64,000 nt of DNA from a virus: positions 48,424 through 112,423 of the IMG/VR virus record IMGVR_UViG_3300027733_000036; one strand, written 5' to 3'. Position numbers and translations under genes: made by a program. Position 1 is the stretch's first letter. Every line of letters starts with the position of its first letter. The notes under the pieces were generated by a model. The model had not been told where the DNA came from. It ran no database searches and was given only the letters and a program-made list of their open reading frames with translations. Below are positions 1-64,000 of the stretch, piece by piece.

Positions 1-3
1 GAA

Positions 4-2739
4 ATGATGGAAGGCCAGCAAGCTGCAACGACAAATATGTTAAAAGCTTTAGGATTCAATAAAGAACACCAAGCAAGTCTTATGGCTGGAATTGAATCAT
101 CTCCTGCCGTTGTTGGATTGAATGTTCAAACAAGTCGTGATTTCTCATTGGATTCTAACAATGACGCTAAGCTTGAAAGACGTTACGTAGAAGAGATTTA
201 CGACTCTACAAGAAGTACTATTGCAGCAGAAGGCAGTCCATACCGTAAACGACACATGCTTGCTTTTGATCAGGCTCTTCAAGGAATTACTCCTCTAGAT
301 CCTGCTTATGTATCTTCTGTACAAGAAATGGCAAATAGAGTTGGCAGTCAGCCAGTTGGAGAGGCTGGTAAAGTTGGTTCAGACACAGTCTTAGATCTTA
401 GTGCAAAAATACCAGATGAATTATATGCAACTGAAATGGCAAAAAGAAGAGGAACTCTTGAACAGCTTAGACAGACTGGAGGGTTTGTAAAATATTCCGA
501 AAATACTATGGAGTATCTTCCTTCTGCTAATCTACTAAACGCCTCTACTGTAAAAGATTCTAGATCAGCAAGATTAACTGAAGATTTAAAACTAAAGAAT
601 ATCATTGGTAGAATTTTTGACATGCTTGAAAAGAACATGGAAAATATCGACGATGACCTTGTTCAGCTATTACATGGCGCGTTTGGAGAATTTAAAGGTG
701 ATTTGAATAAAGAAAGTATTGGAATCACAACACATCTTTTAGAAGGTGGAATTAGTGGAGCAAAATATGAAACGGTCTATGGAGCTGAATTAAATAAAAG
801 TTTGCCTACTCATATGCAGCCTTATCAGATGGGCCTGTCAAGAAGTCGAATAGATGAAAGTTTTGATTTAAGAATAAAAAAAGCACAAGCAGCTGGCCGC
901 GAACATGAAGTTGCGTATTTGAATAAATACAGAGCGGATGTACTAGCTGGCAAAGCTGACATGCCTATGATGTCAGGACAGCCTCCTTCCATTGGTCCTG
1001 AGTTTATGAGTGTATACTCTGGTAGATATAATCCTAAAATGGACCAAGCAGGTGGTGTATCAATTCCTGCATATGGAGAATGGATATCTAATGGCCAGAC
1101 TGTATCAAAAGATACTCCTGGTGCAGAGTTTGTTAGAATGGGTGGCAACGTCACTAATAAAACATCGGCCGACTTTGACCATGATGCTGCTTTAACAAAA
1201 ATGATTGAGGTTAGCTCCGAAGATGAGCATCTTTTAAACACTCCTGAGGGGGTCGAAGAGGCATACGGAAAACTTAGAGATTTAACATCTGATGAGCCAA
1301 TGAAAGAACAGTTTAACCAACAAAGATCCTATAACATAAGTCAAAATGCATTTGATCCAATAATTAAAGATTCTCTTAAGGATAAACTTGGAGCTAATGG
1401 TAGCCTTGAATTAGGTGAAGTCCAGAAGGCATTTATGAAATGGTCTGGCCAGTCTGAGATTGGTCAAACTTCTAATGCTGCAGAAGAAATAAGATTTATA
1501 AAAAGAATACTTGAAGAGACTGGGGCAATAACAAGAACAGAAGCAGAAGACTTATCTGTGTTTGCTAATAAGATGGAACAAAATGCGGTTGGCTTTAAGC
1601 ATCTTGATAGAACACTTGGTAGCGTATTCTCCGAATCAGTAGGTCGTATTCTCTCAGAGCCTAATCCAGAAAAAAGATCTAATTATTTCACTGAGTTTTT
1701 TGATTCATTCTTTTACACTGATAAAGATGGCCAAAAGTCTAACTATCTTTTACCTCAAAGAACACCTGAACAAATGGAAGGATTAACCTCAGGTTTATCA
1801 AGAGCTAAAGTTACAAAAAGTACTTTAGAGGCAAGTAAAAAAGCAGAAGATATTGAGCCTACTACTGTTCTTAGAGCTTTATCGTCCGGAGATCATGGGT
1901 CTTTTGAAGCTGCGTTTGCTAGCGCACCTGCAGCAGAAAGAACTGCTCTTTTAAATTCATCAATAAATGCTCTTCCTCCTGAGCAAAGAGAAAGAGAAAA
2001 AGCTGATCTTAGAAGTCTTTATGAAGAAAAAACAAATGAAATGAGTGATGCTCAACAAAGACTTGCCGCAGGTAACCAAGCTGAGATTGACAAGGCACAG
2101 GCACGCCAAGGAGGAGGGGGGCTTGACACAGCAATGGGGTCGCTTGCTGATGAAGCTGAGACAGCTCCTGCCCCTATGCCAGCTCCTTCTAGAATAAGTG
2201 AGGAAACAAGAAATGTAAATGCTGAAGCAAACTTTGTTAGGTCAATGAGAAGTGAAATGTCTATTGGCGCAGAAGATGCTAAAGGTTTACTTGAGAATAA
2301 ATTTGCTAGAACTGTTGGAATTGGTGCGGCTGCAATGGCTGGTCTATATGCACTCTTTACTAAAGGCTATGATGATGAGCCATTAAGTGATATACCGCCA
2401 CCACCTTCTAATTATGGAATGAATAGTAATGCTCAAATGCAACCATTGACTGGTGGTGGATCGCTTGTCAGTGATAGTTATCGTAGGCAAAGTATGGATA
2501 TGGCAGATGCTTTAGGCGCAGATTATTCAGAATCAAATATTCCCGCACCAACAAGTATAATGAAAAAGTCATATTTAGATGGCGCAACTGCTAGAATATC
2601 TAGTAGAAGTCTCAATCTTGATAGAACCAATCCTGTAGAATATGCTAGGTCTTTACGCCAAGCAATTCCGGGTTCAAGTATTGGACTAAACATAAACACT
2701 ACATACAGTGTACCTTCTGACATGGAGCGGAAACTATAA
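4..2739 (+). CDS. Large virion-associated protein, possibly cut at its 5' end
   Basis: A 911-residue protein read from the first ATG. The frame is open to the window edge and no ribosome binding site is visible in the three bases upstream, so the true start may lie outside. The first two thirds are charged and mostly helical in character. A glycine/proline/alanine-rich linker lies at about residues 700-735, followed by one hydrophobic Gly/Ala-rich segment at about 768-785. I recognise no family. The stop overlaps the next start by one base (TAATG), so the two are probably translationally coupled. The position just before baseplate genes suggests a structural or tail-related role; that is inference from context only. 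Confidence 0.8.
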   Translation: MMEGQQAATTNMLKALGFNKEHQASLMAGIESSPAVVGLNVQTSRDFSLDSNNDAKLERRYVEEIYDSTRSTIAAEGSPYRKRHMLAFDQALQGITPLDPAYVSSVQEMANRVGSQPVGEAGKVGSDTVLDLSAKIPDELYATEMAKRRGTLEQLRQTGGFVKYSENTMEYLPSANLLNASTVKDSRSARLTEDLKLKNIIGRIFDMLEKNMENIDDDLVQLLHGAFGEFKGDLNKESIGITTHLLEGGISGAKYETVYGAELNKSLPTHMQPYQMGLSRSRIDESFDLRIKKAQAAGREHEVAYLNKYRADVLAGKADMPMMSGQPPSIGPEFMSVYSGRYNPKMDQAGGVSIPAYGEWISNGQTVSKDTPGAEFVRMGGNVTNKTSADFDHDAALTKMIEVSSEDEHLLNTPEGVEEAYGKLRDLTSDEPMKEQFNQQRSYNISQNAFDPIIKDSLKDKLGANGSLELGEVQKAFMKWSGQSEIGQTSNAAEEIRFIKRILEETGAITRTEAEDLSVFANKMEQNAVGFKHLDRTLGSVFSESVGRILSEPNPEKRSNYFTEFFDSFFYTDKDGQKSNYLLPQRTPEQMEGLTSGLSRAKVTKSTLEASKKAEDIEPTTVLRALSSGDHGSFEAAFASAPAAERTALLNSSINALPPEQREREKADLRSLYEEKTNEMSDAQQRLAAGNQAEIDKAQARQGGGGLDTAMGSLADEAETAPAPMPAPSRISEETRNVNAEANFVRSMRSEMSIGAEDAKGLLENKFARTVGIGAAAMAGLYALFTKGYDDEPLSDIPPPPSNYGMNSNAQMQPLTGGGSLVSDSYRRQSMDMADALGADYSESNIPAPTSIMKKSYLDGATARISSRSLNLDRTNPVEYARSLRQAIPGSSIGLNINTTYSVPSDMERKL

Positions 2740-5700
2740 TGGCTAATGACAATTGGAAATTAGAAGATTTTGATATTCTACAGTTATCATTTAAAAATGA
2801 TAAGGGTAATTTAGTTACTTGGAGTGATTATGGGACTGAGTACTCCCATATTAATCATGCATTTTTTATTAATGATTTACAATTTATTATTCCTCCTGAG
2901 AAAATTTCTTCTACAGAAGAAAATAACTATATGACTGTTCAGTCAGTTCGCTCAAGAAATAGTGACAAACTTCCTGTTGGTATTGCAAACGAAATCTTTT
3001 CTGTTAGTTTTACTTTGCCAGGAAAAAGTTCAATTAGAAATATTGACTCAAGAGACGACCACACTTCTGGCAATAATAGCGGGAAACGCGGCGGAATATT
3101 AGATCTTATTCTTCAGTTTAAAAATACCCCGTTTTCTGTTATTGAGAATGCAACCCTAAGAACAAAGTTAAAAATACCTATTTTCCATAATATGGTATTT
3201 TGCATGCACAATCTAGCTTTAACAACTTCTCCAGGCGAACCAGATACAATCCTAGGAACACTAACTTTTACTCCAATGAGTTATGCTTGTTATAGCGACT
3301 TTTGGCATTACAAAAAAAATTGGATTAGTAAAGGTGGACAAAGCTTTGAAGATGTAAATGAAATTAATCTTCCTAACAGGAATCCTTATCTAACAGAAGA
3401 AAACAAGAAAGCATTTGTCTTAGACAACCTAGAAAGATGGTTTATGAACACACGTGATGATTCAACTTATATCGCGGGTATAAATGCTGCCTTACTTGCA
3501 GGCAATGAACCTCCAGGCGATGCTGTCTATATGGTTGATCCTGCCTATCAAACGGCAGAAAGTTTACATAAGTTAGATATTAACTTTATGCTTAATCCTG
3601 AAAGAACTCAATTTGCAAGAGAGTCGGAGCCATATAAAGCCTATATAGATTGGCTTTATTCCCGGCATAAACAAAAAAATATAGGCAATGGAGAAGTTTT
3701 TGATTGTACTCAAATTTCACCTTATAACTCTACTGAGCAAAATCTTGGAGATCGGGTCTATTTAAGATGGAATGAGTTTAAAAATATTACTGTTGATCCG
3801 GTTGTCGCAGAAGGTATAAGAAATGGAATTCGACTTAGACTTAAGAATTTTAAATTAAGATTATTTAAAAATGTTTTATTTCCATCTAATATGACTCAAG
3901 AAGAGAATGATGCTTTAAAAAAATCCGAAACATTAGGGGCTGGGAAGTCGTCATCTGGAGGCAATGATGCTATAGATGGAGCTGGTAAAATTAATTTCTT
4001 TGGAGATTATTTTGTACCAATAAATAGTAGTATGTTTGCTGAGATAAGAGATGCGACTGATCGAACAGAATTTACTGGTAAGGAAATTATAGCTAAAAAG
4101 CCTGATGGCAGTAATTTGGCTGATCACGGTTATTATTTCCATAAAGGCATAGACATTATGCCTTCGTACCCAGCAAATAATAGAGATGTTACAGTTCCAA
4201 TTTTTACACCTTTTAAAATACGTATTACTGAGAATACGTGCTTTTCTGAAATAGCTTATGATGTTGCAATCTATAATGGAGGTTATTCTCCAGAGAAACA
4301 AGTTGTAATCAGAGGAAAAAAGACTTGGAAAAGAGTGATTTATAGTACACAGGCTATTGCTTGGGAGCTCGATGCGTACAAGTATAGATTTGAAGTATAT
4401 AGATTTTCTAACGAAAATCATAAAGGTCTTAGTGGCTCTAAAGGCAATAGCATTATAGGCGAAATATTAGACGGACCTTTCAGGGGAAAGAAAATTCGAT
4501 TTTGGCATTTAGCCGCTATGGCTCCTGAAGGGGTTAGCCGTACAAATCCAATTTTTGAAACATTTATAGACACATGGACGAAAAATTTTGGTCCAGGCGC
4601 AGTACTAGAAGCAGGACAGTGGATAGGTGCTTTTTTAGGAGGAACGGCTGTTGATGAAAGTAGTCCTCACTTGCATGTTGAACTTGGCGGCGAAGATACT
4701 GGGCATGGATCTTTATATGACCGCATTGACATTACTCCTCTTCTAAAGAATGCAACTTCAAAACCTCCAAAAGATATTATTAATGCATACTATAAATTAA
4801 AGCCAGAAAATAGGCACGGGCTTCCAGAAGAAGAAGCTACCTATGAACTTCTAAATGATTTAAGAGGTAAAAACTTAAAAGGCAAACCTGGCAATACTGA
4901 AGGCATTATAAAATCAGCTGTTAAGTTTGCATTAGAAAATGGCGCAAATAGTAACTGGAGAAAGCTGACTAACTCTAACACTGATAAACCATACGAATCA
5001 TACGATGAGTATCTAACAGCAAATGAAGAAGAAATAACGAAGAATAGAGATTTACATCCTTGGGAATTCTATGGGCTTCAGGTCCGGACTTTGGAGCAAG
5101 CCGGTTGGTACTTGTATGAAGGTGACTTGACAAATTTTGATTTATTCTACAGAGAACATATTCTTGAACTTGTTTCTGGCAATGATGCAGAGTCAAGGCA
5201 AATGCAAGATCCTTTAATCTGTGATTTTATATCTGCAACTTCAAGTAATAATTTCAAGATGTTGAATGTTCAGGGAATTATGGCCCCAACTGCTCAGTTT
5301 CTTGGAAGCCAAGATGATACTTTTCTTTTGTCAATGAAAGGATTTGGTTTAAATTCTATTAAACAGTTAGAGGTAATAAGAGATACGTTAAGGAAGCAAG
5401 GGGTAATGTTTAAACATATCCCAGAAGCTTACTCTTTAAGAGTTGAGAATAATTTTATTAATGCTTTTGGAAATGTTTACTTTGTTATAAATGGCATTGA
5501 GATGGCAGCTGTACCTGAGCAACCAAATGTATATGCATGCGAAATGCGTTTGACTGCAAATGATATTAGTATAAAACAGCAAGTATTAAAGAAAGAATCA
5601 GTAGTCGGAAACCAAGAAATTAAAGAATCTTTCCTTAAAGAATTCCTAGGAGGATCAGACTATAATCCAGACGGTCTTTTTCCACCTGGTACTGCTAGAA

Positions 5701-7646
5701 CAAAAGAGCAAGAGGACGCTTATGAAGCAACTCTTGTTGTTGCGCAGAACTACCAACAAGAAAGAAAGAAAAAAGGATTACCTTACATTGAAAGAAAAAA
5801 GGCTATAATCGACAATGAAGAGCAATACATTTTAACTTTAAATGTTGATTTAACTCCTGCAAATAAACAGACAGACGTCTATTTAAGCAGTAACAAATAT
5901 CTCTTAGAGGTACTTGCTCATATAAACATGGTAAATAATTTATTTCCAAAAGATAGTTATTATCAAGATGCAAACACAGAACTAGCCGCTATTGAAGTTG
6001 GCGTTAATGGTGTTACCCAAGAGGACATTGACCAAATCAAACTAAGAGAGAGATATATTTTCACTGATGAGGGTTTTATTACATATATTCCTGATAAGCG
6101 AATAACAAATTTGTATGCTCCTTGGCTTCAGCCAACAAAAGCAAGAGATGCAGCTTATATGGATAGCTCAATGATGTTCTATTATAAGTCTTACCCAGAG
6201 CACGCTTATATCTCATTGATTCCAAACGCTACTGTTGACTATGTAAGTTTTGTTATAGAAAGTAATCCATTCCTAGGAAGAGTTGCCCCTCCTGCTTGGG
6301 ATTGGATGCTTGAGCGTCCAGGAACAATGTTAAATAATGATTTAACAGATACGGTTCTCCGTCCATTTGCTTTTATTAACTGGAAAGATGGAACAGGATC
6401 CTATCAAAGAGCTTACGGTACATGGCTTACGCAACTAGCTGGGCTTGCTAAAACTGATAGCAAACAAGCTGAAGGTGCTGCTGCAGCCGCAGGGCTTGTA
6501 CAAATTGAGGGATTAGGTGAAAGTTGTCATATTCCAGGAACCTTTTATCCATATCTTATGGCACATAGAAATGTTTTGGCTTTGGCTCAGAACACAAGAG
6601 CAATACGAAGATTCTATGATATATCTTTAATTATCAAGAATGACAATGCTAATAAGACAATTAATGGCGATATTCGAGAAGCATTAAAAGATTTTAAGTG
6701 GTTTCTGACATCAGATGCAGGAAAAGCAATTGGAGTTTTTCTTCTTCAAGAGGCTGTTACCTACATAGGACTTTATGCTCTTGAAGCCGCAACTGTTGGA
6801 CTTGCAACTCCGATTCTAGTCGCCAAGGCTGCAAATAGTGCGGCTCGCGCTGCAGAAATTGCAAAACTTGTTAAAGGTGCCGCCGCACTTGAAAAAGTTG
6901 GAAACCTAGCAGTAAAAGAAGCCCGAGCAGCAAAAGCAGTCAAAGCTTATCAAAAATCAGCTGCCCTTAGAGAAGGTCTTCGTGCTTCTGCAGAAGAAGC
7001 AGCAAAAAAGGGCTTTTTAGGTCGGTACTGGTGGCATCGCAAAAATGCGAGTGCTTTACAGGCTAGTGCTAGTGGATGGGCTAAAGCTGCACGTATAGGT
7101 ACTAAACTTGCAATAGCTGGTACGGCGGGTTTTACTAGTTTTACTAGCATAATGGAAAGAATTGAGGCCGAAAGAAATACTGAGCAGCATGCTCCTTTTT
7201 ATGATTATTTTTATGTATTTGACCAAACTAAACAAGGTAGAAGACCTTGGGGTGAAGATATTTTAGATAGTAGAGCAAATGGAAAATTAATATATCAGGA
7301 AACCTTTAAATTTGAATATGAAAAAGAACAAGAGATAATTGACATTGACAATATGACGCTATACAGCGTTAGCTTATCAAATGGATATGAGAATTTCTTA
7401 AAAGCCTTAGACAAATTGCCCAAAGGTGGAAGACTAAGTCAAGATAAACTTCCAAGTGAAGTAACTGGAATTAATGGTTTATTTACTGAAGTTGAATCAG
7501 ATAGTTTTGACTTAGACTCAGGCACTGTTGAGCAATTAAGTACTGGATTTTTTGGTGGTGTTGGACCAGCTCAACAAAGTACTCCATTGTTTAAGAAACT
7601 ACATGTAGAGGCTGGCCAAGCATCTTTAATTGGCCAAGACTTATAG
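2739..7646 (+). CDS. Giant virion protein with embedded M23 peptidase domain
   Basis: A 1635-residue protein carrying an M23 (lysostaphin-type) zinc endopeptidase domain at about residues 455-665. Visible motifs are HKGID with H468 and D472, the central His of FWHL at residue 590, and HLHVEL with H644 and H646. Together these give the usual zinc ligands and catalytic His. M23 enzymes cut peptide cross-links in peptidoglycan. Inside so large a protein among baseplate genes, this is most likely a tail-associated wall-penetrating enzyme (inference). A long Ala-rich hydrophobic stretch at about 1330-1380 could be a membrane-active or oligomerising segment. The remainder is unrecognised and probably structural. 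It is distinct from the free endolysin at 40.3 kb. Confidence 0.88.
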   Translation: MANDNWKLEDFDILQLSFKNDKGNLVTWSDYGTEYSHINHAFFINDLQFIIPPEKISSTEENNYMTVQSVRSRNSDKLPVGIANEIFSVSFTLPGKSSIRNIDSRDDHTSGNNSGKRGGILDLILQFKNTPFSVIENATLRTKLKIPIFHNMVFCMHNLALTTSPGEPDTILGTLTFTPMSYACYSDFWHYKKNWISKGGQSFEDVNEINLPNRNPYLTEENKKAFVLDNLERWFMNTRDDSTYIAGINAALLAGNEPPGDAVYMVDPAYQTAESLHKLDINFMLNPERTQFARESEPYKAYIDWLYSRHKQKNIGNGEVFDCTQISPYNSTEQNLGDRVYLRWNEFKNITVDPVVAEGIRNGIRLRLKNFKLRLFKNVLFPSNMTQEENDALKKSETLGAGKSSSGGNDAIDGAGKINFFGDYFVPINSSMFAEIRDATDRTEFTGKEIIAKKPDGSNLADHGYYFHKGIDIMPSYPANNRDVTVPIFTPFKIRITENTCFSEIAYDVAIYNGGYSPEKQVVIRGKKTWKRVIYSTQAIAWELDAYKYRFEVYRFSNENHKGLSGSKGNSIIGEILDGPFRGKKIRFWHLAAMAPEGVSRTNPIFETFIDTWTKNFGPGAVLEAGQWIGAFLGGTAVDESSPHLHVELGGEDTGHGSLYDRIDITPLLKNATSKPPKDIINAYYKLKPENRHGLPEEEATYELLNDLRGKNLKGKPGNTEGIIKSAVKFALENGANSNWRKLTNSNTDKPYESYDEYLTANEEEITKNRDLHPWEFYGLQVRTLEQAGWYLYEGDLTNFDLFYREHILELVSGNDAESRQMQDPLICDFISATSSNNFKMLNVQGIMAPTAQFLGSQDDTFLLSMKGFGLNSIKQLEVIRDTLRKQGVMFKHIPEAYSLRVENNFINAFGNVYFVINGIEMAAVPEQPNVYACEMRLTANDISIKQQVLKKESVVGNQEIKESFLKEFLGGSDYNPDGLFPPGTARTKEQEDAYEATLVVAQNYQQERKKKGLPYIERKKAIIDNEEQYILTLNVDLTPANKQTDVYLSSNKYLLEVLAHINMVNNLFPKDSYYQDANTELAAIEVGVNGVTQEDIDQIKLRERYIFTDEGFITYIPDKRITNLYAPWLQPTKARDAAYMDSSMMFYYKSYPEHAYISLIPNATVDYVSFVIESNPFLGRVAPPAWDWMLERPGTMLNNDLTDTVLRPFAFINWKDGTGSYQRAYGTWLTQLAGLAKTDSKQAEGAAAAAGLVQIEGLGESCHIPGTFYPYLMAHRNVLALAQNTRAIRRFYDISLIIKNDNANKTINGDIREALKDFKWFLTSDAGKAIGVFLLQEAVTYIGLYALEAATVGLATPILVAKAANSAARAAEIAKLVKGAAALEKVGNLAVKEARAAKAVKAYQKSAALREGLRASAEEAAKKGFLGRYWWHRKNASALQASASGWAKAARIGTKLAIAGTAGFTSFTSIMERIEAERNTEQHAPFYDYFYVFDQTKQGRRPWGEDILDSRANGKLIYQETFKFEYEKEQEIIDIDNMTLYSVSLSNGYENFLKALDKLPKGGRLSQDKLPSEVTGINGLFTEVESDSFDLDSGTVEQLSTGFFGGVGPAQQSTPLFKKLHVEAGQASLIGQDL

Positions 7647-7664
7647 ATTTATATTTGGGAGGCA

Positions 7665-10124
7665 TTGGCTATTCCATATCTTAATAATGTATTAAGATTT
7701 TCTGACATTCAAAGAGTTGTTAGATATACCGATTGGTTCCCAGAGACCAAGAAACTATTATCTAAAGTTTCTGCAGATTTGACTGCTCCATCATATGATG
7801 ACTTAGAATTACCTCATCATCCTTATTGGAATGCACTTGGCGCTAATGGTTTATCTAATAAGTTAAGAGGATCAAGTTTTACAGATCCGGACTTCTATCT
7901 AGCTAATCCAGGTATTGATTATTTCGGAGGAGAGGAAGTCGGCCCTGATATGTCTGATTATGTTGTAGCTGTTGAAGCTGTAAACCCAGATAATCTCCCA
8001 GAAGGAACACAAAAGCCAGTTGCAGGACAAAAGGTAGGGGAGGCTTTAGGTAAAGGTTACGAAGGTGACAATAGAGTATTTGTTCCTGGGGTTTCCATGA
8101 GCGAATTTCGAAATCTATTTATAGATGTCAATTTTGAAAAATGCCTAGGAGAAATGCAAGGTCTTGCAACAGTAGAGACAAGCCCAAGAAGAATTTTCAA
8201 ACAAAGGAAATTTCAAGCAGAAGGGGCCTCGTTTACTACTATTAATAATCCAAATATTACAGCAATGTCCAGAACTGAAGAAGATGAGAATGCCTTTACA
8301 AGTAGTCGAAGAAATGTTTGCAGTGAATACCTTTCAAGATTTAATGCCGCAAGCTCGCATAAAATGTCGTCAGATGGAAAAACAAGAGTACCAATAGCCA
8401 GCGCTGGTGCAGTCGCAGCTGATGGCGATGGTGTTGAAAGTATAGCTTCGCCTAACGTTGTTTCTTGGAATGATTTAAGTCTTATGTTTGGTGATAATCT
8501 TGATTTACTTAGTCCTCTTGCTGGTGGGCTAAATCCAAAAGATCCTATTTTTGGTAATAAAGTATTGAATTATAGTTATCAACAATACGATTCGCTTGGT
8601 ACAGAATATTACTTAAATATGGTTAGATCTAATTTCCTACTAAGGCAAAACCAGGAAGCTACTGAAGACGTAACCGCAGGTTTCAAGCCCGAAAAACTTC
8701 TAAGACCTCGTGCGGGCAATCTTGGCACAGATAAAGATGGAAACAATCTAACAGATGCAACAGGGAAAAATAAAGATGATAAAATGCCTTCATCCGATAC
8801 TCTTGCCAAGATTGATGAAATAAGAGCAAAAATAAAAGCGGGCATGTTAGTTTGGGAACCTCTTGTTTTTGACTACACAGGAAGTAGTCAGACAAGTCTT
8901 GCAGCAGGAGGAGCAGGAGCATATGCTCAAACTGCACAATTTAGAACACCTATGAAAATAAAAGTTGCTAATGCTTTAAAAAGTATTAATCGACCTAAAT
9001 TAGCAGCAAGAAGAGCTTTTCCTGTTGTTAAGGTATTTTTCTTTGAGGAAGACGAGATCTTCTCAAAGCAATGGTTGTCTTTTGATGAGGTATTTTCCTA
9101 TTCAAAGATTGAATCTTTAAACATATCTGACAGCAGAAAAAGACCAGCTGCTATTTGTACTATTACTTTTAGCGATGTTAACGGTCTATTAAGTGGTTTT
9201 AATCAGTTTAATAAGGCATCATCTTCAGCGCAACCTTCTGTTGACGAAGCAAGTCTTTTTGGGCAAGAAGATAGAAATCCTATAACAGCAGATACAGTTC
9301 TTGAACAAAATGAATATAACTTTAGTATTGCACCTGGGTTGAAAATAAAAGTTTGCCTTGGATTTAGTAATGATTCAAATAAACTAGAAGAAGTATTTCT
9401 GGGAGAAATTACAGATGTCCAGATGGAAGGAATGTCATCCCGTATGAGTATTACTGCTCAGTCCTATGGAGCTGAATTGGTTGCTCAAATTAAAGGAGCA
9501 AAAAGTGAATGGGGTAGCGCAAGCGAGCCATTAAGCTTTGATACAACTTTCTCAACTCTTGCAAGTCTAATGTTCTCAAGTGAGGTTGTGCATTTTGGCA
9601 AAAGAAGACTTGATGATATTGTTATGTTTGGTGAAGACCAAAGTTTAGAAAAACATATGCAACAATACAAGGAGACAGTAAATCTAGGAGCTCTTTATAA
9701 TAGTGGAAGAAAAGGAGGCAGCGTTGGTTGGATTGGGCGAATGTCAGACTCAACTATGGCAGATAGTGCAGGTTGGAATGCAACTGGTGGAATGACAGCA
9801 GCGGCAAGACAAAAAGGAATATCTCCTTTAGAGGGACCCCAAGATGATAATATTTTTGCTCCTAATCCTAATGCAAGTCAAATTATGATGTGGTCAGATT
9901 CAGCAGGAAGATGGGTAAGTGGTGTATTTGGCAATGTTCAAGTCACAGATGATGCAGCATACTTTAAAAGTGCTGCAGTATATGACAATGAGTATATTCC
10001 AGGTGTAGTATTTGATGAGTTTGCCGCAACATCAGCTGCGCAAGCACAATTAGAGCAGCAAGTAGTTATGCCGCCTGCTCCTGCACCTGCTCCTGCTCCT
10101 GCACCTGCGCCCGGTACGCCTTAG
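7665..10124 (+). CDS. Virion/tail protein, possibly baseplate hub-related, with unusual start
   Basis: About 819 residues, no confident family. A beta-rich stretch near residues 560-610 (around LGEITDVQ) resembles the layout of tail-hub or late-control-D proteins, but only weakly. The C terminus is a Pro-Ala repeat. The start is odd. The only ordinary start codon is TTG at 7665, but the strong ribosome binding site GGGAGG at 7657-7662 is only 2 nt from it. An in-frame ATT at 7671 sits 8 nt away, an ideal distance, so initiation may be at AUU. The next in-frame ATG is about 97 codons in, too far to be the start. Confidence 0.75.
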   Translation: MAIPYLNNVLRFSDIQRVVRYTDWFPETKKLLSKVSADLTAPSYDDLELPHHPYWNALGANGLSNKLRGSSFTDPDFYLANPGIDYFGGEEVGPDMSDYVVAVEAVNPDNLPEGTQKPVAGQKVGEALGKGYEGDNRVFVPGVSMSEFRNLFIDVNFEKCLGEMQGLATVETSPRRIFKQRKFQAEGASFTTINNPNITAMSRTEEDENAFTSSRRNVCSEYLSRFNAASSHKMSSDGKTRVPIASAGAVAADGDGVESIASPNVVSWNDLSLMFGDNLDLLSPLAGGLNPKDPIFGNKVLNYSYQQYDSLGTEYYLNMVRSNFLLRQNQEATEDVTAGFKPEKLLRPRAGNLGTDKDGNNLTDATGKNKDDKMPSSDTLAKIDEIRAKIKAGMLVWEPLVFDYTGSSQTSLAAGGAGAYAQTAQFRTPMKIKVANALKSINRPKLAARRAFPVVKVFFFEEDEIFSKQWLSFDEVFSYSKIESLNISDSRKRPAAICTITFSDVNGLLSGFNQFNKASSSAQPSVDEASLFGQEDRNPITADTVLEQNEYNFSIAPGLKIKVCLGFSNDSNKLEEVFLGEITDVQMEGMSSRMSITAQSYGAELVAQIKGAKSEWGSASEPLSFDTTFSTLASLMFSSEVVHFGKRRLDDIVMFGEDQSLEKHMQQYKETVNLGALYNSGRKGGSVGWIGRMSDSTMADSAGWNATGGMTAAARQKGISPLEGPQDDNIFAPNPNASQIMMWSDSAGRWVSGVFGNVQVTDDAAYFKSAAVYDNEYIPGVVFDEFAATSAAQAQLEQQVVMPPAPAPAPAPAPAPGTP
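10072..10121 (+). repeat. Pro-Ala codon repeat
   Basis: Short tandem CCT-GCT / CCT-GCA units encode an alternating Pro-Ala tail at the end of the preceding gene. Such tails are flexible, extended linkers. The repeat could vary in length between isolates. Confidence 0.75.
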
Positions 10125-10258
10125 ATTTCCTAAAGAAGACCAGGCCCGTAAACTAATTAGAATAAAATTTTAAATTAATCTTTATTATAGTTTTAAGTAT
10201 GAATTTTATCATTAAAGGATAATTAAATTATTAATAGTATAGAGCTATAAGGATTATT
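10125..10258 (+). other. AT-rich intergenic leader
   Basis: This 134-base gap is the longest in the late module. After about 30 bases it becomes extremely AT-rich and leads to AAGGATT before the ATG at 10259. I see no convincing hairpin, and no TTGACA-type promoter. It is a reasonable place for a phage-specific late promoter, possibly read by the phage sigma factor, but I cannot name its elements. Confidence 0.4.
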
Positions 10259-12595
10259 ATGGCAGGACCAGCACCAGAAACAAAACCAAACGAACCAACT
10301 GAAGCGCAAAAAAAAGATGAGACGATGGGTTGGCAGATTATGAAAAGAGGTGATGATCCTGCTCTCGGTCCTTATCGAGCTGATGGGAGCAGAGGAGCAC
10401 GGAGATGGAATCCAACAAGTGGCCAGTACGAGGGAGAATACAAAGCCGAAGGTTCGACTGCACCTTCCTCTTCGGCTCCTCTAGCTGTTAATCCAGTGCC
10501 GGGCCAAAGCGCAACTCCGCCACCTGCGGCGACGCCTGAACCTGGAAATGTTCCTGTTGCTTTGGATGGACCAACATCAAAAGCTAGAAAATTAATAACA
10601 AGTGATCAGCATTGGACAGAAGCTTGGACGGTTGAAGATCTTAAATACACAACTTACTACTCTACAATCTGGGAAGTATTTGAGGAGATGACCTATAGAC
10701 ATCCTGGATATGTAAAGCATCCAAGAATATATTATAGGTCAAATAGAATGACTATGTTTTTTGGATTTCCAGATCAGGACATGTGGGAATCTATGGGAGA
10801 TCCTTCAAGTATTTTTGAAGCAAATAGGCTTTTCTTAGAAATGGCTATGATGTCAAAGGTTGTGGATAAACGAAATGTTGAGGTTCCAAATAGTAGTTTT
10901 TCTGAGACTGAAAATGTTAGACAGATGGCAGGAGAAAAAGGTGTTACTCTACAAGGTATAAGATCAAGTCCAAGCCTTGAAGGTGCTAGTAAATCAATAT
11001 CTTTATCAGTTTACAAAATGCTAGAGCAAACAAATGGCAAAGGATTCAATCTTGTTGTAAATGCAAATCTAGCAAGTAAGTTTATCAAAACTGTAAGAAA
11101 TAGATTTCGTCCTTTTAGAAGATGGCACAATGTAAACTCCTATACAGATATTATTAACAACACAATAGAAGCAACAGCAGACGGCTGGTTTACTCAAGTT
11201 AGCGTTCAGTTTGGTGGAACTAGCATAACTGATGATGTAGCAACGGACTCATTCAACAAATCTTCTGCTGGAACAGAAAATCCAAATATTTTTGTAAGTT
11301 GGAATGACGATAATATTGTTACAAGAAATGCATGTATAGATCTATCTCCTGCTTACTTACGTAGTACTCATTATCAGTTTGTTAATATAAAAAGAGAAGC
11401 AATGGCTAAGAGATATGCAAGATCTCTATTAGCTAAACAAGCCAAAGAGATGTACAAGGGTTCTCTTTTGATTATGGGAAATCCACATATTCGCCCATAT
11501 GATGTAATTATGGTAAACGATACATACAGTAATATTTGTGGCCCAATTGAAGTAGAAGAAGTACATCACATGTTTGGCGCTGACACTGGATTTATAACTC
11601 ATATTTACCCAGACACTCTTGTTGTAAATGATGATGTTACTCCGTATATGTTACATAATGGTTTATACAATGAAGCATGGATGAAAACAGAACTATATGC
11701 TAGTAATGCTATGGCTCAAAGACCAGTATACGGAGACACAGATGGTTTAGTAAGCAATAGTGTTGCAGCAAGACAACTTAAAAAACTATTTAATAGTTAT
11801 GACCAGCAGGTGGAAAAAATTAAATATGAAATGGATATAGTAAGTAAGCTATGGGATAACGATAGCTGGACGGGAGATCTTAGGTTTGCTGCAGGGGCAC
11901 TTAGTGGCGGAGCTGCTGGCCTAGCATTGGCTGCTAATGGTCTGGCAGGTATAAATTTAATTCGAAGCATACCTAAGATTGGGACTTTGCTTACTGGTTC
12001 TGGTTGGAAAGGTGGTCTTACTTTTAGTCTAATAACAAGCATTGGAATTGGCGGTTATGCATTTTCAAAATTTGGTTCGCAATTCCAAAGTTTTGTTATG
12101 AACTTTGTAGCAGATAGTAGAGCTTATTTTATTATTCCTCTGATGAAAGAAGGTGTTCCTATGGTTGCTGGAATCAATATTGGATTTGGCAGTGGTATTT
12201 ATAAAACTCCACTACAGTACATGAAGCAATATTTTATGGATGGCGGTATGGGTTTAGCCACAAAAGAAATTGACCAGCTAATGGAAAATAGTGAAATTAG
12301 AGCTAAATATGGTGCTAATCTTTCATGGTGGTTAATGATGGAAAAAAGCCTTGAAACTTTCAAAGATCACTGGGATCTAACTTTCATGAACTTTGGAGCA
12401 AAGATGGGCGAGATGGCAGGAGCTATCGCAGCAATAGATCCTGCAAAGAATGCAAAGATAGGAGATTCTTTAGTTGAGTATACGGAAGTCCAAGAATACT
12501 TTGATGAGTCACCGCAATCGCCAGACATTGCTTCTGGTGGTAGTTCAACCTATGAAAAAGTATTGGCTCCTGTTACAACTGGTGGAACTAAATAG
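10259..12595 (+). CDS. Large virion/baseplate-region protein with hydrophobic Gly/Ala core
   Basis: A 778-residue protein with a good AAGGA site before the ATG. The first 100 residues are a Pro/Ala/Glu-rich flexible region. The middle (about 120-480) is a folded region. Around residues 400-450, a stretch with NPHIRPYDVIMVND resembles surface-loop patterns of tail-hub proteins, weakly. Residues about 545-610 are Gly/Ala-rich and hydrophobic, enough for two membrane-spanning or membrane-inserting segments. I do not recognise the family. Placement between hub-like and baseplate genes suggests tail tip or baseplate (inference). Confidence 0.78.
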   Translation: MAGPAPETKPNEPTEAQKKDETMGWQIMKRGDDPALGPYRADGSRGARRWNPTSGQYEGEYKAEGSTAPSSSAPLAVNPVPGQSATPPPAATPEPGNVPVALDGPTSKARKLITSDQHWTEAWTVEDLKYTTYYSTIWEVFEEMTYRHPGYVKHPRIYYRSNRMTMFFGFPDQDMWESMGDPSSIFEANRLFLEMAMMSKVVDKRNVEVPNSSFSETENVRQMAGEKGVTLQGIRSSPSLEGASKSISLSVYKMLEQTNGKGFNLVVNANLASKFIKTVRNRFRPFRRWHNVNSYTDIINNTIEATADGWFTQVSVQFGGTSITDDVATDSFNKSSAGTENPNIFVSWNDDNIVTRNACIDLSPAYLRSTHYQFVNIKREAMAKRYARSLLAKQAKEMYKGSLLIMGNPHIRPYDVIMVNDTYSNICGPIEVEEVHHMFGADTGFITHIYPDTLVVNDDVTPYMLHNGLYNEAWMKTELYASNAMAQRPVYGDTDGLVSNSVAARQLKKLFNSYDQQVEKIKYEMDIVSKLWDNDSWTGDLRFAAGALSGGAAGLALAANGLAGINLIRSIPKIGTLLTGSGWKGGLTFSLITSIGIGGYAFSKFGSQFQSFVMNFVADSRAYFIIPLMKEGVPMVAGINIGFGSGIYKTPLQYMKQYFMDGGMGLATKEIDQLMENSEIRAKYGANLSWWLMMEKSLETFKDHWDLTFMNFGAKMGEMAGAIAAIDPAKNAKIGDSLVEYTEVQEYFDESPQSPDIASGGSSTYEKVLAPVTTGGTK

Positions 12596-12628
12596 TTTTG
12601 TATTACATTTATAAAAATAAGGAAAAAA

Positions 12629-13075
12629 ATGTCAGGCGTAGTTCCTAAGACTAATATAGGTGTTACTTACTTTAAACATAAAGACCATATCGAAAGAGGC
12701 AGCCCAAGTTTACACACAGAGCAAAATCCAATTTATGGAACTATAGTTGATATTATCTATCCAACACCTAACAGTCCAAGCATCTATGTTAAAGTTGCTT
12801 GGGACACTTATCCCAGTGATGAAACTCCATTTCGTTTAATGGGAGAAACACCTGAAGCTATGCTTAGTTCTATAGGCAATAGAGAGGCAATTATTCTTAA
12901 AAAACTAAGAGTTAAATATGTATGGAAAGGCGTTAACTGGAAAAAGGGATTAGCTTGGTTGATGTGCGATAATATGCAGGATAATACAATTATTAATTAT
13001 CAAAAGAATAAAGCTAGCTCCTTTGGAGGAGTAATAGCAGGACTTTCAGCCAATACTAGGGCTGCTGGATTTTAA
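12629..13075 (+). CDS. Small baseplate-region protein, OB-like
   Basis: A 148-residue protein with an AAGGA site 7 nt before the ATG. The pattern GTIVDIIYP followed by a SIYVKVAW strand resembles the N-terminal OB barrel of tail spike/hub proteins such as T4 gp5 or P2 gpV, but no diagnostic motif is present. It sits directly before a beta-repeat protein and a gp25-like wedge protein, which fits a spike or hub accessory. The assignment is inference. Confidence 0.7.
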   Translation: MSGVVPKTNIGVTYFKHKDHIERGSPSLHTEQNPIYGTIVDIIYPTPNSPSIYVKVAWDTYPSDETPFRLMGETPEAMLSSIGNREAIILKKLRVKYVWKGVNWKKGLAWLMCDNMQDNTIINYQKNKASSFGGVIAGLSANTRAAGF

Positions 13076-13083
13076 GGATTAAA

Positions 13084-13407
13084 ATGAGCGCTGCAAAGAT
13101 TATTAAAATTCCCGATGGTGATGCCTATATTGAAATTGGAAAAGACTATGTGAGAATAGGGGCAGGCCCAGATAACTTTATAATTCTTGATAAGTCAGTT
13201 ATAAATGCAAGTGCACAAAGTGTAAACTTTCAAATGAGTCCAGATAAAATGACTTTTCATGGGCTACTTTCTAATATAACTCCAGTTGCCGGAGCTTTAC
13301 CCTTTACTCCTACATATTTTTTCTCGGAAACTATAATTAATGCATTTGCTAATGTTGCAATAAATTCAGCAATTATAGCAGGTGCTACTAGTATAGTAGG
13401 AATATAA
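13084..13407 (+). CDS. Small beta-repeat protein, spike candidate
   Basis: A 107-residue protein with an AAGGA site just before the ATG. The first 65 residues alternate hydrophobic and polar residues in short strands with turns, like narrow beta-helical spike tips. The C-terminal third is an Ala/Ile-rich hydrophobic stretch that could span a membrane. The stop overlaps the next start (TAATG). In contractile phages the gene upstream of gp25 often encodes a baseplate spike. I infer that role but cannot show it. Confidence 0.65.
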   Translation: MSAAKIIKIPDGDAYIEIGKDYVRIGAGPDNFIILDKSVINASAQSVNFQMSPDKMTFHGLLSNITPVAGALPFTPTYFFSETIINAFANVAINSAIIAGATSIVGI

Positions 13408-13889
13408 TGGCAATAGTAAAAACACATCAAGATCCAATTGGATTGCGAGATATTAAGATTACAAATGACTGGGATATAGTTATTGAATCAACACCAAGTC
13501 ATAATAAAGTATCTCTTACAGGGAAGAATGACCCAACAGAGACAATGCTTCAAATTCTTAAAATGTGTTTACAAACAAAAAGAAATGAGTATCTTAAGAA
13601 TATGGAATTTGGAGCTTCTCCAAAGAGATATAAAAATCTAATAATGACAGCTCAAGCTCTTTCAGATATAAGAAGTTATATTCAAATACATCTAAATAAT
13701 AGTTTTTTTAATCAGAAAGATTACCCAATTGATGTCGTGGTTTTTCCTATTACAAAAGATACAATAGGGGTAAAAGTAACAATGTTTCTATCTCTTATTA
13801 ATATTAATGCAAATATGATAGAAGTTAAAGCTGTTTTTAATCATAGTACACAAGAATTAAAAACTGTCTATAAAGCTTTCGGAGGTTAA
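13407..13889 (+). CDS. Baseplate wedge protein, gp25/gpW-like
   Basis: A 160-residue protein of the length usual for the gp25/gpW family. The N terminus has the family pattern of a DPIGLRDI segment followed by a short strand. A middle segment, CLQTKRNEYLKNMEFGA, matches the conserved T-x-x-x-E then G pattern of gp25-like wedge proteins. These proteins join the baseplate to the contractile sheath. The next gene is a baseplate J-like protein, the usual neighbour, which supports the call. Confidence 0.68.
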   Translation: MAIVKTHQDPIGLRDIKITNDWDIVIESTPSHNKVSLTGKNDPTETMLQILKMCLQTKRNEYLKNMEFGASPKRYKNLIMTAQALSDIRSYIQIHLNNSFFNQKDYPIDVVVFPITKDTIGVKVTMFLSLININANMIEVKAVFNHSTQELKTVYKAFGG

Positions 13890-13890
13890 A

Positions 13891-15054
13891 GTGCCAAGAA
13901 GTACAATTGATATTAAAAATTTAATTTTTGGGAATTCACTTGGTAGAAAACATGCGAATTATTTCTATCCAGGATCAATGCTTGATAGCTTAGCAAGCGA
14001 TGTTGCTCAGCTTATAGTGGGCTCAGAACTTGACTATAGAGCAAACCTAAGAGATTCTTTTGTTTCAAGTGCAACCTCAAGAGGTCTTGACAAGATTGCT
14101 AATGACTTTGGCATAAGTAGAAAAATGGATACAGCGGCGAGAGTACTCAGTACTGATCGTAACATTATAATTTCTACTAGTTTTAATGAAAATCTTCTTG
14201 ATGTTCTTCTTGACTACAATATTAATTTGAATGGGTTACAAATTTGTGACTTCAATGATACAAAAAGATTTATTGTTCAGCAAGTTGATTCTATTTCGAG
14301 TAGTAGTAAAAGCGTATATGTAGGTGCAATAGCAAACGCATCTGGCTCAAATTACAATGTTGAGAAAGGATCTCTAAATAGATTTGTTAAAAACTTTCCT
14401 AGATTGAGAGTTACTAATACTGCAGCAATAAGGAATGGACAAGATCAAGAAGGAGATGGCGCGCTAAGAGTTAGAATCTTTACAAAAATAGAATCTAACC
14501 AAAAAAATATTAGTTCACTGAATTATTATTTAAATCAAGTAATACCAGATATTGGAAAAAGTTATGTCGCAGGAGGTAACGGTGGTTCAAGCGGAATCTA
14601 TGTTTATGTTCAGCCAACAAGTGGCGTCTTCTATGAAGAAAGATATCTATCAAATATATCTAATGAATTAAACTCTTTTGCTGGACCTAACCAATCTGTA
14701 AGAGTAAATAACTTTATTGCAGTTCCTTTTAGTTTTGAAGTAACTGCTATTGTAAAGCAAAATGTAGATGCAGGTCAAGTCCAAGATCAAATTCAATCTA
14801 TAATTCTGAATTACTTTAATGCCATTCAAGGTGGACAGTCTGTTAGCCTAGACAGTATTAAGAGTTTGATTGGGGGCATACCTGGTGTAAAGTTACTTGC
14901 AAAAACAAGTGGAGATTTTAAAAAAGTAACATATCAAGTTCAAGATGGAAGTATATATTTTAGTTATGATGCTACTTTACAGAATGAAATAATACTAGAG
15001 CCAAATCAAATTGGAACAGTAGGTACTCTTACATTTAGCGTGTCCAATGAATAA
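13891..15054 (+). CDS. Baseplate J-like protein (gp6/gpJ family)
   Basis: A 387-residue protein starting at GTG, with GGAGG 6 nt upstream. It shows the typical features of baseplate J proteins. An N-terminal helical region (about 25-75) is followed by an ANASGSNYNVEKGSL segment near residues 148-162. The acidic DQEGDGALRVRI segment at about 186-197 corresponds to the conserved Gly-Glu-Arg region. These proteins form the baseplate wedge ring in contractile phages and related injection machines. Its position after the gp25-like gene matches the canonical order. Its last 8 bases overlap the next gene. Confidence 0.8.
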   Translation: MPRSTIDIKNLIFGNSLGRKHANYFYPGSMLDSLASDVAQLIVGSELDYRANLRDSFVSSATSRGLDKIANDFGISRKMDTAARVLSTDRNIIISTSFNENLLDVLLDYNINLNGLQICDFNDTKRFIVQQVDSISSSSKSVYVGAIANASGSNYNVEKGSLNRFVKNFPRLRVTNTAAIRNGQDQEGDGALRVRIFTKIESNQKNISSLNYYLNQVIPDIGKSYVAGGNGGSSGIYVYVQPTSGVFYEERYLSNISNELNSFAGPNQSVRVNNFIAVPFSFEVTAIVKQNVDAGQVQDQIQSIILNYFNAIQGGQSVSLDSIKSLIGGIPGVKLLAKTSGDFKKVTYQVQDGSIYFSYDATLQNEIILEPNQIGTVGTLTFSVSNE

Positions 15055-16744
15055 ATATCAAGAATTAATTACTCAGCCTCTTTATAATTACAAAGTACAA
15101 GAGCAACTAAACACATTGCCTTCATTTGCAAAAGCAAGGACGGACAAGAATAGTAACTATCAAAATATCTTAAATGATCTTGCTGTTCCTATTTTTCAAT
15201 TTGGTCAAGCTTCCTTTGTTGAAGTATCAAGTATGCGACTAAATCAAGCTGAAACAGATGACAGTACTGAGTTTTTTTTATATGCATCACCTGAGCCAGA
15301 GAAAATAATTTCTGATCTAGACTTTATATATAAAATTCCAAAGAATGTAAGTGTTTACCAATTTGATGGAGAGTCAAACTGTGATCTAATTACAATTCCA
15401 AACATGGAGAAGACAGACTTGACTTATAGGCTTCCCTTACTTTTTAAAGGTAAGAAAGAAGTTTCTACTAGTATTGAGGTACTTGATGTAGTTGAAAGAA
15501 AAGAATATCTATTAAGAGTAAAAAATCCTTGTTTTATAGGATTTCAATTAACTCCAAAGAATGGAACTACTTATAAAAATAGTGATTTCTATTATAAATT
15601 TATGAGAGAGGATTCTTCATTTTATAGTTTTAGTTTTGCTCAAATACTTGGGCAAAATGGAATTCCAATATCTGATGTTCTCATGCTAGCAGATGAAGCT
15701 TTTTCTTTCAATCAAGAATTTTTGCCTGGAATATATACATTAAAATTTTCTCTTTTAGAAGATTCGCAATTAGATAACTTTGATATTGAAATTATTGAAA
15801 ATAACTTTTTTGATAAAGATAAAAAGAAAAAGATCTTTGGAGCTATCCAAAACTTTGATTCATTAAGAACTGAATATGAAAATACAATGTGGGTTATCGA
15901 AAAGACAGACAATGGTTCGGACAATGAGTATTTGCTTTTAAAAGCAGTAAACGCTCTTTCGGACTATGAGCAAATTGTTCATGATGCTTATACTTTGCTA
16001 AACGAACAGGATACTATACAGGTAGTTGATGACTGGGTTTCAGTAGGTAAACTTTTATATACCGTTAAGCATCCAGATAATGCTGAGTCCTTAGACACAA
16101 CAAAATTATATCTATACGATTTGTATCTTACTGGTAATAAGTTTATCTATGAAAACAATAATAATCATTTCCTAGATCTTGTCTGCGAAGATATTCCTTT
16201 TGTAGCAAAAGATGAAGAGCATATCGAAAAAGTTACCATTGAGACTAGAGTTACTTCTCTGCCAAGTGATATTCATACAACTCGTCTTAGATTGAAAATT
16301 AAAAACTCAGAAAACTCCGATGAAATAACAGGAGAGCCAATAGAGTACTATATTAATGCAGAAGGCGAAGTAGTTAACGAAGATGAAGCTTGGATTGGGC
16401 TTGGAGACCAACAGTTAAGGTGGGATCTTTATCTTGATAATATTGGCTCATATAAAGTTATATGCGAGGCTCTGATGCATACCAACGAGAGAGGTGGAAG
16501 TACTGTGGTAGAAGCTGGTGCTAAAATTCTAACTGTAAAATATAAAGTTCCTTGGAAGGTTTTTGATCTCAAGACAAATTACTATGGGTGGAAGTTTGGA
16601 TCTGATAGTAATGCAAACTTAGAATTCTCTAATGGGATTGTCAAGAATGTCTTGTCTTTCTATAAAGATGGGTATTACTTTGATAGAAATTCTGGGCAAA
16701 TCTGGACAAACGTAGAATCTTCTAAACTTCTAGTAGAGTATTAA
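15047..16744 (+). CDS. Beta-rich tail/baseplate-region protein of unknown function
   Basis: A 565-residue protein whose ATG lies inside the end of the baseplate J-like gene, so it is probably co-translated. It is acidic and beta-rich with no signal peptide or membrane segment. The C-terminal half contains Ig-like strand spacing around residues 390-500. I recognise no family. By context it is a baseplate or tail-appendage protein. Confidence 0.75.
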   Translation: MNKYQELITQPLYNYKVQEQLNTLPSFAKARTDKNSNYQNILNDLAVPIFQFGQASFVEVSSMRLNQAETDDSTEFFLYASPEPEKIISDLDFIYKIPKNVSVYQFDGESNCDLITIPNMEKTDLTYRLPLLFKGKKEVSTSIEVLDVVERKEYLLRVKNPCFIGFQLTPKNGTTYKNSDFYYKFMREDSSFYSFSFAQILGQNGIPISDVLMLADEAFSFNQEFLPGIYTLKFSLLEDSQLDNFDIEIIENNFFDKDKKKKIFGAIQNFDSLRTEYENTMWVIEKTDNGSDNEYLLLKAVNALSDYEQIVHDAYTLLNEQDTIQVVDDWVSVGKLLYTVKHPDNAESLDTTKLYLYDLYLTGNKFIYENNNNHFLDLVCEDIPFVAKDEEHIEKVTIETRVTSLPSDIHTTRLRLKIKNSENSDEITGEPIEYYINAEGEVVNEDEAWIGLGDQQLRWDLYLDNIGSYKVICEALMHTNERGGSTVVEAGAKILTVKYKVPWKVFDLKTNYYGWKFGSDSNANLEFSNGIVKNVLSFYKDGYYFDRNSGQIWTNVESSKLLVEY

Positions 16745-16745
16745 A

Positions 16746-17666
16746 ATGAGTATTAAAGATTTCAATTATCTAGGGAAAGAGTCCAATGTAACAAGCATAG
16801 ATTACATTGGGCAAAAGTTTGGAGTTTATAGAAATCAAAATGAATCTTTAGTTGACTTTAAATATAGATGTTTGTCAGCCTCAACTTATCCTTCTAGCAT
16901 TAGTAACTCAGGACAAAGTAGTGGACATGGAAGAGCACTAGGTCATCCTCCTAAAGATATTGGATATATTAAAATAGATCCTGAGCTAAGAATCTACTTC
17001 AATGGGTATGAGTTAAATGTTTACTGGGCAAACAGCATAGAAGGTGAACGTGAGTTGCTGTTGTCTTACAAAATAACTGATCACAAAACTATTGAAACAT
17101 TCAAGAATGACTTTGAAGCATTAAGTGCCAATAATGAAGTAGTGATAGATGAAGAAAAATATCTTACAAAAGATTTATGTTTTCTAATGCCATTTGTAAA
17201 CTTTGGGACTGCAAAGAAAAGTCTTCTAGGTGGTAACTATATAATGCCTGGAACCTTAGATTTAGTTGTCTTACCTGACAGTATAAGAGGCAAGGGAAGC
17301 TTTTTAAAGAACAAAGTCAATACACCAGAAGAAGTATTAGAAATTGGTGATTTTTACTATGATGAAGTAACAAGAAGTTTCCATCTATTTGACAATGATG
17401 ATAGAGAACTTATGACAGTGATTTACAGTTATTATCATAAATATCTACCACTAGTGTATTGTCCAGTAATGTCTTATAGAATATCTCCAATTATTGCTAG
17501 CTCAAACGCATTGATCGATTATAATAACTTGGCACCTGATGCATTTGTTGGATCTGAGAATCCAGAGATATTAGATTTAGCTTTCTTTTCAAAGCTGGTT
17601 AATGCAGGATGGAAAGCTAATGAGACTAGTGCAGTTGCAGTAAATGGGACTTATTATGATAAATAA
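16746..17666 (+). CDS. Tail-region protein of unknown function
   Basis: A 306-residue protein beginning 1 nt after the previous stop. It has a Ser/Gly-rich loop at about residues 50-75 and beta-rich sequence elsewhere, with no membrane segment. No family recognised. Being locked between two virion genes with no spacing suggests co-production with them. Confidence 0.73.
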   Translation: MSIKDFNYLGKESNVTSIDYIGQKFGVYRNQNESLVDFKYRCLSASTYPSSISNSGQSSGHGRALGHPPKDIGYIKIDPELRIYFNGYELNVYWANSIEGERELLLSYKITDHKTIETFKNDFEALSANNEVVIDEEKYLTKDLCFLMPFVNFGTAKKSLLGGNYIMPGTLDLVVLPDSIRGKGSFLKNKVNTPEEVLEIGDFYYDEVTRSFHLFDNDDRELMTVIYSYYHKYLPLVYCPVMSYRISPIIASSNALIDYNNLAPDAFVGSENPEILDLAFFSKLVNAGWKANETSAVAVNGTYYDK

Positions 17667-20600
17667 AGTATCTTTAACTTATTCTATTTCTGTCTACACA
17701 TCTGTACTAAATGTACGAGAGTCAAAAATAAATTACAATGTAGTTACTGGACTAACTGCACTTAGTAGATTTGGTGCAGTAACTCCTACTGAAAAGTATT
17801 GGAGTTTTTCTAAGAATCCAAAAGAGATTGGTAAAGAATATTATCGAAATGGAATCTTACACGAGAAAAGTCTTATGTCTTTCACAAGAGACAATAAGCT
17901 TTATGTTTCTTCTGGAGAGACTCAGATTGGCGGACTAACAGCTTATATTCAGCCTAGAAGCTCTATAGAAGTAGCAACGCTTTCATCTTCTGGGTCTACT
18001 ATTTCTTTAGATAGTTTCTGGTCAAGAGAACAGGAAGAGGAAACTGATATAAGGCGCAAAGCAGCGCAAATTAATTTTATATCTAGTAATGTTTATAAAG
18101 TTAACAAAGGCGATTACACATTATTTGCGGTGCCCAATGAGATCGATAGTTATACTAGCCTGCCCTATATGGGATATGCCTTTAATGAAGCGTTAGATGG
18201 GTTACTAGTTAATAACTACTTGCAAAAGTCTGATGACTTTTCAAGTGGGTTAAGAGACAATACTTCATTCAGCGATCTATCATTAGAAGATCGAAATGCA
18301 AGTTTGGCAGATGGAAGCTTTAAAGCTTTCTGTGAGTATCTTGGTAAAGGAAAAGAGTCTGGCTATAACTCCACATTTAGGCTTAAATACTCTCCGGCAA
18401 GTGAAGGGTATGCTACTACCCCATTTGAGGCTGGTCGCACTACAATCCTTAGTAGAAACAAAAATACAGGGGCTATAACAATATACAAGACTTATAATTC
18501 CTATCTAGAAGCTGAGCTTGAAGCAAAAAATAATGAAGATGGCAATGCTTGTTATTTCGATAGATATACTGGTAAGATTTCTTTTTGCAAAAAGACGTTA
18601 TCAAGCTCTACACAATTTGTATATACAAAACCAATAGGTGCACAAGCAGGAGATAATTCTCCTGAATTCGGAAATGTTTATTTACATCTTAATACAGATG
18701 CATTCGATGATAATGGTTATATAACTATATATCATGCGCCAAACGCACCAGTGGTTGTTCCCTTTTGGAAACTAAGTAAAAACAAAATCTTAATTAAAAC
18801 AATACAAAATTTTCCAGCAAATTGTATTATTTCTCCCTATTCTTATCTATCAACAGTAGATAGTAATGAAGAAGTATATGCCTATTATGCTCCTTGTGTT
18901 GGTCTATCAACAGCTAATGGATTAGGACCGCAACAGCATATAGAGAAGACTCTTGATCCTTGGCTTTGGGCTAATCAAAAAACCATCGCAGTGCTTGGTA
19001 AGAATAAAAAATATCCTTATAAGATTACACTAAAGGCAGTAGGAATAAATTACTTGAGGCGCGGGGAGCGAACAAGTACTTTTGTATATGGACCTCTGAG
19101 CAATCAGAATGAAATTGTCTATCTCGAAGGACAAGTCTTATCAGAGAGTAACGATCCAATAGTTAATCAAGAAGTAACTGTCTTTATACAAGAAGGCAAA
19201 GGATTAATAAACGGAGCATTATCTACTAGTGTAATTACAAATGATCTGGGAATCTTCTATGCAACTTATTCTCCGGGTGATAGTGAGTTTAATTGGATTA
19301 CATTTAAAGCTGCTGATGTTGTTGCGTTAGGTGCTAATACCTTTTTAAGTATTCCAGATAGTTATGAGTTGCCTGTTTCAGGCGACGCTACTCAAACAAA
19401 CATTCTTTATATGATTACTAAGGATGATGGATCTATTGGCACTACTGGAATAAAGTACGTAATACCAAATACGCAAGGTCTTAGCATAGATGAAAAAGTT
19501 GGCGTATTTGTTAATCCTTCTAGCATTTCTACTAGAATCTTAAAACTTAGAAATAGTAATTCTTCTTGGGGAGTTGATAACAGTAACAATGGATATGATA
19601 AAGGATTAATTTTCTACGATTGGATAAACAAAGAAAGTGCTAGTACTTATATTGGTGGGAAAATGGTTCTCTCAATAGAAGGCATAGAGCACAATGATGT
19701 TTACAAAATAAAGGATATTGTAGAAATTCCAGAGGCTTGGGCTTCGTCTATTTTTTATGCGCCAAGAGAGACTAACACTACATTTGCAATAATAGCAGAT
19801 TCAGAAACTCCTTTTGTGGCAAAGATAAAAACTTATGCAAATGTTCCTACTGTATTAGTTTCTTCAGCTTATCCGAATGGCAAGACTATGCCAACACTTA
19901 ATATCCAGATAGCTACACCAATAGCAGGAGTTGCATACCAATACGGAACAAATACTACTGTTAGCATTGAAACTCATGGGACTAATTTTTTTGAAGGTGA
20001 TGTAATAAAAGTACAGGGAAGTCTTTTAAATGGTACAAATGTAACGCATGATTTATATCTAACTATAGATCAGGTAACATCTAATTTTTTCCCAGGAGGA
20101 GCAGTCGTAAATTTTACAACTAGTTACTCTGGTAATGTTGCAGATCATAAAGTTACTTCATTTAGAATGCTTAGACCAGATGATAAAGCATTTCATCCTG
20201 CAAAAATGAACGGTAAAAAATCAGTTCTTGCAAGACTAAAGTCAACTTCAGCATCTCCTACGGAATGGAAGCACCCTTCTTATGATGCTGATTCTTTGTC
20301 TAGTCCAAACCCATTTCAGAACGTATATGGTCCTGTAATGACTTCGTCTTATAGTTCAGGAGGTCGAAAGTTTTTAGTAAGTGAAATCTTACCTTTGCCA
20401 AATGAGACCGATCCGAATAATGCTATTGCTGGATATGCTTTAATTCCAGAAACAAAAGCTAATATTATGGCGTCAACCTATGGTGATAATGATAATGTTA
20501 TCTATTCGAATAGCGTTGAGTTTGAAATAGAACTTAATAACCTTGACAAAGGTGTTGTCGAGAATTTACTAAAAACGGTCAAAATACCCTATGGGTGGAG

Positions 20601-20805
20601 ATTGCCTGGCTCTGGTAGCCAAGACGCATCTACTATAGGGGTAAATACCTTTTTTACGATAAATAATATAGCTGCAAGTTCAAAGGTTGGGCCTACTATG
20701 CCATATGTTTCCTATGTAAACTCCAATGGTATAAATTACTTAAGTAATCATCTTGGAGTTTACGAGAATGGCTCTTCAGAGATTAGCTTTAATATAAAAC
20801 TATAA
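17656..20805 (+). CDS. Large virion protein with Ig-like domain and GSGY/PGS-type module
   Basis: About 1049 residues. I prefer the ATG at 17656 over the in-frame ATG at 17644, because a weak GGGA lies 6 nt before 17656 and nothing precedes 17644. The start lies inside the previous gene. Around residues 485-555 is an invasin/Big_1-like Ig domain: EGQVL, then a Pro-containing NQEVTVF strand, then a T-N-D-x-G-x-F-x-A-x-Y strand. At about residues 769-822 is a divergent copy of a module shared with the next two genes (EGDVIKVQGSLLNG). It is probably a tail or baseplate appendage protein that contacts other virion parts or the cell surface (inference). Confidence 0.78.
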   Translation: MINKVSLTYSISVYTSVLNVRESKINYNVVTGLTALSRFGAVTPTEKYWSFSKNPKEIGKEYYRNGILHEKSLMSFTRDNKLYVSSGETQIGGLTAYIQPRSSIEVATLSSSGSTISLDSFWSREQEEETDIRRKAAQINFISSNVYKVNKGDYTLFAVPNEIDSYTSLPYMGYAFNEALDGLLVNNYLQKSDDFSSGLRDNTSFSDLSLEDRNASLADGSFKAFCEYLGKGKESGYNSTFRLKYSPASEGYATTPFEAGRTTILSRNKNTGAITIYKTYNSYLEAELEAKNNEDGNACYFDRYTGKISFCKKTLSSSTQFVYTKPIGAQAGDNSPEFGNVYLHLNTDAFDDNGYITIYHAPNAPVVVPFWKLSKNKILIKTIQNFPANCIISPYSYLSTVDSNEEVYAYYAPCVGLSTANGLGPQQHIEKTLDPWLWANQKTIAVLGKNKKYPYKITLKAVGINYLRRGERTSTFVYGPLSNQNEIVYLEGQVLSESNDPIVNQEVTVFIQEGKGLINGALSTSVITNDLGIFYATYSPGDSEFNWITFKAADVVALGANTFLSIPDSYELPVSGDATQTNILYMITKDDGSIGTTGIKYVIPNTQGLSIDEKVGVFVNPSSISTRILKLRNSNSSWGVDNSNNGYDKGLIFYDWINKESASTYIGGKMVLSIEGIEHNDVYKIKDIVEIPEAWASSIFYAPRETNTTFAIIADSETPFVAKIKTYANVPTVLVSSAYPNGKTMPTLNIQIATPIAGVAYQYGTNTTVSIETHGTNFFEGDVIKVQGSLLNGTNVTHDLYLTIDQVTSNFFPGGAVVNFTTSYSGNVADHKVTSFRMLRPDDKAFHPAKMNGKKSVLARLKSTSASPTEWKHPSYDADSLSSPNPFQNVYGPVMTSSYSSGGRKFLVSEILPLPNETDPNNAIAGYALIPETKANIMASTYGDNDNVIYSNSVEFEIELNNLDKGVVENLLKTVKIPYGWRLPGSGSQDASTIGVNTFFTINNIAASSKVGPTMPYVSYVNSNGINYLSNHLGVYENGSSEISFNIKL
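19960..20120 (+). repeat. GSGY/PGS module, copy A (divergent)
   Basis: This encodes a roughly 50-residue unit in which GTNFFEGDVIKVQGSLLNG is followed by a DLYLTI strand. It aligns by eye with copies at 22621, 25275 and 27424. The G-x-x-Y position is replaced by G-T-N-F here. Confidence 0.6.
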
Positions 20806-20838
20806 TTTAAATTTTTAAGAATTTAAAAGGATTAACAA

Positions 20839-23800
20839 ATGAGTGATAGCTTAAAAAAAGGCTTAAATGTTCCTAGTTTTAATTTTACGACCGGAGCTTT
20901 ACCTGAAGCTATTGTATTCAATAAACTATATGAATCTGTTCGATCTGGGTTTAGTCTATTAAATAATTTACTTGGGCCCCTTGTCAGAAAAGGCGCAAGT
21001 ATTGAATCTAAGGATTACATAACAAGTACATCTACTTATTATTCAAAAATGAATAGTACAAATAGATCTACTTTGCTTGCTGCAGCTTCTAACTCTATTA
21101 CGAATACATTTAATCTTGCAAGAATTATCGGAGCACATTCTCTTTTGAATCTTCGATACATTCCGGGTTCTTATCACCTAAAAGAAACTCAGACTGCAGG
21201 TTGGCCTTTAAAGCGAGACACTCTTGAACAACAACTTCCTTTTCCTCCAGGAAAAGCTACTGGACCGATCTCGTATACATTGGTAGTTGCTGGTGTTGCG
21301 TTTTCACGTAAAACATTAAAAGATCAAGTCTATACCTCTATCAGTCCAGCTTATTATGTGGATGTGGCATCAGCAACTCTATATAGCAATTGCTATTTTA
21401 ACCATGGTGAATCTTTAAAGTACGACCTATATGTTCCTAACACAGAGTCTTATATTGGAGCAGGATATAACTGTATTCCAGATCTTTCAATTCTTAGTCT
21501 TAGTCTAGAAACAAGAAATAGCTTAGTTGATTCATTAAGTGATGAGTATGGTTGCCTAAAGATAGAGTACGTATCCTCGCAAAATGACACTGCGCTTTGG
21601 AAGATGAGACTTCCAGAAGTTATTTCTGTAAAAGAAAGTCTACTAAGTTATGGCAATGGCGAAGCTCTTCAGAAAGTTGCAGCTGGGTTTGAGCCAGTAG
21701 GAAAAGCTATTGGTGGAATTAAAAACTATGTTCTTCCAAATGTCTCAGTTGGAGGAAATGATGTTTTTGCTGGCAGCACACTACAAGATAATATTACTTT
21801 GTTATTTGATAGCCGGACTGGAGAGTCTTATCCTGTAACACTAATAAGAACTAGTAGTGAAATTGTTTATAACTTTACAACACCGGCATCCCTAAAAAAT
21901 GTATGGCTTGATGACTCTGGCAATCTCTTAAGTGCTAGCGGATCAAATTATAATTCAAAAGATTTCTTCTTGTTTACAGTTGGAACATCTTTAACTGGAA
22001 GTATTGCACAAAATGCTATTAACTTTTCGCAACATGATCATGATGGAATAAATAGCAAAAGAATTTCACATAGAGATTTAGTTCATACTCACTTAGATAT
22101 GCCAGCTATTCCAATTGGAGATAAACTTGCAGGAGAAAGTGGTGGTTTGAATTTCTTTGGGTATTCAAGATTTCTTACTGATTCTGAGATCCCTAACGAT
22201 GTCCATCCTCAGTACCTCAGTAGACTAGGATATAAGTTTGGTGGATCTCAAGGATTCTACGACAAGAACAGCGCATATGATTCTAATTTAAATAAGAATA
22301 TGTTCTTCGGAGATTTTGCTTTTTTTCCAATAGAGTCAACACCTAAGACATATCAATACAGCACGCAAACTACGGGTTTGAATTCTGGAAATCGTCAAGA
22401 AAAAATAACTTGGAGTTTGTCTAGTGATATTTCTGATTACTCACAGCTAAGAAGCCATTCTTTTGTATTTGGAAATCCAGATATTTCCTCTGAGAATAGC
22501 TATTCTTATTATGTTGTTACTCCTACTACTATTCTGGGGTCTGGGACTGGTCTTCAGCTCCAGATAAAAATTCCAGCAAACCAACTTGTAATTTACAATG
22601 ATTATCCTGTTGGTGATTTTGTAAATGCTATCCTGAATAATGGATCTGGTTATGCTGTTGGCAATATTATTAAAATTCCAGGTAGTCTAGTTGGAGGAAT
22701 AACCCCAGATAATGATCTTACTTTAAGAGTGGTTGCAGAAAGTGGGGGAGATGTAACAGGTTTGGACCTTCATCTTGTTTTGAATTCAGACAAAGTTGCG
22801 CCATTCCAGAATAAAAGTTATCCAAATACTCATGGAGCAGTAAAACTTTATTACGAACCTTATCCTTTTATAGCTCCTAATAAATTTGATCAGCAAAATA
22901 ATCTTTCTTCTTTGTCAAAGCATGGGTTTATACCAGGAGATGAAACAGGTGCTATTCGTCTAGGGAATTCTGACACATCCAATATTGGTGGATTAAATAT
23001 TGGATGGGGTAATCTATACTTTGGATATAGAGAAGATATCTTTAATGGTCGTCTTGCAGTTATTGATCCATATTTTAATACAGAAGCAAGTGCCTATTGG
23101 AGAGCTGGTGAGTTTAATATTGTCACTACTGCAAATTCAAAAGCTGGGACAAATACAAATAGTCCAGCAAAAACTGATTATCAGTATAGAGATGGCTTTG
23201 CAGTAAAAGCTATTAAAGGTTCTAATATCTGGCTTAGTGTCGGAGGAGAAGGAAAGTCTGAGTCTTCTGTCAATCCAGCAACGAGAGGAAAAACATCGAC
23301 TGGTATCCCTGGAACATTTGCCTTGGAAGTTAGTTATCCCGAAGCAATAAGTGACAAAGGAACCTTTGCTTTAAAGACCTTAGATTCAGCAGATACAAAA
23401 GGAAATGTTATTGCATCTGGTGCTGGTATTCTTTCTTCTCCTGGACCAGTTGTTGACAGAGATAATAATGTTTTTCTTGCTCCTTGGTCTAAGGACTATA
23501 CAAGCCATCACCTTGCTTCATTATGGAGTTCAAATGCTATTAACTATCCTGCACTTAATGGAAGTACAGGTGGAGTATATGATGCCAATGATGATGAGTT
23601 AGACTATGGACCAGGTCCTATTCTAGATATATTTAGCTTAGCCCCAGATCGTAATAGGTCTAATACGTTAGTTAAAGGCAAAATTGGCAAAGCATCAGAC
23701 TCGCATATTCTTGGGTGGGTATATGGTCGTCCGTTTTTTCGTGGAACATATGGAATTAATTTTTGTCTATCTGGGCAATTAGATAATCTTCATCCTGATT

Positions 23801-25605
23801 TTAAGGTTGGATTAGGTCTTAAAGCTGAAAGTCAAAATTGGGGACCAGAATCTCCTATTTTAACTGCAATTGATAATAATCAGTTTATCCACAGAGAATT
23901 TAGATTTTGGGGTAAAGTAACAGATGTAGAGCCTCAGTTTGAGGCTGGCTTAAATGTAAACTCATATACAAATACGTCTGGTGGAAATATTAATCTTCTA
24001 TATAACTTTGGAAAAGGTTTTTATAGATGGGGTCTTGTTAAGCCATGGGATTCAATTAGATCTATGGATGGCAAAATTCTAAGAGATAGTGGATCAGGAT
24101 TAGCATCTAGTAGCGATCCTGCTCCTTGGCAGAATAGCAGAAGAATTTCTTTAGGTTCGCATAGAGCAGAAGACTATGGCTCAGCAATTCGTCAAGCTTC
24201 TTTCGTAGAAGCTTTTGCAGGATTTAGAAATGATCCTTATCAGCCCTATACAGCTGAGTATGTTGTTCCATTTAAAGTTAGACATTATATGGGAGACCTT
24301 ATACAGGAGAACGCGACCAGCTTTCCTATGCGAATAGAAAATTATTTGGCACATAAAACATTTGTAATGTCAACTGAACAAGTTTATCCAATGTATCAGA
24401 ATGATTCTCAAGACGTACCAAACTGGGTGGGCGGTCAGAATGGAGATGGTTATATTCTGTGTGCGCCAGGTTCTAATCCAACTAGTCCTGGTTTCTTTGG
24501 TTCTCGGCTAATGGCTCCTAGTATATTTGTTGATCAATTGATTCGTGGCTCAGAAGATATGCTTCTTGCGCGTTCTGGGGATCATATAAATTTATTTGAT
24601 ACTTTTCCAATTAGTTTGCAATCGCTTAAAGTAGACTTAGAATATTTTATTGGCCAAAGGCTTATTGCGCCAAATGGTCGAACAACTGGCGACGCCGATA
24701 GTCCGAGCCCAGCCTATGATGAGGCAGAACAAAATTTAGGTGATAGTCCCTTTAACCGTGATTACAGGCAGGTTCTTGCAGGTAATGTATTTATGGTTGA
24801 GTCTTACAAAGCAAAAGGCAGTCTTGATATGGGTATCGAAGACATTCATCAAAAAATTCCTGTTTTAATGAAATCAAGTGGAAGTATTCCATCAACTGGA
24901 GTTGACCAAAGTTACCCAGCAGGCGGATATCTTTTTCACACTTCGCCACTTGGTGGAGCAGTTGGATATGATGCAGCAATTGGTGTTTGCGAGATGTTAC
25001 ACAATCACGATAGTTACTATAATAGATTTCCTTTATTTAAGTCAAAATATGCAGGATATATGCAAAATAAAATGTTTTGTTTGCTTTTGCATTTTGACAA
25101 AAAAATGGATAATTGGCCAAATTCTCCTGTTCCATATAGGGTATTTTTAACAGATCAGTATGGAAATGAACCTGCAGAGTTTATTACAAGCTTCACAGAT
25201 AACAAAGGTTTAGAGTTAGATATTACTCTTCCAGTTGGGCCAAGTGGTCCTTATAATGATGATCCTGTATCTGGAAATATTTCCATTAACATTGTTAATG
25301 GAGGAAGTGGGTATGATGTTAATGATTACGTTCTTATTCCTGGTAGCCTGTTGCAAGGAAGAGATACAACTAACAACGTTAGGTTTTATATTGATTCCAT
25401 TGGTGCTGGAGGAGAAGTCTTAACAGGCCATGTTATCCAGCCAGGAACAAGTCAAGGTCGAGCTTCCATTATCGGAGGAAGCATAGATGAGGGGATACAT
25501 ACATATGTTTGGGTTGAATTTAAAGGCAGGCTGACATTAAAAACAATAACAGCTCTTGAAAGAGATCCAGCTCCAAATATTTCCACAAGTGGAATTGCCT
25601 ATTAA
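20839..25605 (+). CDS. Giant tail-fibre-like virion protein
   Basis: A 1588-residue protein with an AAGGATT site before the ATG. The region near residues 395-425 (NFSQHDHDGINSKRISHRDL) is His/Asp-rich and resembles metal-binding fibre segments of phage tail fibres. Two copies of the GSGY/PGS module occur at about residues 595-650 and 1480-1535. Most of the rest is beta-rich and Gly/Asn/Ser-rich, without signal peptide or membrane segment. Length and composition fit a long fibre or large baseplate appendage. I cannot say whether it binds the receptor. Confidence 0.8.
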   Translation: MSDSLKKGLNVPSFNFTTGALPEAIVFNKLYESVRSGFSLLNNLLGPLVRKGASIESKDYITSTSTYYSKMNSTNRSTLLAAASNSITNTFNLARIIGAHSLLNLRYIPGSYHLKETQTAGWPLKRDTLEQQLPFPPGKATGPISYTLVVAGVAFSRKTLKDQVYTSISPAYYVDVASATLYSNCYFNHGESLKYDLYVPNTESYIGAGYNCIPDLSILSLSLETRNSLVDSLSDEYGCLKIEYVSSQNDTALWKMRLPEVISVKESLLSYGNGEALQKVAAGFEPVGKAIGGIKNYVLPNVSVGGNDVFAGSTLQDNITLLFDSRTGESYPVTLIRTSSEIVYNFTTPASLKNVWLDDSGNLLSASGSNYNSKDFFLFTVGTSLTGSIAQNAINFSQHDHDGINSKRISHRDLVHTHLDMPAIPIGDKLAGESGGLNFFGYSRFLTDSEIPNDVHPQYLSRLGYKFGGSQGFYDKNSAYDSNLNKNMFFGDFAFFPIESTPKTYQYSTQTTGLNSGNRQEKITWSLSSDISDYSQLRSHSFVFGNPDISSENSYSYYVVTPTTILGSGTGLQLQIKIPANQLVIYNDYPVGDFVNAILNNGSGYAVGNIIKIPGSLVGGITPDNDLTLRVVAESGGDVTGLDLHLVLNSDKVAPFQNKSYPNTHGAVKLYYEPYPFIAPNKFDQQNNLSSLSKHGFIPGDETGAIRLGNSDTSNIGGLNIGWGNLYFGYREDIFNGRLAVIDPYFNTEASAYWRAGEFNIVTTANSKAGTNTNSPAKTDYQYRDGFAVKAIKGSNIWLSVGGEGKSESSVNPATRGKTSTGIPGTFALEVSYPEAISDKGTFALKTLDSADTKGNVIASGAGILSSPGPVVDRDNNVFLAPWSKDYTSHHLASLWSSNAINYPALNGSTGGVYDANDDELDYGPGPILDIFSLAPDRNRSNTLVKGKIGKASDSHILGWVYGRPFFRGTYGINFCLSGQLDNLHPDFKVGLGLKAESQNWGPESPILTAIDNNQFIHREFRFWGKVTDVEPQFEAGLNVNSYTNTSGGNINLLYNFGKGFYRWGLVKPWDSIRSMDGKILRDSGSGLASSSDPAPWQNSRRISLGSHRAEDYGSAIRQASFVEAFAGFRNDPYQPYTAEYVVPFKVRHYMGDLIQENATSFPMRIENYLAHKTFVMSTEQVYPMYQNDSQDVPNWVGGQNGDGYILCAPGSNPTSPGFFGSRLMAPSIFVDQLIRGSEDMLLARSGDHINLFDTFPISLQSLKVDLEYFIGQRLIAPNGRTTGDADSPSPAYDEAEQNLGDSPFNRDYRQVLAGNVFMVESYKAKGSLDMGIEDIHQKIPVLMKSSGSIPSTGVDQSYPAGGYLFHTSPLGGAVGYDAAIGVCEMLHNHDSYYNRFPLFKSKYAGYMQNKMFCLLLHFDKKMDNWPNSPVPYRVFLTDQYGNEPAEFITSFTDNKGLELDITLPVGPSGPYNDDPVSGNISINIVNGGSGYDVNDYVLIPGSLLQGRDTTNNVRFYIDSIGAGGEVLTGHVIQPGTSQGRASIIGGSIDEGIHTYVWVEFKGRLTLKTITALERDPAPNISTSGIAY
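22621..22790 (+). repeat. GSGY/PGS module, copy B
   Basis: The encoded unit reads NGSGYAVGNIIKIPGSLVGG, then a few residues, N-D-L and a TLRVV strand, then a Gly-rich turn. It is one of two copies inside the 1588-residue protein. Confidence 0.75.
25275..25440 (+). repeat. GSGY/PGS module, copy C
   Basis: The encoded unit reads GGSGYDVNDYVLIPGSLLQG, then N-N-V and an RFYIDSI strand, then a Gly-rich turn. It lies close to the C terminus of the 1588-residue protein and is the copy most like copy B. Confidence 0.75.
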
Positions 25606-25618
25606 GGACTAATTGCTT

Positions 25619-28120
25619 ATGTCTTCAATTCCTTTTAAAATATCTATATCAAATAAAAATATAGAAAATAGTTATTCTGTTTTTGTCTGCAGTCGGCCAG
25701 AAAGGAATGCTATTATGTGGCGGCAAACTGTACAAGCAGATGATATACAGGTTGCCTATTTAGAAACAGAAAAGATATACTCAGAACAAGCTATTGAAAT
25801 TAATAATTTCATTGAAAACTACATTGAGCCAGTTTCTGACACGGTCTATGTTAGTAATAACTCGACAATCTATAGTGAAAAGGAAAACTTAATTTTTACA
25901 ACTATAGTAAAGAATGAGAATTCTTTTTTTATACCTATGTTTTTTGGACATAGACTTACATCAGTTGTTCCAGATACGAGACCTTCGTTTTTTCTTTGGA
26001 ATAAAGTAACAGATTCTAATCTCTTTATCTATGACAAAGACTATAGTTTTATTGCTAGTAACGTCAAGAATGAATTAGATATCAAGAATGGAGTGTATCG
26101 AGCATCTTTTGTAACTTATTTACAAGGGACTGCTGAAAGTTCTGTGCTAGTTAGTCAGGTATTCAAAGAGGAACCACTCTTTAAGGAAGAGACTATCTAT
26201 GACTACTTGTCTGAAGAAGAATCTTATGGAGTTAAAAAGCCTTTCTACAGAAAAAGCAAAGAAGGCAATCTGTGGAGATTTGATTTCCCATATGTAGCTG
26301 GTCAAACTATTTACTATAAAGAGCATGCCAAAACAAAAGTCAAACCTTTTATTTCTGAAGGTTTAGAAATTAGAAAACCATGGCCACTTCTTCTTGATGG
26401 CAAAGGATTTACTATTACACGGGACGATGAAACAACTTGGAAAGTTTCTTTAAACGGCATTGCTACTTATTCAGATCAAATGTACTTTCCTTATAGTCCC
26501 TTCTTGACACAAAAGAAAGAAGGCAAATATATTAATGAGTTTTGTTTTGCTGTTCCTGATAAGAATATTCTTCTTGATCCAAGCAAAAACTTACAATTTA
26601 CCTTTACAGTCTGGAGGAATGGAGTACCAGTTTTTGGGCAAACAACCAAAGATGAATTACTAGGTAAGCTTTTGTCAGGTTCTTACTTAGATAGAAACAT
26701 TGTTCTTTATGAAAGTTTTACTGGAGGCCTTGACTATTCACTTGGCGTTGTAACTTATAGTAATGGAATTCCTTTACAGAAAAACGATGTTATATATGCT
26801 GAGTACATTGTTGATGATGAAAACAATAGTAGAGAATTCTATAATGTAAATCCTGTCAATGAAAGATGGTTACTTGAAGGAGATATGTATTTCTTCCTTG
26901 CTCCTGGAACTGGAGCTGAAAAAACAAAAATACATTGGTTAAAAACAAAAAAAGTTTATGATCCTATAATTAAAACATATAAAGACATAATTTTTTACTC
27001 TTCTATTCTACAAACAACTCTAACAGGACTAAGTCTATTAGATTTTGTTGACGAGTACTGCGTAGTAAATCCTTTTAAGAATACAGTAAATGCAGACTAC
27101 TCTGCTAATTTTGTTTTGTTTTGCTCTGTTTCATTTAAAAAAGAAAAATATATTAATGGAGTGAAACATAAAGATTTACGTGTATATGCTGGACTTAAAA
27201 ATGATTTGGATTTGATCAAGAGAGGAAAAGATTTTCTATTTAGCCGTATCCTTAATCCTAGTAATGAAGTAGACATTTGTTCAAGGAATCATCTTGCAAT
27301 CTATGTGGATAGAACAGAGTTGCCTTTGTTTGATGTTAATCTAAATGCAAAAAGAACAGAAAAAGGATATATTGAATACTTAAATATAAGTCCTACAAGT
27401 ACCTACGCAGAAACAACTGGGACAGGTTGTCTTGTAAAAATTAAAGTTACAACTAGTCAATTTAAAAGATCATATTCAATAAATGATGTTGTAGTTATAT
27501 ATCCAGGGCAAGGATACACTATAGGAGAAGACTTGCTTATCTTGGGATCTGAGCTTGGTGGTATTGATGGCATTAATGATTTACTCATAACAATAGCAAC
27601 AGTAGACGCAGAAGGAGCAATTGAGTCTATTGCTAGCGTAGTTGGCATTAACGCCATACAAAAGCAAGAAGACTACGCTGACAGCTATGTAAACCTAGAA
27701 GAAGAGATAATAAAGAATAAGAATATGGGTTCCTATCCAAATGTAAAATATATGGATTGTCCAGATGTTAAAAAATTGATGGTACTTAAAAGCAAGTTAA
27801 CTATTGATGTTAAATATAAAAGTTCTCTATTTGATAGACTAGATGTATTTAGTTCACTTGTTGACGATTCTTTTCCTGATCCATCTAAAAATTCATGGAA
27901 AGGTTCAATGCGCACAGATGAAAGTCGTAATCTTTTAGTATCTTTTAATATAGAAGATGGTGAAATTATAAATGATATTGTAAAATTTCAATTAGATAAT
28001 TTTGTCTATGAAGCTGATGTTCCAAATAAAAATTATATGTATTGTAGATGGAGAAACTCAAGTAGTAATTTACAATCTGCAAATTCTCCAATGATTGCTT
28101 TTTATAATTCACAAGATTAG
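25619..28120 (+). CDS. Large virion protein with one GSGY/PGS module
   Basis: About 833 residues. The ATG at 25619 is preferred (AAGGA 10 nt upstream), although an in-frame TTG at 25613 lies 4 nt from the same site and cannot be excluded. The protein is beta-rich, with many short Asn/Asp/Gly turns. A GSGY/PGS module lies at about residues 602-678 (PGQGYTIGEDLLILGSELGG). No catalytic motif, signal peptide or membrane segment is visible. It shares a module with the two genes upstream, so it probably belongs to the same virion substructure. Confidence 0.77.
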   Translation: MSSIPFKISISNKNIENSYSVFVCSRPERNAIMWRQTVQADDIQVAYLETEKIYSEQAIEINNFIENYIEPVSDTVYVSNNSTIYSEKENLIFTTIVKNENSFFIPMFFGHRLTSVVPDTRPSFFLWNKVTDSNLFIYDKDYSFIASNVKNELDIKNGVYRASFVTYLQGTAESSVLVSQVFKEEPLFKEETIYDYLSEEESYGVKKPFYRKSKEGNLWRFDFPYVAGQTIYYKEHAKTKVKPFISEGLEIRKPWPLLLDGKGFTITRDDETTWKVSLNGIATYSDQMYFPYSPFLTQKKEGKYINEFCFAVPDKNILLDPSKNLQFTFTVWRNGVPVFGQTTKDELLGKLLSGSYLDRNIVLYESFTGGLDYSLGVVTYSNGIPLQKNDVIYAEYIVDDENNSREFYNVNPVNERWLLEGDMYFFLAPGTGAEKTKIHWLKTKKVYDPIIKTYKDIIFYSSILQTTLTGLSLLDFVDEYCVVNPFKNTVNADYSANFVLFCSVSFKKEKYINGVKHKDLRVYAGLKNDLDLIKRGKDFLFSRILNPSNEVDICSRNHLAIYVDRTELPLFDVNLNAKRTEKGYIEYLNISPTSTYAETTGTGCLVKIKVTTSQFKRSYSINDVVVIYPGQGYTIGEDLLILGSELGGIDGINDLLITIATVDAEGAIESIASVVGINAIQKQEDYADSYVNLEEEIIKNKNMGSYPNVKYMDCPDVKKLMVLKSKLTIDVKYKSSLFDRLDVFSSLVDDSFPDPSKNSWKGSMRTDESRNLLVSFNIEDGEIINDIVKFQLDNFVYEADVPNKNYMYCRWRNSSSNLQSANSPMIAFYNSQD
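27424..27650 (+). repeat. GSGY/PGS module, copy D
   Basis: The encoded unit reads PGQGYTIGEDLLILGSELGG, then I-N-D-L and an LITIATV strand, then an acidic Gly turn. It is the only copy in the 833-residue protein. Confidence 0.72.
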
Positions 28121-28128
28121 GTGACAAT

Positions 28129-28755
28129 ATGAACTTAACATGGTTTGGCTCAAATCCTACGGCTGCAACAGCTGACTTAGTTGTTTTAAACAAGACAGTC
28201 TTAAATTCAGCTGCACAAGAGAAAGAGTTATGGGTAAGAAATAATGGAACTATGGATGGTAGTTCAGCAGTTAACCTTATGGGTTTTGGATTTTATACTT
28301 CATCTAAAAAGTTAGATGATCTAAATAAGATTCTATCTTTAGGAAATCAATCAGATGGTGACGGTAAGCCTTATGGGCTATTTATTGTGTTCGGACACTA
28401 TCAAGGTGGTGGTAATACCAACTCATATATAGATGATTTTGGAACTCTTAGTACACAAAACATGTTGAAATTCCAAGTCAACTGGGAGCAAGGCTCAAAT
28501 ATTTTGAATAAGATTCCACTTGACCGGGCGTTAATCTTTAATGGACAAGGTAATATAATTGGTTCTCCTGGCTATGATTTAACTAATACATTTCGATTGT
28601 ACTCAACCCAGTGGGAGCCTAATGAATACGCAGAACAAAGAGGGCTACTTAAAGTAAAAATATTCTTACGTACTCCTCCTGGTACAAGCTTGGATGTAGA
28701 TTTTCAACTAGTTGCTCATGCAAATGGAGAGTCAGCATTATATGAGGCAAACTAA
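28129..28755 (+). CDS. Virion-region protein of unknown function (208 aa)
   Basis: A 208-residue protein. Sequence is beta-rich with Gly/Asn turns and ends in a hydrophobic strand pattern typical of small virion beta-sandwich proteins. No family recognised. Its stop overlaps the next ATG (TAATG), so the two are likely coupled. Confidence 0.72.
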   Translation: MNLTWFGSNPTAATADLVVLNKTVLNSAAQEKELWVRNNGTMDGSSAVNLMGFGFYTSSKKLDDLNKILSLGNQSDGDGKPYGLFIVFGHYQGGGNTNSYIDDFGTLSTQNMLKFQVNWEQGSNILNKIPLDRALIFNGQGNIIGSPGYDLTNTFRLYSTQWEPNEYAEQRGLLKVKIFLRTPPGTSLDVDFQLVAHANGESALYEAN

Positions 28756-29135
28756 TGGTGGAATGGAAAGATAAAACAAATTATTATTTCTTAGATTTAA
28801 AAAGTAATCTTCTAGTTAAACAAGAGTTAACTGGATTAGATTTATATATAAATGAACAACAATATGAAATTGGAATTCATGGAATCTATTCATTAAAAAA
28901 AAGAAAACTAATTACGCCAGCTGGCTCAAAAGAAGTTTATAAAATAACAATTGAAAGTTTTTCATTAGATGCCCAATTTTTGGGTATATATACTGAAAAT
29001 CAAATCACTTATATTTTTCCAGTTATCAGAAGCAAAGGACTATTATTTAGTAAAATAAATAAGAAGATTCTTGTTGATACAAAAAGAAATAAAATAAGTT
29101 TTACAATAGATCCAGAGTTAGACTCTGCCCTTTAA
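28755..29135 (+). CDS. Small protein of unknown function (126 aa)
   Basis: A 126-residue, Lys-rich, mostly beta protein without membrane segments. It starts on the last base of the previous stop codon. No family recognised. It is inside an unbroken run of virion genes, so probably structural or an assembly helper. Confidence 0.68.
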   Translation: MVEWKDKTNYYFLDLKSNLLVKQELTGLDLYINEQQYEIGIHGIYSLKKRKLITPAGSKEVYKITIESFSLDAQFLGIYTENQITYIFPVIRSKGLLFSKINKKILVDTKRNKISFTIDPELDSAL

Positions 29136-29142
29136 GGAAAAA

Positions 29143-30540
29143 ATGAAAACAACATTTGTAAATAAGAATTTACCAATGCCTTCTATGTCCTTAGGAACAG
29201 CAGGCAATGGCAGTTTTGATCTTATTTCAAGGCTTTTTCAAGTTCAAAGTGTTGTCGAAAGTTTTGAAAAAGAATCTCAAACTCTACAAACTAAACATAA
29301 TGTCTTACTTGATAGGCAAGAAAAAGAATCAATAGAAGTAAAAGCTTTGGTAGAAGATTTATTCCTCACAGAATACTACTCAAAATTAGCTATATATAAC
29401 AGCAATGCATTACCAACTATGGATTCTATTTCTTTTTTCTCAAAAGAGAGTCCATCACTTGAGATAGATGGTTTTGAGGTGAAGGGTTTAAATAAGAATC
29501 TTTCTTTTATTGAGATGCCAACAAATGCACGCTTAGAGAACAATAAAGTTTACTCATCATTTCAAAAAAAATCTTATTTCTCAGAGATTTATTTTAAAGT
29601 TCCAAATAGCCAAAAAGGATCTCTGCTAGTTATAAACAAAAAGATAAATGATGTTGTATATATAAAAGTGAGAAGTCCTATAGGAACTTGGGTTGATATT
29701 TTTTCATCAGATTCTTTAAGAGAAAACATTTCTCCTTCTGATAAATGTTTCTTTAGCATAGACTTCGAGCAAGACTCAATATACTTTGAAGAAAGTAATG
29801 AATTTAAAATAGTTATCAAAAATAATAAGATTGGAAAATCTTACTATTTAAATGCTGAGTTTAAAATTTATAAAAAAGATATCTCTATTACCTCAAGTAA
29901 AGAAGCTTTTTATAATAGTACATTTAATGTAAATTCGTTAACTTTAGATTCTCCTAATCCTTCTTTCTTTGAAGGGTCTACTAAGATAAATAATAAAAGT
30001 TACAGCATTCAAATTCCTTCTTTTATCTCAGAGACATCTAGATATTTAGCTTTATCTAAGTTAGAGCTTGTTGAAAGACAGCAGACTTATAGCATTTTTA
30101 AATGCCCTTACCCAGTTGAAATTGAAGGCAGCATAGCACTTAATTCAATCTCTTTAAGTTCTGCTTTAGGAAACTCTAACTTCAATATTAAAGATTTTAA
30201 AATAAGCACTAATAAAAATAATTGGTTTAGGATTGAAGAGATTGAATCATCTGCAAATGAGAGTAATTTCTATTATTCTACAGAGTATAGTACAACTCCA
30301 AAGTATCTTTATGTTAAACTAGATACATTACAAAGCAATGCTTACATGACATATACTTTAAAAAAGAATATCAATTGTGCATGGCCTGTCTCCGAGGATG
30401 GCGAAATAATGTTCAATGGAACTGGGGTCTCATTAAAAACTCCTACTAGTGATTTTCAACTCAAAGGAAAAGTAAATTTTATAGGAAGTATGAGTGTCTA
30501 TGCTTCCTTTTTACCTATCGCAAGACTCGGTGTTAATTAA
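29143..30540 (+). CDS. Coiled-coil plus beta-domain virion protein (465 aa)
   Basis: A 465-residue protein with AAGGA before the ATG. Residues about 25-75 form a likely coiled coil (heptad-like Leu/Val spacing, many Glu/Lys/Gln). The remainder is beta-rich. The next two genes have the same layout. A trimeric coiled coil followed by beta domains is common in fibre or whisker proteins. The function is not recognised. Confidence 0.72.
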   Translation: MKTTFVNKNLPMPSMSLGTAGNGSFDLISRLFQVQSVVESFEKESQTLQTKHNVLLDRQEKESIEVKALVEDLFLTEYYSKLAIYNSNALPTMDSISFFSKESPSLEIDGFEVKGLNKNLSFIEMPTNARLENNKVYSSFQKKSYFSEIYFKVPNSQKGSLLVINKKINDVVYIKVRSPIGTWVDIFSSDSLRENISPSDKCFFSIDFEQDSIYFEESNEFKIVIKNNKIGKSYYLNAEFKIYKKDISITSSKEAFYNSTFNVNSLTLDSPNPSFFEGSTKINNKSYSIQIPSFISETSRYLALSKLELVERQQTYSIFKCPYPVEIEGSIALNSISLSSALGNSNFNIKDFKISTNKNNWFRIEEIESSANESNFYYSTEYSTTPKYLYVKLDTLQSNAYMTYTLKKNINCAWPVSEDGEIMFNGTGVSLKTPTSDFQLKGKVNFIGSMSVYASFLPIARLGVN

Positions 30541-33089
30541 TGTTAAAAGAAATTCAAAATAAAATCCTGGACATCGAATCAAAACTATCTTCTGATGTGC
30601 AAGATATAGTCGTAGACACTTTAGATAGTAGCCTAAAAAGTCCTTCTATCAAAAGATACAGTTCAATTACTAGTGATTTCTCTACGCCATTTGGTGAAAT
30701 GATGAGAGAAATAAATGATTCTATTTTATATATGAATGATGTCTCACTTTTAATTAATCAGTTTTACAACACAAAAGAAACGCAAATGCAGGCTCTAAGA
30801 GATCGCTATGACGTTTTAGCTCTTAGAAAAAAAGTATTAAACTCATTTCTTAATGAAGACAACATTTCTGTTCTTTCTCTGAATGATAAAAATATGTTTA
30901 TTCCTGATAGTAAATATGGGATGGATGAGAGTGGAATTTGGTTTCCAGCCTTGGAGACAACTAGTTTTATTCCGACTAAAGTAACAATTCTATCTGACTC
31001 TAATATAAAAATTGGCGCTGAAAGTAATCCTTTTCAAAATTCAAAGATTGAAGCTCTCTGGAACAATAATCAAAATGATTTATTTTCTTTTTTCAGAGAT
31101 GATGACGCTACTTTAAAACTTTGCTTAAATGTTATTTTTAGCAAGAATGAAATTATAAATGAGATGGAATTTGAGTATATAAAGAATGCTGGGCAAGACG
31201 TGAATCTTTTTGTAAGAAATACACAGAACCAAGATATTCTTTATAACGGGTCAGTTAAAGATTATTGGGTACAACTTGCTAAACCAGCGTTAACTGATTC
31301 TTTATATATAGAAATAAAAGTTTCGCCAAAGCAAGTAAATCAATTCGATATTAAAAAGATTAGCTTTTTGAAAGTAAAATACAAGAATGAACTAAAGGCT
31401 AAGACTATTCGTATGCCTATATTCAGCAATAAATATCTTTTCTTCAAAGACTACACTCTGTTGGATAACCGCCAAAAGTCTTTTCTTGATTTTAAGATCC
31501 TAGCAAATACTGAAAAGCTAGAAGGAAAAGATACAAAGCTGTCTGGACCAATTAAAGATCCAGAATTTTATATTGAATGTAGCATTTCAAATCTAAAATT
31601 AGCTCTTGATTACTTAGAGAAGACTAAATTTGAGAAATCAAAAAGATTACCTACTGAATATCTATTTAAAAATGCTGAGTATAAAGTAGTGGAAGAGTTA
31701 CTAAGCGAAAACAAACAGACAATTATTCACATTGTTGAAAACTCTAACCGAGTATTTTTAAGCCTGCCGTTTGCAAATCTTGAAGACTATTTCAAAGTAA
31801 CTGTGAATGGCGAAAAGCAAACTAGAAGTCCGGGTAGAGACTTAGCTAATGGATATTACTTTTCTGAGTATACAGGAGAAGGATATACATTCTACTTTAG
31901 TAGTTTAAGTGTTGGGACTCCTGTTGACCTGTATTTAAGCACAATACCTACTTACGTATATGGGCAGCAGATCTCTATACCGCATAATGGTCTAGGCTCA
32001 AGCATAGGCCTAGAATATGCTAAAGAATTGAATATAGCGTCAATGTCTCCAACTTATTCTGGTGACCAAATTATTTTAGGTAAAAAGTATATTCAAAAAA
32101 TAATATTTAAATGGCTAGATGGATCAGAGGTATCTTGGAGACTTGTTGACAGGAAAGAAACTTATGAAGCGTATGAGTACTCTCTGGATAGAGTAGAAGG
32201 TATTATTTACCTAAATCAAAGTCTATCTGCAATAGGATCTTTGGATGTGTACTACCTGGAGACGGAACAAGTTTCAGGTAAAACAGATACAGAGAATAAA
32301 ACCATTAATTGTCCAGATAATATTTTGACTTTTAACTATGTAGGTGCTCTTGAGGGATTATTCAACTCAAACTTCCGAATATTTAGTTTGATGGATAAGG
32401 TATTAGATTTTCCCAAAATGAGTATAGATTTAAGAACAATACAATTGCCAAAGTCAATATCATTGCACTATGGAAGTGTTCGTATTAGTAATAAAAAAGA
32501 AGTTTCATATATTAATGGACAACAAGAGCTATCAACTTTATCAGATAGTACAGAATACTTTGATTATAAAAGCAAAGTAGATGGAATTGTAACTTATCAA
32601 GCAAGAAATACTAGCTTAAATCTTGCTGATTTTTTTGCAAAGTCTTTGAGTATAGAAGACTTTGCTTTTGATCGTCGAGTTACGGATAATGTTCTTATCA
32701 ATGAAGGTGATTATTATTTTGATGAGAGTAATTTATATCTAAAGTTAAGCCAAAATCATAGCCTTACGGTTGGAGTAAAAGCTACAACATCTGAAAGTCT
32801 AAATGTATTCTCTGTTGACTACTCTACTAACCGTATATATGTAAAGCTATTCAATAGTTTGAATTGGTTTGAGACTGGTGAAACTGCAACAGTTGGACAA
32901 ACACCTATTTCGTTTGATTATAGTTGCATAAAAGTAATAGACTTTACATTGGAGAAAGAAATTCCAAAAAAAGAATTTTTAAATACAAATGAATACTTTG
33001 TATTTCCTTCTAATATAAAAGATATAGGGTCTTTATTGCCCTACTATAGTCCAGTTATTGAATCTGTTGCTTTGGGAGTAATAGGATAA
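30540..33089 (+). CDS. Coiled-coil plus beta-domain virion protein (849 aa)
   Basis: An 849-residue protein, start overlapping the previous stop. Helical/coiled-coil N terminus (about 1-100) containing KETQMQALRDRYDVLALRKK. This is followed by a beta domain around residues 140-280 with an LNVIFSKNEIINEMEFEYI segment and a later FDIKKISFLKVKY segment. Both have counterparts in the next gene (FNIIFNSPTEVGEMYIGI and FNIKKL). The pair may carry related galactose-binding-like folds (inference). No catalytic motif. Confidence 0.73.
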   Translation: MLKEIQNKILDIESKLSSDVQDIVVDTLDSSLKSPSIKRYSSITSDFSTPFGEMMREINDSILYMNDVSLLINQFYNTKETQMQALRDRYDVLALRKKVLNSFLNEDNISVLSLNDKNMFIPDSKYGMDESGIWFPALETTSFIPTKVTILSDSNIKIGAESNPFQNSKIEALWNNNQNDLFSFFRDDDATLKLCLNVIFSKNEIINEMEFEYIKNAGQDVNLFVRNTQNQDILYNGSVKDYWVQLAKPALTDSLYIEIKVSPKQVNQFDIKKISFLKVKYKNELKAKTIRMPIFSNKYLFFKDYTLLDNRQKSFLDFKILANTEKLEGKDTKLSGPIKDPEFYIECSISNLKLALDYLEKTKFEKSKRLPTEYLFKNAEYKVVEELLSENKQTIIHIVENSNRVFLSLPFANLEDYFKVTVNGEKQTRSPGRDLANGYYFSEYTGEGYTFYFSSLSVGTPVDLYLSTIPTYVYGQQISIPHNGLGSSIGLEYAKELNIASMSPTYSGDQIILGKKYIQKIIFKWLDGSEVSWRLVDRKETYEAYEYSLDRVEGIIYLNQSLSAIGSLDVYYLETEQVSGKTDTENKTINCPDNILTFNYVGALEGLFNSNFRIFSLMDKVLDFPKMSIDLRTIQLPKSISLHYGSVRISNKKEVSYINGQQELSTLSDSTEYFDYKSKVDGIVTYQARNTSLNLADFFAKSLSIEDFAFDRRVTDNVLINEGDYYFDESNLYLKLSQNHSLTVGVKATTSESLNVFSVDYSTNRIYVKLFNSLNWFETGETATVGQTPISFDYSCIKVIDFTLEKEIPKKEFLNTNEYFVFPSNIKDIGSLLPYYSPVIESVALGVIG

Positions 33090-33090
33090 A

Positions 33091-35040
33091 ATGAATATTA
33101 ACTATGAAAATAAATTGTTTAATGGGAGCATAGTAGATGGAATGCCTGAGGGCACGATTGCACTTTCACCTAACTTCTATAGCGAACAAGGACTCACTGC
33201 TGGTAAATTAAATGAATTAAGACTAAGAATCCTAGAAGTTCAAAAAGACTTATATGAAAAACTTAAAAAGTTAGAGATGGATATTGTAGAGTGGAATATA
33301 CAAGAAAAAGAAATAAACAATAATCTTACAAACTGCGAAACAATTATTAATGATAGGTTATTTCTTAGATCAGATACTGATGGATTTTATAAGAGTATCT
33401 ATTACGACTTTCATGGCCAAGAGACTGAACCTCTTCTTGCTCCAGAAAATGTAGAAATAGACATAGTGAATCACTGTGTTAGGCTTGCAAACGCAAATAC
33501 AAAGCTTTTCACAAACAATGAAGTTCTTGAAAGTTATCGTAGAATTCCTACTAGCAGTTACAGTGTAGAAGTTTCTAGGACACCAGAGACAGGAACAGAA
33601 AGAGTTGCTACTGTTCCAGGAAGTTCTATTGCTTTATTAGCCGATGACACAACAACGAATGGATGGACTGGTGTAGTTTCTACTTTGACTCCACATTCCG
33701 TTGGCTTGACATTCAATATTATTTTCAATTCTCCAACTGAAGTCGGAGAAATGTATATTGGCATTACAGATTCTAGTGTAAAAAGTAAAATTAGTGCTGT
33801 TGTTACTGACGATATGGATACATCGTACATTATTTTAGAGAATGCTGATGCTATTAACTCAAATGTTATTTACATTAACAGGAAAGTTAAAGCTATCCAA
33901 GTTCTTTTGACAAAAAATGCATATGATGAAATTGTAGACGGCAATACAGCATACAGATATATTTTTAATATTAAAAAGCTTATAGTAAATAAAAAGCAGA
34001 AAGACTTTGAAAAAAGTGGTTTATATTTTAGTAAGTTTTATGCTTTACAAAATGTAAATCAGCTTGCTCTTGAAGTATGTGACTTTGTAGAACCAAATGT
34101 AAATGGTATCGATTACCAGTTAGCTATTGGAGATGATAAAGATTTTAGTTTATACCCTATTAATCCAATAAATAAAATGCCTGGAAGTGCACCATACGGT
34201 TTAAAGCTATTTAATACGCAAATCGTCAATAACATACAGAATATAAACCCGCTAGTTGATACAGTAAATACGGTTTCTTTGGTAGATATTAAAGACGTGT
34301 CTACTTTGTATAGCTTTGATAATCAATATAAAGTTGTTAACTATCTAATAGATGCAAGTCAGAATGGATTACAGTCTGCTAATATCTTTATCAATTACTC
34401 AAGCGAAAGAAGTAATAGTCCAGATCTTGTAGAGAAGATTGGTAAATACTATTACACTTGGGTATACGTTGATAAGAGTGAAGAAAAGAAAATAGACTTT
34501 GGCAATAGCGGAGTTGCGGTTGAGGGATTTGTTCCTACTTCTGATCTTTCTGATGTTTTTAACTTTGACATTACAAGTAATGTAATTTATTTTAATAAGA
34601 CTGGATGGTTTAAGATTAAGATTCCAGCAAACTCCTATTATTCTGTTGGATCAGAGTTTTCTTCGTTAGAAGAACTAAAAGATTTAGATCCTTTATTTCC
34701 ATACAATGCTAAGTATTTAGTAGAAGGTACAAACTTAAAAATAAATCCTTATGGAGGATTTACACGAAGAGCTCAAACAAAGTTAATGAATACTAATAAT
34801 ATCTCAAGTATATCTAATAAAGAATACTATTTACTTAGATATAACAATGTTAAAGATTCAATTACAAAAGACGGTTTTTGTGTTATTCTTAATAAAGAAA
34901 TTGATGCAAAAAATTGTTACATTGAACACTACAAAAAGCGGAGTGAAACAGTTCTAGTAGGTTTAATGGCAACATTAAAGACATCAGATCCATCAAGCAC
35001 TCCAATTTTATCAAGTTTTAAAATCAAGATAGGAGAATAA
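33091..35040 (+). CDS. Coiled-coil plus discoidin-like virion protein (649 aa)
   Basis: A 649-residue protein. Residues about 28-80 are a strong coiled coil (KLNELRLRILEVQKDLYEKL and on). Residues about 170-310 have the strand pattern of a discoidin/F5-8C-like domain: a TTTNGWTG loop, an FNIIFNSPTEVGEM strand pair, and a closing strand near FNIKKL. Such folds often bind sugars, so a cell-surface contact is possible, but this is fold guessing from pattern only. The layout matches the gene upstream. Confidence 0.73.
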   Translation: MNINYENKLFNGSIVDGMPEGTIALSPNFYSEQGLTAGKLNELRLRILEVQKDLYEKLKKLEMDIVEWNIQEKEINNNLTNCETIINDRLFLRSDTDGFYKSIYYDFHGQETEPLLAPENVEIDIVNHCVRLANANTKLFTNNEVLESYRRIPTSSYSVEVSRTPETGTERVATVPGSSIALLADDTTTNGWTGVVSTLTPHSVGLTFNIIFNSPTEVGEMYIGITDSSVKSKISAVVTDDMDTSYIILENADAINSNVIYINRKVKAIQVLLTKNAYDEIVDGNTAYRYIFNIKKLIVNKKQKDFEKSGLYFSKFYALQNVNQLALEVCDFVEPNVNGIDYQLAIGDDKDFSLYPINPINKMPGSAPYGLKLFNTQIVNNIQNINPLVDTVNTVSLVDIKDVSTLYSFDNQYKVVNYLIDASQNGLQSANIFINYSSERSNSPDLVEKIGKYYYTWVYVDKSEEKKIDFGNSGVAVEGFVPTSDLSDVFNFDITSNVIYFNKTGWFKIKIPANSYYSVGSEFSSLEELKDLDPLFPYNAKYLVEGTNLKINPYGGFTRRAQTKLMNTNNISSISNKEYYLLRYNNVKDSITKDGFCVILNKEIDAKNCYIEHYKKRSETVLVGLMATLKTSDPSSTPILSSFKIKIGE

Positions 35041-35041
35041 T

Positions 35042-36343
35042 ATGCCCATTACAAGAGCACCAAGTTTAGTAGCTGGGGTTTCTACTAATCCAAATACCTT
35101 AACTAGAAGCCTTGTGCAATCATACTCTGAACTTGCTCAAGGTATTAATTTTCTAGCTGAGGTTTTTAATTATGGGGATCTGCGTCCTGTCTCGGAAACA
35201 GATCTTGTGTCTAGGTGGGGTTGGAGCACAAATACTGCAATAGGTAATCTTACTGGGATTAAAGATTCCGCAATGGGTTTAGATGGAACAAGTATTTACA
35301 CTTACGCTTCAAACTTAAACTCTACAGTAAGTTTTCTCAATAAAGATACTTTATTTATCATAGAAAATGTCACAGAAGACGGGCTTACATTTAATGGAGA
35401 AAAACGCCCAGCCACAATCTATGAATCATTCTTGAATATGAAAAATTATGTTGACACACAAGTCAGTGTAAATCTTAATCCATTACTTAGTCTAACATCA
35501 AGCCTTGAGGCATTCTTAAGTGCAGCAGGTGCTGGAGCAGATAATGGGACAATTGTCACAGTTGAGAACGATGAGTTTTCTTTGTCAACTTGGAAGCTTA
35601 CAGGATATGGTTATAACTCAGTAACATATCCAGCTTTACTTAATGGTGATGGTACTGGTATTCTAGTAGGCGACGATACATTCAAAGTACTAAGTAGTAA
35701 TTTTGAATTACTTGGTGGTCCTAGTGGGGGCTTATTTGTATACGATACAGATGGATTTGCAGTTGAGACAGCCAGTGAAGATATAAACTTTACAGCAGAT
35801 AAAATTATCTTTAACAGTTCTTATTGTATGCCTGTATTGTCAGCTTATCCTGGATCTTTACCTTCAGCAAACCAAGTTAAAATATATTATTCTGGTTTTG
35901 ATGACACGTTGCATGTTGTTAAAAGTGATGGGGATGACGTTCCAATCGGAACAGGCGGAAGCGGGGGCTCTGGCTATGCAGAGCGTATTATTGAACTTTC
36001 TCTAACAGGGTCTGGTCCATATACTTTAGCTCCAGATGACATTGATGAAGATACTATTGTAGATATTCTTGGAAAGAATAAGCTAACTGTTCTTCTTGAT
36101 GCTGACGGTCCTGTTATATATACATTACCGTCAACAGCAACCTCAGCAATATCAGTTGAAGTTATTGTCGCAGATATAAGTGGAACTGCAAGTAGCAATA
36201 ACATAAATATTTACCCTGCAACAGGCCATCAGATTATTGGGGTCGGGGGTGGCTTGCCAGTTGTAATTAATACAGATTATGGAACAGTTGGGTTTAAATG
36301 GATTGATAGCCAAGATTCCTGGCTTATTCTTTACGGGAGATAA
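35042..36343 (+). CDS. Tail fibre / appendage protein (433 aa)
   Basis: A 433-residue protein with GGAG before the ATG. The N terminus (about 15-110) may be a virion-attachment region. A Gly/Ser hinge GTGGSGGSGY lies near residue 308. The C-terminal 110 residues carry the pattern of many fibre tips: EVIVADISGTAS followed by NNINIYP, GHQIIG, and a final W-I-D-S-Q-D-S-W-L strand. It precedes two beta-helix tailspike-like genes, so a fibre or adaptor role in host recognition is likely. Confidence 0.75.
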   Translation: MPITRAPSLVAGVSTNPNTLTRSLVQSYSELAQGINFLAEVFNYGDLRPVSETDLVSRWGWSTNTAIGNLTGIKDSAMGLDGTSIYTYASNLNSTVSFLNKDTLFIIENVTEDGLTFNGEKRPATIYESFLNMKNYVDTQVSVNLNPLLSLTSSLEAFLSAAGAGADNGTIVTVENDEFSLSTWKLTGYGYNSVTYPALLNGDGTGILVGDDTFKVLSSNFELLGGPSGGLFVYDTDGFAVETASEDINFTADKIIFNSSYCMPVLSAYPGSLPSANQVKIYYSGFDDTLHVVKSDGDDVPIGTGGSGGSGYAERIIELSLTGSGPYTLAPDDIDEDTIVDILGKNKLTVLLDADGPVIYTLPSTATSAISVEVIVADISGTASSNNINIYPATGHQIIGVGGGLPVVINTDYGTVGFKWIDSQDSWLILYGR

Positions 36344-36346
36344 ATA

Positions 36347-38707
36347 ATGTCTAGCATTTTACGTACATCTTCATTCAGTCCTAAGTACTCTGACTTTATT
36401 GTTAGAGCAGATGGGCGTGGCACATATCAAACTATTACTGCAGCTATCACTGCGGCCTCAGAATTGGATGGGCCGCAAATGGTGCTTATTGGTCCTGGCA
36501 TCTATGAGGAAGATCTTGCATTTGCTTACAATGTATCTCTTGTAAGCCTTAGTACTCCTACTACAACTATTAACTACGGTGAAGGTGGCGGAGATTTAAT
36601 GCCAGATAGTCCAGATACTGCCGAAACAATTATTAAAGGTAATCATATTGTCTCCTATAATATTAATCCCCATATTATTACTTTAAAGAATATTAGGTTT
36701 GAATCTAATAATGTAGATGCTCCAATAATTTATTTTCACAATTTGGATGTTTCTCCTGTTGAAGAAGTTTATGGTTCAGTTTTTAAGTTTAAAAATTGTA
36801 CACTTTCTCAGTTTGAAGTAGGGGCTCCTAGTGATTATGAAGTAATAAATTGCCCTGCTACAACAATGTTCGGAGGACTTCAATGTGAACTTGAAGACTG
36901 TACTATCTTTATGGCTACTCCTAGTATGTTTATCTTAGAAAGTGGGATAGGAGAGTCTAGGCATAGCAATAGTTTTATATTTAAAAATTCTATGTTTTTT
37001 AATGGAGGAGAAGGAGCTCTTAGTGGTCTTTATATTACAGATGCTAATTTAACTTTAATTGATTGCAATTTCTACACTACAACTTTATTTACTATAGATA
37101 GTACAAACAGTGATTGTGATATTCGAATAGAAGATAGTAAAATTGCTGGGCTTGGAGAAATATTCAGAGACAATAGTGAAGGTGGAGGACAGACAAATAT
37201 CAGTGCAATTTCTAGTTATTTTATTAACAGGGATGTTGAAGGATTTGATACGCCTATATTCAAAGCTCTAAATAAGGAAATGTTTGTTACGCTAGTAGAC
37301 TGCACTATAGAAAATAGACCTAGCTATTTAACTGGGGGATTGGCAATTCAAAACATTGCTAATACATTAAATACAAGTGCAACTTACACAGGAGATATAA
37401 GCTTCGAGGGTATAAGGATTCTTGGGTCTGGTACTGGTAGCGGAGATGGTCTTGAAAGAGGTACGATTGAATTAGTACCAGATGTGGATTTGTATAGTAT
37501 AAGCCCTAACTCTGGATATGGAGATGCAGGGCAATATTTAATTATTGATCCTACAGCGCCTAGCCATATCCATATAAGAGCTGGTGGCCCTATTGATGAG
37601 GCTGCAGCAATACTTATTCTTGGCGGAGAAAAAGCAAATGTAACTGTTCGAGACCAAGACAATAGTTACAATGAAGATCATCATGTTAGTATTAATACTT
37701 TTGATAATGCAACCACGTCATATAACTGGACATTCAACAATGATGGAAGAATTTCTCTTCCTACAAAAACTATGCCTGGGTATTACGCTGGTTATACGTT
37801 ATCAGGAAGTACTTTGCAATTAGGCGCGGCTGGAAGTGAAACCATTATTACTGGTCCAACTCCTAATAGTGTAACTCCAAATGCTGAACGTTTTATAATT
37901 CAAGGCCAACAAGGTTACGCACAAGGTGAAGGTGGAGATGTTTATCTTTGGGCAGGCTGTGGTAATGATGATCTTGCAGATCCCCTAACAGAAGCAGGCC
38001 CTGGCGGTGACGCGAAGGTTCGAGGTGGCTATTCATATGGTATTGCAGATGCAGGATATGTGAATATTGAAGGTGGTTGGGCTCAGGGAAGTGGAGCTGG
38101 AGGACATATCAATATTGAAGGTGGCCGTGCCCAAGGAGTTGGAGCTGGTGGATATGTTAATATTAAAGGAGGTTACGCAAATTCAACCGGTGACGGTGGT
38201 AAAGTCTGGATTAAAGGTGCAAATTCAAACAGCGGTATAGGCGGAGACGTAGAACTTGAAGCTGGTACTGGAGCCACAGCCGGAGCCATTAAGATTACAA
38301 ATGGTGACTATACTTGGAATTTTGATAATAATAAAAAATTAAACTTTCCGGGTTCTCAAAACTCCCAGTCCTTCAACAAGGCAAATGGTAGCCTTGTAAT
38401 AGGTGACACTGAAACAGGAGTAGCCTGGACAGGTAATGAATATATATCTACGGCAAAAGTAATTCTTCAAGCAGAATACGATAATGGAAGTTCTTGGAGA
38501 ACACATAGCTGTGAAGTATTGGTAATCAGAAAAAAACTTAGTGATACTGTTAATCACATAGTATATGGAGCCGTATATACTGATGACCCATTATTTACAT
38601 TGTCTACTACTGTTGTAGACGGAATGACTATTTTATCAATAGCTAATCTAGATGGTGGGTATTTACATGTTTCTACATTTGTTACTGAAATTGGCACCTG
38701 CAGTTAG
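36347..38707 (+). CDS. Pectin-lyase-like beta-helix tailspike/fibre protein
   Basis: A 786-residue protein. The N terminus shows the classic entry to a right-handed beta-helix of the pectin-lyase/pectinesterase type: DGRGTYQTITAAITAA, then MVLIGPGIYEEDL. The helix continues with short strands (LKNIRFES, FKNCTLSQ, LEDCTIF) to about residue 345. A glycine-rich repeat region follows at about 545-640, then a compact C-terminal domain starting near WNFDNNKKLNFPG. Beta-helix virion proteins commonly bind or cut host polysaccharide. I cannot identify catalytic residues, so enzymatic activity is open. The next gene begins with a similar domain. Confidence 0.82.
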   Translation: MSSILRTSSFSPKYSDFIVRADGRGTYQTITAAITAASELDGPQMVLIGPGIYEEDLAFAYNVSLVSLSTPTTTINYGEGGGDLMPDSPDTAETIIKGNHIVSYNINPHIITLKNIRFESNNVDAPIIYFHNLDVSPVEEVYGSVFKFKNCTLSQFEVGAPSDYEVINCPATTMFGGLQCELEDCTIFMATPSMFILESGIGESRHSNSFIFKNSMFFNGGEGALSGLYITDANLTLIDCNFYTTTLFTIDSTNSDCDIRIEDSKIAGLGEIFRDNSEGGGQTNISAISSYFINRDVEGFDTPIFKALNKEMFVTLVDCTIENRPSYLTGGLAIQNIANTLNTSATYTGDISFEGIRILGSGTGSGDGLERGTIELVPDVDLYSISPNSGYGDAGQYLIIDPTAPSHIHIRAGGPIDEAAAILILGGEKANVTVRDQDNSYNEDHHVSINTFDNATTSYNWTFNNDGRISLPTKTMPGYYAGYTLSGSTLQLGAAGSETIITGPTPNSVTPNAERFIIQGQQGYAQGEGGDVYLWAGCGNDDLADPLTEAGPGGDAKVRGGYSYGIADAGYVNIEGGWAQGSGAGGHINIEGGRAQGVGAGGYVNIKGGYANSTGDGGKVWIKGANSNSGIGGDVELEAGTGATAGAIKITNGDYTWNFDNNKKLNFPGSQNSQSFNKANGSLVIGDTETGVAWTGNEYISTAKVILQAEYDNGSSWRTHSCEVLVIRKKLSDTVNHIVYGAVYTDDPLFTLSTTVVDGMTILSIANLDGGYLHVSTFVTEIGTCS
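38051..38270 (+). repeat. Glycine-rich coding repeats of about 48 bases
   Basis: About four imperfect copies of a roughly 16-residue unit. The units read AGYVNIEGGWAQGSGA, GGHINIEGGRAQGVGA and GGYVNIKGGYANSTGD, then a shorter GGKVWIKGANSNSG version. Each unit probably forms one coil of a glycine-rich beta-solenoid in the tailspike-like protein. Confidence 0.75.
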
Positions 38708-38715
38708 GAGGAATT

Positions 38716-40287
38716 ATGAGCACTAAACCATTTACAGTTTCAGATCATAACAGCAATAGTATTGTTACTATTTATGGTTATAGTGCAACACAGTTTGTTG
38801 TTGGAGTAGCAGGAAAAGCGCCCTATACAAGTATACAAACAGCCATTAATGATGCATATACATTAGCTAGTAGTAGTGATAGTGCACAAGTAGTTTATGT
38901 AAAGCCAGGCTTATATTTAGAAAACTTAAGTTTTAAACCTGGTGTAGCTGTAGTTGGCACTGAAGTACCTAGTACATTAGATAATGTTTCATACGATCCA
39001 ACAGATGTTTCTCAAAATTATGGAGTCTTTGTACAAGGAACACATACTTTTGACGAAAGTCTGGGAGAGTTTAATGTTAAAAATATAATATTCTTTCCTA
39101 AGTCAGTTGGGGATTCAGATATTATTACCTTTACTGGAAGTAATACTCTTACAAGTACTTATACTTTTGAGAACTGCAAGTTTCTTGCTTTAGATTCAAA
39201 TGTAACATTTGGTGCTAGGTTTTTCAATTGCACTAGTTCAAATGCCGCTTACGAAGGTCTTGCTGTTTTCTTTAAGAGTTGTGTTTTTTATGCTAAATAC
39301 CATAGCGGAGATGATGACTATTGTATGTTTACTTTGCTTGGAGCAAATGGAACTAAATATACTTTTGATAATTGCACAATTAAAAGTACATGGGGATCGG
39401 GCGAAGGCAATGCATACTTGGAAGCACTTGAACAAGGAGTAGGAGACATTTGGTACGTTAATTTCTCTAATTGTAAAATAGATAGTGTATATTTATTTAT
39501 GCAGGGTGGAAATAATGAAATAGATCTATCTATAGATAATTGCAATCTTACAAGTACATCTTATATGTACAACCTAATATCTCTTTCGGATTCTATCCAT
39601 GCCTGTAGAGTTACAAACTCATATATCTATTCTACTGATCTATATAAAGCAATAGGAGGTGACACTCCTTATATATTTGATACAACAAATACTGTGTTTG
39701 CAAGTACTAACCCTAGCTCTCCTGGCTCTTGGGTTCAAGCTGTGTCTACTTGGCCCAACATAGCTAATAGTTCAATAGTATCTTCTCGTCCTGTTTACTG
39801 TGTTTATACTGACAACCTAGATCAAGAGGCGGCTGTAGCAAACACAGCATATCCTATGCGTTTTAATACGTTTGAGGAAGGATATGGAATCACTGTTGTA
39901 AATGATAGTCAAAGTCCACCACAACCCACTAAGATTACTTTTGAGTATCCTGGAGTTTATAATCTTCAGTTCTCAGCTCAACTTGATAGAGTTTCAGGAT
40001 CTGGGAATAAAGATGTAAATATTTGGCTTAGAAAAAATGGTACAACTGGGGCTGCAAACGTTGCTAATACTAATACTAAAATTACTATGACAGGTAGTGC
40101 CTCTGCATCTAAGACAGTAGCGGCTTGGAACCTTATGTTTACTGCTGCAGCAGGAGACTATGTGCAACTATGTTGGGCAACCGAAGATGTACATATAGAA
40201 ATAATACATGCAGATGCAGTTACAACTGTTGGTCAGGAACGACCTGCTATACCAAGTGTTATATTAACTGTATACAAAATAAAGTAA
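38716..40287 (+). CDS. Beta-helix tail fibre with C1q/TNF-like tip
   Basis: A 523-residue protein with a strong AGGAGG site before the ATG. Residues about 25-120 form a pectin-lyase-like helix entry (YTSIQTAINDAYTLA, then VVYVKPGLYLENL), parallel to the previous gene, and helical coils continue to about 330. The last 140 residues match the jelly-roll tip common in phage fibres: YPGVYNLQFSAQLDRVSG, then IWLRKNG, AAGDYVQLCW and a final ILTVYKIK. This tip usually forms trimers and contacts the receptor. It is the last fibre gene before lysis, the best candidate here for receptor binding. Confidence 0.82.
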   Translation: MSTKPFTVSDHNSNSIVTIYGYSATQFVVGVAGKAPYTSIQTAINDAYTLASSSDSAQVVYVKPGLYLENLSFKPGVAVVGTEVPSTLDNVSYDPTDVSQNYGVFVQGTHTFDESLGEFNVKNIIFFPKSVGDSDIITFTGSNTLTSTYTFENCKFLALDSNVTFGARFFNCTSSNAAYEGLAVFFKSCVFYAKYHSGDDDYCMFTLLGANGTKYTFDNCTIKSTWGSGEGNAYLEALEQGVGDIWYVNFSNCKIDSVYLFMQGGNNEIDLSIDNCNLTSTSYMYNLISLSDSIHACRVTNSYIYSTDLYKAIGGDTPYIFDTTNTVFASTNPSSPGSWVQAVSTWPNIANSSIVSSRPVYCVYTDNLDQEAAVANTAYPMRFNTFEEGYGITVVNDSQSPPQPTKITFEYPGVYNLQFSAQLDRVSGSGNKDVNIWLRKNGTTGAANVANTNTKITMTGSASASKTVAAWNLMFTAAAGDYVQLCWATEDVHIEIIHADAVTTVGQERPAIPSVILTVYKIK

Positions 40288-40299
40288 GGGGTACTTAAA

Positions 40300-40848
40300 A
40301 TGTCAAATCAAAATCTTGTAGATATTGCGCTAAAGGAAGTTGGTGTTCGTGAAGTTCCTATTAATAGCAATAGAGGTCCTCGTGTAGAGGACTTTCAGAA
40401 GTACGTTGGTGCTTGGCTTGTAGGTGCCGCCTGGTGCGCTGCCTTTGTGGCTTGGGTCTTCGGGCAGGCCTATCCTGGTGCTAACCCTGCTGGCAAGCAA
40501 AGCTCGGCCGTAATGGGCTTCTGGACGCGCAATGCAAGCCGTGAAGACTTTCTTCGTTTCTTACCTGCTGATGTAAAGTCTGGCAAGTATAAGATTGAAC
40601 CCGGCGATCTATTTGTGCTATGTAATGATCCTACTAAAGTAGATCAAGTTCGAGTTGGCAGAGTTAAAGCTCATGTTGGTCACTGCGGTATTTGCGAAGG
40701 TAATATGCTTAGCGCTGTTAAGTTTGGAACCATTGAAGGTAATACGAATGAAGCTGGTAGCCGCGAAGGTGGTGGCGTTTATCATCGCTCACGTAGCCTT
40801 GATGAGCCTAAGCTTGTAGGATTTGTACGTTACTTAGGTAAGAAGTAA
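40300..40848 (+). CDS. Endolysin, CHAP-type Cys/His amidase/peptidase
   Basis: A 182-residue single-domain peptidoglycan hydrolase. Family features are an N-terminal LVDIALKEVGVRE helix, the nucleophile Cys46 in WCAAFVAW, the likely catalytic His128 in HVGHCGI, and an IEGNTN segment at 145-150 followed by GGGVYHRSR. No signal peptide is present, so a holin would be needed for release; a candidate follows immediately (TAATG overlap). The gene is visibly richer in G and C than its neighbours, which may mark a separate origin. Confidence 0.87.
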   Translation: MSNQNLVDIALKEVGVREVPINSNRGPRVEDFQKYVGAWLVGAAWCAAFVAWVFGQAYPGANPAGKQSSAVMGFWTRNASREDFLRFLPADVKSGKYKIEPGDLFVLCNDPTKVDQVRVGRVKAHVGHCGICEGNMLSAVKFGTIEGNTNEAGSREGGGVYHRSRSLDEPKLVGFVRYLGKK

Positions 40849-41147
40849 TGTTTAATCTCTCTGCTATACTCTTTAGAAGATTTAGTGGAGCTTTTCTTGG
40901 GGACAAAAGCAATTACATTAGTCGTAAGCTTGGTCTTGTATACTGGGCCTTGCATACGTTAACGTTCTTATATCTTATGAGTCCTATTGGACAAGCTACT
41001 GGTCTTTACATTATTCCTCAGTTAATGAGTGATGATGTATTTACTGCAGCTTTTGTAGGACTTGTAGGATTATATATGGGTGCTAATGTTATAGATAGAA
41101 CACAAGGCACTGATACTAAAGTTAAACAAGATAAGCCGGAGGAGTAA
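40848..41147 (+). CDS. Holin candidate, two transmembrane segments
   Basis: A 99-residue protein. Two hydrophobic segments are clear, about 29-49 (LGLVYWALHTLTFLYL) and about 66-83 (FTAAFVGLVGLYMGANVI). The N terminus is basic and the C-terminal tail charged. Size, topology and direct overlap with the endolysin fit a holin, but holins share no reliable motif and another membrane protein is possible. Confidence 0.7.
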   Translation: MFNLSAILFRRFSGAFLGDKSNYISRKLGLVYWALHTLTFLYLMSPIGQATGLYIIPQLMSDDVFTAAFVGLVGLYMGANVIDRTQGTDTKVKQDKPEE

Positions 41148-41348
41148 ATGGCCATAGATAATAATTATGTACTAGAAAGACTTGCTGCAATTGAGAAACG
41201 TATTAATGATCTTCAAAAGATTATTGAGAATATCCCAAAGCTAAGACAACTAGGTGCTCTCAAAGCAGTAATTGAGCAGGAGCAGAAAGATTCGAATAGT
41301 AAACTGGCAGACCTAACTGCAAGGGTTGAGAAACTAGAAAAGAAGTAG
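41148..41348 (+). CDS. Small coiled-coil protein after the holin candidate
   Basis: A 66-residue protein with an excellent GGAGGAG site and no gap to the previous gene. It is nearly all heptad-like helix (LERLAAIEKRINDLQKI and a KLADLTARVEKLEKK end). It may be a lysis accessory or antiholin-type partner by position. No family recognised. The late module ends here at a terminator. Confidence 0.68.
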   Translation: MAIDNNYVLERLAAIEKRINDLQKIIENIPKLRQLGALKAVIEQEQKDSNSKLADLTARVEKLEKK

Positions 41349-41363
41349 AATAGATAAAAGTAA

Positions 41364-41395
41364 AAAACCCCAGCCAAATTAATGACTGGGGTTTT
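41364..41395. terminator. Bidirectional intrinsic terminator between converging modules
   Basis: A perfect 10-bp stem AAAACCCCAG / CTGGGGTTTT with a 12-base loop. A T-rich tail follows on both strands (TTTTCTTTT on +, TTTTTT on -). It lies between the last + gene (ends 41348) and the last - gene (ends 41413), so it stops both late and early transcripts. Confidence 0.92.
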
Positions 41396-41412
41396 CTTTT
41401 GCTTCAATCTAC

Positions 41413-41841
41413 TTAGTAAGCGTAGATTGAAATTGATGTATAGTTTGGATCGTGGGTTGTCTTATTTGGATCATAATTAATAGCCATATACCGAGTAGAT
41501 ATATTAAATGTCATTATAACTGGTAGTCCAAATGGCCAAGAGCTGCATATAATTTCTGTTGGAGGATCATTTGCAACAGCATTAGCTAAAGCTTGAGGTG
41601 AATCAGCAAACCATAGATTATAAACAGATACTCTATCCATGCCATCGCTATACAGCGTATTCATGTGTAATTTTATGGCTGAACGACCAGCGCGGCGAGA
41701 ATCGGAAAGCTCAAGAAAATCAATAGCATTAGTACTCTCAATACTTCCAGCGCCATTCATAAAATCAAGGTCACTAATTTCGGCAAGAGGATGCCAGTGG
41801 AAAGCTTGAATTTTTTTATCTGTTTTATTTACCCAATTCAT
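41413..41841 (-). CDS. NLWFA-family small protein 1 (tandem paralog)
   Basis: A 142-residue protein with a near-perfect AAAGGAGG site 7 nt before the ATG. It aligns by eye with the next upstream gene: AGRSAIKL versus AGRTKTIRL, YNLWFADSPQALANAVA versus LNLWFAETKEEIQQAVA, and STRYMAINYD versus SSSWIAVDYD. Beta-rich, no signal peptide or membrane segment. No known family recognised. Its own terminator follows. The very strong ribosome binding site suggests high expression. Confidence 0.78.
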   Translation of the reverse strand: MNWVNKTDKKIQAFHWHPLAEISDLDFMNGAGSIESTNAIDFLELSDSRRAGRSAIKLHMNTLYSDGMDRVSVYNLWFADSPQALANAVANDPPTEIICSSWPFGLPVIMTFNISTRYMAINYDPNKTTHDPNYTSISIYAY

Positions 41842-41912
41842 TATTCAACCTCCTTTGTAGTAGTATTTTCTTATCCTATTCTATCTTAGTTAATCTAAGT
41901 GGTAAGCATAAT
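41842..41912 (-). promoter_or_regulatory. Leader between the two paralogous genes
   Basis: This leader separates the upstream terminator from the strong AAAGGAGG site. It contains a short inverted repeat CTTAGTTAATCTAAG at 41885-41899 and a TAGAAT that could serve as a -10 box, but no convincing -35 box. Since the gene follows a terminator, it must have its own promoter or depend on read-through. Confidence 0.35.
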
Positions 41913-41915
41913 AAA

Positions 41916-41943
41916 AAACCCAACCAAATTAATGGTTGGGTTT
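41916..41943 (-). terminator. Intrinsic terminator after NLWFA protein 2
   Basis: A perfect 10-bp stem AAACCCAACC / GGTTGGGTTT with an 8-base loop, followed on the - strand by a run of T. It shares the core CCAAATTAATG with the terminator at 41364, which suggests both descend from one sequence. Confidence 0.9.
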
Positions 41944-41960
41944 CCTTTGCTATACTTAAA

Positions 41961-42398
41961 TTAAGCTATCAAAAGTATCAGATTAAAACTAGAAGTAGAA
42001 ATTGTTCCAGTCAAAGAACTGTCATAATCAACAGCAATCCAGCTTGAGGAGACTGGAAGAGATATATCCATAGCACCTTGCATCATTGGGAGCTGAGCAG
42101 GATTTCCTGTGGCAACTGCCTGTTGAATTTCTTCTTTTGTTTCTGCAAACCATAAATTGAGCATAACATTTGAGTTAGTAAGGTCATATGCTATAAGTCT
42201 TATAGTCTTTGTTCGACCAGCGGACAAAGCAGAGCAATTGATTAGAGTTGCTTGGGTTCTGTCCCCTGGACCTGGAACAGGTTCGCCTTCGACTATAGTA
42301 TCAAAAACAAATGGAAACTCAAAAATACCAAGTTCAGGGCTGTAGTAGTAGGTTTGTAATTCCTTGCCATCTTTTTTACTGTAAGATAGACCAGGCAT
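41961..42398 (-). CDS. NLWFA-family small protein 2 (tandem paralog)
   Basis: A 145-residue protein with a GAGGAG site 8 nt before the ATG, start overlapping the upstream stop (TAATG). It is a diverged paralog of the gene at 41413-41841, sharing the AGR-x3-(I)RL, NLWFA and (I/V)-x-YD segments. The N-terminal 40 residues differ. No signal peptide. Unknown function. A terminator lies directly downstream. Confidence 0.77.
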   Translation of the reverse strand: MPGLSYSKKDGKELQTYYYSPELGIFEFPFVFDTIVEGEPVPGPGDRTQATLINCSALSAGRTKTIRLIAYDLTNSNVMLNLWFAETKEEIQQAVATGNPAQLPMMQGAMDISLPVSSSWIAVDYDSSLTGTISTSSFNLILLIA

Positions 42399-42937
42399 TA
42401 TTCAGACTCCTCAGTATAAGTCTTCTTTGATTTACGCTTCTTACTGTACCAGAGAGGAACTTCTTCCTTTGGCTGCTCAACTTCATCTGATTTATCTGCA
42501 GGCAAAGCAGCCTCTAACTCCTCGACTAGAGGTGTCTCTTCGGCAAGAGCAATTTCTGGCTCTTCAGTGACTACTTGTTCAGGAGTTTCAGGTAAAGAAT
42601 CTTCTACCTTTTCTTCTATGGTCTGAGTTGCATGAATAACAGGAACAAACTTCTCTTCAACAGTCACTTCGCCATCTTCAACGAGAACCTTCTTCGCAAA
42701 CTCTAGGGTCTTCTTTAGATTCTTAAGACCCATGTAGTTTAGAATATCTTGTGTCTTAGGTGGCTCGTCTCCTGTAACAGGAACAATCTTTGTAATAATA
42801 AGACCATTCTTAATAAAGTTTTTATTCACAAAGAACTTGAAGCCATTAGGGCCAAGTGTAGCAGCAACCTTAATTGCCTCTCTAACTGTACCTAATGTTT
42901 CTTTTCTAAGATCAACTAATTTAATATCGGCTTCCAT
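42398..42937 (-). CDS. Acidic-linker protein of unknown function (179 aa)
   Basis: A 179-residue protein with an AAGGA site before the ATG. The first 95 residues look folded and mixed alpha/beta. Residues about 100-160 are a strongly acidic Glu/Pro/Val-rich disordered linker. The C terminus is a short basic tail (SKKRKSKK). This order suggests a tethering or scaffolding protein. No family recognised. Confidence 0.72.
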   Translation of the reverse strand: MEADIKLVDLRKETLGTVREAIKVAATLGPNGFKFFVNKNFIKNGLIITKIVPVTGDEPPKTQDILNYMGLKNLKKTLEFAKKVLVEDGEVTVEEKFVPVIHATQTIEEKVEDSLPETPEQVVTEEPEIALAEETPLVEELEAALPADKSDEVEQPKEEVPLWYSKKRKSKKTYTEESE

Positions 42938-42974
42938 TGCTTATCCTTAATAAGTAAAAATAAATAAAAGTCTA

Positions 42975-43526
42975 TTACTTGGAAATTGTATTACGTCTAC
43001 GAAGAAATAGAATAGTACCAATCATAGCAAAAATACCGAAGACACTAGCAGTATTAGAAACCACTGAACACCCACTTTCCTCTTTGCTTTTATCAGCAGA
43101 GACGGCCGCTCCTGAGCCGCTACCATCAGTCTCGGGAAGAGCGGTATCAGCGCCAGCGTCAGCGCCAGCGCCAGAACCACTGCCGTCTACGGGAATAACC
43201 TCACCTGAACCTGAACCGCTACCTGCAGGGTCGCCAGATCCACAATCAGGATCAACGGCAGCTGAGCCCTCAGAACCTGAACCGGAACCTGAAGTAGCGG
43301 TATCGCAAGGAGCAGGGACTGCCTCGGGGACACAAGCAAGGATCTCTGTAGCACAGGAGTCACAGGCTGAACCTTCAGCACAGGGAGGACACTCAGCGCT
43401 GGCCACAGCCTGGCAGGTCTCGCCTGTGGCACAGTCAGCCGTTGTGACACACTCAGTGGCATAGGCAGTTGAAGCTACAAGTAGAGTAGCAAGAAACGAA
43501 ACTAGGGAAAACTTAATCTTATTCAT
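42975..43526 (-). CDS. Secreted surface protein with MYXO-CTERM-like sorting signal
   Basis: A 183-residue protein starting at the second of two in-frame ATGs (43526), because GGAG lies 6 nt before it. Order of parts: a signal peptide (MNKIKFSLVSFLATLLVAST, cleavage near AYA-TE); a Cys-rich module with VTTADCATGETC and CPPC; and a Ser/Gly/Ala/Asp linker with repeated SGSGSG. It ends in an SGCS motif, a hydrophobic span (VFGIFAMIGTILFL) and RRR. Cys, membrane span and Arg cluster in that order are the pattern of MYXO-CTERM sorting signals, which in myxobacteria direct surface display. The DC-x-x-G-x-x-C motif is also frequent in myxobacterial surface proteins. It looks host-derived; the linker is far more GC-rich than its surroundings. 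Confidence 0.82.
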   Translation of the reverse strand: MNKIKFSLVSFLATLLVASTAYATECVTTADCATGETCQAVASAECPPCAEGSACDSCATEILACVPEAVPAPCDTATSGSGSGSEGSAAVDPDCGSGDPAGSGSGSGEVIPVDGSGSGAGADAGADTALPETDGSGSGAAVSADKSKEESGCSVVSNTASVFGIFAMIGTILFLRRRNTISK

Positions 43527-43540
43527 TTTAATCTCCATTT

Positions 43541-44260
43541 TTAATTAGTGGGAAGAACAACTGCATAATATGCAGGGTTCCATGCAATATTCTTGTAAAT
43601 ATCTTTCTTTAAAGCATTATAAACTTTTTCTGGATTACCGAACGTAGCAAGTTCTGCTTTGCGAAGTAGCCACTCCTTATCAAGTTTAGTTTTAAGCTCT
43701 GGCTCTTTAGATATATGATCAGCAAGAAGATCAGCTCTTGTCTTGTCCTTGCTAACAAAAACATCTAAGGTCCAGAACCAACGAGTATTACCATCAACAA
43801 CCTTGGAATCCTGACGGTAGCTAAACCCTATAGCCTTAGGGTTTGTGTATACAAGTTTACTAATTAACTCTGCAGCTTCTAGCTTACTGATCTTGGTTGG
43901 ATTAGCAATTTCATGCTTAACAGGAATATAATCGTAACTTGGACCACACACTAGTCTAAGTTCTGTGAGATTGCCATATGAGCAGATAGCAGTATGAATA
44001 CTGGTAGTTAGAAGTTCTTGCTTTTGAAAGGCTTCTCCTCCGGGTATCATTAATGCTGGATTTGTAAATACATGAATGTTAGAGCTTACAGGAGCAAACT
44101 CTCTCATCTTGTTGACAATATCTGTTTGTGATGTTGCGTTAACAATAATGTTCTTAATCTCTGGTTGGTCTTCTAGCTCACGTCTTAGTTCATCAGTTAG
44201 CAACTCTTCGCCAGTTGGCTTTGCACTTACAACTGGACTCATTCCTTTTGCCTTAGCCAT
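43541..44260 (-). CDS. Protein of unknown function (239 aa)
   Basis: Read from the ATG at 44260, where GGAG sits 6 nt upstream; an earlier in-frame ATG at 44278 lacks such a site. Mixed alpha/beta, with a disordered first 20 residues and no signal peptide or membrane segment. Residues about 55-125 have alternating strands and helices. No motif I can name. It lies between a putative regulator fragment and the surface protein, in one transcription unit. Confidence 0.73.
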   Translation of the reverse strand: MAKAKGMSPVVSAKPTGEELLTDELRRELEDQPEIKNIIVNATSQTDIVNKMREFAPVSSNIHVFTNPALMIPGGEAFQKQELLTTSIHTAICSYGNLTELRLVCGPSYDYIPVKHEIANPTKISKLEAAELISKLVYTNPKAIGFSYRQDSKVVDGNTRWFWTLDVFVSKDKTRADLLADHISKEPELKTKLDKEWLLRKAELATFGNPEKVYNALKKDIYKNIAWNPAYYAVVLPTN

Positions 44261-44270
44261 TTTATCTCCT

Positions 44271-44408
44271 TTAATCACTTAATGTGTCTATCATTTGTTG
44301 TTTTAGTTCTTTGTACTCGCTAACCGTGAGAATCATAGTATTTTGTATCTCAGTTTGAGTCATTCCTAAAAAGTAAGATCTCACAAATGACCGAAGAGTA
44401 AGCGGCAT
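44271..44408 (-). CDS. Small HTH-like protein, sigma region 4-like; start uncertain
   Basis: A 45-residue protein read from the ATG at 44408. The segment PLTLRSFVRSYFLGMTQTEI, followed by ILTVSEYKELKQQMIDTL, has the spacing of a sigma70 region 4 helix-turn-helix. The frame stays open further upstream, inside the RusA-like gene, as far as an ATG at 44576. There is no good ribosome binding site at 44408, so coupled translation or another start is possible. The function is inference from a short pattern. Confidence 0.45.
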   Translation of the reverse strand: MPLTLRSFVRSYFLGMTQTEIQNTMILTVSEYKELKQQMIDTLSD

Positions 44409-44436
44409 TTTATCATATTTTTTTACAATATCTAAC

Positions 44437-44979
44437 TTATTTGTTAGATTTCTTTCTAGGTTTACGAGTATTTTTACTTTTTGTGGGCTTTGCATCGGTA
44501 GTTTTCTTTTTTGGCCTAGTCTTTTTCTGATCCTCAGTAGCCAGTAGTGTGTTTGGAATTGGATACTCAACACCATCTAAAATAGGCAAGACTTCTATTA
44601 CCACTCTAGGATTAAGAGCGTCATAGTACTTAAACAAATTCATCGCAACAATCTGACAATCATCACCGTATACCTGGCCAGTTAAAGCATCACAAGTTGT
44701 TTTAGGAAGATTAGGTAAATCTTTGCGACGCTTAGTACCTAAGAAATAATGTATGTTCATTTGAACTGGACCAACCTTAAAGAGCGGACGCTCAACGCCA
44801 GGGAACTGACTTAAGTATTCGTCAATCTGATGAGTGATAAGTTTCTCATAGTCTAGAAACTTTTCTGGAACATACACTTCACTCTTCTTAGTCTTCCAGT
44901 TAAACCTACTCATAGTAGCATTGCTTTTGCTAATAGGTTCGCCATCAATAACAATTCTAAATAGGCTAACTTGACTCAA
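44437..44979 (-). CDS. rusA: RusA-like Holliday-junction resolvase
   Basis: A 180-residue protein starting at TTG (44979), supported by AAGGA 5 nt upstream. The RusA core is clear. An N-terminal IDGEPISKSN strand-turn is followed by the acidic site K-D-L-P-N-L-P-K (D87, N90, K93), then D97 in CDALTG, and D106/D107 in GDDCQIV. RusA enzymes cut four-way DNA junctions, here probably resolving replication or recombination intermediates made with the phage RecA. The last 45 residues are a Lys/Arg/Thr-rich tail absent from short RusA proteins, perhaps extra DNA contact. Confidence 0.82.
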   Translation of the reverse strand: MSQVSLFRIVIDGEPISKSNATMSRFNWKTKKSEVYVPEKFLDYEKLITHQIDEYLSQFPGVERPLFKVGPVQMNIHYFLGTKRRKDLPNLPKTTCDALTGQVYGDDCQIVAMNLFKYYDALNPRVVIEVLPILDGVEYPIPNTLLATEDQKKTRPKKKTTDAKPTKSKNTRKPRKKSNK

Positions 44980-44987
44980 GCAATTCC

Positions 44988-45548
44988 TTATTTCTTTTTG
45001 AAGAAACCTGTATGTGATTTAAATTCAGATTTTCCATTTTCTTTTTGCTCTTGATATACGCGTTGTGCATATTCTTTATTTATAGAAGATACACGTTTTC
45101 TATGATCAAGGATAGTTTGATTTGGCTCTTGGATTACTTGTTGAAAACCATTGTTCTCTAGTTCAAGTATAGCTTCTTTATGTTTGTTGTCAAACACTTC
45201 TTGTGTAAACTTATCTTTATAACTAAATGCTATATAAATAAGCCCTGCTTTCTTAGCCGATAAAGCTTTATCAGTATCCCTGAGGGATCCTTTGGCAAAG
45301 TTAAAATCAGCTTTTTGCTGAGATATACCACCAAAGGTTGCAGCTTTATAATGTTGCTCTCCGTGGACTTCTATTACTAGATTTAGACTAGGAATATAAA
45401 AGTCAAAACGATCAAGAGGGCTTGGATGTTCTGGACATATATCTTTTACAATATGTTCCTGATATATACCTAAGCCACCAAAGTTCATCTGCTCAAGAAG
45501 TTCTCCCATTTTGCGATGGTAGGAACTTGCATTCTGTGCATAAATCAT
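44988..45548 (-). CDS. Vsr/PD-(D/E)XK-type endonuclease
   Basis: A 186-residue protein. The core RFDFYIPSLNLVIEVHGEQH (D49, E60, H62, E64, H66), with a later helix and the strand AGLIYIAFSY, is typical of Vsr-like and related single-domain nucleases. Vsr repairs T:G mismatches created by deamination of 5-methylcytosine. A C5-cytosine methyltransferase lies one gene upstream, so a repair partnership is plausible. A restriction partner or a freestanding homing-type nuclease are the alternatives. The C-terminal 60 residues are basic and unrecognised. The start overlaps the previous stop (ATGA). Confidence 0.68.
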   Translation of the reverse strand: MIYAQNASSYHRKMGELLEQMNFGGLGIYQEHIVKDICPEHPSPLDRFDFYIPSLNLVIEVHGEQHYKAATFGGISQQKADFNFAKGSLRDTDKALSAKKAGLIYIAFSYKDKFTQEVFDNKHKEAILELENNGFQQVIQEPNQTILDHRKRVSSINKEYAQRVYQEQKENGKSEFKSHTGFFKKK

Positions 45549-45850
45549 TGCTGACCGAATTTAATGCCACTAATCTGAGCAAGCCAGTCATCGACAAACT
45601 TAGCTATCTCACGATACTCTTCATCGTTCTCAATCATCTCTGGCTGACCAGATGTAGTTTCATTTAAATACCATTTCTCTTCTAGGCCTTTTCGAATTCT
45701 TAACATAACAAATGTTCTGAATCCTTTGCTGACAGTGCAAATATGTCTAACACTTGTTTTGCCAGTTGCATCTGGTATTGCATTATCCAATTCATATTGT
45801 TTGCCGTCAGTTACCTGAAGGCCACCGAAGTATTTATTAAAGGTTGCCAT
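45545..45850 (-). CDS. Small protein between methyltransferase and nuclease (101 aa)
   Basis: A 101-residue protein with GGAAG 4 nt before the ATG. Mixed sequence with an FRTFVMLRIRKGLEEKWYL strand region and an acidic helical C terminus (NDEEYREIAKFVDDWLAQI). No family recognised. It is packed between the methyltransferase (1-nt gap) and the nuclease (4-nt overlap), so a shared role is possible. Confidence 0.7.
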   Translation of the reverse strand: MATFNKYFGGLQVTDGKQYELDNAIPDATGKTSVRHICTVSKGFRTFVMLRIRKGLEEKWYLNETTSGQPEMIENDEEYREIAKFVDDWLAQISGIKFGQQ

Positions 45851-45851
45851 T

Positions 45852-46790
45852 TTACTTCCATATCCTGTCTATTTCATTTGCCAATAAAGTAACAACATTT
45901 AAACTCATAGCATTACCCATAAGCATATAAGCTTGTGTATCTGATACTACAATTTTATATGTATCTGGTAAGCCCTGAAGACGGGCACATTCCCTGGGAG
46001 TAGGACGTCTTAACTTTGTTTTTCCTACTGGAGCAGTTGGCATATCGTAATAGTTACATATACCAGCTCTTTTATTCTTATGCATAGAAGCTAAAAGAGT
46101 TACAGCAACTGGAAGATTCCACTTGATTGATCTACCATACTTGACATGAGTGCATGTCACATATGCATGTGCTTTAGGTGACAAGTAATACTTATCGTCA
46201 ACAAGTTCATCAAGTAGATCTTGAGCTTTAGTGTCTAAATGGAAAGGCATAGGAAAGTTAAAATGAAAATCTCCAAGATCTTTTCGCTGTCCAATAATAT
46301 ACAAACGCAGTCGTCTTTGTGGAATTCCATAATCTGCTGTGTTTAAAAGCTTATAGACTATGTTATAGTTCTTCTGCAGTTCATTAAGTACGATCTTAAG
46401 ATCAGCACCTTTATTGCAGTATAAAAGATTTTTTACATTCTCAAATACAAAGTACTTAGGAAGTTTATGATCTAAGATTCTAATGTAGTCATAGAATAGT
46501 TTACTTTCATTTCCAGCAAGACCAGTAATATTCATATTAGCTTTAGATATATCAGTGCATGGACTGCCACCTATTAAGACATCAAAGTCTGGTAAAGTCT
46601 TTTCGTCTATTAATGTAATATCCCCATAGTTAGTACGTCTGGGGAAATTAGCATCATAGTTGCTAGCCGCATACTTATTGTATTCAGAATAGCCAAGGCA
46701 GGTATACCCAAGAGCATCAAAGGGCATACCGCCTATGCCGGTTCCAGCAAACAGCTCAAAGTAAGTTTTAGTTTGTGCTTCCAAATCCAT
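45852..46790 (-). CDS. DNA (cytosine-5-)-methyltransferase
   Basis: A 312-residue protein from the ATG at 46790, chosen because AGAGGA lies 4 nt upstream; the longer frame from 46841 lacks such a site. Motifs in order: I FELFAGTGIGG (11-21); IV GGSPCTDIS with nucleophile Cys78; VI FENV with Glu117; VIII QRRLRLYIIGQR; IX RRPTPRECARLQGLP; X GNAMSLNVV. All catalytic motifs are intact. The target recognition region between VIII and IX is short, so this is a compact enzyme. It would methylate cytosine in phage or host DNA. Its start overlaps the dUTPase gene by 23 bases. Confidence 0.92.
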   Translation of the reverse strand: MDLEAQTKTYFELFAGTGIGGMPFDALGYTCLGYSEYNKYAASNYDANFPRRTNYGDITLIDEKTLPDFDVLIGGSPCTDISKANMNITGLAGNESKLFYDYIRILDHKLPKYFVFENVKNLLYCNKGADLKIVLNELQKNYNIVYKLLNTADYGIPQRRLRLYIIGQRKDLGDFHFNFPMPFHLDTKAQDLLDELVDDKYYLSPKAHAYVTCTHVKYGRSIKWNLPVAVTLLASMHKNKRAGICNYYDMPTAPVGKTKLRRPTPRECARLQGLPDTYKIVVSDTQAYMLMGNAMSLNVVTLLANEIDRIWK

Positions 46791-47328
46791 TTTGTCCTCT
46801 TTGAGTATCAAGATACTCTGCAGGAATTTGAGAAATATCATCTACAATCTTAAATAGAAACTTACTTGGCTCAAGTGGAATAGCCTGAAGATAAGCGCGC
46901 TCATTATCTATTGTAATATCACGAACTGTTCTGACTAAAGCTTTCCATTCATTTCGATAATCCCAGTCAATATAACCAACTGTATTAGCTAATGTAAGTG
47001 CATCTGTGTCATAGACGTCAATGTTAGCTGCTTTAAGTCTTTCAATGTACGGAGGATCCATAATTGTAGGATTAAGCTTACGCAAATTACCTGAGCTGCT
47101 TCTTGGAAGTAAAAACATATCTGCTCCAGGAGGAGCGTAAGTCTTAAAACCAAGAGGCATCATATAAGTTAAAGCATCTTCAGAGCTGTGAGAACCTACA
47201 AGAAATATATCCTTAGGGATATCAAAAAACAAATCTAAAGTTTTAGCTTGATAATTCTTTTGAGCTTTATTAGAAAGTAAAGCTGCTACTCTGGAACTAG
47301 TGGGCAAAACATAAATAAAGTTACTCAT
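46768..47328 (-). CDS. dut: dUTP pyrophosphatase (trimeric dUTPase family)
   Basis: A 186-residue protein from the ATG at 47328, with GGAG 6 nt upstream (a TTG at 47340 is less likely). The five dUTPase motifs are visible: GAD at 68-70, PRSSSGNL at 75-82, GYIDWDYRNEW at 118-128, RAYLQ at 144-148, and the C-terminal RGQNGFGSTN at 177-186. The enzyme converts dUTP to dUMP, limiting uracil in DNA and feeding thymidylate synthesis. There is an extra stretch of about 25 residues between motifs 2 and 3. Confidence 0.88.
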   Translation of the reverse strand: MSNFIYVLPTSSRVAALLSNKAQKNYQAKTLDLFFDIPKDIFLVGSHSSEDALTYMMPLGFKTYAPPGADMFLLPRSSSGNLRKLNPTIMDPPYIERLKAANIDVYDTDALTLANTVGYIDWDYRNEWKALVRTVRDITIDNERAYLQAIPLEPSKFLFKIVDDISQIPAEYLDTQRGQNGFGSTN

Positions 47329-47342
47329 ATACTTCTCCAATA

Positions 47343-47720
47343 CTACTTATTAATATTAACTCCAAGAATCGTACGGCATTGCTTGGGCAAGCTATTAAAA
47401 GCTCGCTCATAGATATGTTCTAGAATCTCTGGCTCTTCTGCGTACTTAGCTTGAAAATCTAAGACAGAAAGAGAGTTCTCATCGCAATACTTTTGCTGCT
47501 CTCTCTGCATTGCACTTTGCAATTGTCGGAATTCATATTCTCCTCTCTTTCGACGAATACGATTAAGATCGTACTTGCCTCCTACGTTAGGCCTATAAGC
47601 ATTATGCATTCTAAGCGTCTCCGCCGCGTCTCCATAAATGCGACCCATTCTTTGCCCTGTAGGATCATGGGCAGGCTGTTGTAAGTCAGCAGTAGGGTTA
47701 TTAACATCAATAGGGTTCAT
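47343..47720 (-). CDS. Protein of unknown function (125 aa)
   Basis: A 125-residue protein, start overlapping the previous stop by 4 bases (ATGA) with AAGGA upstream. The N-terminal 30 residues are Pro/Asn/Asp-rich and likely disordered. The rest is helical and rich in Arg, Glu and Gln (RRKRGEYEFRQLQSAMQREQ). No family recognised; a nucleic-acid-binding or adaptor role is possible from the basic helix. Confidence 0.7.
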   Translation of the reverse strand: MNPIDVNNPTADLQQPAHDPTGQRMGRIYGDAAETLRMHNAYRPNVGGKYDLNRIRRKRGEYEFRQLQSAMQREQQKYCDENSLSVLDFQAKYAEEPEILEHIYERAFNSLPKQCRTILGVNINK

Positions 47721-48469
47721 TCATTATCCTTATTGTCTGAATACATACTATTGCACTTAGAGTACAATGGACATGTTTGTAATTTACAATTAAAAATTGG
47801 CAAGTAGACATTCTTTTTATAAGCAAAAAGTGCACTTGCATATACACTATTTAGCTTTCTTAAATCAATTTCTTTGTCTGTGAAATTCTCTATATTATAA
47901 TTAGATCCGCTTAGATATACAATATATATTTTCTTATTCCAATGTTTTAACAAAGGCAAGTGGAAGTGAGCTGTTTTAATAAACTCTTTGCGTGGCAAAT
48001 AGCTAAATAGATATATTGCTTTGTCACTAATTATAGGAATAGCAAAATTAACTGTGATTCCTGAGCTTGTGAATAACTCAACATGGCTGACATGTTTAAT
48101 ATTTATTTCCTGTAAGTATGAACGCCATTTAAATATAGAAAATATAATGTCGTTATTCTTATTATGAAAAATAAAACTATGTCCTGCTTTTCTAAGTAAG
48201 TTTTGAGCTATAGAAAATCTCAAGATAATGTCATTGTCAGATGGAAATACTTGCTTCCTTCCATAATAGCTTGTCACATACACCATTAAATGATGCAGTA
48301 ACAGGCTATATGGATCTTTTGAGAAGTCCCAAGCAGGAACTCGTTCTAGTATTTCATTCCTAAAGTATTCTCCACACCTCATGAAGCTTATCAATTGATT
48401 AATGCTAAGCTCCCGGAGCCTAACATTGCTATCAATTAAGTCATCGATTGGTGCAGAGATTCTAGGCAT
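47717..48469 (-). CDS. Degenerate Cas4/RecB-like protein (250 aa)
   Basis: Read from the second ATG (48469), because AGAGG lies 6 nt before it and touches the first ATG at 48475. The N-terminal LSINQLISFMRCGEYFRNEI, with one Cys, and the C-terminal CKLQTCPLYSKC, with three, mimic the four-Cys iron-sulfur layout of Cas4/AddB nucleases. The expected Asp and Glu-x-Lys catalytic positions are not recognisable in between (the strand reads VNFAIPIISDKAIYLFSYLP). It may be a catalytically dead relative of the 395-residue nuclease upstream, kept for DNA or partner binding. Confidence in the family is modest. Confidence 0.6.
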   Translation of the reverse strand: MPRISAPIDDLIDSNVRLRELSINQLISFMRCGEYFRNEILERVPAWDFSKDPYSLLLHHLMVYVTSYYGRKQVFPSDNDIILRFSIAQNLLRKAGHSFIFHNKNNDIIFSIFKWRSYLQEINIKHVSHVELFTSSGITVNFAIPIISDKAIYLFSYLPRKEFIKTAHFHLPLLKHWNKKIYIVYLSGSNYNIENFTDKEIDLRKLNSVYASALFAYKKNVYLPIFNCKLQTCPLYSKCNSMYSDNKDNE

Positions 48470-51011
48470 TGTCATCCTCTAGTGCCCAGACGTCAACATC
48501 TTCTTTCTTGGCATAGTCTTTGTTATTTTTATCGTCAGCCTGGTCTCTGGCATTGACAACCTGAGCAATCTCATAGGTGTCAACTTCTTCGAACCAAGAA
48601 CTCGTAGGATGAAATAGGAAACAGTGAGTGTCCTTATCACCTGAGATCTTGTTCTTGCCAATAATTGCTTCGATGACTGGGAACTTCTGAACTACACCAG
48701 GACGGCTAACACTCTTAGTCTCATGGTACCAGTTACTCTTATCGCCGAATACATGCTTATGATTATAAACGTGTACAATGGCGCTAGCGTCGTATCTAAA
48801 GGCACGAGACTCTGCTAGGCTAGAGTTGGTAGGACGTTGATCCTTCTGCCTCTTATTCGAGTCGCTGTTGTATTCTAGGGTACCGCCAATAGCAATGTTG
48901 TGACGGACTGAAGCCATCTTAACACGATTAGAGATATCCTTGAATGCAAGACGTGCATCGGCATTGCCAAGCGGAAGCTTATGGATATTATCCAAGTAAG
49001 CAAAGATATTATCGCTAGGGTACTTCTTGCGGAAGCTAGCAATAGCACGCTCAAAGTCTTCTAGATTCTGGGCATGTGGAATGCCAAAAAGAACTAGACG
49101 CTCTTCGCGGGCCATCTTCATAATCTCTTGATAGCCAACCTTATAAGCATAAAGCATATCCTGTTCTAACTGAGGATCAATATCCCGAAGGATCTTACCC
49201 CAGTACTTAGGACGAACAATATGATTGATCTCTAGAGGAAAGCCGTCTGCGTATCCGCGATAACCACGAGTACGATGACGGCCAGCCATAGCTACAAACT
49301 TAGGAAACAACTCAGGAACGCTATCGTCAATAGTCATATAAAGAACATGAAGATTGTTGTCAGCTTCTGGCAGTGCTAGGTTGTAACATGTAAAGCTACT
49401 GAATGAGCTCTTACCTGCATTCTCTTCGCCACCTATGCAGATCATGCGACCTCTTGACCAGTCATTGTTAAATGCGCTGGCAAATCCGGGCATGAGTGGC
49501 ATTTGGAAACCAGGGAATACAGCTTCAAACGCTTCTGCTTCATCTTGAAAACGAAGCATCTCTTGAAGATAGAAGTCACCACTGCTAACACTAGTATTAG
49601 TATCAGCTTGAATGCTTTCAATCCTGGTCCTAAGACCATCAAGTACTGAGATAGCGCTAGTAGGATTCTTACGAATATCAAGCATAGCCTGATCAGTAAG
49701 GTCCTTTACCTTCTGCTTCTGAGTAAGCTCTTTCTCATTTACAATATTGTCAATCTCTTCAGTGATAGTATTGAAGCTGTAACCAGTCTTCATGCTAAGA
49801 CTGCGAGCTAGATCTTCTCGTTCTAGAGGACTATGGAAGCTGGAGATAAGCTTAATGAGATCAAGCATAACCTCGCGGGATCCATTCTCTCTGGTTAGTT
49901 CACCAAAGAGCCAGTCAAATGCAGGGATATTCTCAATGCCCTTAAATACTTCAATGTCATTAGCGCGAATAAACTCGTCTGGGTCAAGGTCGCCGTTGGT
50001 ACGAAGATCTTTTACGTAAAGCTTATGGCCGCCTAGTGTGCTAGCATGTTCTCTGATTGCATTGATAGTGCATTTAATACCTGCATCATCAGGATCAAAG
50101 CAAAGTACATACTTGCTAGGATTGAGGTTCTTAAGTAGTCTAGCCTGACCGGGAGTTAGGCTAGAACCACCTGCTGCCACAGTAGCCTTAAGGCCATTAT
50201 GATAACAGGTAATTGCACTGCTCTGGCCCTCAAAAACATAGAGGGTATCAGCACCTGACTTGATAGCTTGCTTAGCAATCTTATGATTGTAAAGCAGGTT
50301 GCTCTTATCAAAGATTGGGACAATGCCACTGGTGTTTACCCACTTATCCTTGTCGCCCTTCTGCCAAGTAATCTTACGAGCTGCGAAACCAACGGTTCTG
50401 CCTTTCTCGTCATAGAATGTGGTTACTAGCTTATTCTGAGGATCAGCAAACATGCTTGTGTCATAGATGCCAAATCCCTGGTCAGGACGCTCTTCTCTTA
50501 GCTTATCTAGTACGGTAAGACCGTCACCGATCTCAACATAGCCAACTCCCATCTCAAGCAGCTTATCTGCGTTCCATGAACGCTCTGCAATATACTTATA
50601 CAAATCTGGGTGAGCAGTATCAGTAATCTTTGTAATAGATGAGGAGACCTCATGATATACTTGAAAATACTTTTGACGCTCAATCTCTTCTGGGCTTGGC
50701 TTGCCAAAGTTATAGTCAATAGCAAATAGATCTGCTACTTCCTTAGCAACATCAACAAATTCATCACCAGCAAGCTGGCGACCCGTTCTAATCGCATGAA
50801 CATTCAAGGAACTGCCATAGAATCCGCAACTAAAACATTTTACATATCCACGATCATCATAGACATGCATACTTGGATTATGGTCATCATGGTCTGGATT
50901 GACACAGACAACCTTTTTATTTTTCGTAACCTCAATGCCAATCTTCTCTAGATATTGAGAGACTGGAATTCTATCAATCGTCTCTACTAACTCACTCAGA
51001 TTTGTAATCAT
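48462..51011 (-). CDS. Primase-helicase fusion, T7 gp4-like
   Basis: An 849-residue replication protein with GAGGAG before the ATG. Order of domains: a CHC2 zinc finger with C36, H41, C59 and C62; a TOPRIM primase core with E261 in FEGQSS and D306/D308 in FDPDDAG; then a RecA-fold, DnaB-type helicase. The helicase has a Walker A variant GGEENAGKSS at 527-536 and a downstream LDNIH acidic strand. It primes lagging-strand synthesis and unwinds the fork, and would work with the split polymerase upstream. The gene is less AT-rich than the late genes. Confidence 0.92.
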   Translation of the reverse strand: MITNLSELVETIDRIPVSQYLEKIGIEVTKNKKVVCVNPDHDDHNPSMHVYDDRGYVKCFSCGFYGSSLNVHAIRTGRQLAGDEFVDVAKEVADLFAIDYNFGKPSPEEIERQKYFQVYHEVSSSITKITDTAHPDLYKYIAERSWNADKLLEMGVGYVEIGDGLTVLDKLREERPDQGFGIYDTSMFADPQNKLVTTFYDEKGRTVGFAARKITWQKGDKDKWVNTSGIVPIFDKSNLLYNHKIAKQAIKSGADTLYVFEGQSSAITCYHNGLKATVAAGGSSLTPGQARLLKNLNPSKYVLCFDPDDAGIKCTINAIREHASTLGGHKLYVKDLRTNGDLDPDEFIRANDIEVFKGIENIPAFDWLFGELTRENGSREVMLDLIKLISSFHSPLEREDLARSLSMKTGYSFNTITEEIDNIVNEKELTQKQKVKDLTDQAMLDIRKNPTSAISVLDGLRTRIESIQADTNTSVSSGDFYLQEMLRFQDEAEAFEAVFPGFQMPLMPGFASAFNNDWSRGRMICIGGEENAGKSSFSSFTCYNLALPEADNNLHVLYMTIDDSVPELFPKFVAMAGRHRTRGYRGYADGFPLEINHIVRPKYWGKILRDIDPQLEQDMLYAYKVGYQEIMKMAREERLVLFGIPHAQNLEDFERAIASFRKKYPSDNIFAYLDNIHKLPLGNADARLAFKDISNRVKMASVRHNIAIGGTLEYNSDSNKRQKDQRPTNSSLAESRAFRYDASAIVHVYNHKHVFGDKSNWYHETKSVSRPGVVQKFPVIEAIIGKNKISGDKDTHCFLFHPTSSWFEEVDTYEIAQVVNARDQADDKNNKDYAKKEDVDVWALEDDNA

Positions 51012-51019
51012 GCACTCCT

Positions 51020-52129
51020 CTATTTTAGTATTTCGTTAGCTATTTTGGCTAATGTATTTTTTCTAAATAAAACTGGTTGTTTAACTCCAGTCGACTTAAG
51101 CCACTCTTTAAGCTCAATAGGATTTTGTTCTTTAAAGCCAAGTAGTCCATATCTTCTAGATATGTATTCCTTCTCAAGAGCAGAGAGAATATCTAAAACA
51201 CTAAGAAAACTCAAGCAAAAAGTAGCATGATCAAGATTCATATCTACTATTTGCAAATGCTCGTATTTCTTTTCTTTGTCAACAATGTCAGTCATTGGAT
51301 CTTCAACGAACGCATGTTCGCTGTTATACATAGCTATCTGGTTATATGGAGTATAGCTATATATAAACCCGAAAGCATGAGAGACACTGGATTCTTTCAT
51401 CTTTGTTAACTTTGCAAGTTCAGCAACAGTCTTATGGCTATAAGGGACATTGTGTCTTCTTATTGCACCTAAGACTTTGGTTATGTCAATCGTAAGATGA
51501 ACTGGCAAGCGAATTAATCTAGCCTTGTTACTCAAGGCGCGGGTAATCTTTTGTTTCACCCACCAAGTAGCGTACGTTCCTAGCTTTACATTCTTGTTAG
51601 GATCATAGCGATCAATGGCGTATAGGAATCCAAATACTCCCTCCTGAATGAGATCATCGACAGAGAGACCTTTACCAGAGTAGCTATTAGCAATCTTAAG
51701 GATAAGACGAAGATTATGAGCAATAAGAGTTTCTTGTAGTTCTTTGAAAATCTCTGCATAAGGCATAATTCCTATTAGATATATAAGCTCATCTTGCTCT
51801 GCAAGAAGTAGACCATGAGTAATAACGTCATTTTCTTTTGTTAATTTTTCCTCAACATTGGAAAGTCTTTCATTCATATTTGAAAACTGTTGTTTCAAGT
51901 AGAAATACTTACAGGCAAGCCTGTGCATTTCAGCATCTTTCATTCGAGGATGGTTTTTAATATAGTCACTTAAGTAAGTAATGCTATCTTTTTCCATCCC
52001 ATAAACAACTGATGTTGCTTCATTTTTAACATGATGCTCATACACCATTGGAACTTTTCTTTTCCGGTCAGGCATTAAAACTTCTATCTTGACTTTCGGA
52101 GAAGAATTACTCAGATTCTTGTTCGTCAT
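51020..52129 (-). CDS. Sigma70-family RNA polymerase sigma factor
   Basis: About 369 residues, read from the ATG at 52129, since AGGAG lies 6 nt before it. Region 2 is unmistakable at about residues 135-210: HNLRLILKIANSYSGKGLSV, DLIQEGVFGFLYAIDRYDP, then GTYATWWVKQKITRAL and RLIRLPVHL. Region 3-like sequence follows (TVAELAKLTKMKESSVSHAF). The C-terminal region 4 is divergent (LEKEYISRRYGLLGFKEQNP). The first 130 residues are an uncommon extension. It probably redirects host RNA polymerase to phage promoters, perhaps the late + strand module. The start overlaps the upstream nuclease gene by 23 bases. Confidence 0.9.
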   Translation of the reverse strand: MTNKNLSNSSPKVKIEVLMPDRKRKVPMVYEHHVKNEATSVVYGMEKDSITYLSDYIKNHPRMKDAEMHRLACKYFYLKQQFSNMNERLSNVEEKLTKENDVITHGLLLAEQDELIYLIGIMPYAEIFKELQETLIAHNLRLILKIANSYSGKGLSVDDLIQEGVFGFLYAIDRYDPNKNVKLGTYATWWVKQKITRALSNKARLIRLPVHLTIDITKVLGAIRRHNVPYSHKTVAELAKLTKMKESSVSHAFGFIYSYTPYNQIAMYNSEHAFVEDPMTDIVDKEKKYEHLQIVDMNLDHATFCLSFLSVLDILSALEKEYISRRYGLLGFKEQNPIELKEWLKSTGVKQPVLFRKNTLAKIANEILK

Positions 52130-53294
52130 TTTCAACTCCTGCTAAAGATATACGTTCTATTTCACTTGCATTCAGCTCGGTTAACTCTCTAGGAGTTCCG
52201 TTGGTCTCATAGCATATGTTCTTAAACGGACAATAGCTACAGTTCCAATCGCCTTTTCTAACAGGCTTGCCTTTAGTAAATAACTCTGTATCAGCCTTTG
52301 ATAGTTCTTTGCGACCAGCTAGCAAAGCAATCTTAGTCTGGTCATAATAGAGTTCAAAGTCTCTAGCCGGCAATGTTTCATTCTCTAGGTGAGTATGAAG
52401 CTCTTGATAGCGTTGAAGTATATGCTCAGCATATAAGTCATATTTATATGGTTGCTTATCTACATAAACTCTGTGTAAGAACTTTCCAGTTCCAACTTTC
52501 TCTTTTACAAGATCAATGTCGAACTCTTTGCGTTCGCCATCCTCACGATTTATATATGCGAGTTTCCAGTATTTATATTCCTTTTTGAGTATACAGAAAT
52601 ACATATGATAGAGAATGGACTGTAATAAATGCTCAGGCTTTGGCTCAGGAATACTTAGCCAATGGCCCTTTTTGCTTCTTACACCAAAGACTTGTCGAGG
52701 TCCTTTGTATCCTGAGATACTCTTGATCTCAATCCCTACAATGTTATCTGTCTTAATATCTTTAGGATCTATAGATGAATTACCATCACGATCAAACGTG
52801 GGAAGTATATAGTCTTCCTTATTAGGTATTGCAACTGCAAGATCTAACTCACCGCTAATTACTGGCTTTAGTGCCTTAAATGGGAATGGAAGTTCCCATT
52901 TAAATCTAAAGCTGTTCGTTTCATATACACAAGCTCTTTTGCTTTCATCAGTAATTGCTATTTCTGCATACTTACTTAATGAGAATTTCCAAAGTTCTTT
53001 GGGGGTAAAAGGCTCAGCAGAAAGTACATGATCAAGATTAGGTTTAAGGTTAGTGGCTTCCATTCTTTGAATCATGGCTCGAAACCATGACTTCCTAACA
53101 CATCCACCTATAACTATATCTTCATTATGCTCATTCTTAATTTTTGCACTAGCTTCACTAGGATAAAGATTAATGTCTGGACGAAGTCTACTTGGCTGAT
53201 TGCTAATGCTTCTATCTAATGTTTGCCAAAAAGAAAAAGGGTACTGCTCACTGGCCAGTACCACATCTTTCTTCTTGCTAGTTTTCTTTGCCAT
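52107..53294 (-). CDS. Cas4/RecB-like PD-(D/E)XK nuclease with 4-Cys cluster
   Basis: A 395-residue protein from the ATG at 53294 (AGAGG 5 nt upstream; a longer frame to 53333 has none). Catalytic layout: SGELDLAV with D151, IVGIEIKSI with E189 and K191, and a following QSILYHMYF helix with Q225. Cys65 (GGCVRKSW) plus C352, C355 and C361 (CSYCPFKNIC) fit the iron-sulfur cluster of Cas4/AddB nucleases. Such phage enzymes process DNA ends in recombination. There is no Cas1/Cas2 or array nearby, so this is not a CRISPR gene. The C terminus is acidic. Confidence 0.85.
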   Translation of the reverse strand: MAKKTSKKKDVVLASEQYPFSFWQTLDRSISNQPSRLRPDINLYPSEASAKIKNEHNEDIVIGGCVRKSWFRAMIQRMEATNLKPNLDHVLSAEPFTPKELWKFSLSKYAEIAITDESKRACVYETNSFRFKWELPFPFKALKPVISGELDLAVAIPNKEDYILPTFDRDGNSSIDPKDIKTDNIVGIEIKSISGYKGPRQVFGVRSKKGHWLSIPEPKPEHLLQSILYHMYFCILKKEYKYWKLAYINREDGERKEFDIDLVKEKVGTGKFLHRVYVDKQPYKYDLYAEHILQRYQELHTHLENETLPARDFELYYDQTKIALLAGRKELSKADTELFTKGKPVRKGDWNCSYCPFKNICYETNGTPRELTELNASEIERISLAGVENDEQESE

Positions 53295-53334
53295 ACTAGC
53301 CTCTGTACGAATATAAGAGAATATTTTAATCAAG

Positions 53335-53407
53335 CTCTGACTATAGGATTTGAACCTATGACCTAGAAATTAACAGTTTCCCGCTTCTACCGCTGAGCTA
53401 AGCCAGA
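53335..53407 (-). tRNA. tRNA-Asn (anticodon GTT)
   Basis: A 73-base cloverleaf. The 7-bp acceptor stem is TCTGGCT/AGTCAGA with one G-T pair, and the discriminator is G. The D arm is short but workable. The anticodon stem GGAAA/TTTCT closes the loop CTGTTAA, giving anticodon GTT. A 5-base variable region (AGGTC) and T arm ATAGG-TTCAAAT-CCTAT complete it. CCA is not encoded. The anticodon arm resembles bacterial tRNA-Asn. It may supplement host supply for the Asn-rich virion proteins. Confidence 0.9.
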
Positions 53408-53424
53408 TCATGATTAATATTAGT

Positions 53425-53453
53425 AATATATACTGCTAATTTTAGTATGTCAA
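53425..53453 (-). promoter_or_regulatory. Sigma70-type promoter for tRNA-Asn and downstream genes
   Basis: On the - strand: TTGACA (a perfect -35), a 17-base spacer, then TATATT (-10, one mismatch to TATAAT). The predicted start is about 10 bases before the tRNA. The promoter touches the stop codon of the upstream gene. It should be read by the host's main sigma factor, so it is probably early. Confidence 0.8.
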
Positions 53454-53801
53454 TTAAAAGATTGAGATATCTACTTCTTTAGCAGGCTCGGCTTGCTCAG
53501 CTTGATTCGCTTCGGCAGCTGCCTTCATTGCAGCACTGGCCTGCTCTATGACTAACTTGTTATTCTCAAAGAATTTAGCCATAAAGTCCTCAATGGTAAC
53601 CTCTATACCGGCATCGTTAAGATAGGAAATAGTTGTCATGCCCAAGGCAGCAACTGTATACCCTTGGAATACGCCAAAAGAATTGTTAATAGAAGCAAAC
53701 ATATTGTTCATATATTTATTCACTTCTTCTCTTGAAGGCTGAGCAGCCATAAATTCTCTCATTTCTTCTTCATTCATCTTTGATGGATCTAATTCATTCA
53801 T
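53454..53801 (-). CDS. Small Met/Ala-rich protein of unknown function (115 aa)
   Basis: A 115-residue protein, helical, rich in Met, Glu and Ala, ending in a disordered Ala/Glu tail and the residues VDISIF. The middle has a hydrophobic amphipathic stretch (about 43-65). No family recognised. It sits between the phosphoesterase gene and the tRNA promoter. Confidence 0.7.
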   Translation of the reverse strand: MNELDPSKMNEEEMREFMAAQPSREEVNKYMNNMFASINNSFGVFQGYTVAALGMTTISYLNDAGIEVTIEDFMAKFFENNKLVIEQASAAMKAAAEANQAEQAEPAKEVDISIF

Positions 53802-53811
53802 TCTATACCTC

Positions 53812-54972
53812 TTACTTTAAGTAGTTTAATGTTCCGCAATACTTAACGTCGCTCTCGTTAAACAGTGTATTGCCATCTTCATCCTGATAGATAACTGCAT
53901 ATCCTAATGTAACTGCTTCCTTTGTGAACTTAGCACTACGCTGATAGTCCATCAACTTAACTAAGCAACCTTGTTCCATTACAAGCTTACCCTTGTAAAC
54001 AAGTTTACCTAGCTTATGTGTATGTCCCATAACAACGCAATCGTAACTATCCCATTCTAGGAAGTTTTGCAAATAATCGCAAGCTTTAACTACAGTGCCT
54101 AGAGGTGCACTGAGATAAGTACTAGGATGTAAAAATACGGTTTTATTTAGTTGAAGAATCCATGGGTTGCCCTGTGGATTATATATTACGTTTGGTAGTT
54201 CTACGGTGCCGATATGTGCACCATCTTCATCTAAGATATAACCCTTTGCTAGATAGTATAGAGTGTCCTTGCATGCAAACATCTGCATGGTCGGATCAAT
54301 CTTATTAGCAAAGTACTTTTCAAGCCTATGCTCGTGGTTGCCACGTACGATATAGACCTGAGGAAAGATTCCAGCAACCTTACGAACAAATTCTAAAGCC
54401 ATTGTGTACTCTAGATGCATTGGGATATTCTTATCCTTGGCAAAGCTACTAGCGGCGTAACCATCTAGAAGATCACCATTAAGGACTAGAATGTCTGCAT
54501 CCTTATGTAGTTCAATGACTTCATCAATTATTTCTTGGTTCTGAAATGGAAAGTGAATATCACTTAGGCTTAGAATCTTAATTGCTGCTTCTGCAGTGCT
54601 AGCCTTCTTAGTCAGGAATACCTTATCCTTGGCGTCCTTAACAGCGTCGAGATAGGCTTGTATACTACCTGCCTTCTCAACGTCCTTGGTGACATCTTTG
54701 GGGTCTTCTGCGCTCGCTAGAGCTTGGATAACAGTTGGCTTAGTCGGGCCAATCTTCTTAGTCTTAATATTCTTACTACTTGGGATCTTGTAGTAATTAA
54801 TAATCTTATTCAGGGTAGAAGTAGCTTTAGGATTCTCACCCTTCTGTACTTCTATTGCGCCTCTCTTAGCTAAACGTTCTAGTGTATGCCTAGATATGTT
54901 GTACTTAATGCATAGTAAAGTACCGGGAATCCAAGTATCAAGATCTTCTTTTTGCCAAATAACTGTATTCAT
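53812..54972 (-). CDS. HTH-metallophosphoesterase fusion
   Basis: A 386-residue protein. Residues about 15-42 look like a helix-turn-helix (CIKYNISRHTLERLAKRGAI). After a basic linker, a calcineurin-like phosphoesterase domain follows with all metal motifs: SDIHFP (D138, H140), NGDLLDG (D167), RGNHEHR (N212, H213), and GHTHKLG (H317, H319). The combination suggests a DNA-targeted nuclease or phosphatase; SbcD-type nucleases share this fold. Substrate is unknown. It lies among replication genes. Confidence 0.85.
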   Translation of the reverse strand: MNTVIWQKEDLDTWIPGTLLCIKYNISRHTLERLAKRGAIEVQKGENPKATSTLNKIINYYKIPSSKNIKTKKIGPTKPTVIQALASAEDPKDVTKDVEKAGSIQAYLDAVKDAKDKVFLTKKASTAEAAIKILSLSDIHFPFQNQEIIDEVIELHKDADILVLNGDLLDGYAASSFAKDKNIPMHLEYTMALEFVRKVAGIFPQVYIVRGNHEHRLEKYFANKIDPTMQMFACKDTLYYLAKGYILDEDGAHIGTVELPNVIYNPQGNPWILQLNKTVFLHPSTYLSAPLGTVVKACDYLQNFLEWDSYDCVVMGHTHKLGKLVYKGKLVMEQGCLVKLMDYQRSAKFTKEAVTLGYAVIYQDEDGNTLFNESDVKYCGTLNYLK

Positions 54973-54981
54973 ATAGAAACC

Positions 54982-57402
54982 TTACTTTATTAAAGTAATT
55001 TTTCCCACTGGGCGAATCCGTAAGAAGTCATCTTTCTTGGTTGCTTTGTAGGGGAAGAATAATAGGGAACAATAGTCAAGCTTATCTTTGAGTTCTTCAT
55101 ATTGATCGGAGAACAGCGTGACTTCTGATATAGAAGATAAATCTTCGATTGTCAATGTTGCCATCAATTTTCCTTTTGATTTACCACTTTTAATTTGCTG
55201 TTCTTTAATATGAGATACCGCGACGAGCAGATTGCCTTCATTGCTGTTTGTCTCATCGATGTCTTCTATCTGATTAATAAGAATTCCTGGTGGAGTCTTA
55301 GTAATATAAGATAGTGGATGGCGACTAATAAAGAACTTACAATACTCTGATTCCCACTTAACAATTTGCAGTGGGACTCTATAGTCAGATGCTTTCTTAA
55401 TAGATTCTAAGTCAGGAAAAGTAGGCTGATCAGGAACTTTAAGAACTAATGGCTTCTTAGGTCTCAGCTCTGAGTAAACTTTCTTACTATCTGAATCTAG
55501 ATGGACTGTAATTACACCAGCTTTTAGTTTGGTTGTCCAGTCATCGAGCAAAGCAGGATAAGCATCTACTTCCTTGTTGCGTTCAAAAGCCTGAACTATT
55601 CTTGTTTGATAGTTCTCAACCTTTGTATAGTAATCAAAGATATCAGGAAGCTTATCTACAAGCTTGACTCTATCATAGCCAAAGCTATCAAATGCGCCAA
55701 CCTTTGCAAGTATACTAACAACACCAGAGTTAATCTTTGTACGATTGATTCTAGTGAAGAAGTCAGCCATGCTTGTAAAGGACTTGCGACCGCGTGCCTT
55801 AAGTATAAGGTCACTAGCTTTGTTACCAATGCCATTGATCATACCAAGGCCAAACAGAATAGTATTGTCATCCAACTTAGTAAAGCCAATATCACTATTG
55901 TTAATACTAGGTGGAAGAATGTTGTAACCCATCTGGCGATACTCGTTGATATATCTGACTAGCTTCTCAGGCTTACCACTTCTAACAGTCATTAGCGTAA
56001 GCATAAAATCTGTAGGATAGTAAGTCTTAAGATAGGCATTGAAGTAAGTAATAAATGCGTAAGCGAGAGCATGGCTTTTATTGAAGCCATACTCAGCAAA
56101 TGCCGCAATAACATTCCAAATACGAGTTGACTCTCCCATATCAATCTTATGGAGACGTGCACAGCCATCCACAAAAAGTGTACGATACTCTGCCATTAGC
56201 GCAGCATCTTTCTTGCCCATAGCCTTTCTGATCTTATCAGCTTCCTGAAGCGTTACACCTGCAAGAATCTGACAGGCAGCCATAATCTGTTCCTGATAGA
56301 TAAGGACACCGCCGGTCTCGGCAAGTACATCATCAAGTAATGGATGCAACTTATTCTGAGTTTGACGAGTCTTCTTATAGTCAATGTAGTCTTGAAGAAG
56401 ACCAGAGTCACGAGGACCAGGACGATTAAGAGCTGAGAAGACTGCCAGATCTTGAACGCTTTGCGGCTTAAGATCAGCTACAAGCTTTAGAAGATAAGTC
56501 TCTTCCATCTGGAATAGACCAGCTGTAAATCCCTTATTGATTAATTCAAACACGGCTGGATCATCAGTAGGAACTTCTTCCTCTAGCCACTTAAGAGACT
56601 TGCCAATGCGCTTACAGGTAAGATCATTAATTGTAAGACAGTCAATCCTGAGGATATCGAACTTAATAAAGTTCATCTTTTCTAAGGTTGGACCTTCCCA
56701 CTGGGTAAGATTAAACCAATCTGCGCCTTCAGTCTTGCTCTTGCGAATAGGTATCATCTGATCTACTGGACTTGTACCAATTAGAACTGCGCTAGCATGT
56801 ACACTAACTTCTTTTGCTTGACCATCTACTGGACCGCAAAGGCTAAAGATATCTTGATTAGCTTCTACAATCTTTTTTATGTGTTCGCTATTGTCTTCGA
56901 TTAGTTCTTTATAAGTTACATACTTGCCACGATGACTTTCTGGTAAACTATCTGCCAGTCGCTCTGCGTCGGCAATAGTTCTATATGAACCGTCTGCATG
57001 TTTAAGTAACTTAGTAAAAGCTTTAACGCTGGTCTTAAGAGACCAAGGCTTATACGTAGATACACGAAGTACACGGTCATGGCCATACTTAACTTGAAGT
57101 GCTTTGATTAAATCATCAGCACGAACATTACAGAAGTCAGTGTCAATGTCTGGACCTTCGCCGTCAACATGATAAGTAACGCGTTCGTCTGGATTATAAA
57201 TATCTGAAAGACCAAGAGCATAAATTAAAGCAGAGTTACTTTTATTGCTAAGCTTTGTCTTGCTGACATAAGCCTTATTGATAAAATCAATTGTTTCGTC
57301 TGTAAGATAACGAGTCTCAAAGTCTAAATAATCTTTGTTTATTGTACTTAGCCTATCCTGTAGATAGAGCTGATTAAGATTTTTCTTGCTGATCATGTCC
57401 AT
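54982..57402 (-). CDS. dnaE: DNA polymerase III alpha, C-terminal part (catalytic DxD, fingers, OB)
   Basis: An 806-residue family C polymerase fragment. After an unusual 83-residue N-terminal region comes the catalytic GPDIDTDF (D87 and D89). Then come HASAVLIGTSP, NFIKFDIL, and the third-Asp region ALNRPGPRDSGLLQDYIDYK, followed by GVLIYQEQIMAA and fingers. The tail contains a probable OB fold (TLTIEDLSSISEVTLF, about 735-760). The PHP domain and the GS motif half of the palm are encoded by the gene at 57681. A short YALGLSDI segment before the DxD resembles palm sequence also present in the N-terminal half. The start could also be the ATG at 57396. Confidence 0.9.
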   Translation of the reverse strand: MDMISKKNLNQLYLQDRLSTINKDYLDFETRYLTDETIDFINKAYVSKTKLSNKSNSALIYALGLSDIYNPDERVTYHVDGEGPDIDTDFCNVRADDLIKALQVKYGHDRVLRVSTYKPWSLKTSVKAFTKLLKHADGSYRTIADAERLADSLPESHRGKYVTYKELIEDNSEHIKKIVEANQDIFSLCGPVDGQAKEVSVHASAVLIGTSPVDQMIPIRKSKTEGADWFNLTQWEGPTLEKMNFIKFDILRIDCLTINDLTCKRIGKSLKWLEEEVPTDDPAVFELINKGFTAGLFQMEETYLLKLVADLKPQSVQDLAVFSALNRPGPRDSGLLQDYIDYKKTRQTQNKLHPLLDDVLAETGGVLIYQEQIMAACQILAGVTLQEADKIRKAMGKKDAALMAEYRTLFVDGCARLHKIDMGESTRIWNVIAAFAEYGFNKSHALAYAFITYFNAYLKTYYPTDFMLTLMTVRSGKPEKLVRYINEYRQMGYNILPPSINNSDIGFTKLDDNTILFGLGMINGIGNKASDLILKARGRKSFTSMADFFTRINRTKINSGVVSILAKVGAFDSFGYDRVKLVDKLPDIFDYYTKVENYQTRIVQAFERNKEVDAYPALLDDWTTKLKAGVITVHLDSDSKKVYSELRPKKPLVLKVPDQPTFPDLESIKKASDYRVPLQIVKWESEYCKFFISRHPLSYITKTPPGILINQIEDIDETNSNEGNLLVAVSHIKEQQIKSGKSKGKLMATLTIEDLSSISEVTLFSDQYEELKDKLDYCSLLFFPYKATKKDDFLRIRPVGKITLIK

Positions 57403-57688
57403 CCAGTAGGCAGTGTTTAAGAAATACTTCTCTGTAAAGATTTAAAATCTCTTTTTTCTTCTCAGAGTCGCTAGTCCAATAGTGACGGAAAAATAAATAT
57501 AAAAAAGTAAAGAATGGAACTGTGTATATCCAACCAAGTCGGCTGTGCCAGTTCCAAGTATGATCTAGTAGAAAACTTTTAATAGGTAAGAAAGTCTCAG
57601 TTTTTGAGTTCCACTGATACTTCTCTTTGAAGACTTTCCTATAAGATAAGGTCTCTGGTGTATACACTATAGACTTTTCATTAGGCAT
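57374..57688 (-). CDS. Single-TM protein gene between the two polymerase halves
   Basis: A 104-residue protein read from the ATG at 57688, which overlaps the N-half stop (ATGCCTAA); an in-frame TTG at 57694 is possible. Residues about 51-71 (LGWIYTVPFFTFLYLFFRHY) form one clear membrane span with basic flanks. The last 29 bases overlap the C-half gene. No family recognised. Its coding frame is intact and overlaps both neighbours, so it looks like a genuine gene rather than spacer DNA. Confidence 0.62.
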   Translation of the reverse strand: MPNEKSIVYTPETLSYRKVFKEKYQWNSKTETFLPIKSFLLDHTWNWHSRLGWIYTVPFFTFLYLFFRHYWTSDSEKKKEILNLYREVFLKHCLLDGHDQQEKS

Positions 57689-58964
57689 TTTCAAGCTCTT
57701 TCATATCTTCTGAGTAATCTAATGTAATTCTTACTCGACCAGGATTGAGAAAGCGTTCAAACAATAGACCATGCTTAACAGGATCAAGATGCTTAGCTGT
57801 GATCCCTAGTGACCATGAGATCAAAGATCCGCCACCAGAACCACGAGCTGGGCCAACAGGTATACCCATACCCTTAGCCAGGCTAACATAGTCTTGAACG
57901 ACAAGGAAATAAGAACTATAGCGTGCCTCGTCAATGACTTGGAACTCATATCTAATTCTATCCTTGTAGGCTTTAGGGACATCAGTCCAACTCTTTACGC
58001 CAAGACGAGAGATAAGTCCAGCCTTAGCTTTCTTAAGAAGCATTAAGCTTGTCCCTTCGGGCGTCATGCCTTCGAGTTGAAGGTTAGGCGCTTTGGTTAC
58101 TCGCTCAAAGTAGTCACCATCTACGAGATCTGCTACATGCTGAGTATTAGTAATTGCCTCATGTGGTAACTGCCAGTCATCACAAAGAGTCTTTGCAAAC
58201 TCGGCATCATACATCCAAGCATTATGATCTTGAACTTCATATGGCATTGTGTCTGGAGTCTTATGCATGCTTACGCACATAACATAGCTACGTAGCTTAT
58301 ACTGATCTTGATTCTGATGATGAGCATCAGCTGTAAGTACAAGAGGAATATTCTTCCTCTTGCTTAGATCAATTAGATATTGATTGTAACCATATTGTTT
58401 TTCAACGTTATTATGCTGAAGCTCAAGAAAGAAGCTGTCGTGTCCGACTGCCTCTCTGACTTCATCACACCATCTATCTATCTTTGCATGCTCACCCCAG
58501 TGCCAATACTTGAAGCATTGACTACTGATACAAGTACTAGTAGCAATCAAGCCTGTGGCGTGCTGCTTAAAAGTATCTAGATCAATACGAGGATAGCGAT
58601 AAAAGCCATCTTCATATGAATACTTAGTAAGCTTCATTAGGTTCTTGTAGCCTTCTTCGTTCTTGGCAAGTAATAGGAAGTGGCCATTGTTAACAGCCTT
58701 CTCGGCTACGCCATTCTCTGGCATAAAGTCAGACTTAGTCTTGGCGTCGCCAAAAGCAAGGTATGTTTCATTACCAATGATAGGCTTTACATTAGCTGCA
58801 CGGCAGCCTTTTACGAATTCTGGGATGCCACCCATATATCCATGATCTGTCAATGCAACTGCATTCATTCCTCTGGCAGCTACAGTCTTACCCATTTCAT
58901 CTGCAGGCTGTAAGCCATCAAGTAATGAGTAGTAACTATGCGCATGAAGATGTACCATTCCCAT
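57681..58964 (-). CDS. dnaE: DNA polymerase III alpha, N-terminal part (PHP plus first half of palm)
   Basis: About 427 residues, read from the ATG at 58964. The longer frame to 59054 runs through the promoter and lacks a ribosome site. It begins with the PHP domain HLHAHSYYSLLDG (H5, H7, H9) and ALTDHGYMGG, which in this family carries metal-dependent hydrolase or proofreading activity. It ends with the palm GS region RGSGGGSLISWSLGI and LLFERFLNPGRV. In intact DnaE the DxD motif follows directly; here the gene stops about 18 residues later. It must assemble with the product of the gene at 54982. Confidence 0.9.
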   Translation of the reverse strand: MGMVHLHAHSYYSLLDGLQPADEMGKTVAARGMNAVALTDHGYMGGIPEFVKGCRAANVKPIIGNETYLAFGDAKTKSDFMPENGVAEKAVNNGHFLLLAKNEEGYKNLMKLTKYSYEDGFYRYPRIDLDTFKQHATGLIATSTCISSQCFKYWHWGEHAKIDRWCDEVREAVGHDSFFLELQHNNVEKQYGYNQYLIDLSKRKNIPLVLTADAHHQNQDQYKLRSYVMCVSMHKTPDTMPYEVQDHNAWMYDAEFAKTLCDDWQLPHEAITNTQHVADLVDGDYFERVTKAPNLQLEGMTPEGTSLMLLKKAKAGLISRLGVKSWTDVPKAYKDRIRYEFQVIDEARYSSYFLVVQDYVSLAKGMGIPVGPARGSGGGSLISWSLGITAKHLDPVKHGLLFERFLNPGRVRITLDYSEDMKELENA

Positions 58965-59019
58965 ATTATTCTCTCGTTTAAGTTTAAAGATCAATAAACA
59001 CCAATAGGCGACAAGGCTA

Positions 59020-59048
59020 AATATAGCCCGCCGCCACTTGGTTTGCAA
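59020..59048 (-). promoter_or_regulatory. Sigma70-type promoter before the polymerase genes
   Basis: On the - strand: TTGCAA (-35, 4 of 6), a 17-base GC-rich spacer, then TATATT (-10), the same -10 as the tRNA promoter. The -10 lies inside an inverted repeat GGCTA-N4-TAGCC (59015-59028), a possible operator or attenuating hairpin. It lies in the 96-base gap between PhoH and the polymerase N-half. Confidence 0.62.
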
Positions 59049-59060
59049 TAGCAAAAAGTA

Positions 59061-59963
59061 TTAATCTACTAGTTTCTTACAAATCTGGATTCCGAGTTCA
59101 GCCAAAGGACTGCGCTCAATTTCGATAAGTTCGATAAAGCTAGTAAGAAGACTCTGCTGATAGATGTCAAGTCCAATTGTTTGAAGCACTGGGCAAGGTT
59201 TGCCCTTGCGATTTTCTTTTTCGTCAATCTGATCTGTATCAGCCATAAGTATTAACTTACTCTTCTCACCTAAACGAGTGATTAGAGTTTTAAACTGATG
59301 GATCTCAACGTTCTGTGCTTCATCGCAAATGACTAATGCATTTGTAAAGTCTTCGCCACGCATATATTCCAAAGGAATGCACTCAATCTTTCCTTCCTCA
59401 AGCTTCTGCTCAAAGATCTTTAGGTAGGTCTTACCCCAGATCTTAGCAAGAGCACGCTCATAGGAGCTGAATACTGGTCTCATCTTGTCTATAATTGTAC
59501 CTGGAACATCGCCAATTCTACCGCCACTGCTGGTGGTAGCTTGGGCTCTGCTCTTTGTCAAGATAATTTTGTCAAACTTTTTCTCGTCAAGCATATTAAT
59601 CGCAGCAACCATTGTTACATAGGTCTTGCCAGAGCCAGCTCCGCCAAAGACTGTAAGCATTGGAACACTTTGATCATACAATGCAGAGAGTAAGTATTTC
59701 TGCTCTAGATTTTTAGGAGCAAACTTCTTAACTGTAGGTAAATTAATGTTGACTAATGCTTCGCCGTTCCATCTCTTAAGAGCGCTATAGCTACCATGTC
59801 TAAAGCACCAATAGCTATTAACTGGCGGTGCTGACATTTCGAACCAAGGATCAAAATCTAGATCATCAATAGTAACAGGGTCATCCGTGAACAATGGACC
59901 TAAGTCTGCAGAATATTCTACATCAATTATGGTCGGATGAAATACTTCCTTTGGTTCTTGCAT
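59061..59963 (-). CDS. phoH: PhoH-family ATPase
   Basis: A 300-residue protein with AAGGAAG before the ATG. A divergent 80-residue N terminus precedes a PhoH-type P-loop domain: GGAGSGKT (107-114), then IILTKSRAQ, MRGEDFTNALVICDEAQN with Walker B D214/E215, and LITRLGEKSKLILMADTDQID. PhoH proteins are common in phages and are thought to be RNA- or DNA-dependent ATPases; phosphate-starvation control is not universal. The Walker motifs are intact. Confidence 0.88.
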   Translation of the reverse strand: MQEPKEVFHPTIIDVEYSADLGPLFTDDPVTIDDLDFDPWFEMSAPPVNSYWCFRHGSYSALKRWNGEALVNINLPTVKKFAPKNLEQKYLLSALYDQSVPMLTVFGGAGSGKTYVTMVAAINMLDEKKFDKIILTKSRAQATTSSGGRIGDVPGTIIDKMRPVFSSYERALAKIWGKTYLKIFEQKLEEGKIECIPLEYMRGEDFTNALVICDEAQNVEIHQFKTLITRLGEKSKLILMADTDQIDEKENRKGKPCPVLQTIGLDIYQQSLLTSFIELIEIERSPLAELGIQICKKLVD

Positions 59964-59971
59964 TGGCTTCC

Positions 59972-61408
59972 TTACAAAAGTAGTTTGTTGTACCTCTCAA
60001 GAAACTCAGATTTAGCAAATTTTTTGTAATCACTAGGCAGTATTAGATAGAAGTTTTCAGGAATAAGTTCTTTTTGTATTTCAGGAATTATGCCGTCTGT
60101 AAAGCAAAGCACTGCATCGTATTTATATCGTCCGTTGTATTTGCCAATTATTTTTAACGCCGGATTTAAATCTGTGCAGCCGCCGCCTTTCCATTCAATC
60201 GTCTCTGCAAAGTTTTTATTTCTTGCCTTCTCTATGTCTCCTCTCACCTCACTATCATTCATAACATAATGAACACTAGCAGAACTTGCTAGCTTCCTTA
60301 AATAAGATACAAACTTTTCAGCAAGCTGAGTATCAATACTTCCAGAAGTATCGAAAATACAAGCAATTAGAGGCTTATCTGATTTCTTAGGACCAGGTAA
60401 GATTCTGGGTAGAACTACGTTATAGCTTGCCCATGATACTCCAGTCTTGTATCTTTTTCCAGGTCTAGTTAAACTCTTTAGAAAAAGAACAGCGTCTCCT
60501 TCGTAGGTTTTTACTTGAATATTCTTACTATCAAATTTGTCTAGCTTATCATTTGATAAGAAAGGAGTTTTGTTTACTTCTGCAATCTTTGCAATTTGCT
60601 TCTCAATTGAACTAATTCTTTCAGCTTGTTCCTCTTGGGAGATATCACTGTCGTCAAGGACCATGTCCATACTTAATTGATTTATTTCATTTTGTTTTTG
60701 TTTTTCTATAAAGTCCTGATAATCGGGACTATTTTTTAGCCAATTAAATATTTCATTAGTTGTGACATTATAAATTCCTTTTCTTATGCCATGGTCTGCA
60801 TGGAACAATTTACTATTAGGGTGTAAGTAATAAGCAGACAAATCAGGATGAGCAAAGGCAGCTTCTTCGTCAATACGAAAAGCATTAAAGAAAAATTTGC
60901 CTTTGGCATTCTGGAGAGGATAGTTTATAAATTCGCTAGGGTCATCTAGCTTAGTAAAAGATTCTACATATTCATAAAGTAACTCAGTATTAATTTTCAT
61001 ATCCTGAGCAACATTCATAAGATAGCGATCTTCAGCTGGAATCTTAAACATAGAAATAGGATGAGCATAAACAAAATGCTTAAGCTCATGCAGCAGAATA
61101 AAGTAAAAAGTCTTATCACTTAATCTGCTAATGTTTTCTATGTTAAAGTATAAAGCATATTCTTTGGTGCTAGGAGTCCAGGCAATGCAAGCTATAAACT
61201 CAGGATTAAAACCTTCGGCTACAGCTTCCTCTTTAGATAAGAAGTATCTGTCTAAACAAATCAAGTACTCAGTTAGATCAACAAAAGTATAAGCAATTGC
61301 ATATGAATTGTAGTCTGTAACAGGACTATCTTTGCCTTCCTTGATAGCAATCAAAGAACGACAAAGGTTAGTAATCTTATCAGCATAAACTTTCTTTAAA
61401 ACATCCAT
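59972..61408 (-). CDS. VWA/metallopeptidase-like partner of MoxR ATPase
   Basis: A 478-residue protein. The N-terminal half contains a zinc-peptidase-like helix HELKHFVYAHP (H107, E108, H111). The C-terminal part is a von Willebrand A domain with the metal site DTSGS at 353-357, GGCTDL near 408 and FTDGI near 430. Such proteins pair with MoxR ATPases, as here, and are thought to act as chaperone-like complexes that insert metals or remodel partner proteins. The peptidase may be a binding fold rather than an active enzyme. A charged linker (about 235-300) joins the parts. The start overlaps the ATPase stop (TAATG). Confidence 0.82.
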   Translation of the reverse strand: MDVLKKVYADKITNLCRSLIAIKEGKDSPVTDYNSYAIAYTFVDLTEYLICLDRYFLSKEEAVAEGFNPEFIACIAWTPSTKEYALYFNIENISRLSDKTFYFILLHELKHFVYAHPISMFKIPAEDRYLMNVAQDMKINTELLYEYVESFTKLDDPSEFINYPLQNAKGKFFFNAFRIDEEAAFAHPDLSAYYLHPNSKLFHADHGIRKGIYNVTTNEIFNWLKNSPDYQDFIEKQKQNEINQLSMDMVLDDSDISQEEQAERISSIEKQIAKIAEVNKTPFLSNDKLDKFDSKNIQVKTYEGDAVLFLKSLTRPGKRYKTGVSWASYNVVLPRILPGPKKSDKPLIACIFDTSGSIDTQLAEKFVSYLRKLASSASVHYVMNDSEVRGDIEKARNKNFAETIEWKGGGCTDLNPALKIIGKYNGRYKYDAVLCFTDGIIPEIQKELIPENFYLILPSDYKKFAKSEFLERYNKLLL

Positions 61409-62496
61409 TATTTCTTTATATGAAGGTTAATCATTTCATAGAATTCAGGGACAAACTTTTTAGCGTAATCTCTTAGGTACTTAGTTTGATCAAGTTGTTC
61501 TTGCGACATATTAGGAATTAGATTTCTATATGTAAAGTAGATGCCAACTAGTTCTGACCTAGTCACATCTGGAGTCTTTAACCAGGCTTCAAGCTTACCA
61601 TTATAGAAGCTTGCATCTGCTAGCCAGTCTTTCCCGTTGAGAATTTGGAACCACTTGAAAGCAAGGTTTGCTTTGACTAGTCCACTGGCAAGAGCAATAA
61701 TTGCTTCTCTTAAGTTGCCTGTGATGTTCTGATTATTATTATTAACCTTCCACCACATGCACCAAGCCGCAAGTCTAGCAAGTATCTCAATAGTACGAGG
61801 ACATGGGCTAACTTCTTTCTCAACAGACCAGTTACCAGTTAGCTGGTTATTCTGGAATCCTTCTACTAGATCAGTACTATTATTAAGTATAAAGCTAAAC
61901 GCTGGATCAATGTGACCTAGTCTTGATTCAAGAAAGGAGTTGGTGTCTAGTGCGTAATGGACATGACTCCATCTAGCTTTCATTGCTTTATCAAGTGTAT
62001 CTGTATTGAATTCTCCAGTAGGTGGGTTACAAGCAGAAAGTAAACGACTAACAGGAGGTAGTTTATACTCTCCAAGGCGACGTTCTGCGGTGATACTCAT
62101 CATTGCATTTATACCTTCTTGCGTGCCGCGGTTTAACTCGTCAGCAAATAGGACATAGATACCACTGAGACTAGCAGGAATCCAAGATGGCCGCGTCTTA
62201 CTATGAGTCATATACTGATGATCAACAACTGGAATACCCCAGTCAGCTGTGTCAGTATGCGCAAGACGAAGATCGTAAAAGGTCTGAGGACCTAACTTAT
62301 CAATCTTAACACTAGCAAACTCACTGTTACAGAACATAGGAACATCTGCTTTTATATCAGCAAAGAAGCTCCTAGTAGTCTGCTCAATGATTGTACTCTT
62401 ACCAATACCACTGGCTCCCCAGACGCAGACAGGGATATCTGCGTCCAGGGAGATTCTAATAGCAAGCTCTAATTGCTTGTTATTAATTGTAGACAT
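61408..62496 (-). CDS. MoxR-type AAA+ ATPase
   Basis: A 362-residue protein with AAGGAG 5 nt before the ATG. Walker A GASGIGKST at 27-35, Walker B VLFADELNRG with D119/E120, sensor-like ACNPPTGEFN, and the arginine-containing KAMKARWSHV. These mark a MoxR/RavA-like AAA+ ATPase. The VWA-domain gene follows directly and overlaps by one base, so the two almost certainly form one machine. MoxR-VWA pairs also occur in other large phages, where their target is unknown. Confidence 0.87.
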   Translation of the reverse strand: MSTINNKQLELAIRISLDADIPVCVWGASGIGKSTIIEQTTRSFFADIKADVPMFCNSEFASVKIDKLGPQTFYDLRLAHTDTADWGIPVVDHQYMTHSKTRPSWIPASLSGIYVLFADELNRGTQEGINAMMSITAERRLGEYKLPPVSRLLSACNPPTGEFNTDTLDKAMKARWSHVHYALDTNSFLESRLGHIDPAFSFILNNSTDLVEGFQNNQLTGNWSVEKEVSPCPRTIEILARLAAWCMWWKVNNNNQNITGNLREAIIALASGLVKANLAFKWFQILNGKDWLADASFYNGKLEAWLKTPDVTRSELVGIYFTYRNLIPNMSQEQLDQTKYLRDYAKKFVPEFYEMINLHIKK

Positions 62497-62498
62497 TT

Positions 62499-63635
62499 TT
62501 ACTCCTTGTCCGGTGTTTCCTCAGCGAAAGAAATCTTACGCTTACGAGACAACGGATATCTAGCATCAAAATGTGCGACACCTAATAGATCACAAAGAGA
62601 AGCTCTTGCTCCTGCATCGCTTCTAAGATTCTCAGAAAGATTATTTCTACCCTGAACCTTAAGACCAATTGCAGGAATCTGTAGCCATGCACCAGCTGCA
62701 ACAATATGCTTCTGAGCTAGACCCATAGTGATAAGGGAGTCAACTCGGTCAAGACCGATACCCCACTTAATACTAATCTCTACCTCATCCTCAGCACGAG
62801 CTGCGCCCTGAGCCTTAACGATCTGAACCTTTCTAAGATTCTCTTTACCATCACCAGGGATAGGAAGAATCTTAAGACGAAGTCTAGCATAATAGCGAAT
62901 AGCGCGACCACCTGTAGTGATAGTACCACGGGCACCCATTGGAGTAATATTAACTCTCATCTGATTACTCGTAATGAACGTACAGTCATAGGCCTTATAA
63001 GCAGTAGCAAGACGACCTAAAACCTTCGAGCTAAGCAAGGCATGCCAACCGATTGCACCATCGCCAGCTTCTGCATTAGTATCAGCACTAGCAGGAGGAC
63101 TAATAGCAGCCCAGCTATCTAGAGCAACACATGAAAACATGCCACTACGAACAAGCTGATCTAGCAACGTAAGAGCTTGCTTGCCATTCTGAGGAAGACT
63201 ATAAACAAAGCGCTCTTCGTCCACAGGAACACCAAGGTGTCTTGCATACTCTGAGTCAAAGTTACCTTCCATATCAATGAAAGCAATGCCACGATCAGGG
63301 AAAGTTCTAGCAAAACTAGCTAGAGCTTCGTACATTAATGTAGTCTTGCCAGATGATTCTTCTCCAGCAATCTCAATGAAAGTACCACGAGGCCAACCGG
63401 CATTATCACCAAAGCCACCAAGTAGACTATCTAAACAGGGATCACCTGTTGGAACAAAGCTAAAGACGGGGAGGCTATCCTTGCCAGTGACAAGAATAAG
63501 ATCTTCGCCGTATTGCTTTAGCTTACTCATCTTGAATGCATTAAATGTTTTTGCATTCCATGTGCTGGCTCCAGGAGTACTGAAATTATCTTCATGTTCC
63601 CAGTCGCCATTCACTCCATTCATTTCTTCTGACAT
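62499..63635 (-). CDS. recA: RecA/UvsX-type recombinase
   Basis: A 378-residue protein with GAGG 5 nt before the ATG. The RecA core has Walker A GEESSGKTT at 91-99, IAFIDMEGNF as the Walker B region, VALDSWAAISP, the L2-like TSNQMRVN and GGRAIRYYARLRL. The N-terminal 60 residues are short and acidic, unlike the bacterial protein, and the C-terminal region is phage-like. It drives strand exchange for recombination-dependent replication and repair, and its junctions would be resolved by the RusA-like enzyme. The gene is less AT-rich than the virion genes. Confidence 0.93.
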   Translation of the reverse strand: MSEEMNGVNGDWEHEDNFSTPGASTWNAKTFNAFKMSKLKQYGEDLILVTGKDSLPVFSFVPTGDPCLDSLLGGFGDNAGWPRGTFIEIAGEESSGKTTLMYEALASFARTFPDRGIAFIDMEGNFDSEYARHLGVPVDEERFVYSLPQNGKQALTLLDQLVRSGMFSCVALDSWAAISPPASADTNAEAGDGAIGWHALLSSKVLGRLATAYKAYDCTFITSNQMRVNITPMGARGTITTGGRAIRYYARLRLKILPIPGDGKENLRKVQIVKAQGAARAEDEVEISIKWGIGLDRVDSLITMGLAQKHIVAAGAWLQIPAIGLKVQGRNNLSENLRSDAGARASLCDLLGVAHFDARYPLSRKRKISFAEETPDKE

Positions 63636-63661
63636 ATAAACCTCATAGTTGTATTGTTTAA

Positions 63662-63859
63662 TTAGCCCTGTGAATAGAACAAATCTTTTAAGTCTTCTTT
63701 GGTATATTTACGGCCATTCAAGGAAAGACTTCCTTTTCCGGCCATAAATAGGCTAAGCTTTTCTTTCTGCGTGTCAGTAAGTTCTAATGCAAAAATATCT
63801 TTAAGAAGTCGCAAAAGATCTTGAGAATCTGTTTTGACTTTAGGATCTAAATTTTCCAT
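63662..63859 (-). CDS. Small protein of unknown function (65 aa)
   Basis: A 65-residue protein from the ATG at 63859 (AAGG 6 nt upstream); the longer frame overlaps the upstream gene and is less likely. Helical and charged (DLLRLLKDIFALELTDTQKE) with a short Gly/Ser strand segment near the end. No family recognised. It lies directly before RecA. Confidence 0.65.
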   Translation of the reverse strand: MENLDPKVKTDSQDLLRLLKDIFALELTDTQKEKLSLFMAGKGSLSLNGRKYTKEDLKDLFYSQG

Positions 63860-63866
63860 AAGTACC

Positions 63867-64000
63867 TTACTTGACAGGACAAAATCCACCTTCGCAATCG
63901 CTGGAATCAACGCTTGCGTCGAATGAAATACCATTGATTAACTTAGTTGTTCTAACCAGTTCATTGTACACATCTTCTGTGATTTCTTCAAGAGGAGCTT
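63867..64000 (-). CDS. C-terminal end of an unidentified gene (cut by window edge)
   Basis: The frame read from 64000 downward is open and stops at TAA (63867-63869), giving the last 43 residues of a protein. It ends in SSDCEGGFCPVK. A C-x4-C pair this close to the end resembles the swinging-arm cysteines of class I ribonucleotide reductase large subunits, which would fit a nucleotide-metabolism gene, but one short tail is not proof. Confidence 0.45.
   Translation of the reverse strand, partial: APLEEITEDVYNELVRTTKLINGISFDASVDSSDCEGGFCPVK

What the first reader, a model, noticed from the sequence alone, without database searches (positions are those of the whole stretch)
54982..58964. DNA polymerase III alpha split so that its active site is divided between two genes
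Seen: the 58964-57681 gene holds PHP plus the palm GS region (RGSGGGSLI, LLFERFLNPGRV) and then stops. The 57402-54982 gene starts afresh and carries the PDIDTDF catalytic aspartates. Known: in family C polymerases the GS motif and the DxD motif belong to one palm domain. Inference: the two polypeptides must assemble to build one nucleotidyl-transfer site. The C-half even has a short second version of the palm entry (YALGLSDI, DERV) before the DxD. Split DnaE is known from cyanobacteria through split inteins, but no intein sequence is visible here.
Basis: partly seen in the sequence, partly recalled or inferred. Interest (0 to 1): 0.78.

Follow-up and report, generated by a model that had tools for sequence, protein, structure and literature searches.

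The report
Phage DNA polymerase split across genes
A group of large uncultured phages makes its only recognised replicative DNA polymerase, a bacterial-type Pol III alpha, as two separate proteins that each carry half of the active site, apparently without any splicing to rejoin them.

Summary
Confirmed, and wider than reported. In the window, dnaE is two genes. One holds PHP plus the palm GS motif (57681-58964, -). The other holds the catalytic aspartates, fingers, HhH and OB domains (54982-57402, -). The break falls at E. coli DnaE residue ~400, just before D401/D403. A small third gene (57374-57688) overlaps both. The break is not a sequencing error or decay: six close contigs and about 20 distant ones share it, with dN/dS 0.02-0.15 among close relatives. 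No intein or known intron is detectable. In several relatives, opposite-strand ORFs lie between the halves. No full-length dnaE, PolA or PolB was found in the large relatives searched. The C-gene begins with an ~80-residue 'head' conserved across the family; it looks like a degenerate palm entry that lost the GS loop (hhalign 20.8, 0 of 300 shuffles as high). A single-chain AlphaFold2 surrogate places both halves in the canonical DnaE fold (5lew 3.2 A, TM 0.76). Best reading: an intein-free two-chain polymerase with a shared active site, assembled without ligation. The nearest precedent is the 'minimal' split Pol III alpha predicted in jumbo phages (Iyer et al. 2021), but this one keeps all domains. 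Assembly is inferred, not shown.

The parts
57681..58964 (-). DnaE-N gene: PHP domain plus N-terminal part of palm with GS motif, 427 aa
   Evidence: Pfam PF02811 and PF07733 4-100; aligns to E. coli DnaE 6-400; dN/dS ~0.025
57825..57845 (-). GS motif RGSGGGS (dNTP-binding element of family C palm)
   Evidence: sequence
57684..57731 (-). N-gene tail RITLDYSEDMKELENA at the place of PDIDxDF; conserved (RISLDFSEDM..., and GRGATPLIFNxEM in distant relatives)
   Evidence: dN/dS 0.05-0.13 in close pairs
57374..57688 (-). small intervening gene, ~104 aa, hydrophobic segment, overlaps the stop of DnaE-N and the start of DnaE-C
   Evidence: conserved ORF in close relatives, dN/dS 0.11-0.15; no Pfam match over its cut-off and no PHROG match
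54982..57402 (-). DnaE-C gene: head, catalytic palm, fingers, HhH, OB, 806 aa (start may be 57396)
   Evidence: Pfam; aligns to E. coli DnaE 398-906; AF2 pLDDT 87
57154..57402 (-). C-head (aa 1-83): family-conserved domain resembling a degenerate palm entry (NKSNSALIYALGLSD)
   Evidence: alignments; hhalign vs palm entry 20.8, 0 of 300 shuffles as high; AF2 helices with pLDDT 81-91 over most of it
57133..57153 (-). PDIDTDF, first two catalytic aspartates (E. coli D401/D403)
56650..56664 (-). KFDIL, third catalytic aspartate (E. coli D555 equivalent)
   Evidence: invariant column D249 in the 60-sequence alignment

Best explanation
The two genes encode the two subunits of one family C (DnaE-type) replicative DNA polymerase. 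Subunit N supplies the PHP domain (metal-ligand motifs intact, so probably a proofreading exonuclease) and the GS element that binds the incoming dNTP. Subunit C supplies the three catalytic aspartates, fingers, HhH and OB domains. They fold and dock non-covalently into the normal DnaE architecture, completing the palm across the subunit interface. N's short tail and C's ~80-residue head, the latter a degenerate second copy of the palm entry, most likely serve as docking or stabilising elements at the cut. Shown here: two separate conserved genes, intact motifs divided between them, selection on every part, no recognised ligation element, no other recognised polymerase in large relatives. Inferred: physical assembly, catalytic activity, role of head and tail, origin by duplication with reciprocal loss.
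For: Clean division of PF07733 (4-100 / 100-259) and of solved DnaE (6-400 / 398-906). The same organisation in 6 contigs at 91-100% identity and about 20 more distant contigs; 23 of 27 C-bearing contigs also hold the N-gene, and in the other 4 the C-gene lies within 6.2 kb of the contig end. dN/dS 0.02-0.03 for both cores, 0.05-0.13 for the tail and 0.07-0.11 for the head in close pairs. Opposite-strand ORFs between the halves in L219, L220, L221, L232; gaps up to 4 kb. No PolA or PolB in 7 large relatives and no other PF07733 in those searched. AF2 surrogate (L220 N + read-through linker + C): both halves mostly pLDDT >90, linker <50, pTM 0.78; matches 5lew at 3.2 A, TMt 0.76, and 2hpi at 3.1 A.
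Against: No experiment, expression data or proteomics. The co-fold used an artificial linker and an alignment containing full-length DnaE rows, which favours the canonical arrangement; it was made for a relative (L220), not the window. Two 'palm entry' segments in one enzyme could compete for one place. No cultured phage of the 50,697 searched carries a detectable C-head, so nothing is biochemically known.
Confidence: 0.82

Rival explanations
1. The halves are rejoined by an unrecognised splicing event (protein trans-splicing by a divergent split intein, or a cis/trans RNA intron), giving one ordinary DnaE.
For: The same site is a hot spot: split inteins plus a homing endonuclease in L020 and L081 and a homing-endonuclease ORF in Lactobacillus phage ATCC 8014-B2. 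NPHN^S in the distant C-heads superficially resembles an intein end.
Against: No Hint/intein profile hit while true cases are detected; no Rfam intron in the window or eight relatives; no endonuclease between the halves in the window; head and tail are coding and selected; opposite-strand ORFs lie between the halves in several relatives.
Confidence: 0.06
2. The C-protein is a self-sufficient polymerase whose head replaces the GS element, and the N-protein is a separate exonuclease or accessory factor.
For: The C-head resembles a palm entry and folds confidently in the C-protein alone.
Against: The head has lost the GRGSxxGS loop (N[PK][HS]NS instead), while the N-protein keeps an intact GS motif and a complete N-terminal palm under purifying selection; N was found in every contig that extends more than 6.2 kb upstream of C.
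Confidence: 0.08
3. The genes are decaying remnants of a dnaE replaced by another polymerase, or an assembly artefact.
For: Break inside a normally single gene; the window's record is a fragment.
Against: Same break in 27 contigs from many metagenomes; dN/dS 0.02-0.15 among close relatives; no PolA, PolB or other dnaE found in the large relatives searched.
Confidence: 0.02

Closest known systems
Minimal split DNA polymerase III alpha of group 2.2 jumbo phages (Iyer et al. 2021, PMC7824862)
   Same: Pol III alpha predicted to be divided between an NTP-binding protein and an Mg2+/template-binding protein encoded by separate genes
   Different: Theirs lacks PHP and the other Pol III domains, accompanies a family B polymerase and has distantly located genes; here PHP, fingers, HhH and OB are all kept, no PolB was found, and the genes are adjacent or within ~4 kb
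Cyanobacterial split DnaE (split intein) and phage 'fractured genes' with split inteins (L020, L081 here)
   Same: dnaE in two genes; in L020 and L081 the cut is at the same place
   Different: Those carry intein halves, and L020/L081 an endonuclease between the genes; none here
Intron/homing-endonuclease interrupted dnaE (Lactobacillus phage ATCC 8014-B2, phrog_7513/12219)
   Same: cut at the same DxD site, two annotated CDS
   Different: NUMOD3 endonuclease ORF between; C-part begins at the DxD region with no head
PHP|palm split dnaE (Microbacterium Krampusvirus, PMC7302621; Mycobacterium Papyrus)
   Same: two-gene DnaE in phages
   Different: cut between PHP and palm, so GS motif and aspartates stay in one protein
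Mycobacterium tuberculosis DnaE1 (5lew, 7pu7)
   Same: among the closest solved structures for both halves, domain order, PHP motifs
   Different: single chain

Membership tests
Family C DNA polymerase (DnaE) | PHP, Pol3 palm, fingers, HhH domains | tested here: met
   PF02811, PF07733, PF17657, PF14579; fold
Family C DNA polymerase (DnaE) | GS motif and three catalytic aspartates | tested here: met
   RGSGGGS in N; PDIDTDF and KFDIL in C
Family C DNA polymerase (DnaE) | GS and DxD in one polypeptide | tested here: not met
Family C DNA polymerase (DnaE) | polymerase activity | not testable with these tools
   needs purified subunits
Split-intein dnaE / fractured gene | Intein N and C halves at the break | tested here: not met
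   no Hint/intein profile though the inteins of L020, L081 and L220 are detected
Split-intein dnaE / fractured gene | homing endonuclease between the halves | tested here: not met
   middle ORF has no endonuclease match
Intron-interrupted dnaE | self-splicing intron RNA at the break | tested here: not met
   Rfam; unknown intron types not excluded
Minimal split Pol III alpha (Iyer 2021) | separate NTP-binding and Mg2+-binding proteins | tested here: met
Minimal split Pol III alpha (Iyer 2021) | lack of PHP and other Pol III domains | tested here: not met
Minimal split Pol III alpha (Iyer 2021) | accompanies a family B polymerase | tested here: not met
   PF00136 absent from 7 relatives; records may be incomplete
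PHP|palm split dnaE | break between PHP and palm | tested here: not met
   break lies after the GS motif

The most novel reading that the evidence does not exclude
A phage lineage has evolved an obligate heterodimeric DnaE from a duplicated polymerase by reciprocal loss: one palm keeps the dNTP-binding GS element but has lost the aspartates, the other keeps the aspartates but has lost the GS loop, and the two half-dead palms complement each other at the subunit interface. This could let the phage control when its polymerase becomes active.
Probability: 0.4. Interest if true: 0.75.

Novelty: new variant of a known kind. Interest (0 to 1): 0.62.

Why it matters
Family C polymerases replicate nearly all bacterial chromosomes and are treated as single-chain enzymes. 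A full-domain DnaE naturally cut between its dNTP-binding motif and its catalytic aspartates, kept apart over great sequence divergence, would be a natural split polymerase. It would show that the palm can be assembled from two chains, offer a route to conditional (split) Pol III reporters, and give a possible stepping stone for how mobile elements at the DxD site or gene duplication can turn one essential enzyme into a two-subunit one. It also warns that annotation pipelines may call such polymerases truncated.

Tried and rejected
Intein: Pfam scan of both halves and the middle ORF, no match, positive controls worked. Intron: Rfam on the window junction and eight relatives, none. Full-length dnaE elsewhere, PolA, PolB: none found. 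First hhalign test of the C-head used options hhalign did not accept and gave no signal; rerun properly it gave a significant collinear match, so one search is superseded for that point. A short position-specific score for the GS helix gave only modest support (per-segment p mostly 0.005-0.03). The free C-core tree left the split groups in three places with weak backbone; the AU test did not reject one clade for all but L068 (p 0.94, held tree 49 log units better); the N-core tree groups them (support 92). L068 is a long branch and its common origin is unsettled. C-head search of 50,697 phage records found no convincing relative. A first co-fold alignment (A5) misplaced the C-heads and was replaced by A6. 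No earlier description of this full-domain, intein-free split was found in the full-text searches made; most subscription journals are not covered.

Full report
WHAT IS THERE. On the minus strand, 58964-57681 encodes 427 aa with a PHP domain and the first part of the Pol III palm, and 57402-54982 encodes 806 aa with the rest of the palm, fingers and HhH. The Pfam palm family PF07733 is divided almost without overlap: positions 4-100 in N, 100-259 in C. Against solved DnaE chains N covers E. coli residues 6-400 and C covers 398-906, so the GS motif (RGSGGGS, aa 374-380 of N) and the aspartates (PDIDTDF, aa 84-90 of C; KFDIL, aa 247-251) are in different proteins. N has the same PHP motifs as the M. 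tuberculosis DnaE1 chain 5lew (HLHAH, LLDG, TDHG, GNETY, STCIS, TADAHH). That this PHP domain is an active proofreader in M. tuberculosis is from general knowledge.

A third gene of about 104 aa (57374-57688) overlaps the end of N and the start of C. It has a hydrophobic stretch, no Pfam match over its cut-off and no PHROG match, but dN/dS of 0.11-0.15 between close relatives indicates that it is a gene.

NOT AN ARTEFACT. Six IMG/VR contigs with 91-100% identical C-proteins, three of them 174-176 kb long, have the same three-gene order. One of the six is 100% identical to the window's C-protein and may be the same virus. dN/dS is 0.02-0.04 for both cores, 0.05-0.13 for the 16-aa N tail in close pairs and 0.07-0.11 for the C-head in close pairs. 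The window's record has no other PF07733 or PF14579 match, and three of the close-clade records have exactly the two halves.

A BROADER FAMILY. A search with C-proteins of full and split type brought in two far relatives with altered starts, L038 and L068. An alignment of the C-heads then pulled out more from IMG/VR. In all I count 27 contigs with a C-head; 23 also hold an N-gene on the same strand. In the four without, the C-gene lies within 6.2 kb of the contig end. All distant N-proteins keep the GS motif and end shortly after FERFLNxGR, most with a tail such as GATPLIFNxEM. Distant C-proteins start with a head of the form DPDFLxFEE...NPHNSILLYxxGLTDxFDF...TIDGSPPDIDVDF, and the window's clade has NKSNSALIYALGLSD. 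The distance between the genes ranges from nothing to about 4 kb. In L219, L220, L221 and L232 ORFs between them run on the opposite strand. The C-head was not convincingly found in any of 50,697 phage records.

ONE ORIGIN? In the N-core tree all split sequences except L068 form one group (support 92, not starred). In the C-core tree they do not, but holding them together gives a better likelihood than the free quick search and AU p 0.94. A single origin is therefore likely but not proven, and L068 remains open.

THE C-HEAD. Compared as profiles, the C-head matches the palm entry of 126 full-length DnaE proteins collinearly over 76 columns. The hhalign score is 20.8; none of 300 column-shuffled heads reached it (best 20.4, mean 11.2). 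Six other regions of the same proteins scored 9.6-13.9, and the true palm entry of N scored 300. So the head is probably a degenerate second palm entry in which the glycine loop GRGSxxGS has become N[PK][HS]NS. The short GS-helix score points to the same block in 19 of 21 heads but is weak on its own. The N tail occupies the place of PDIDxDF; reading it as a degenerate DxD strand is my inference.

STRUCTURE. The window's C-protein is predicted with mean pLDDT 87 and the head mostly at 81-91; its best structural matches are all DnaE, then PolC. For the two-chain question I used a surrogate: in L220 the two genes share a frame, so the stretch from N through the intergenic DNA (stops read as Gly) into C was folded as one chain. 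Both halves came out mostly above pLDDT 90, the artificial linker below 50, pTM 0.78. The model superposes on single-chain DnaE along both halves (5lew TMt 0.76, 3.2 A; 2hpi 3.1 A; E. coli 2hnh 4.4 A). The alignment contained full-length DnaE, so this shows that the two proteins with head and tail are compatible with the canonical fold; it is not independent proof that they bind.

ALTERNATIVES. The same place is a hot spot for mobile elements. L020 and L081 have true split inteins with an endonuclease between. Lactobacillus phage ATCC 8014-B2 has a homing-endonuclease ORF at the site. None of these signs is present at the window's junction, Rfam found no intron in eight relatives, and opposite-strand ORFs between the halves make cis-splicing hard to sustain for several relatives. 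Two-gene DnaE in Microbacterium and Papyrus phages is cut between PHP and palm instead (PMC7302621). No PolA or PolB was found in seven relatives of 112-184 kb, so this enzyme is probably the replicative polymerase.

KNOWN OR NEW. Iyer et al. 2021 (PMC7824862) predicted a 'minimal' Pol III alpha split into NTP-binding and Mg2+-binding proteins in group 2.2 jumbo phages, beside a family B polymerase. That is the closest precedent for the principle. The present family differs in keeping the PHP, HhH and OB domains, in lacking PolB, in gene proximity, and in the C-head. I found no report of this form in the papers held. I file it as a new variant of a known kind.

Noticed in passing
L020:9962-15386 (also L018): 388-kb contig with dnaE broken by a split intein at FLNPSRD^SPPDIDIDF, the same place as the window's break, with an endonuclease-like ORF (homing-endonuclease PHROGs, DUF7487) between the halves.
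   Followed up: partly
L081:3562-7500: dnaE with intein halves at the same site and a GIY-YIG/NUMOD3 homing endonuclease between.
   Followed up: partly
L220:7986-9635; similar ends in L215, L233, L236: C-genes of the split family are interrupted again after the fingers; in L220 an intein begins at FADY^C, so in some phages dnaE may be in three pieces.
   Followed up: no
L068:3172-7800: N-gene carries an intein inside its PHP domain; N and C are in one frame separated by a single TAG, so read-through could make a fused chain.
   Followed up: partly
L056: Intein inserted inside the GS motif itself (HN^SAAGS) of a single-chain phage DnaE.
   Followed up: no
L219, L220, L221, L232, gap between N and C: Opposite-strand ORFs with a shared motif like VLGRPARGxKxIT...YKxNN lie between the two polymerase genes; looks like one conserved gene family of unknown role.
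   Followed up: no
window 59972-62496 (-): VWA-like protein (DUF2201) next to a MoxR-like AAA ATPase (the latter by eye), between PhoH and RecA genes and beside the polymerase genes.
   Followed up: no
window 48462-51011 (-): Fused DnaG-type primase (Toprim, zinc ribbon) and weak DnaB-like helicase in one 849-aa protein.
   Followed up: no
window 53334-53407 (-): Single tRNA-Asn (GTT) in the replication gene cluster.
   Followed up: no
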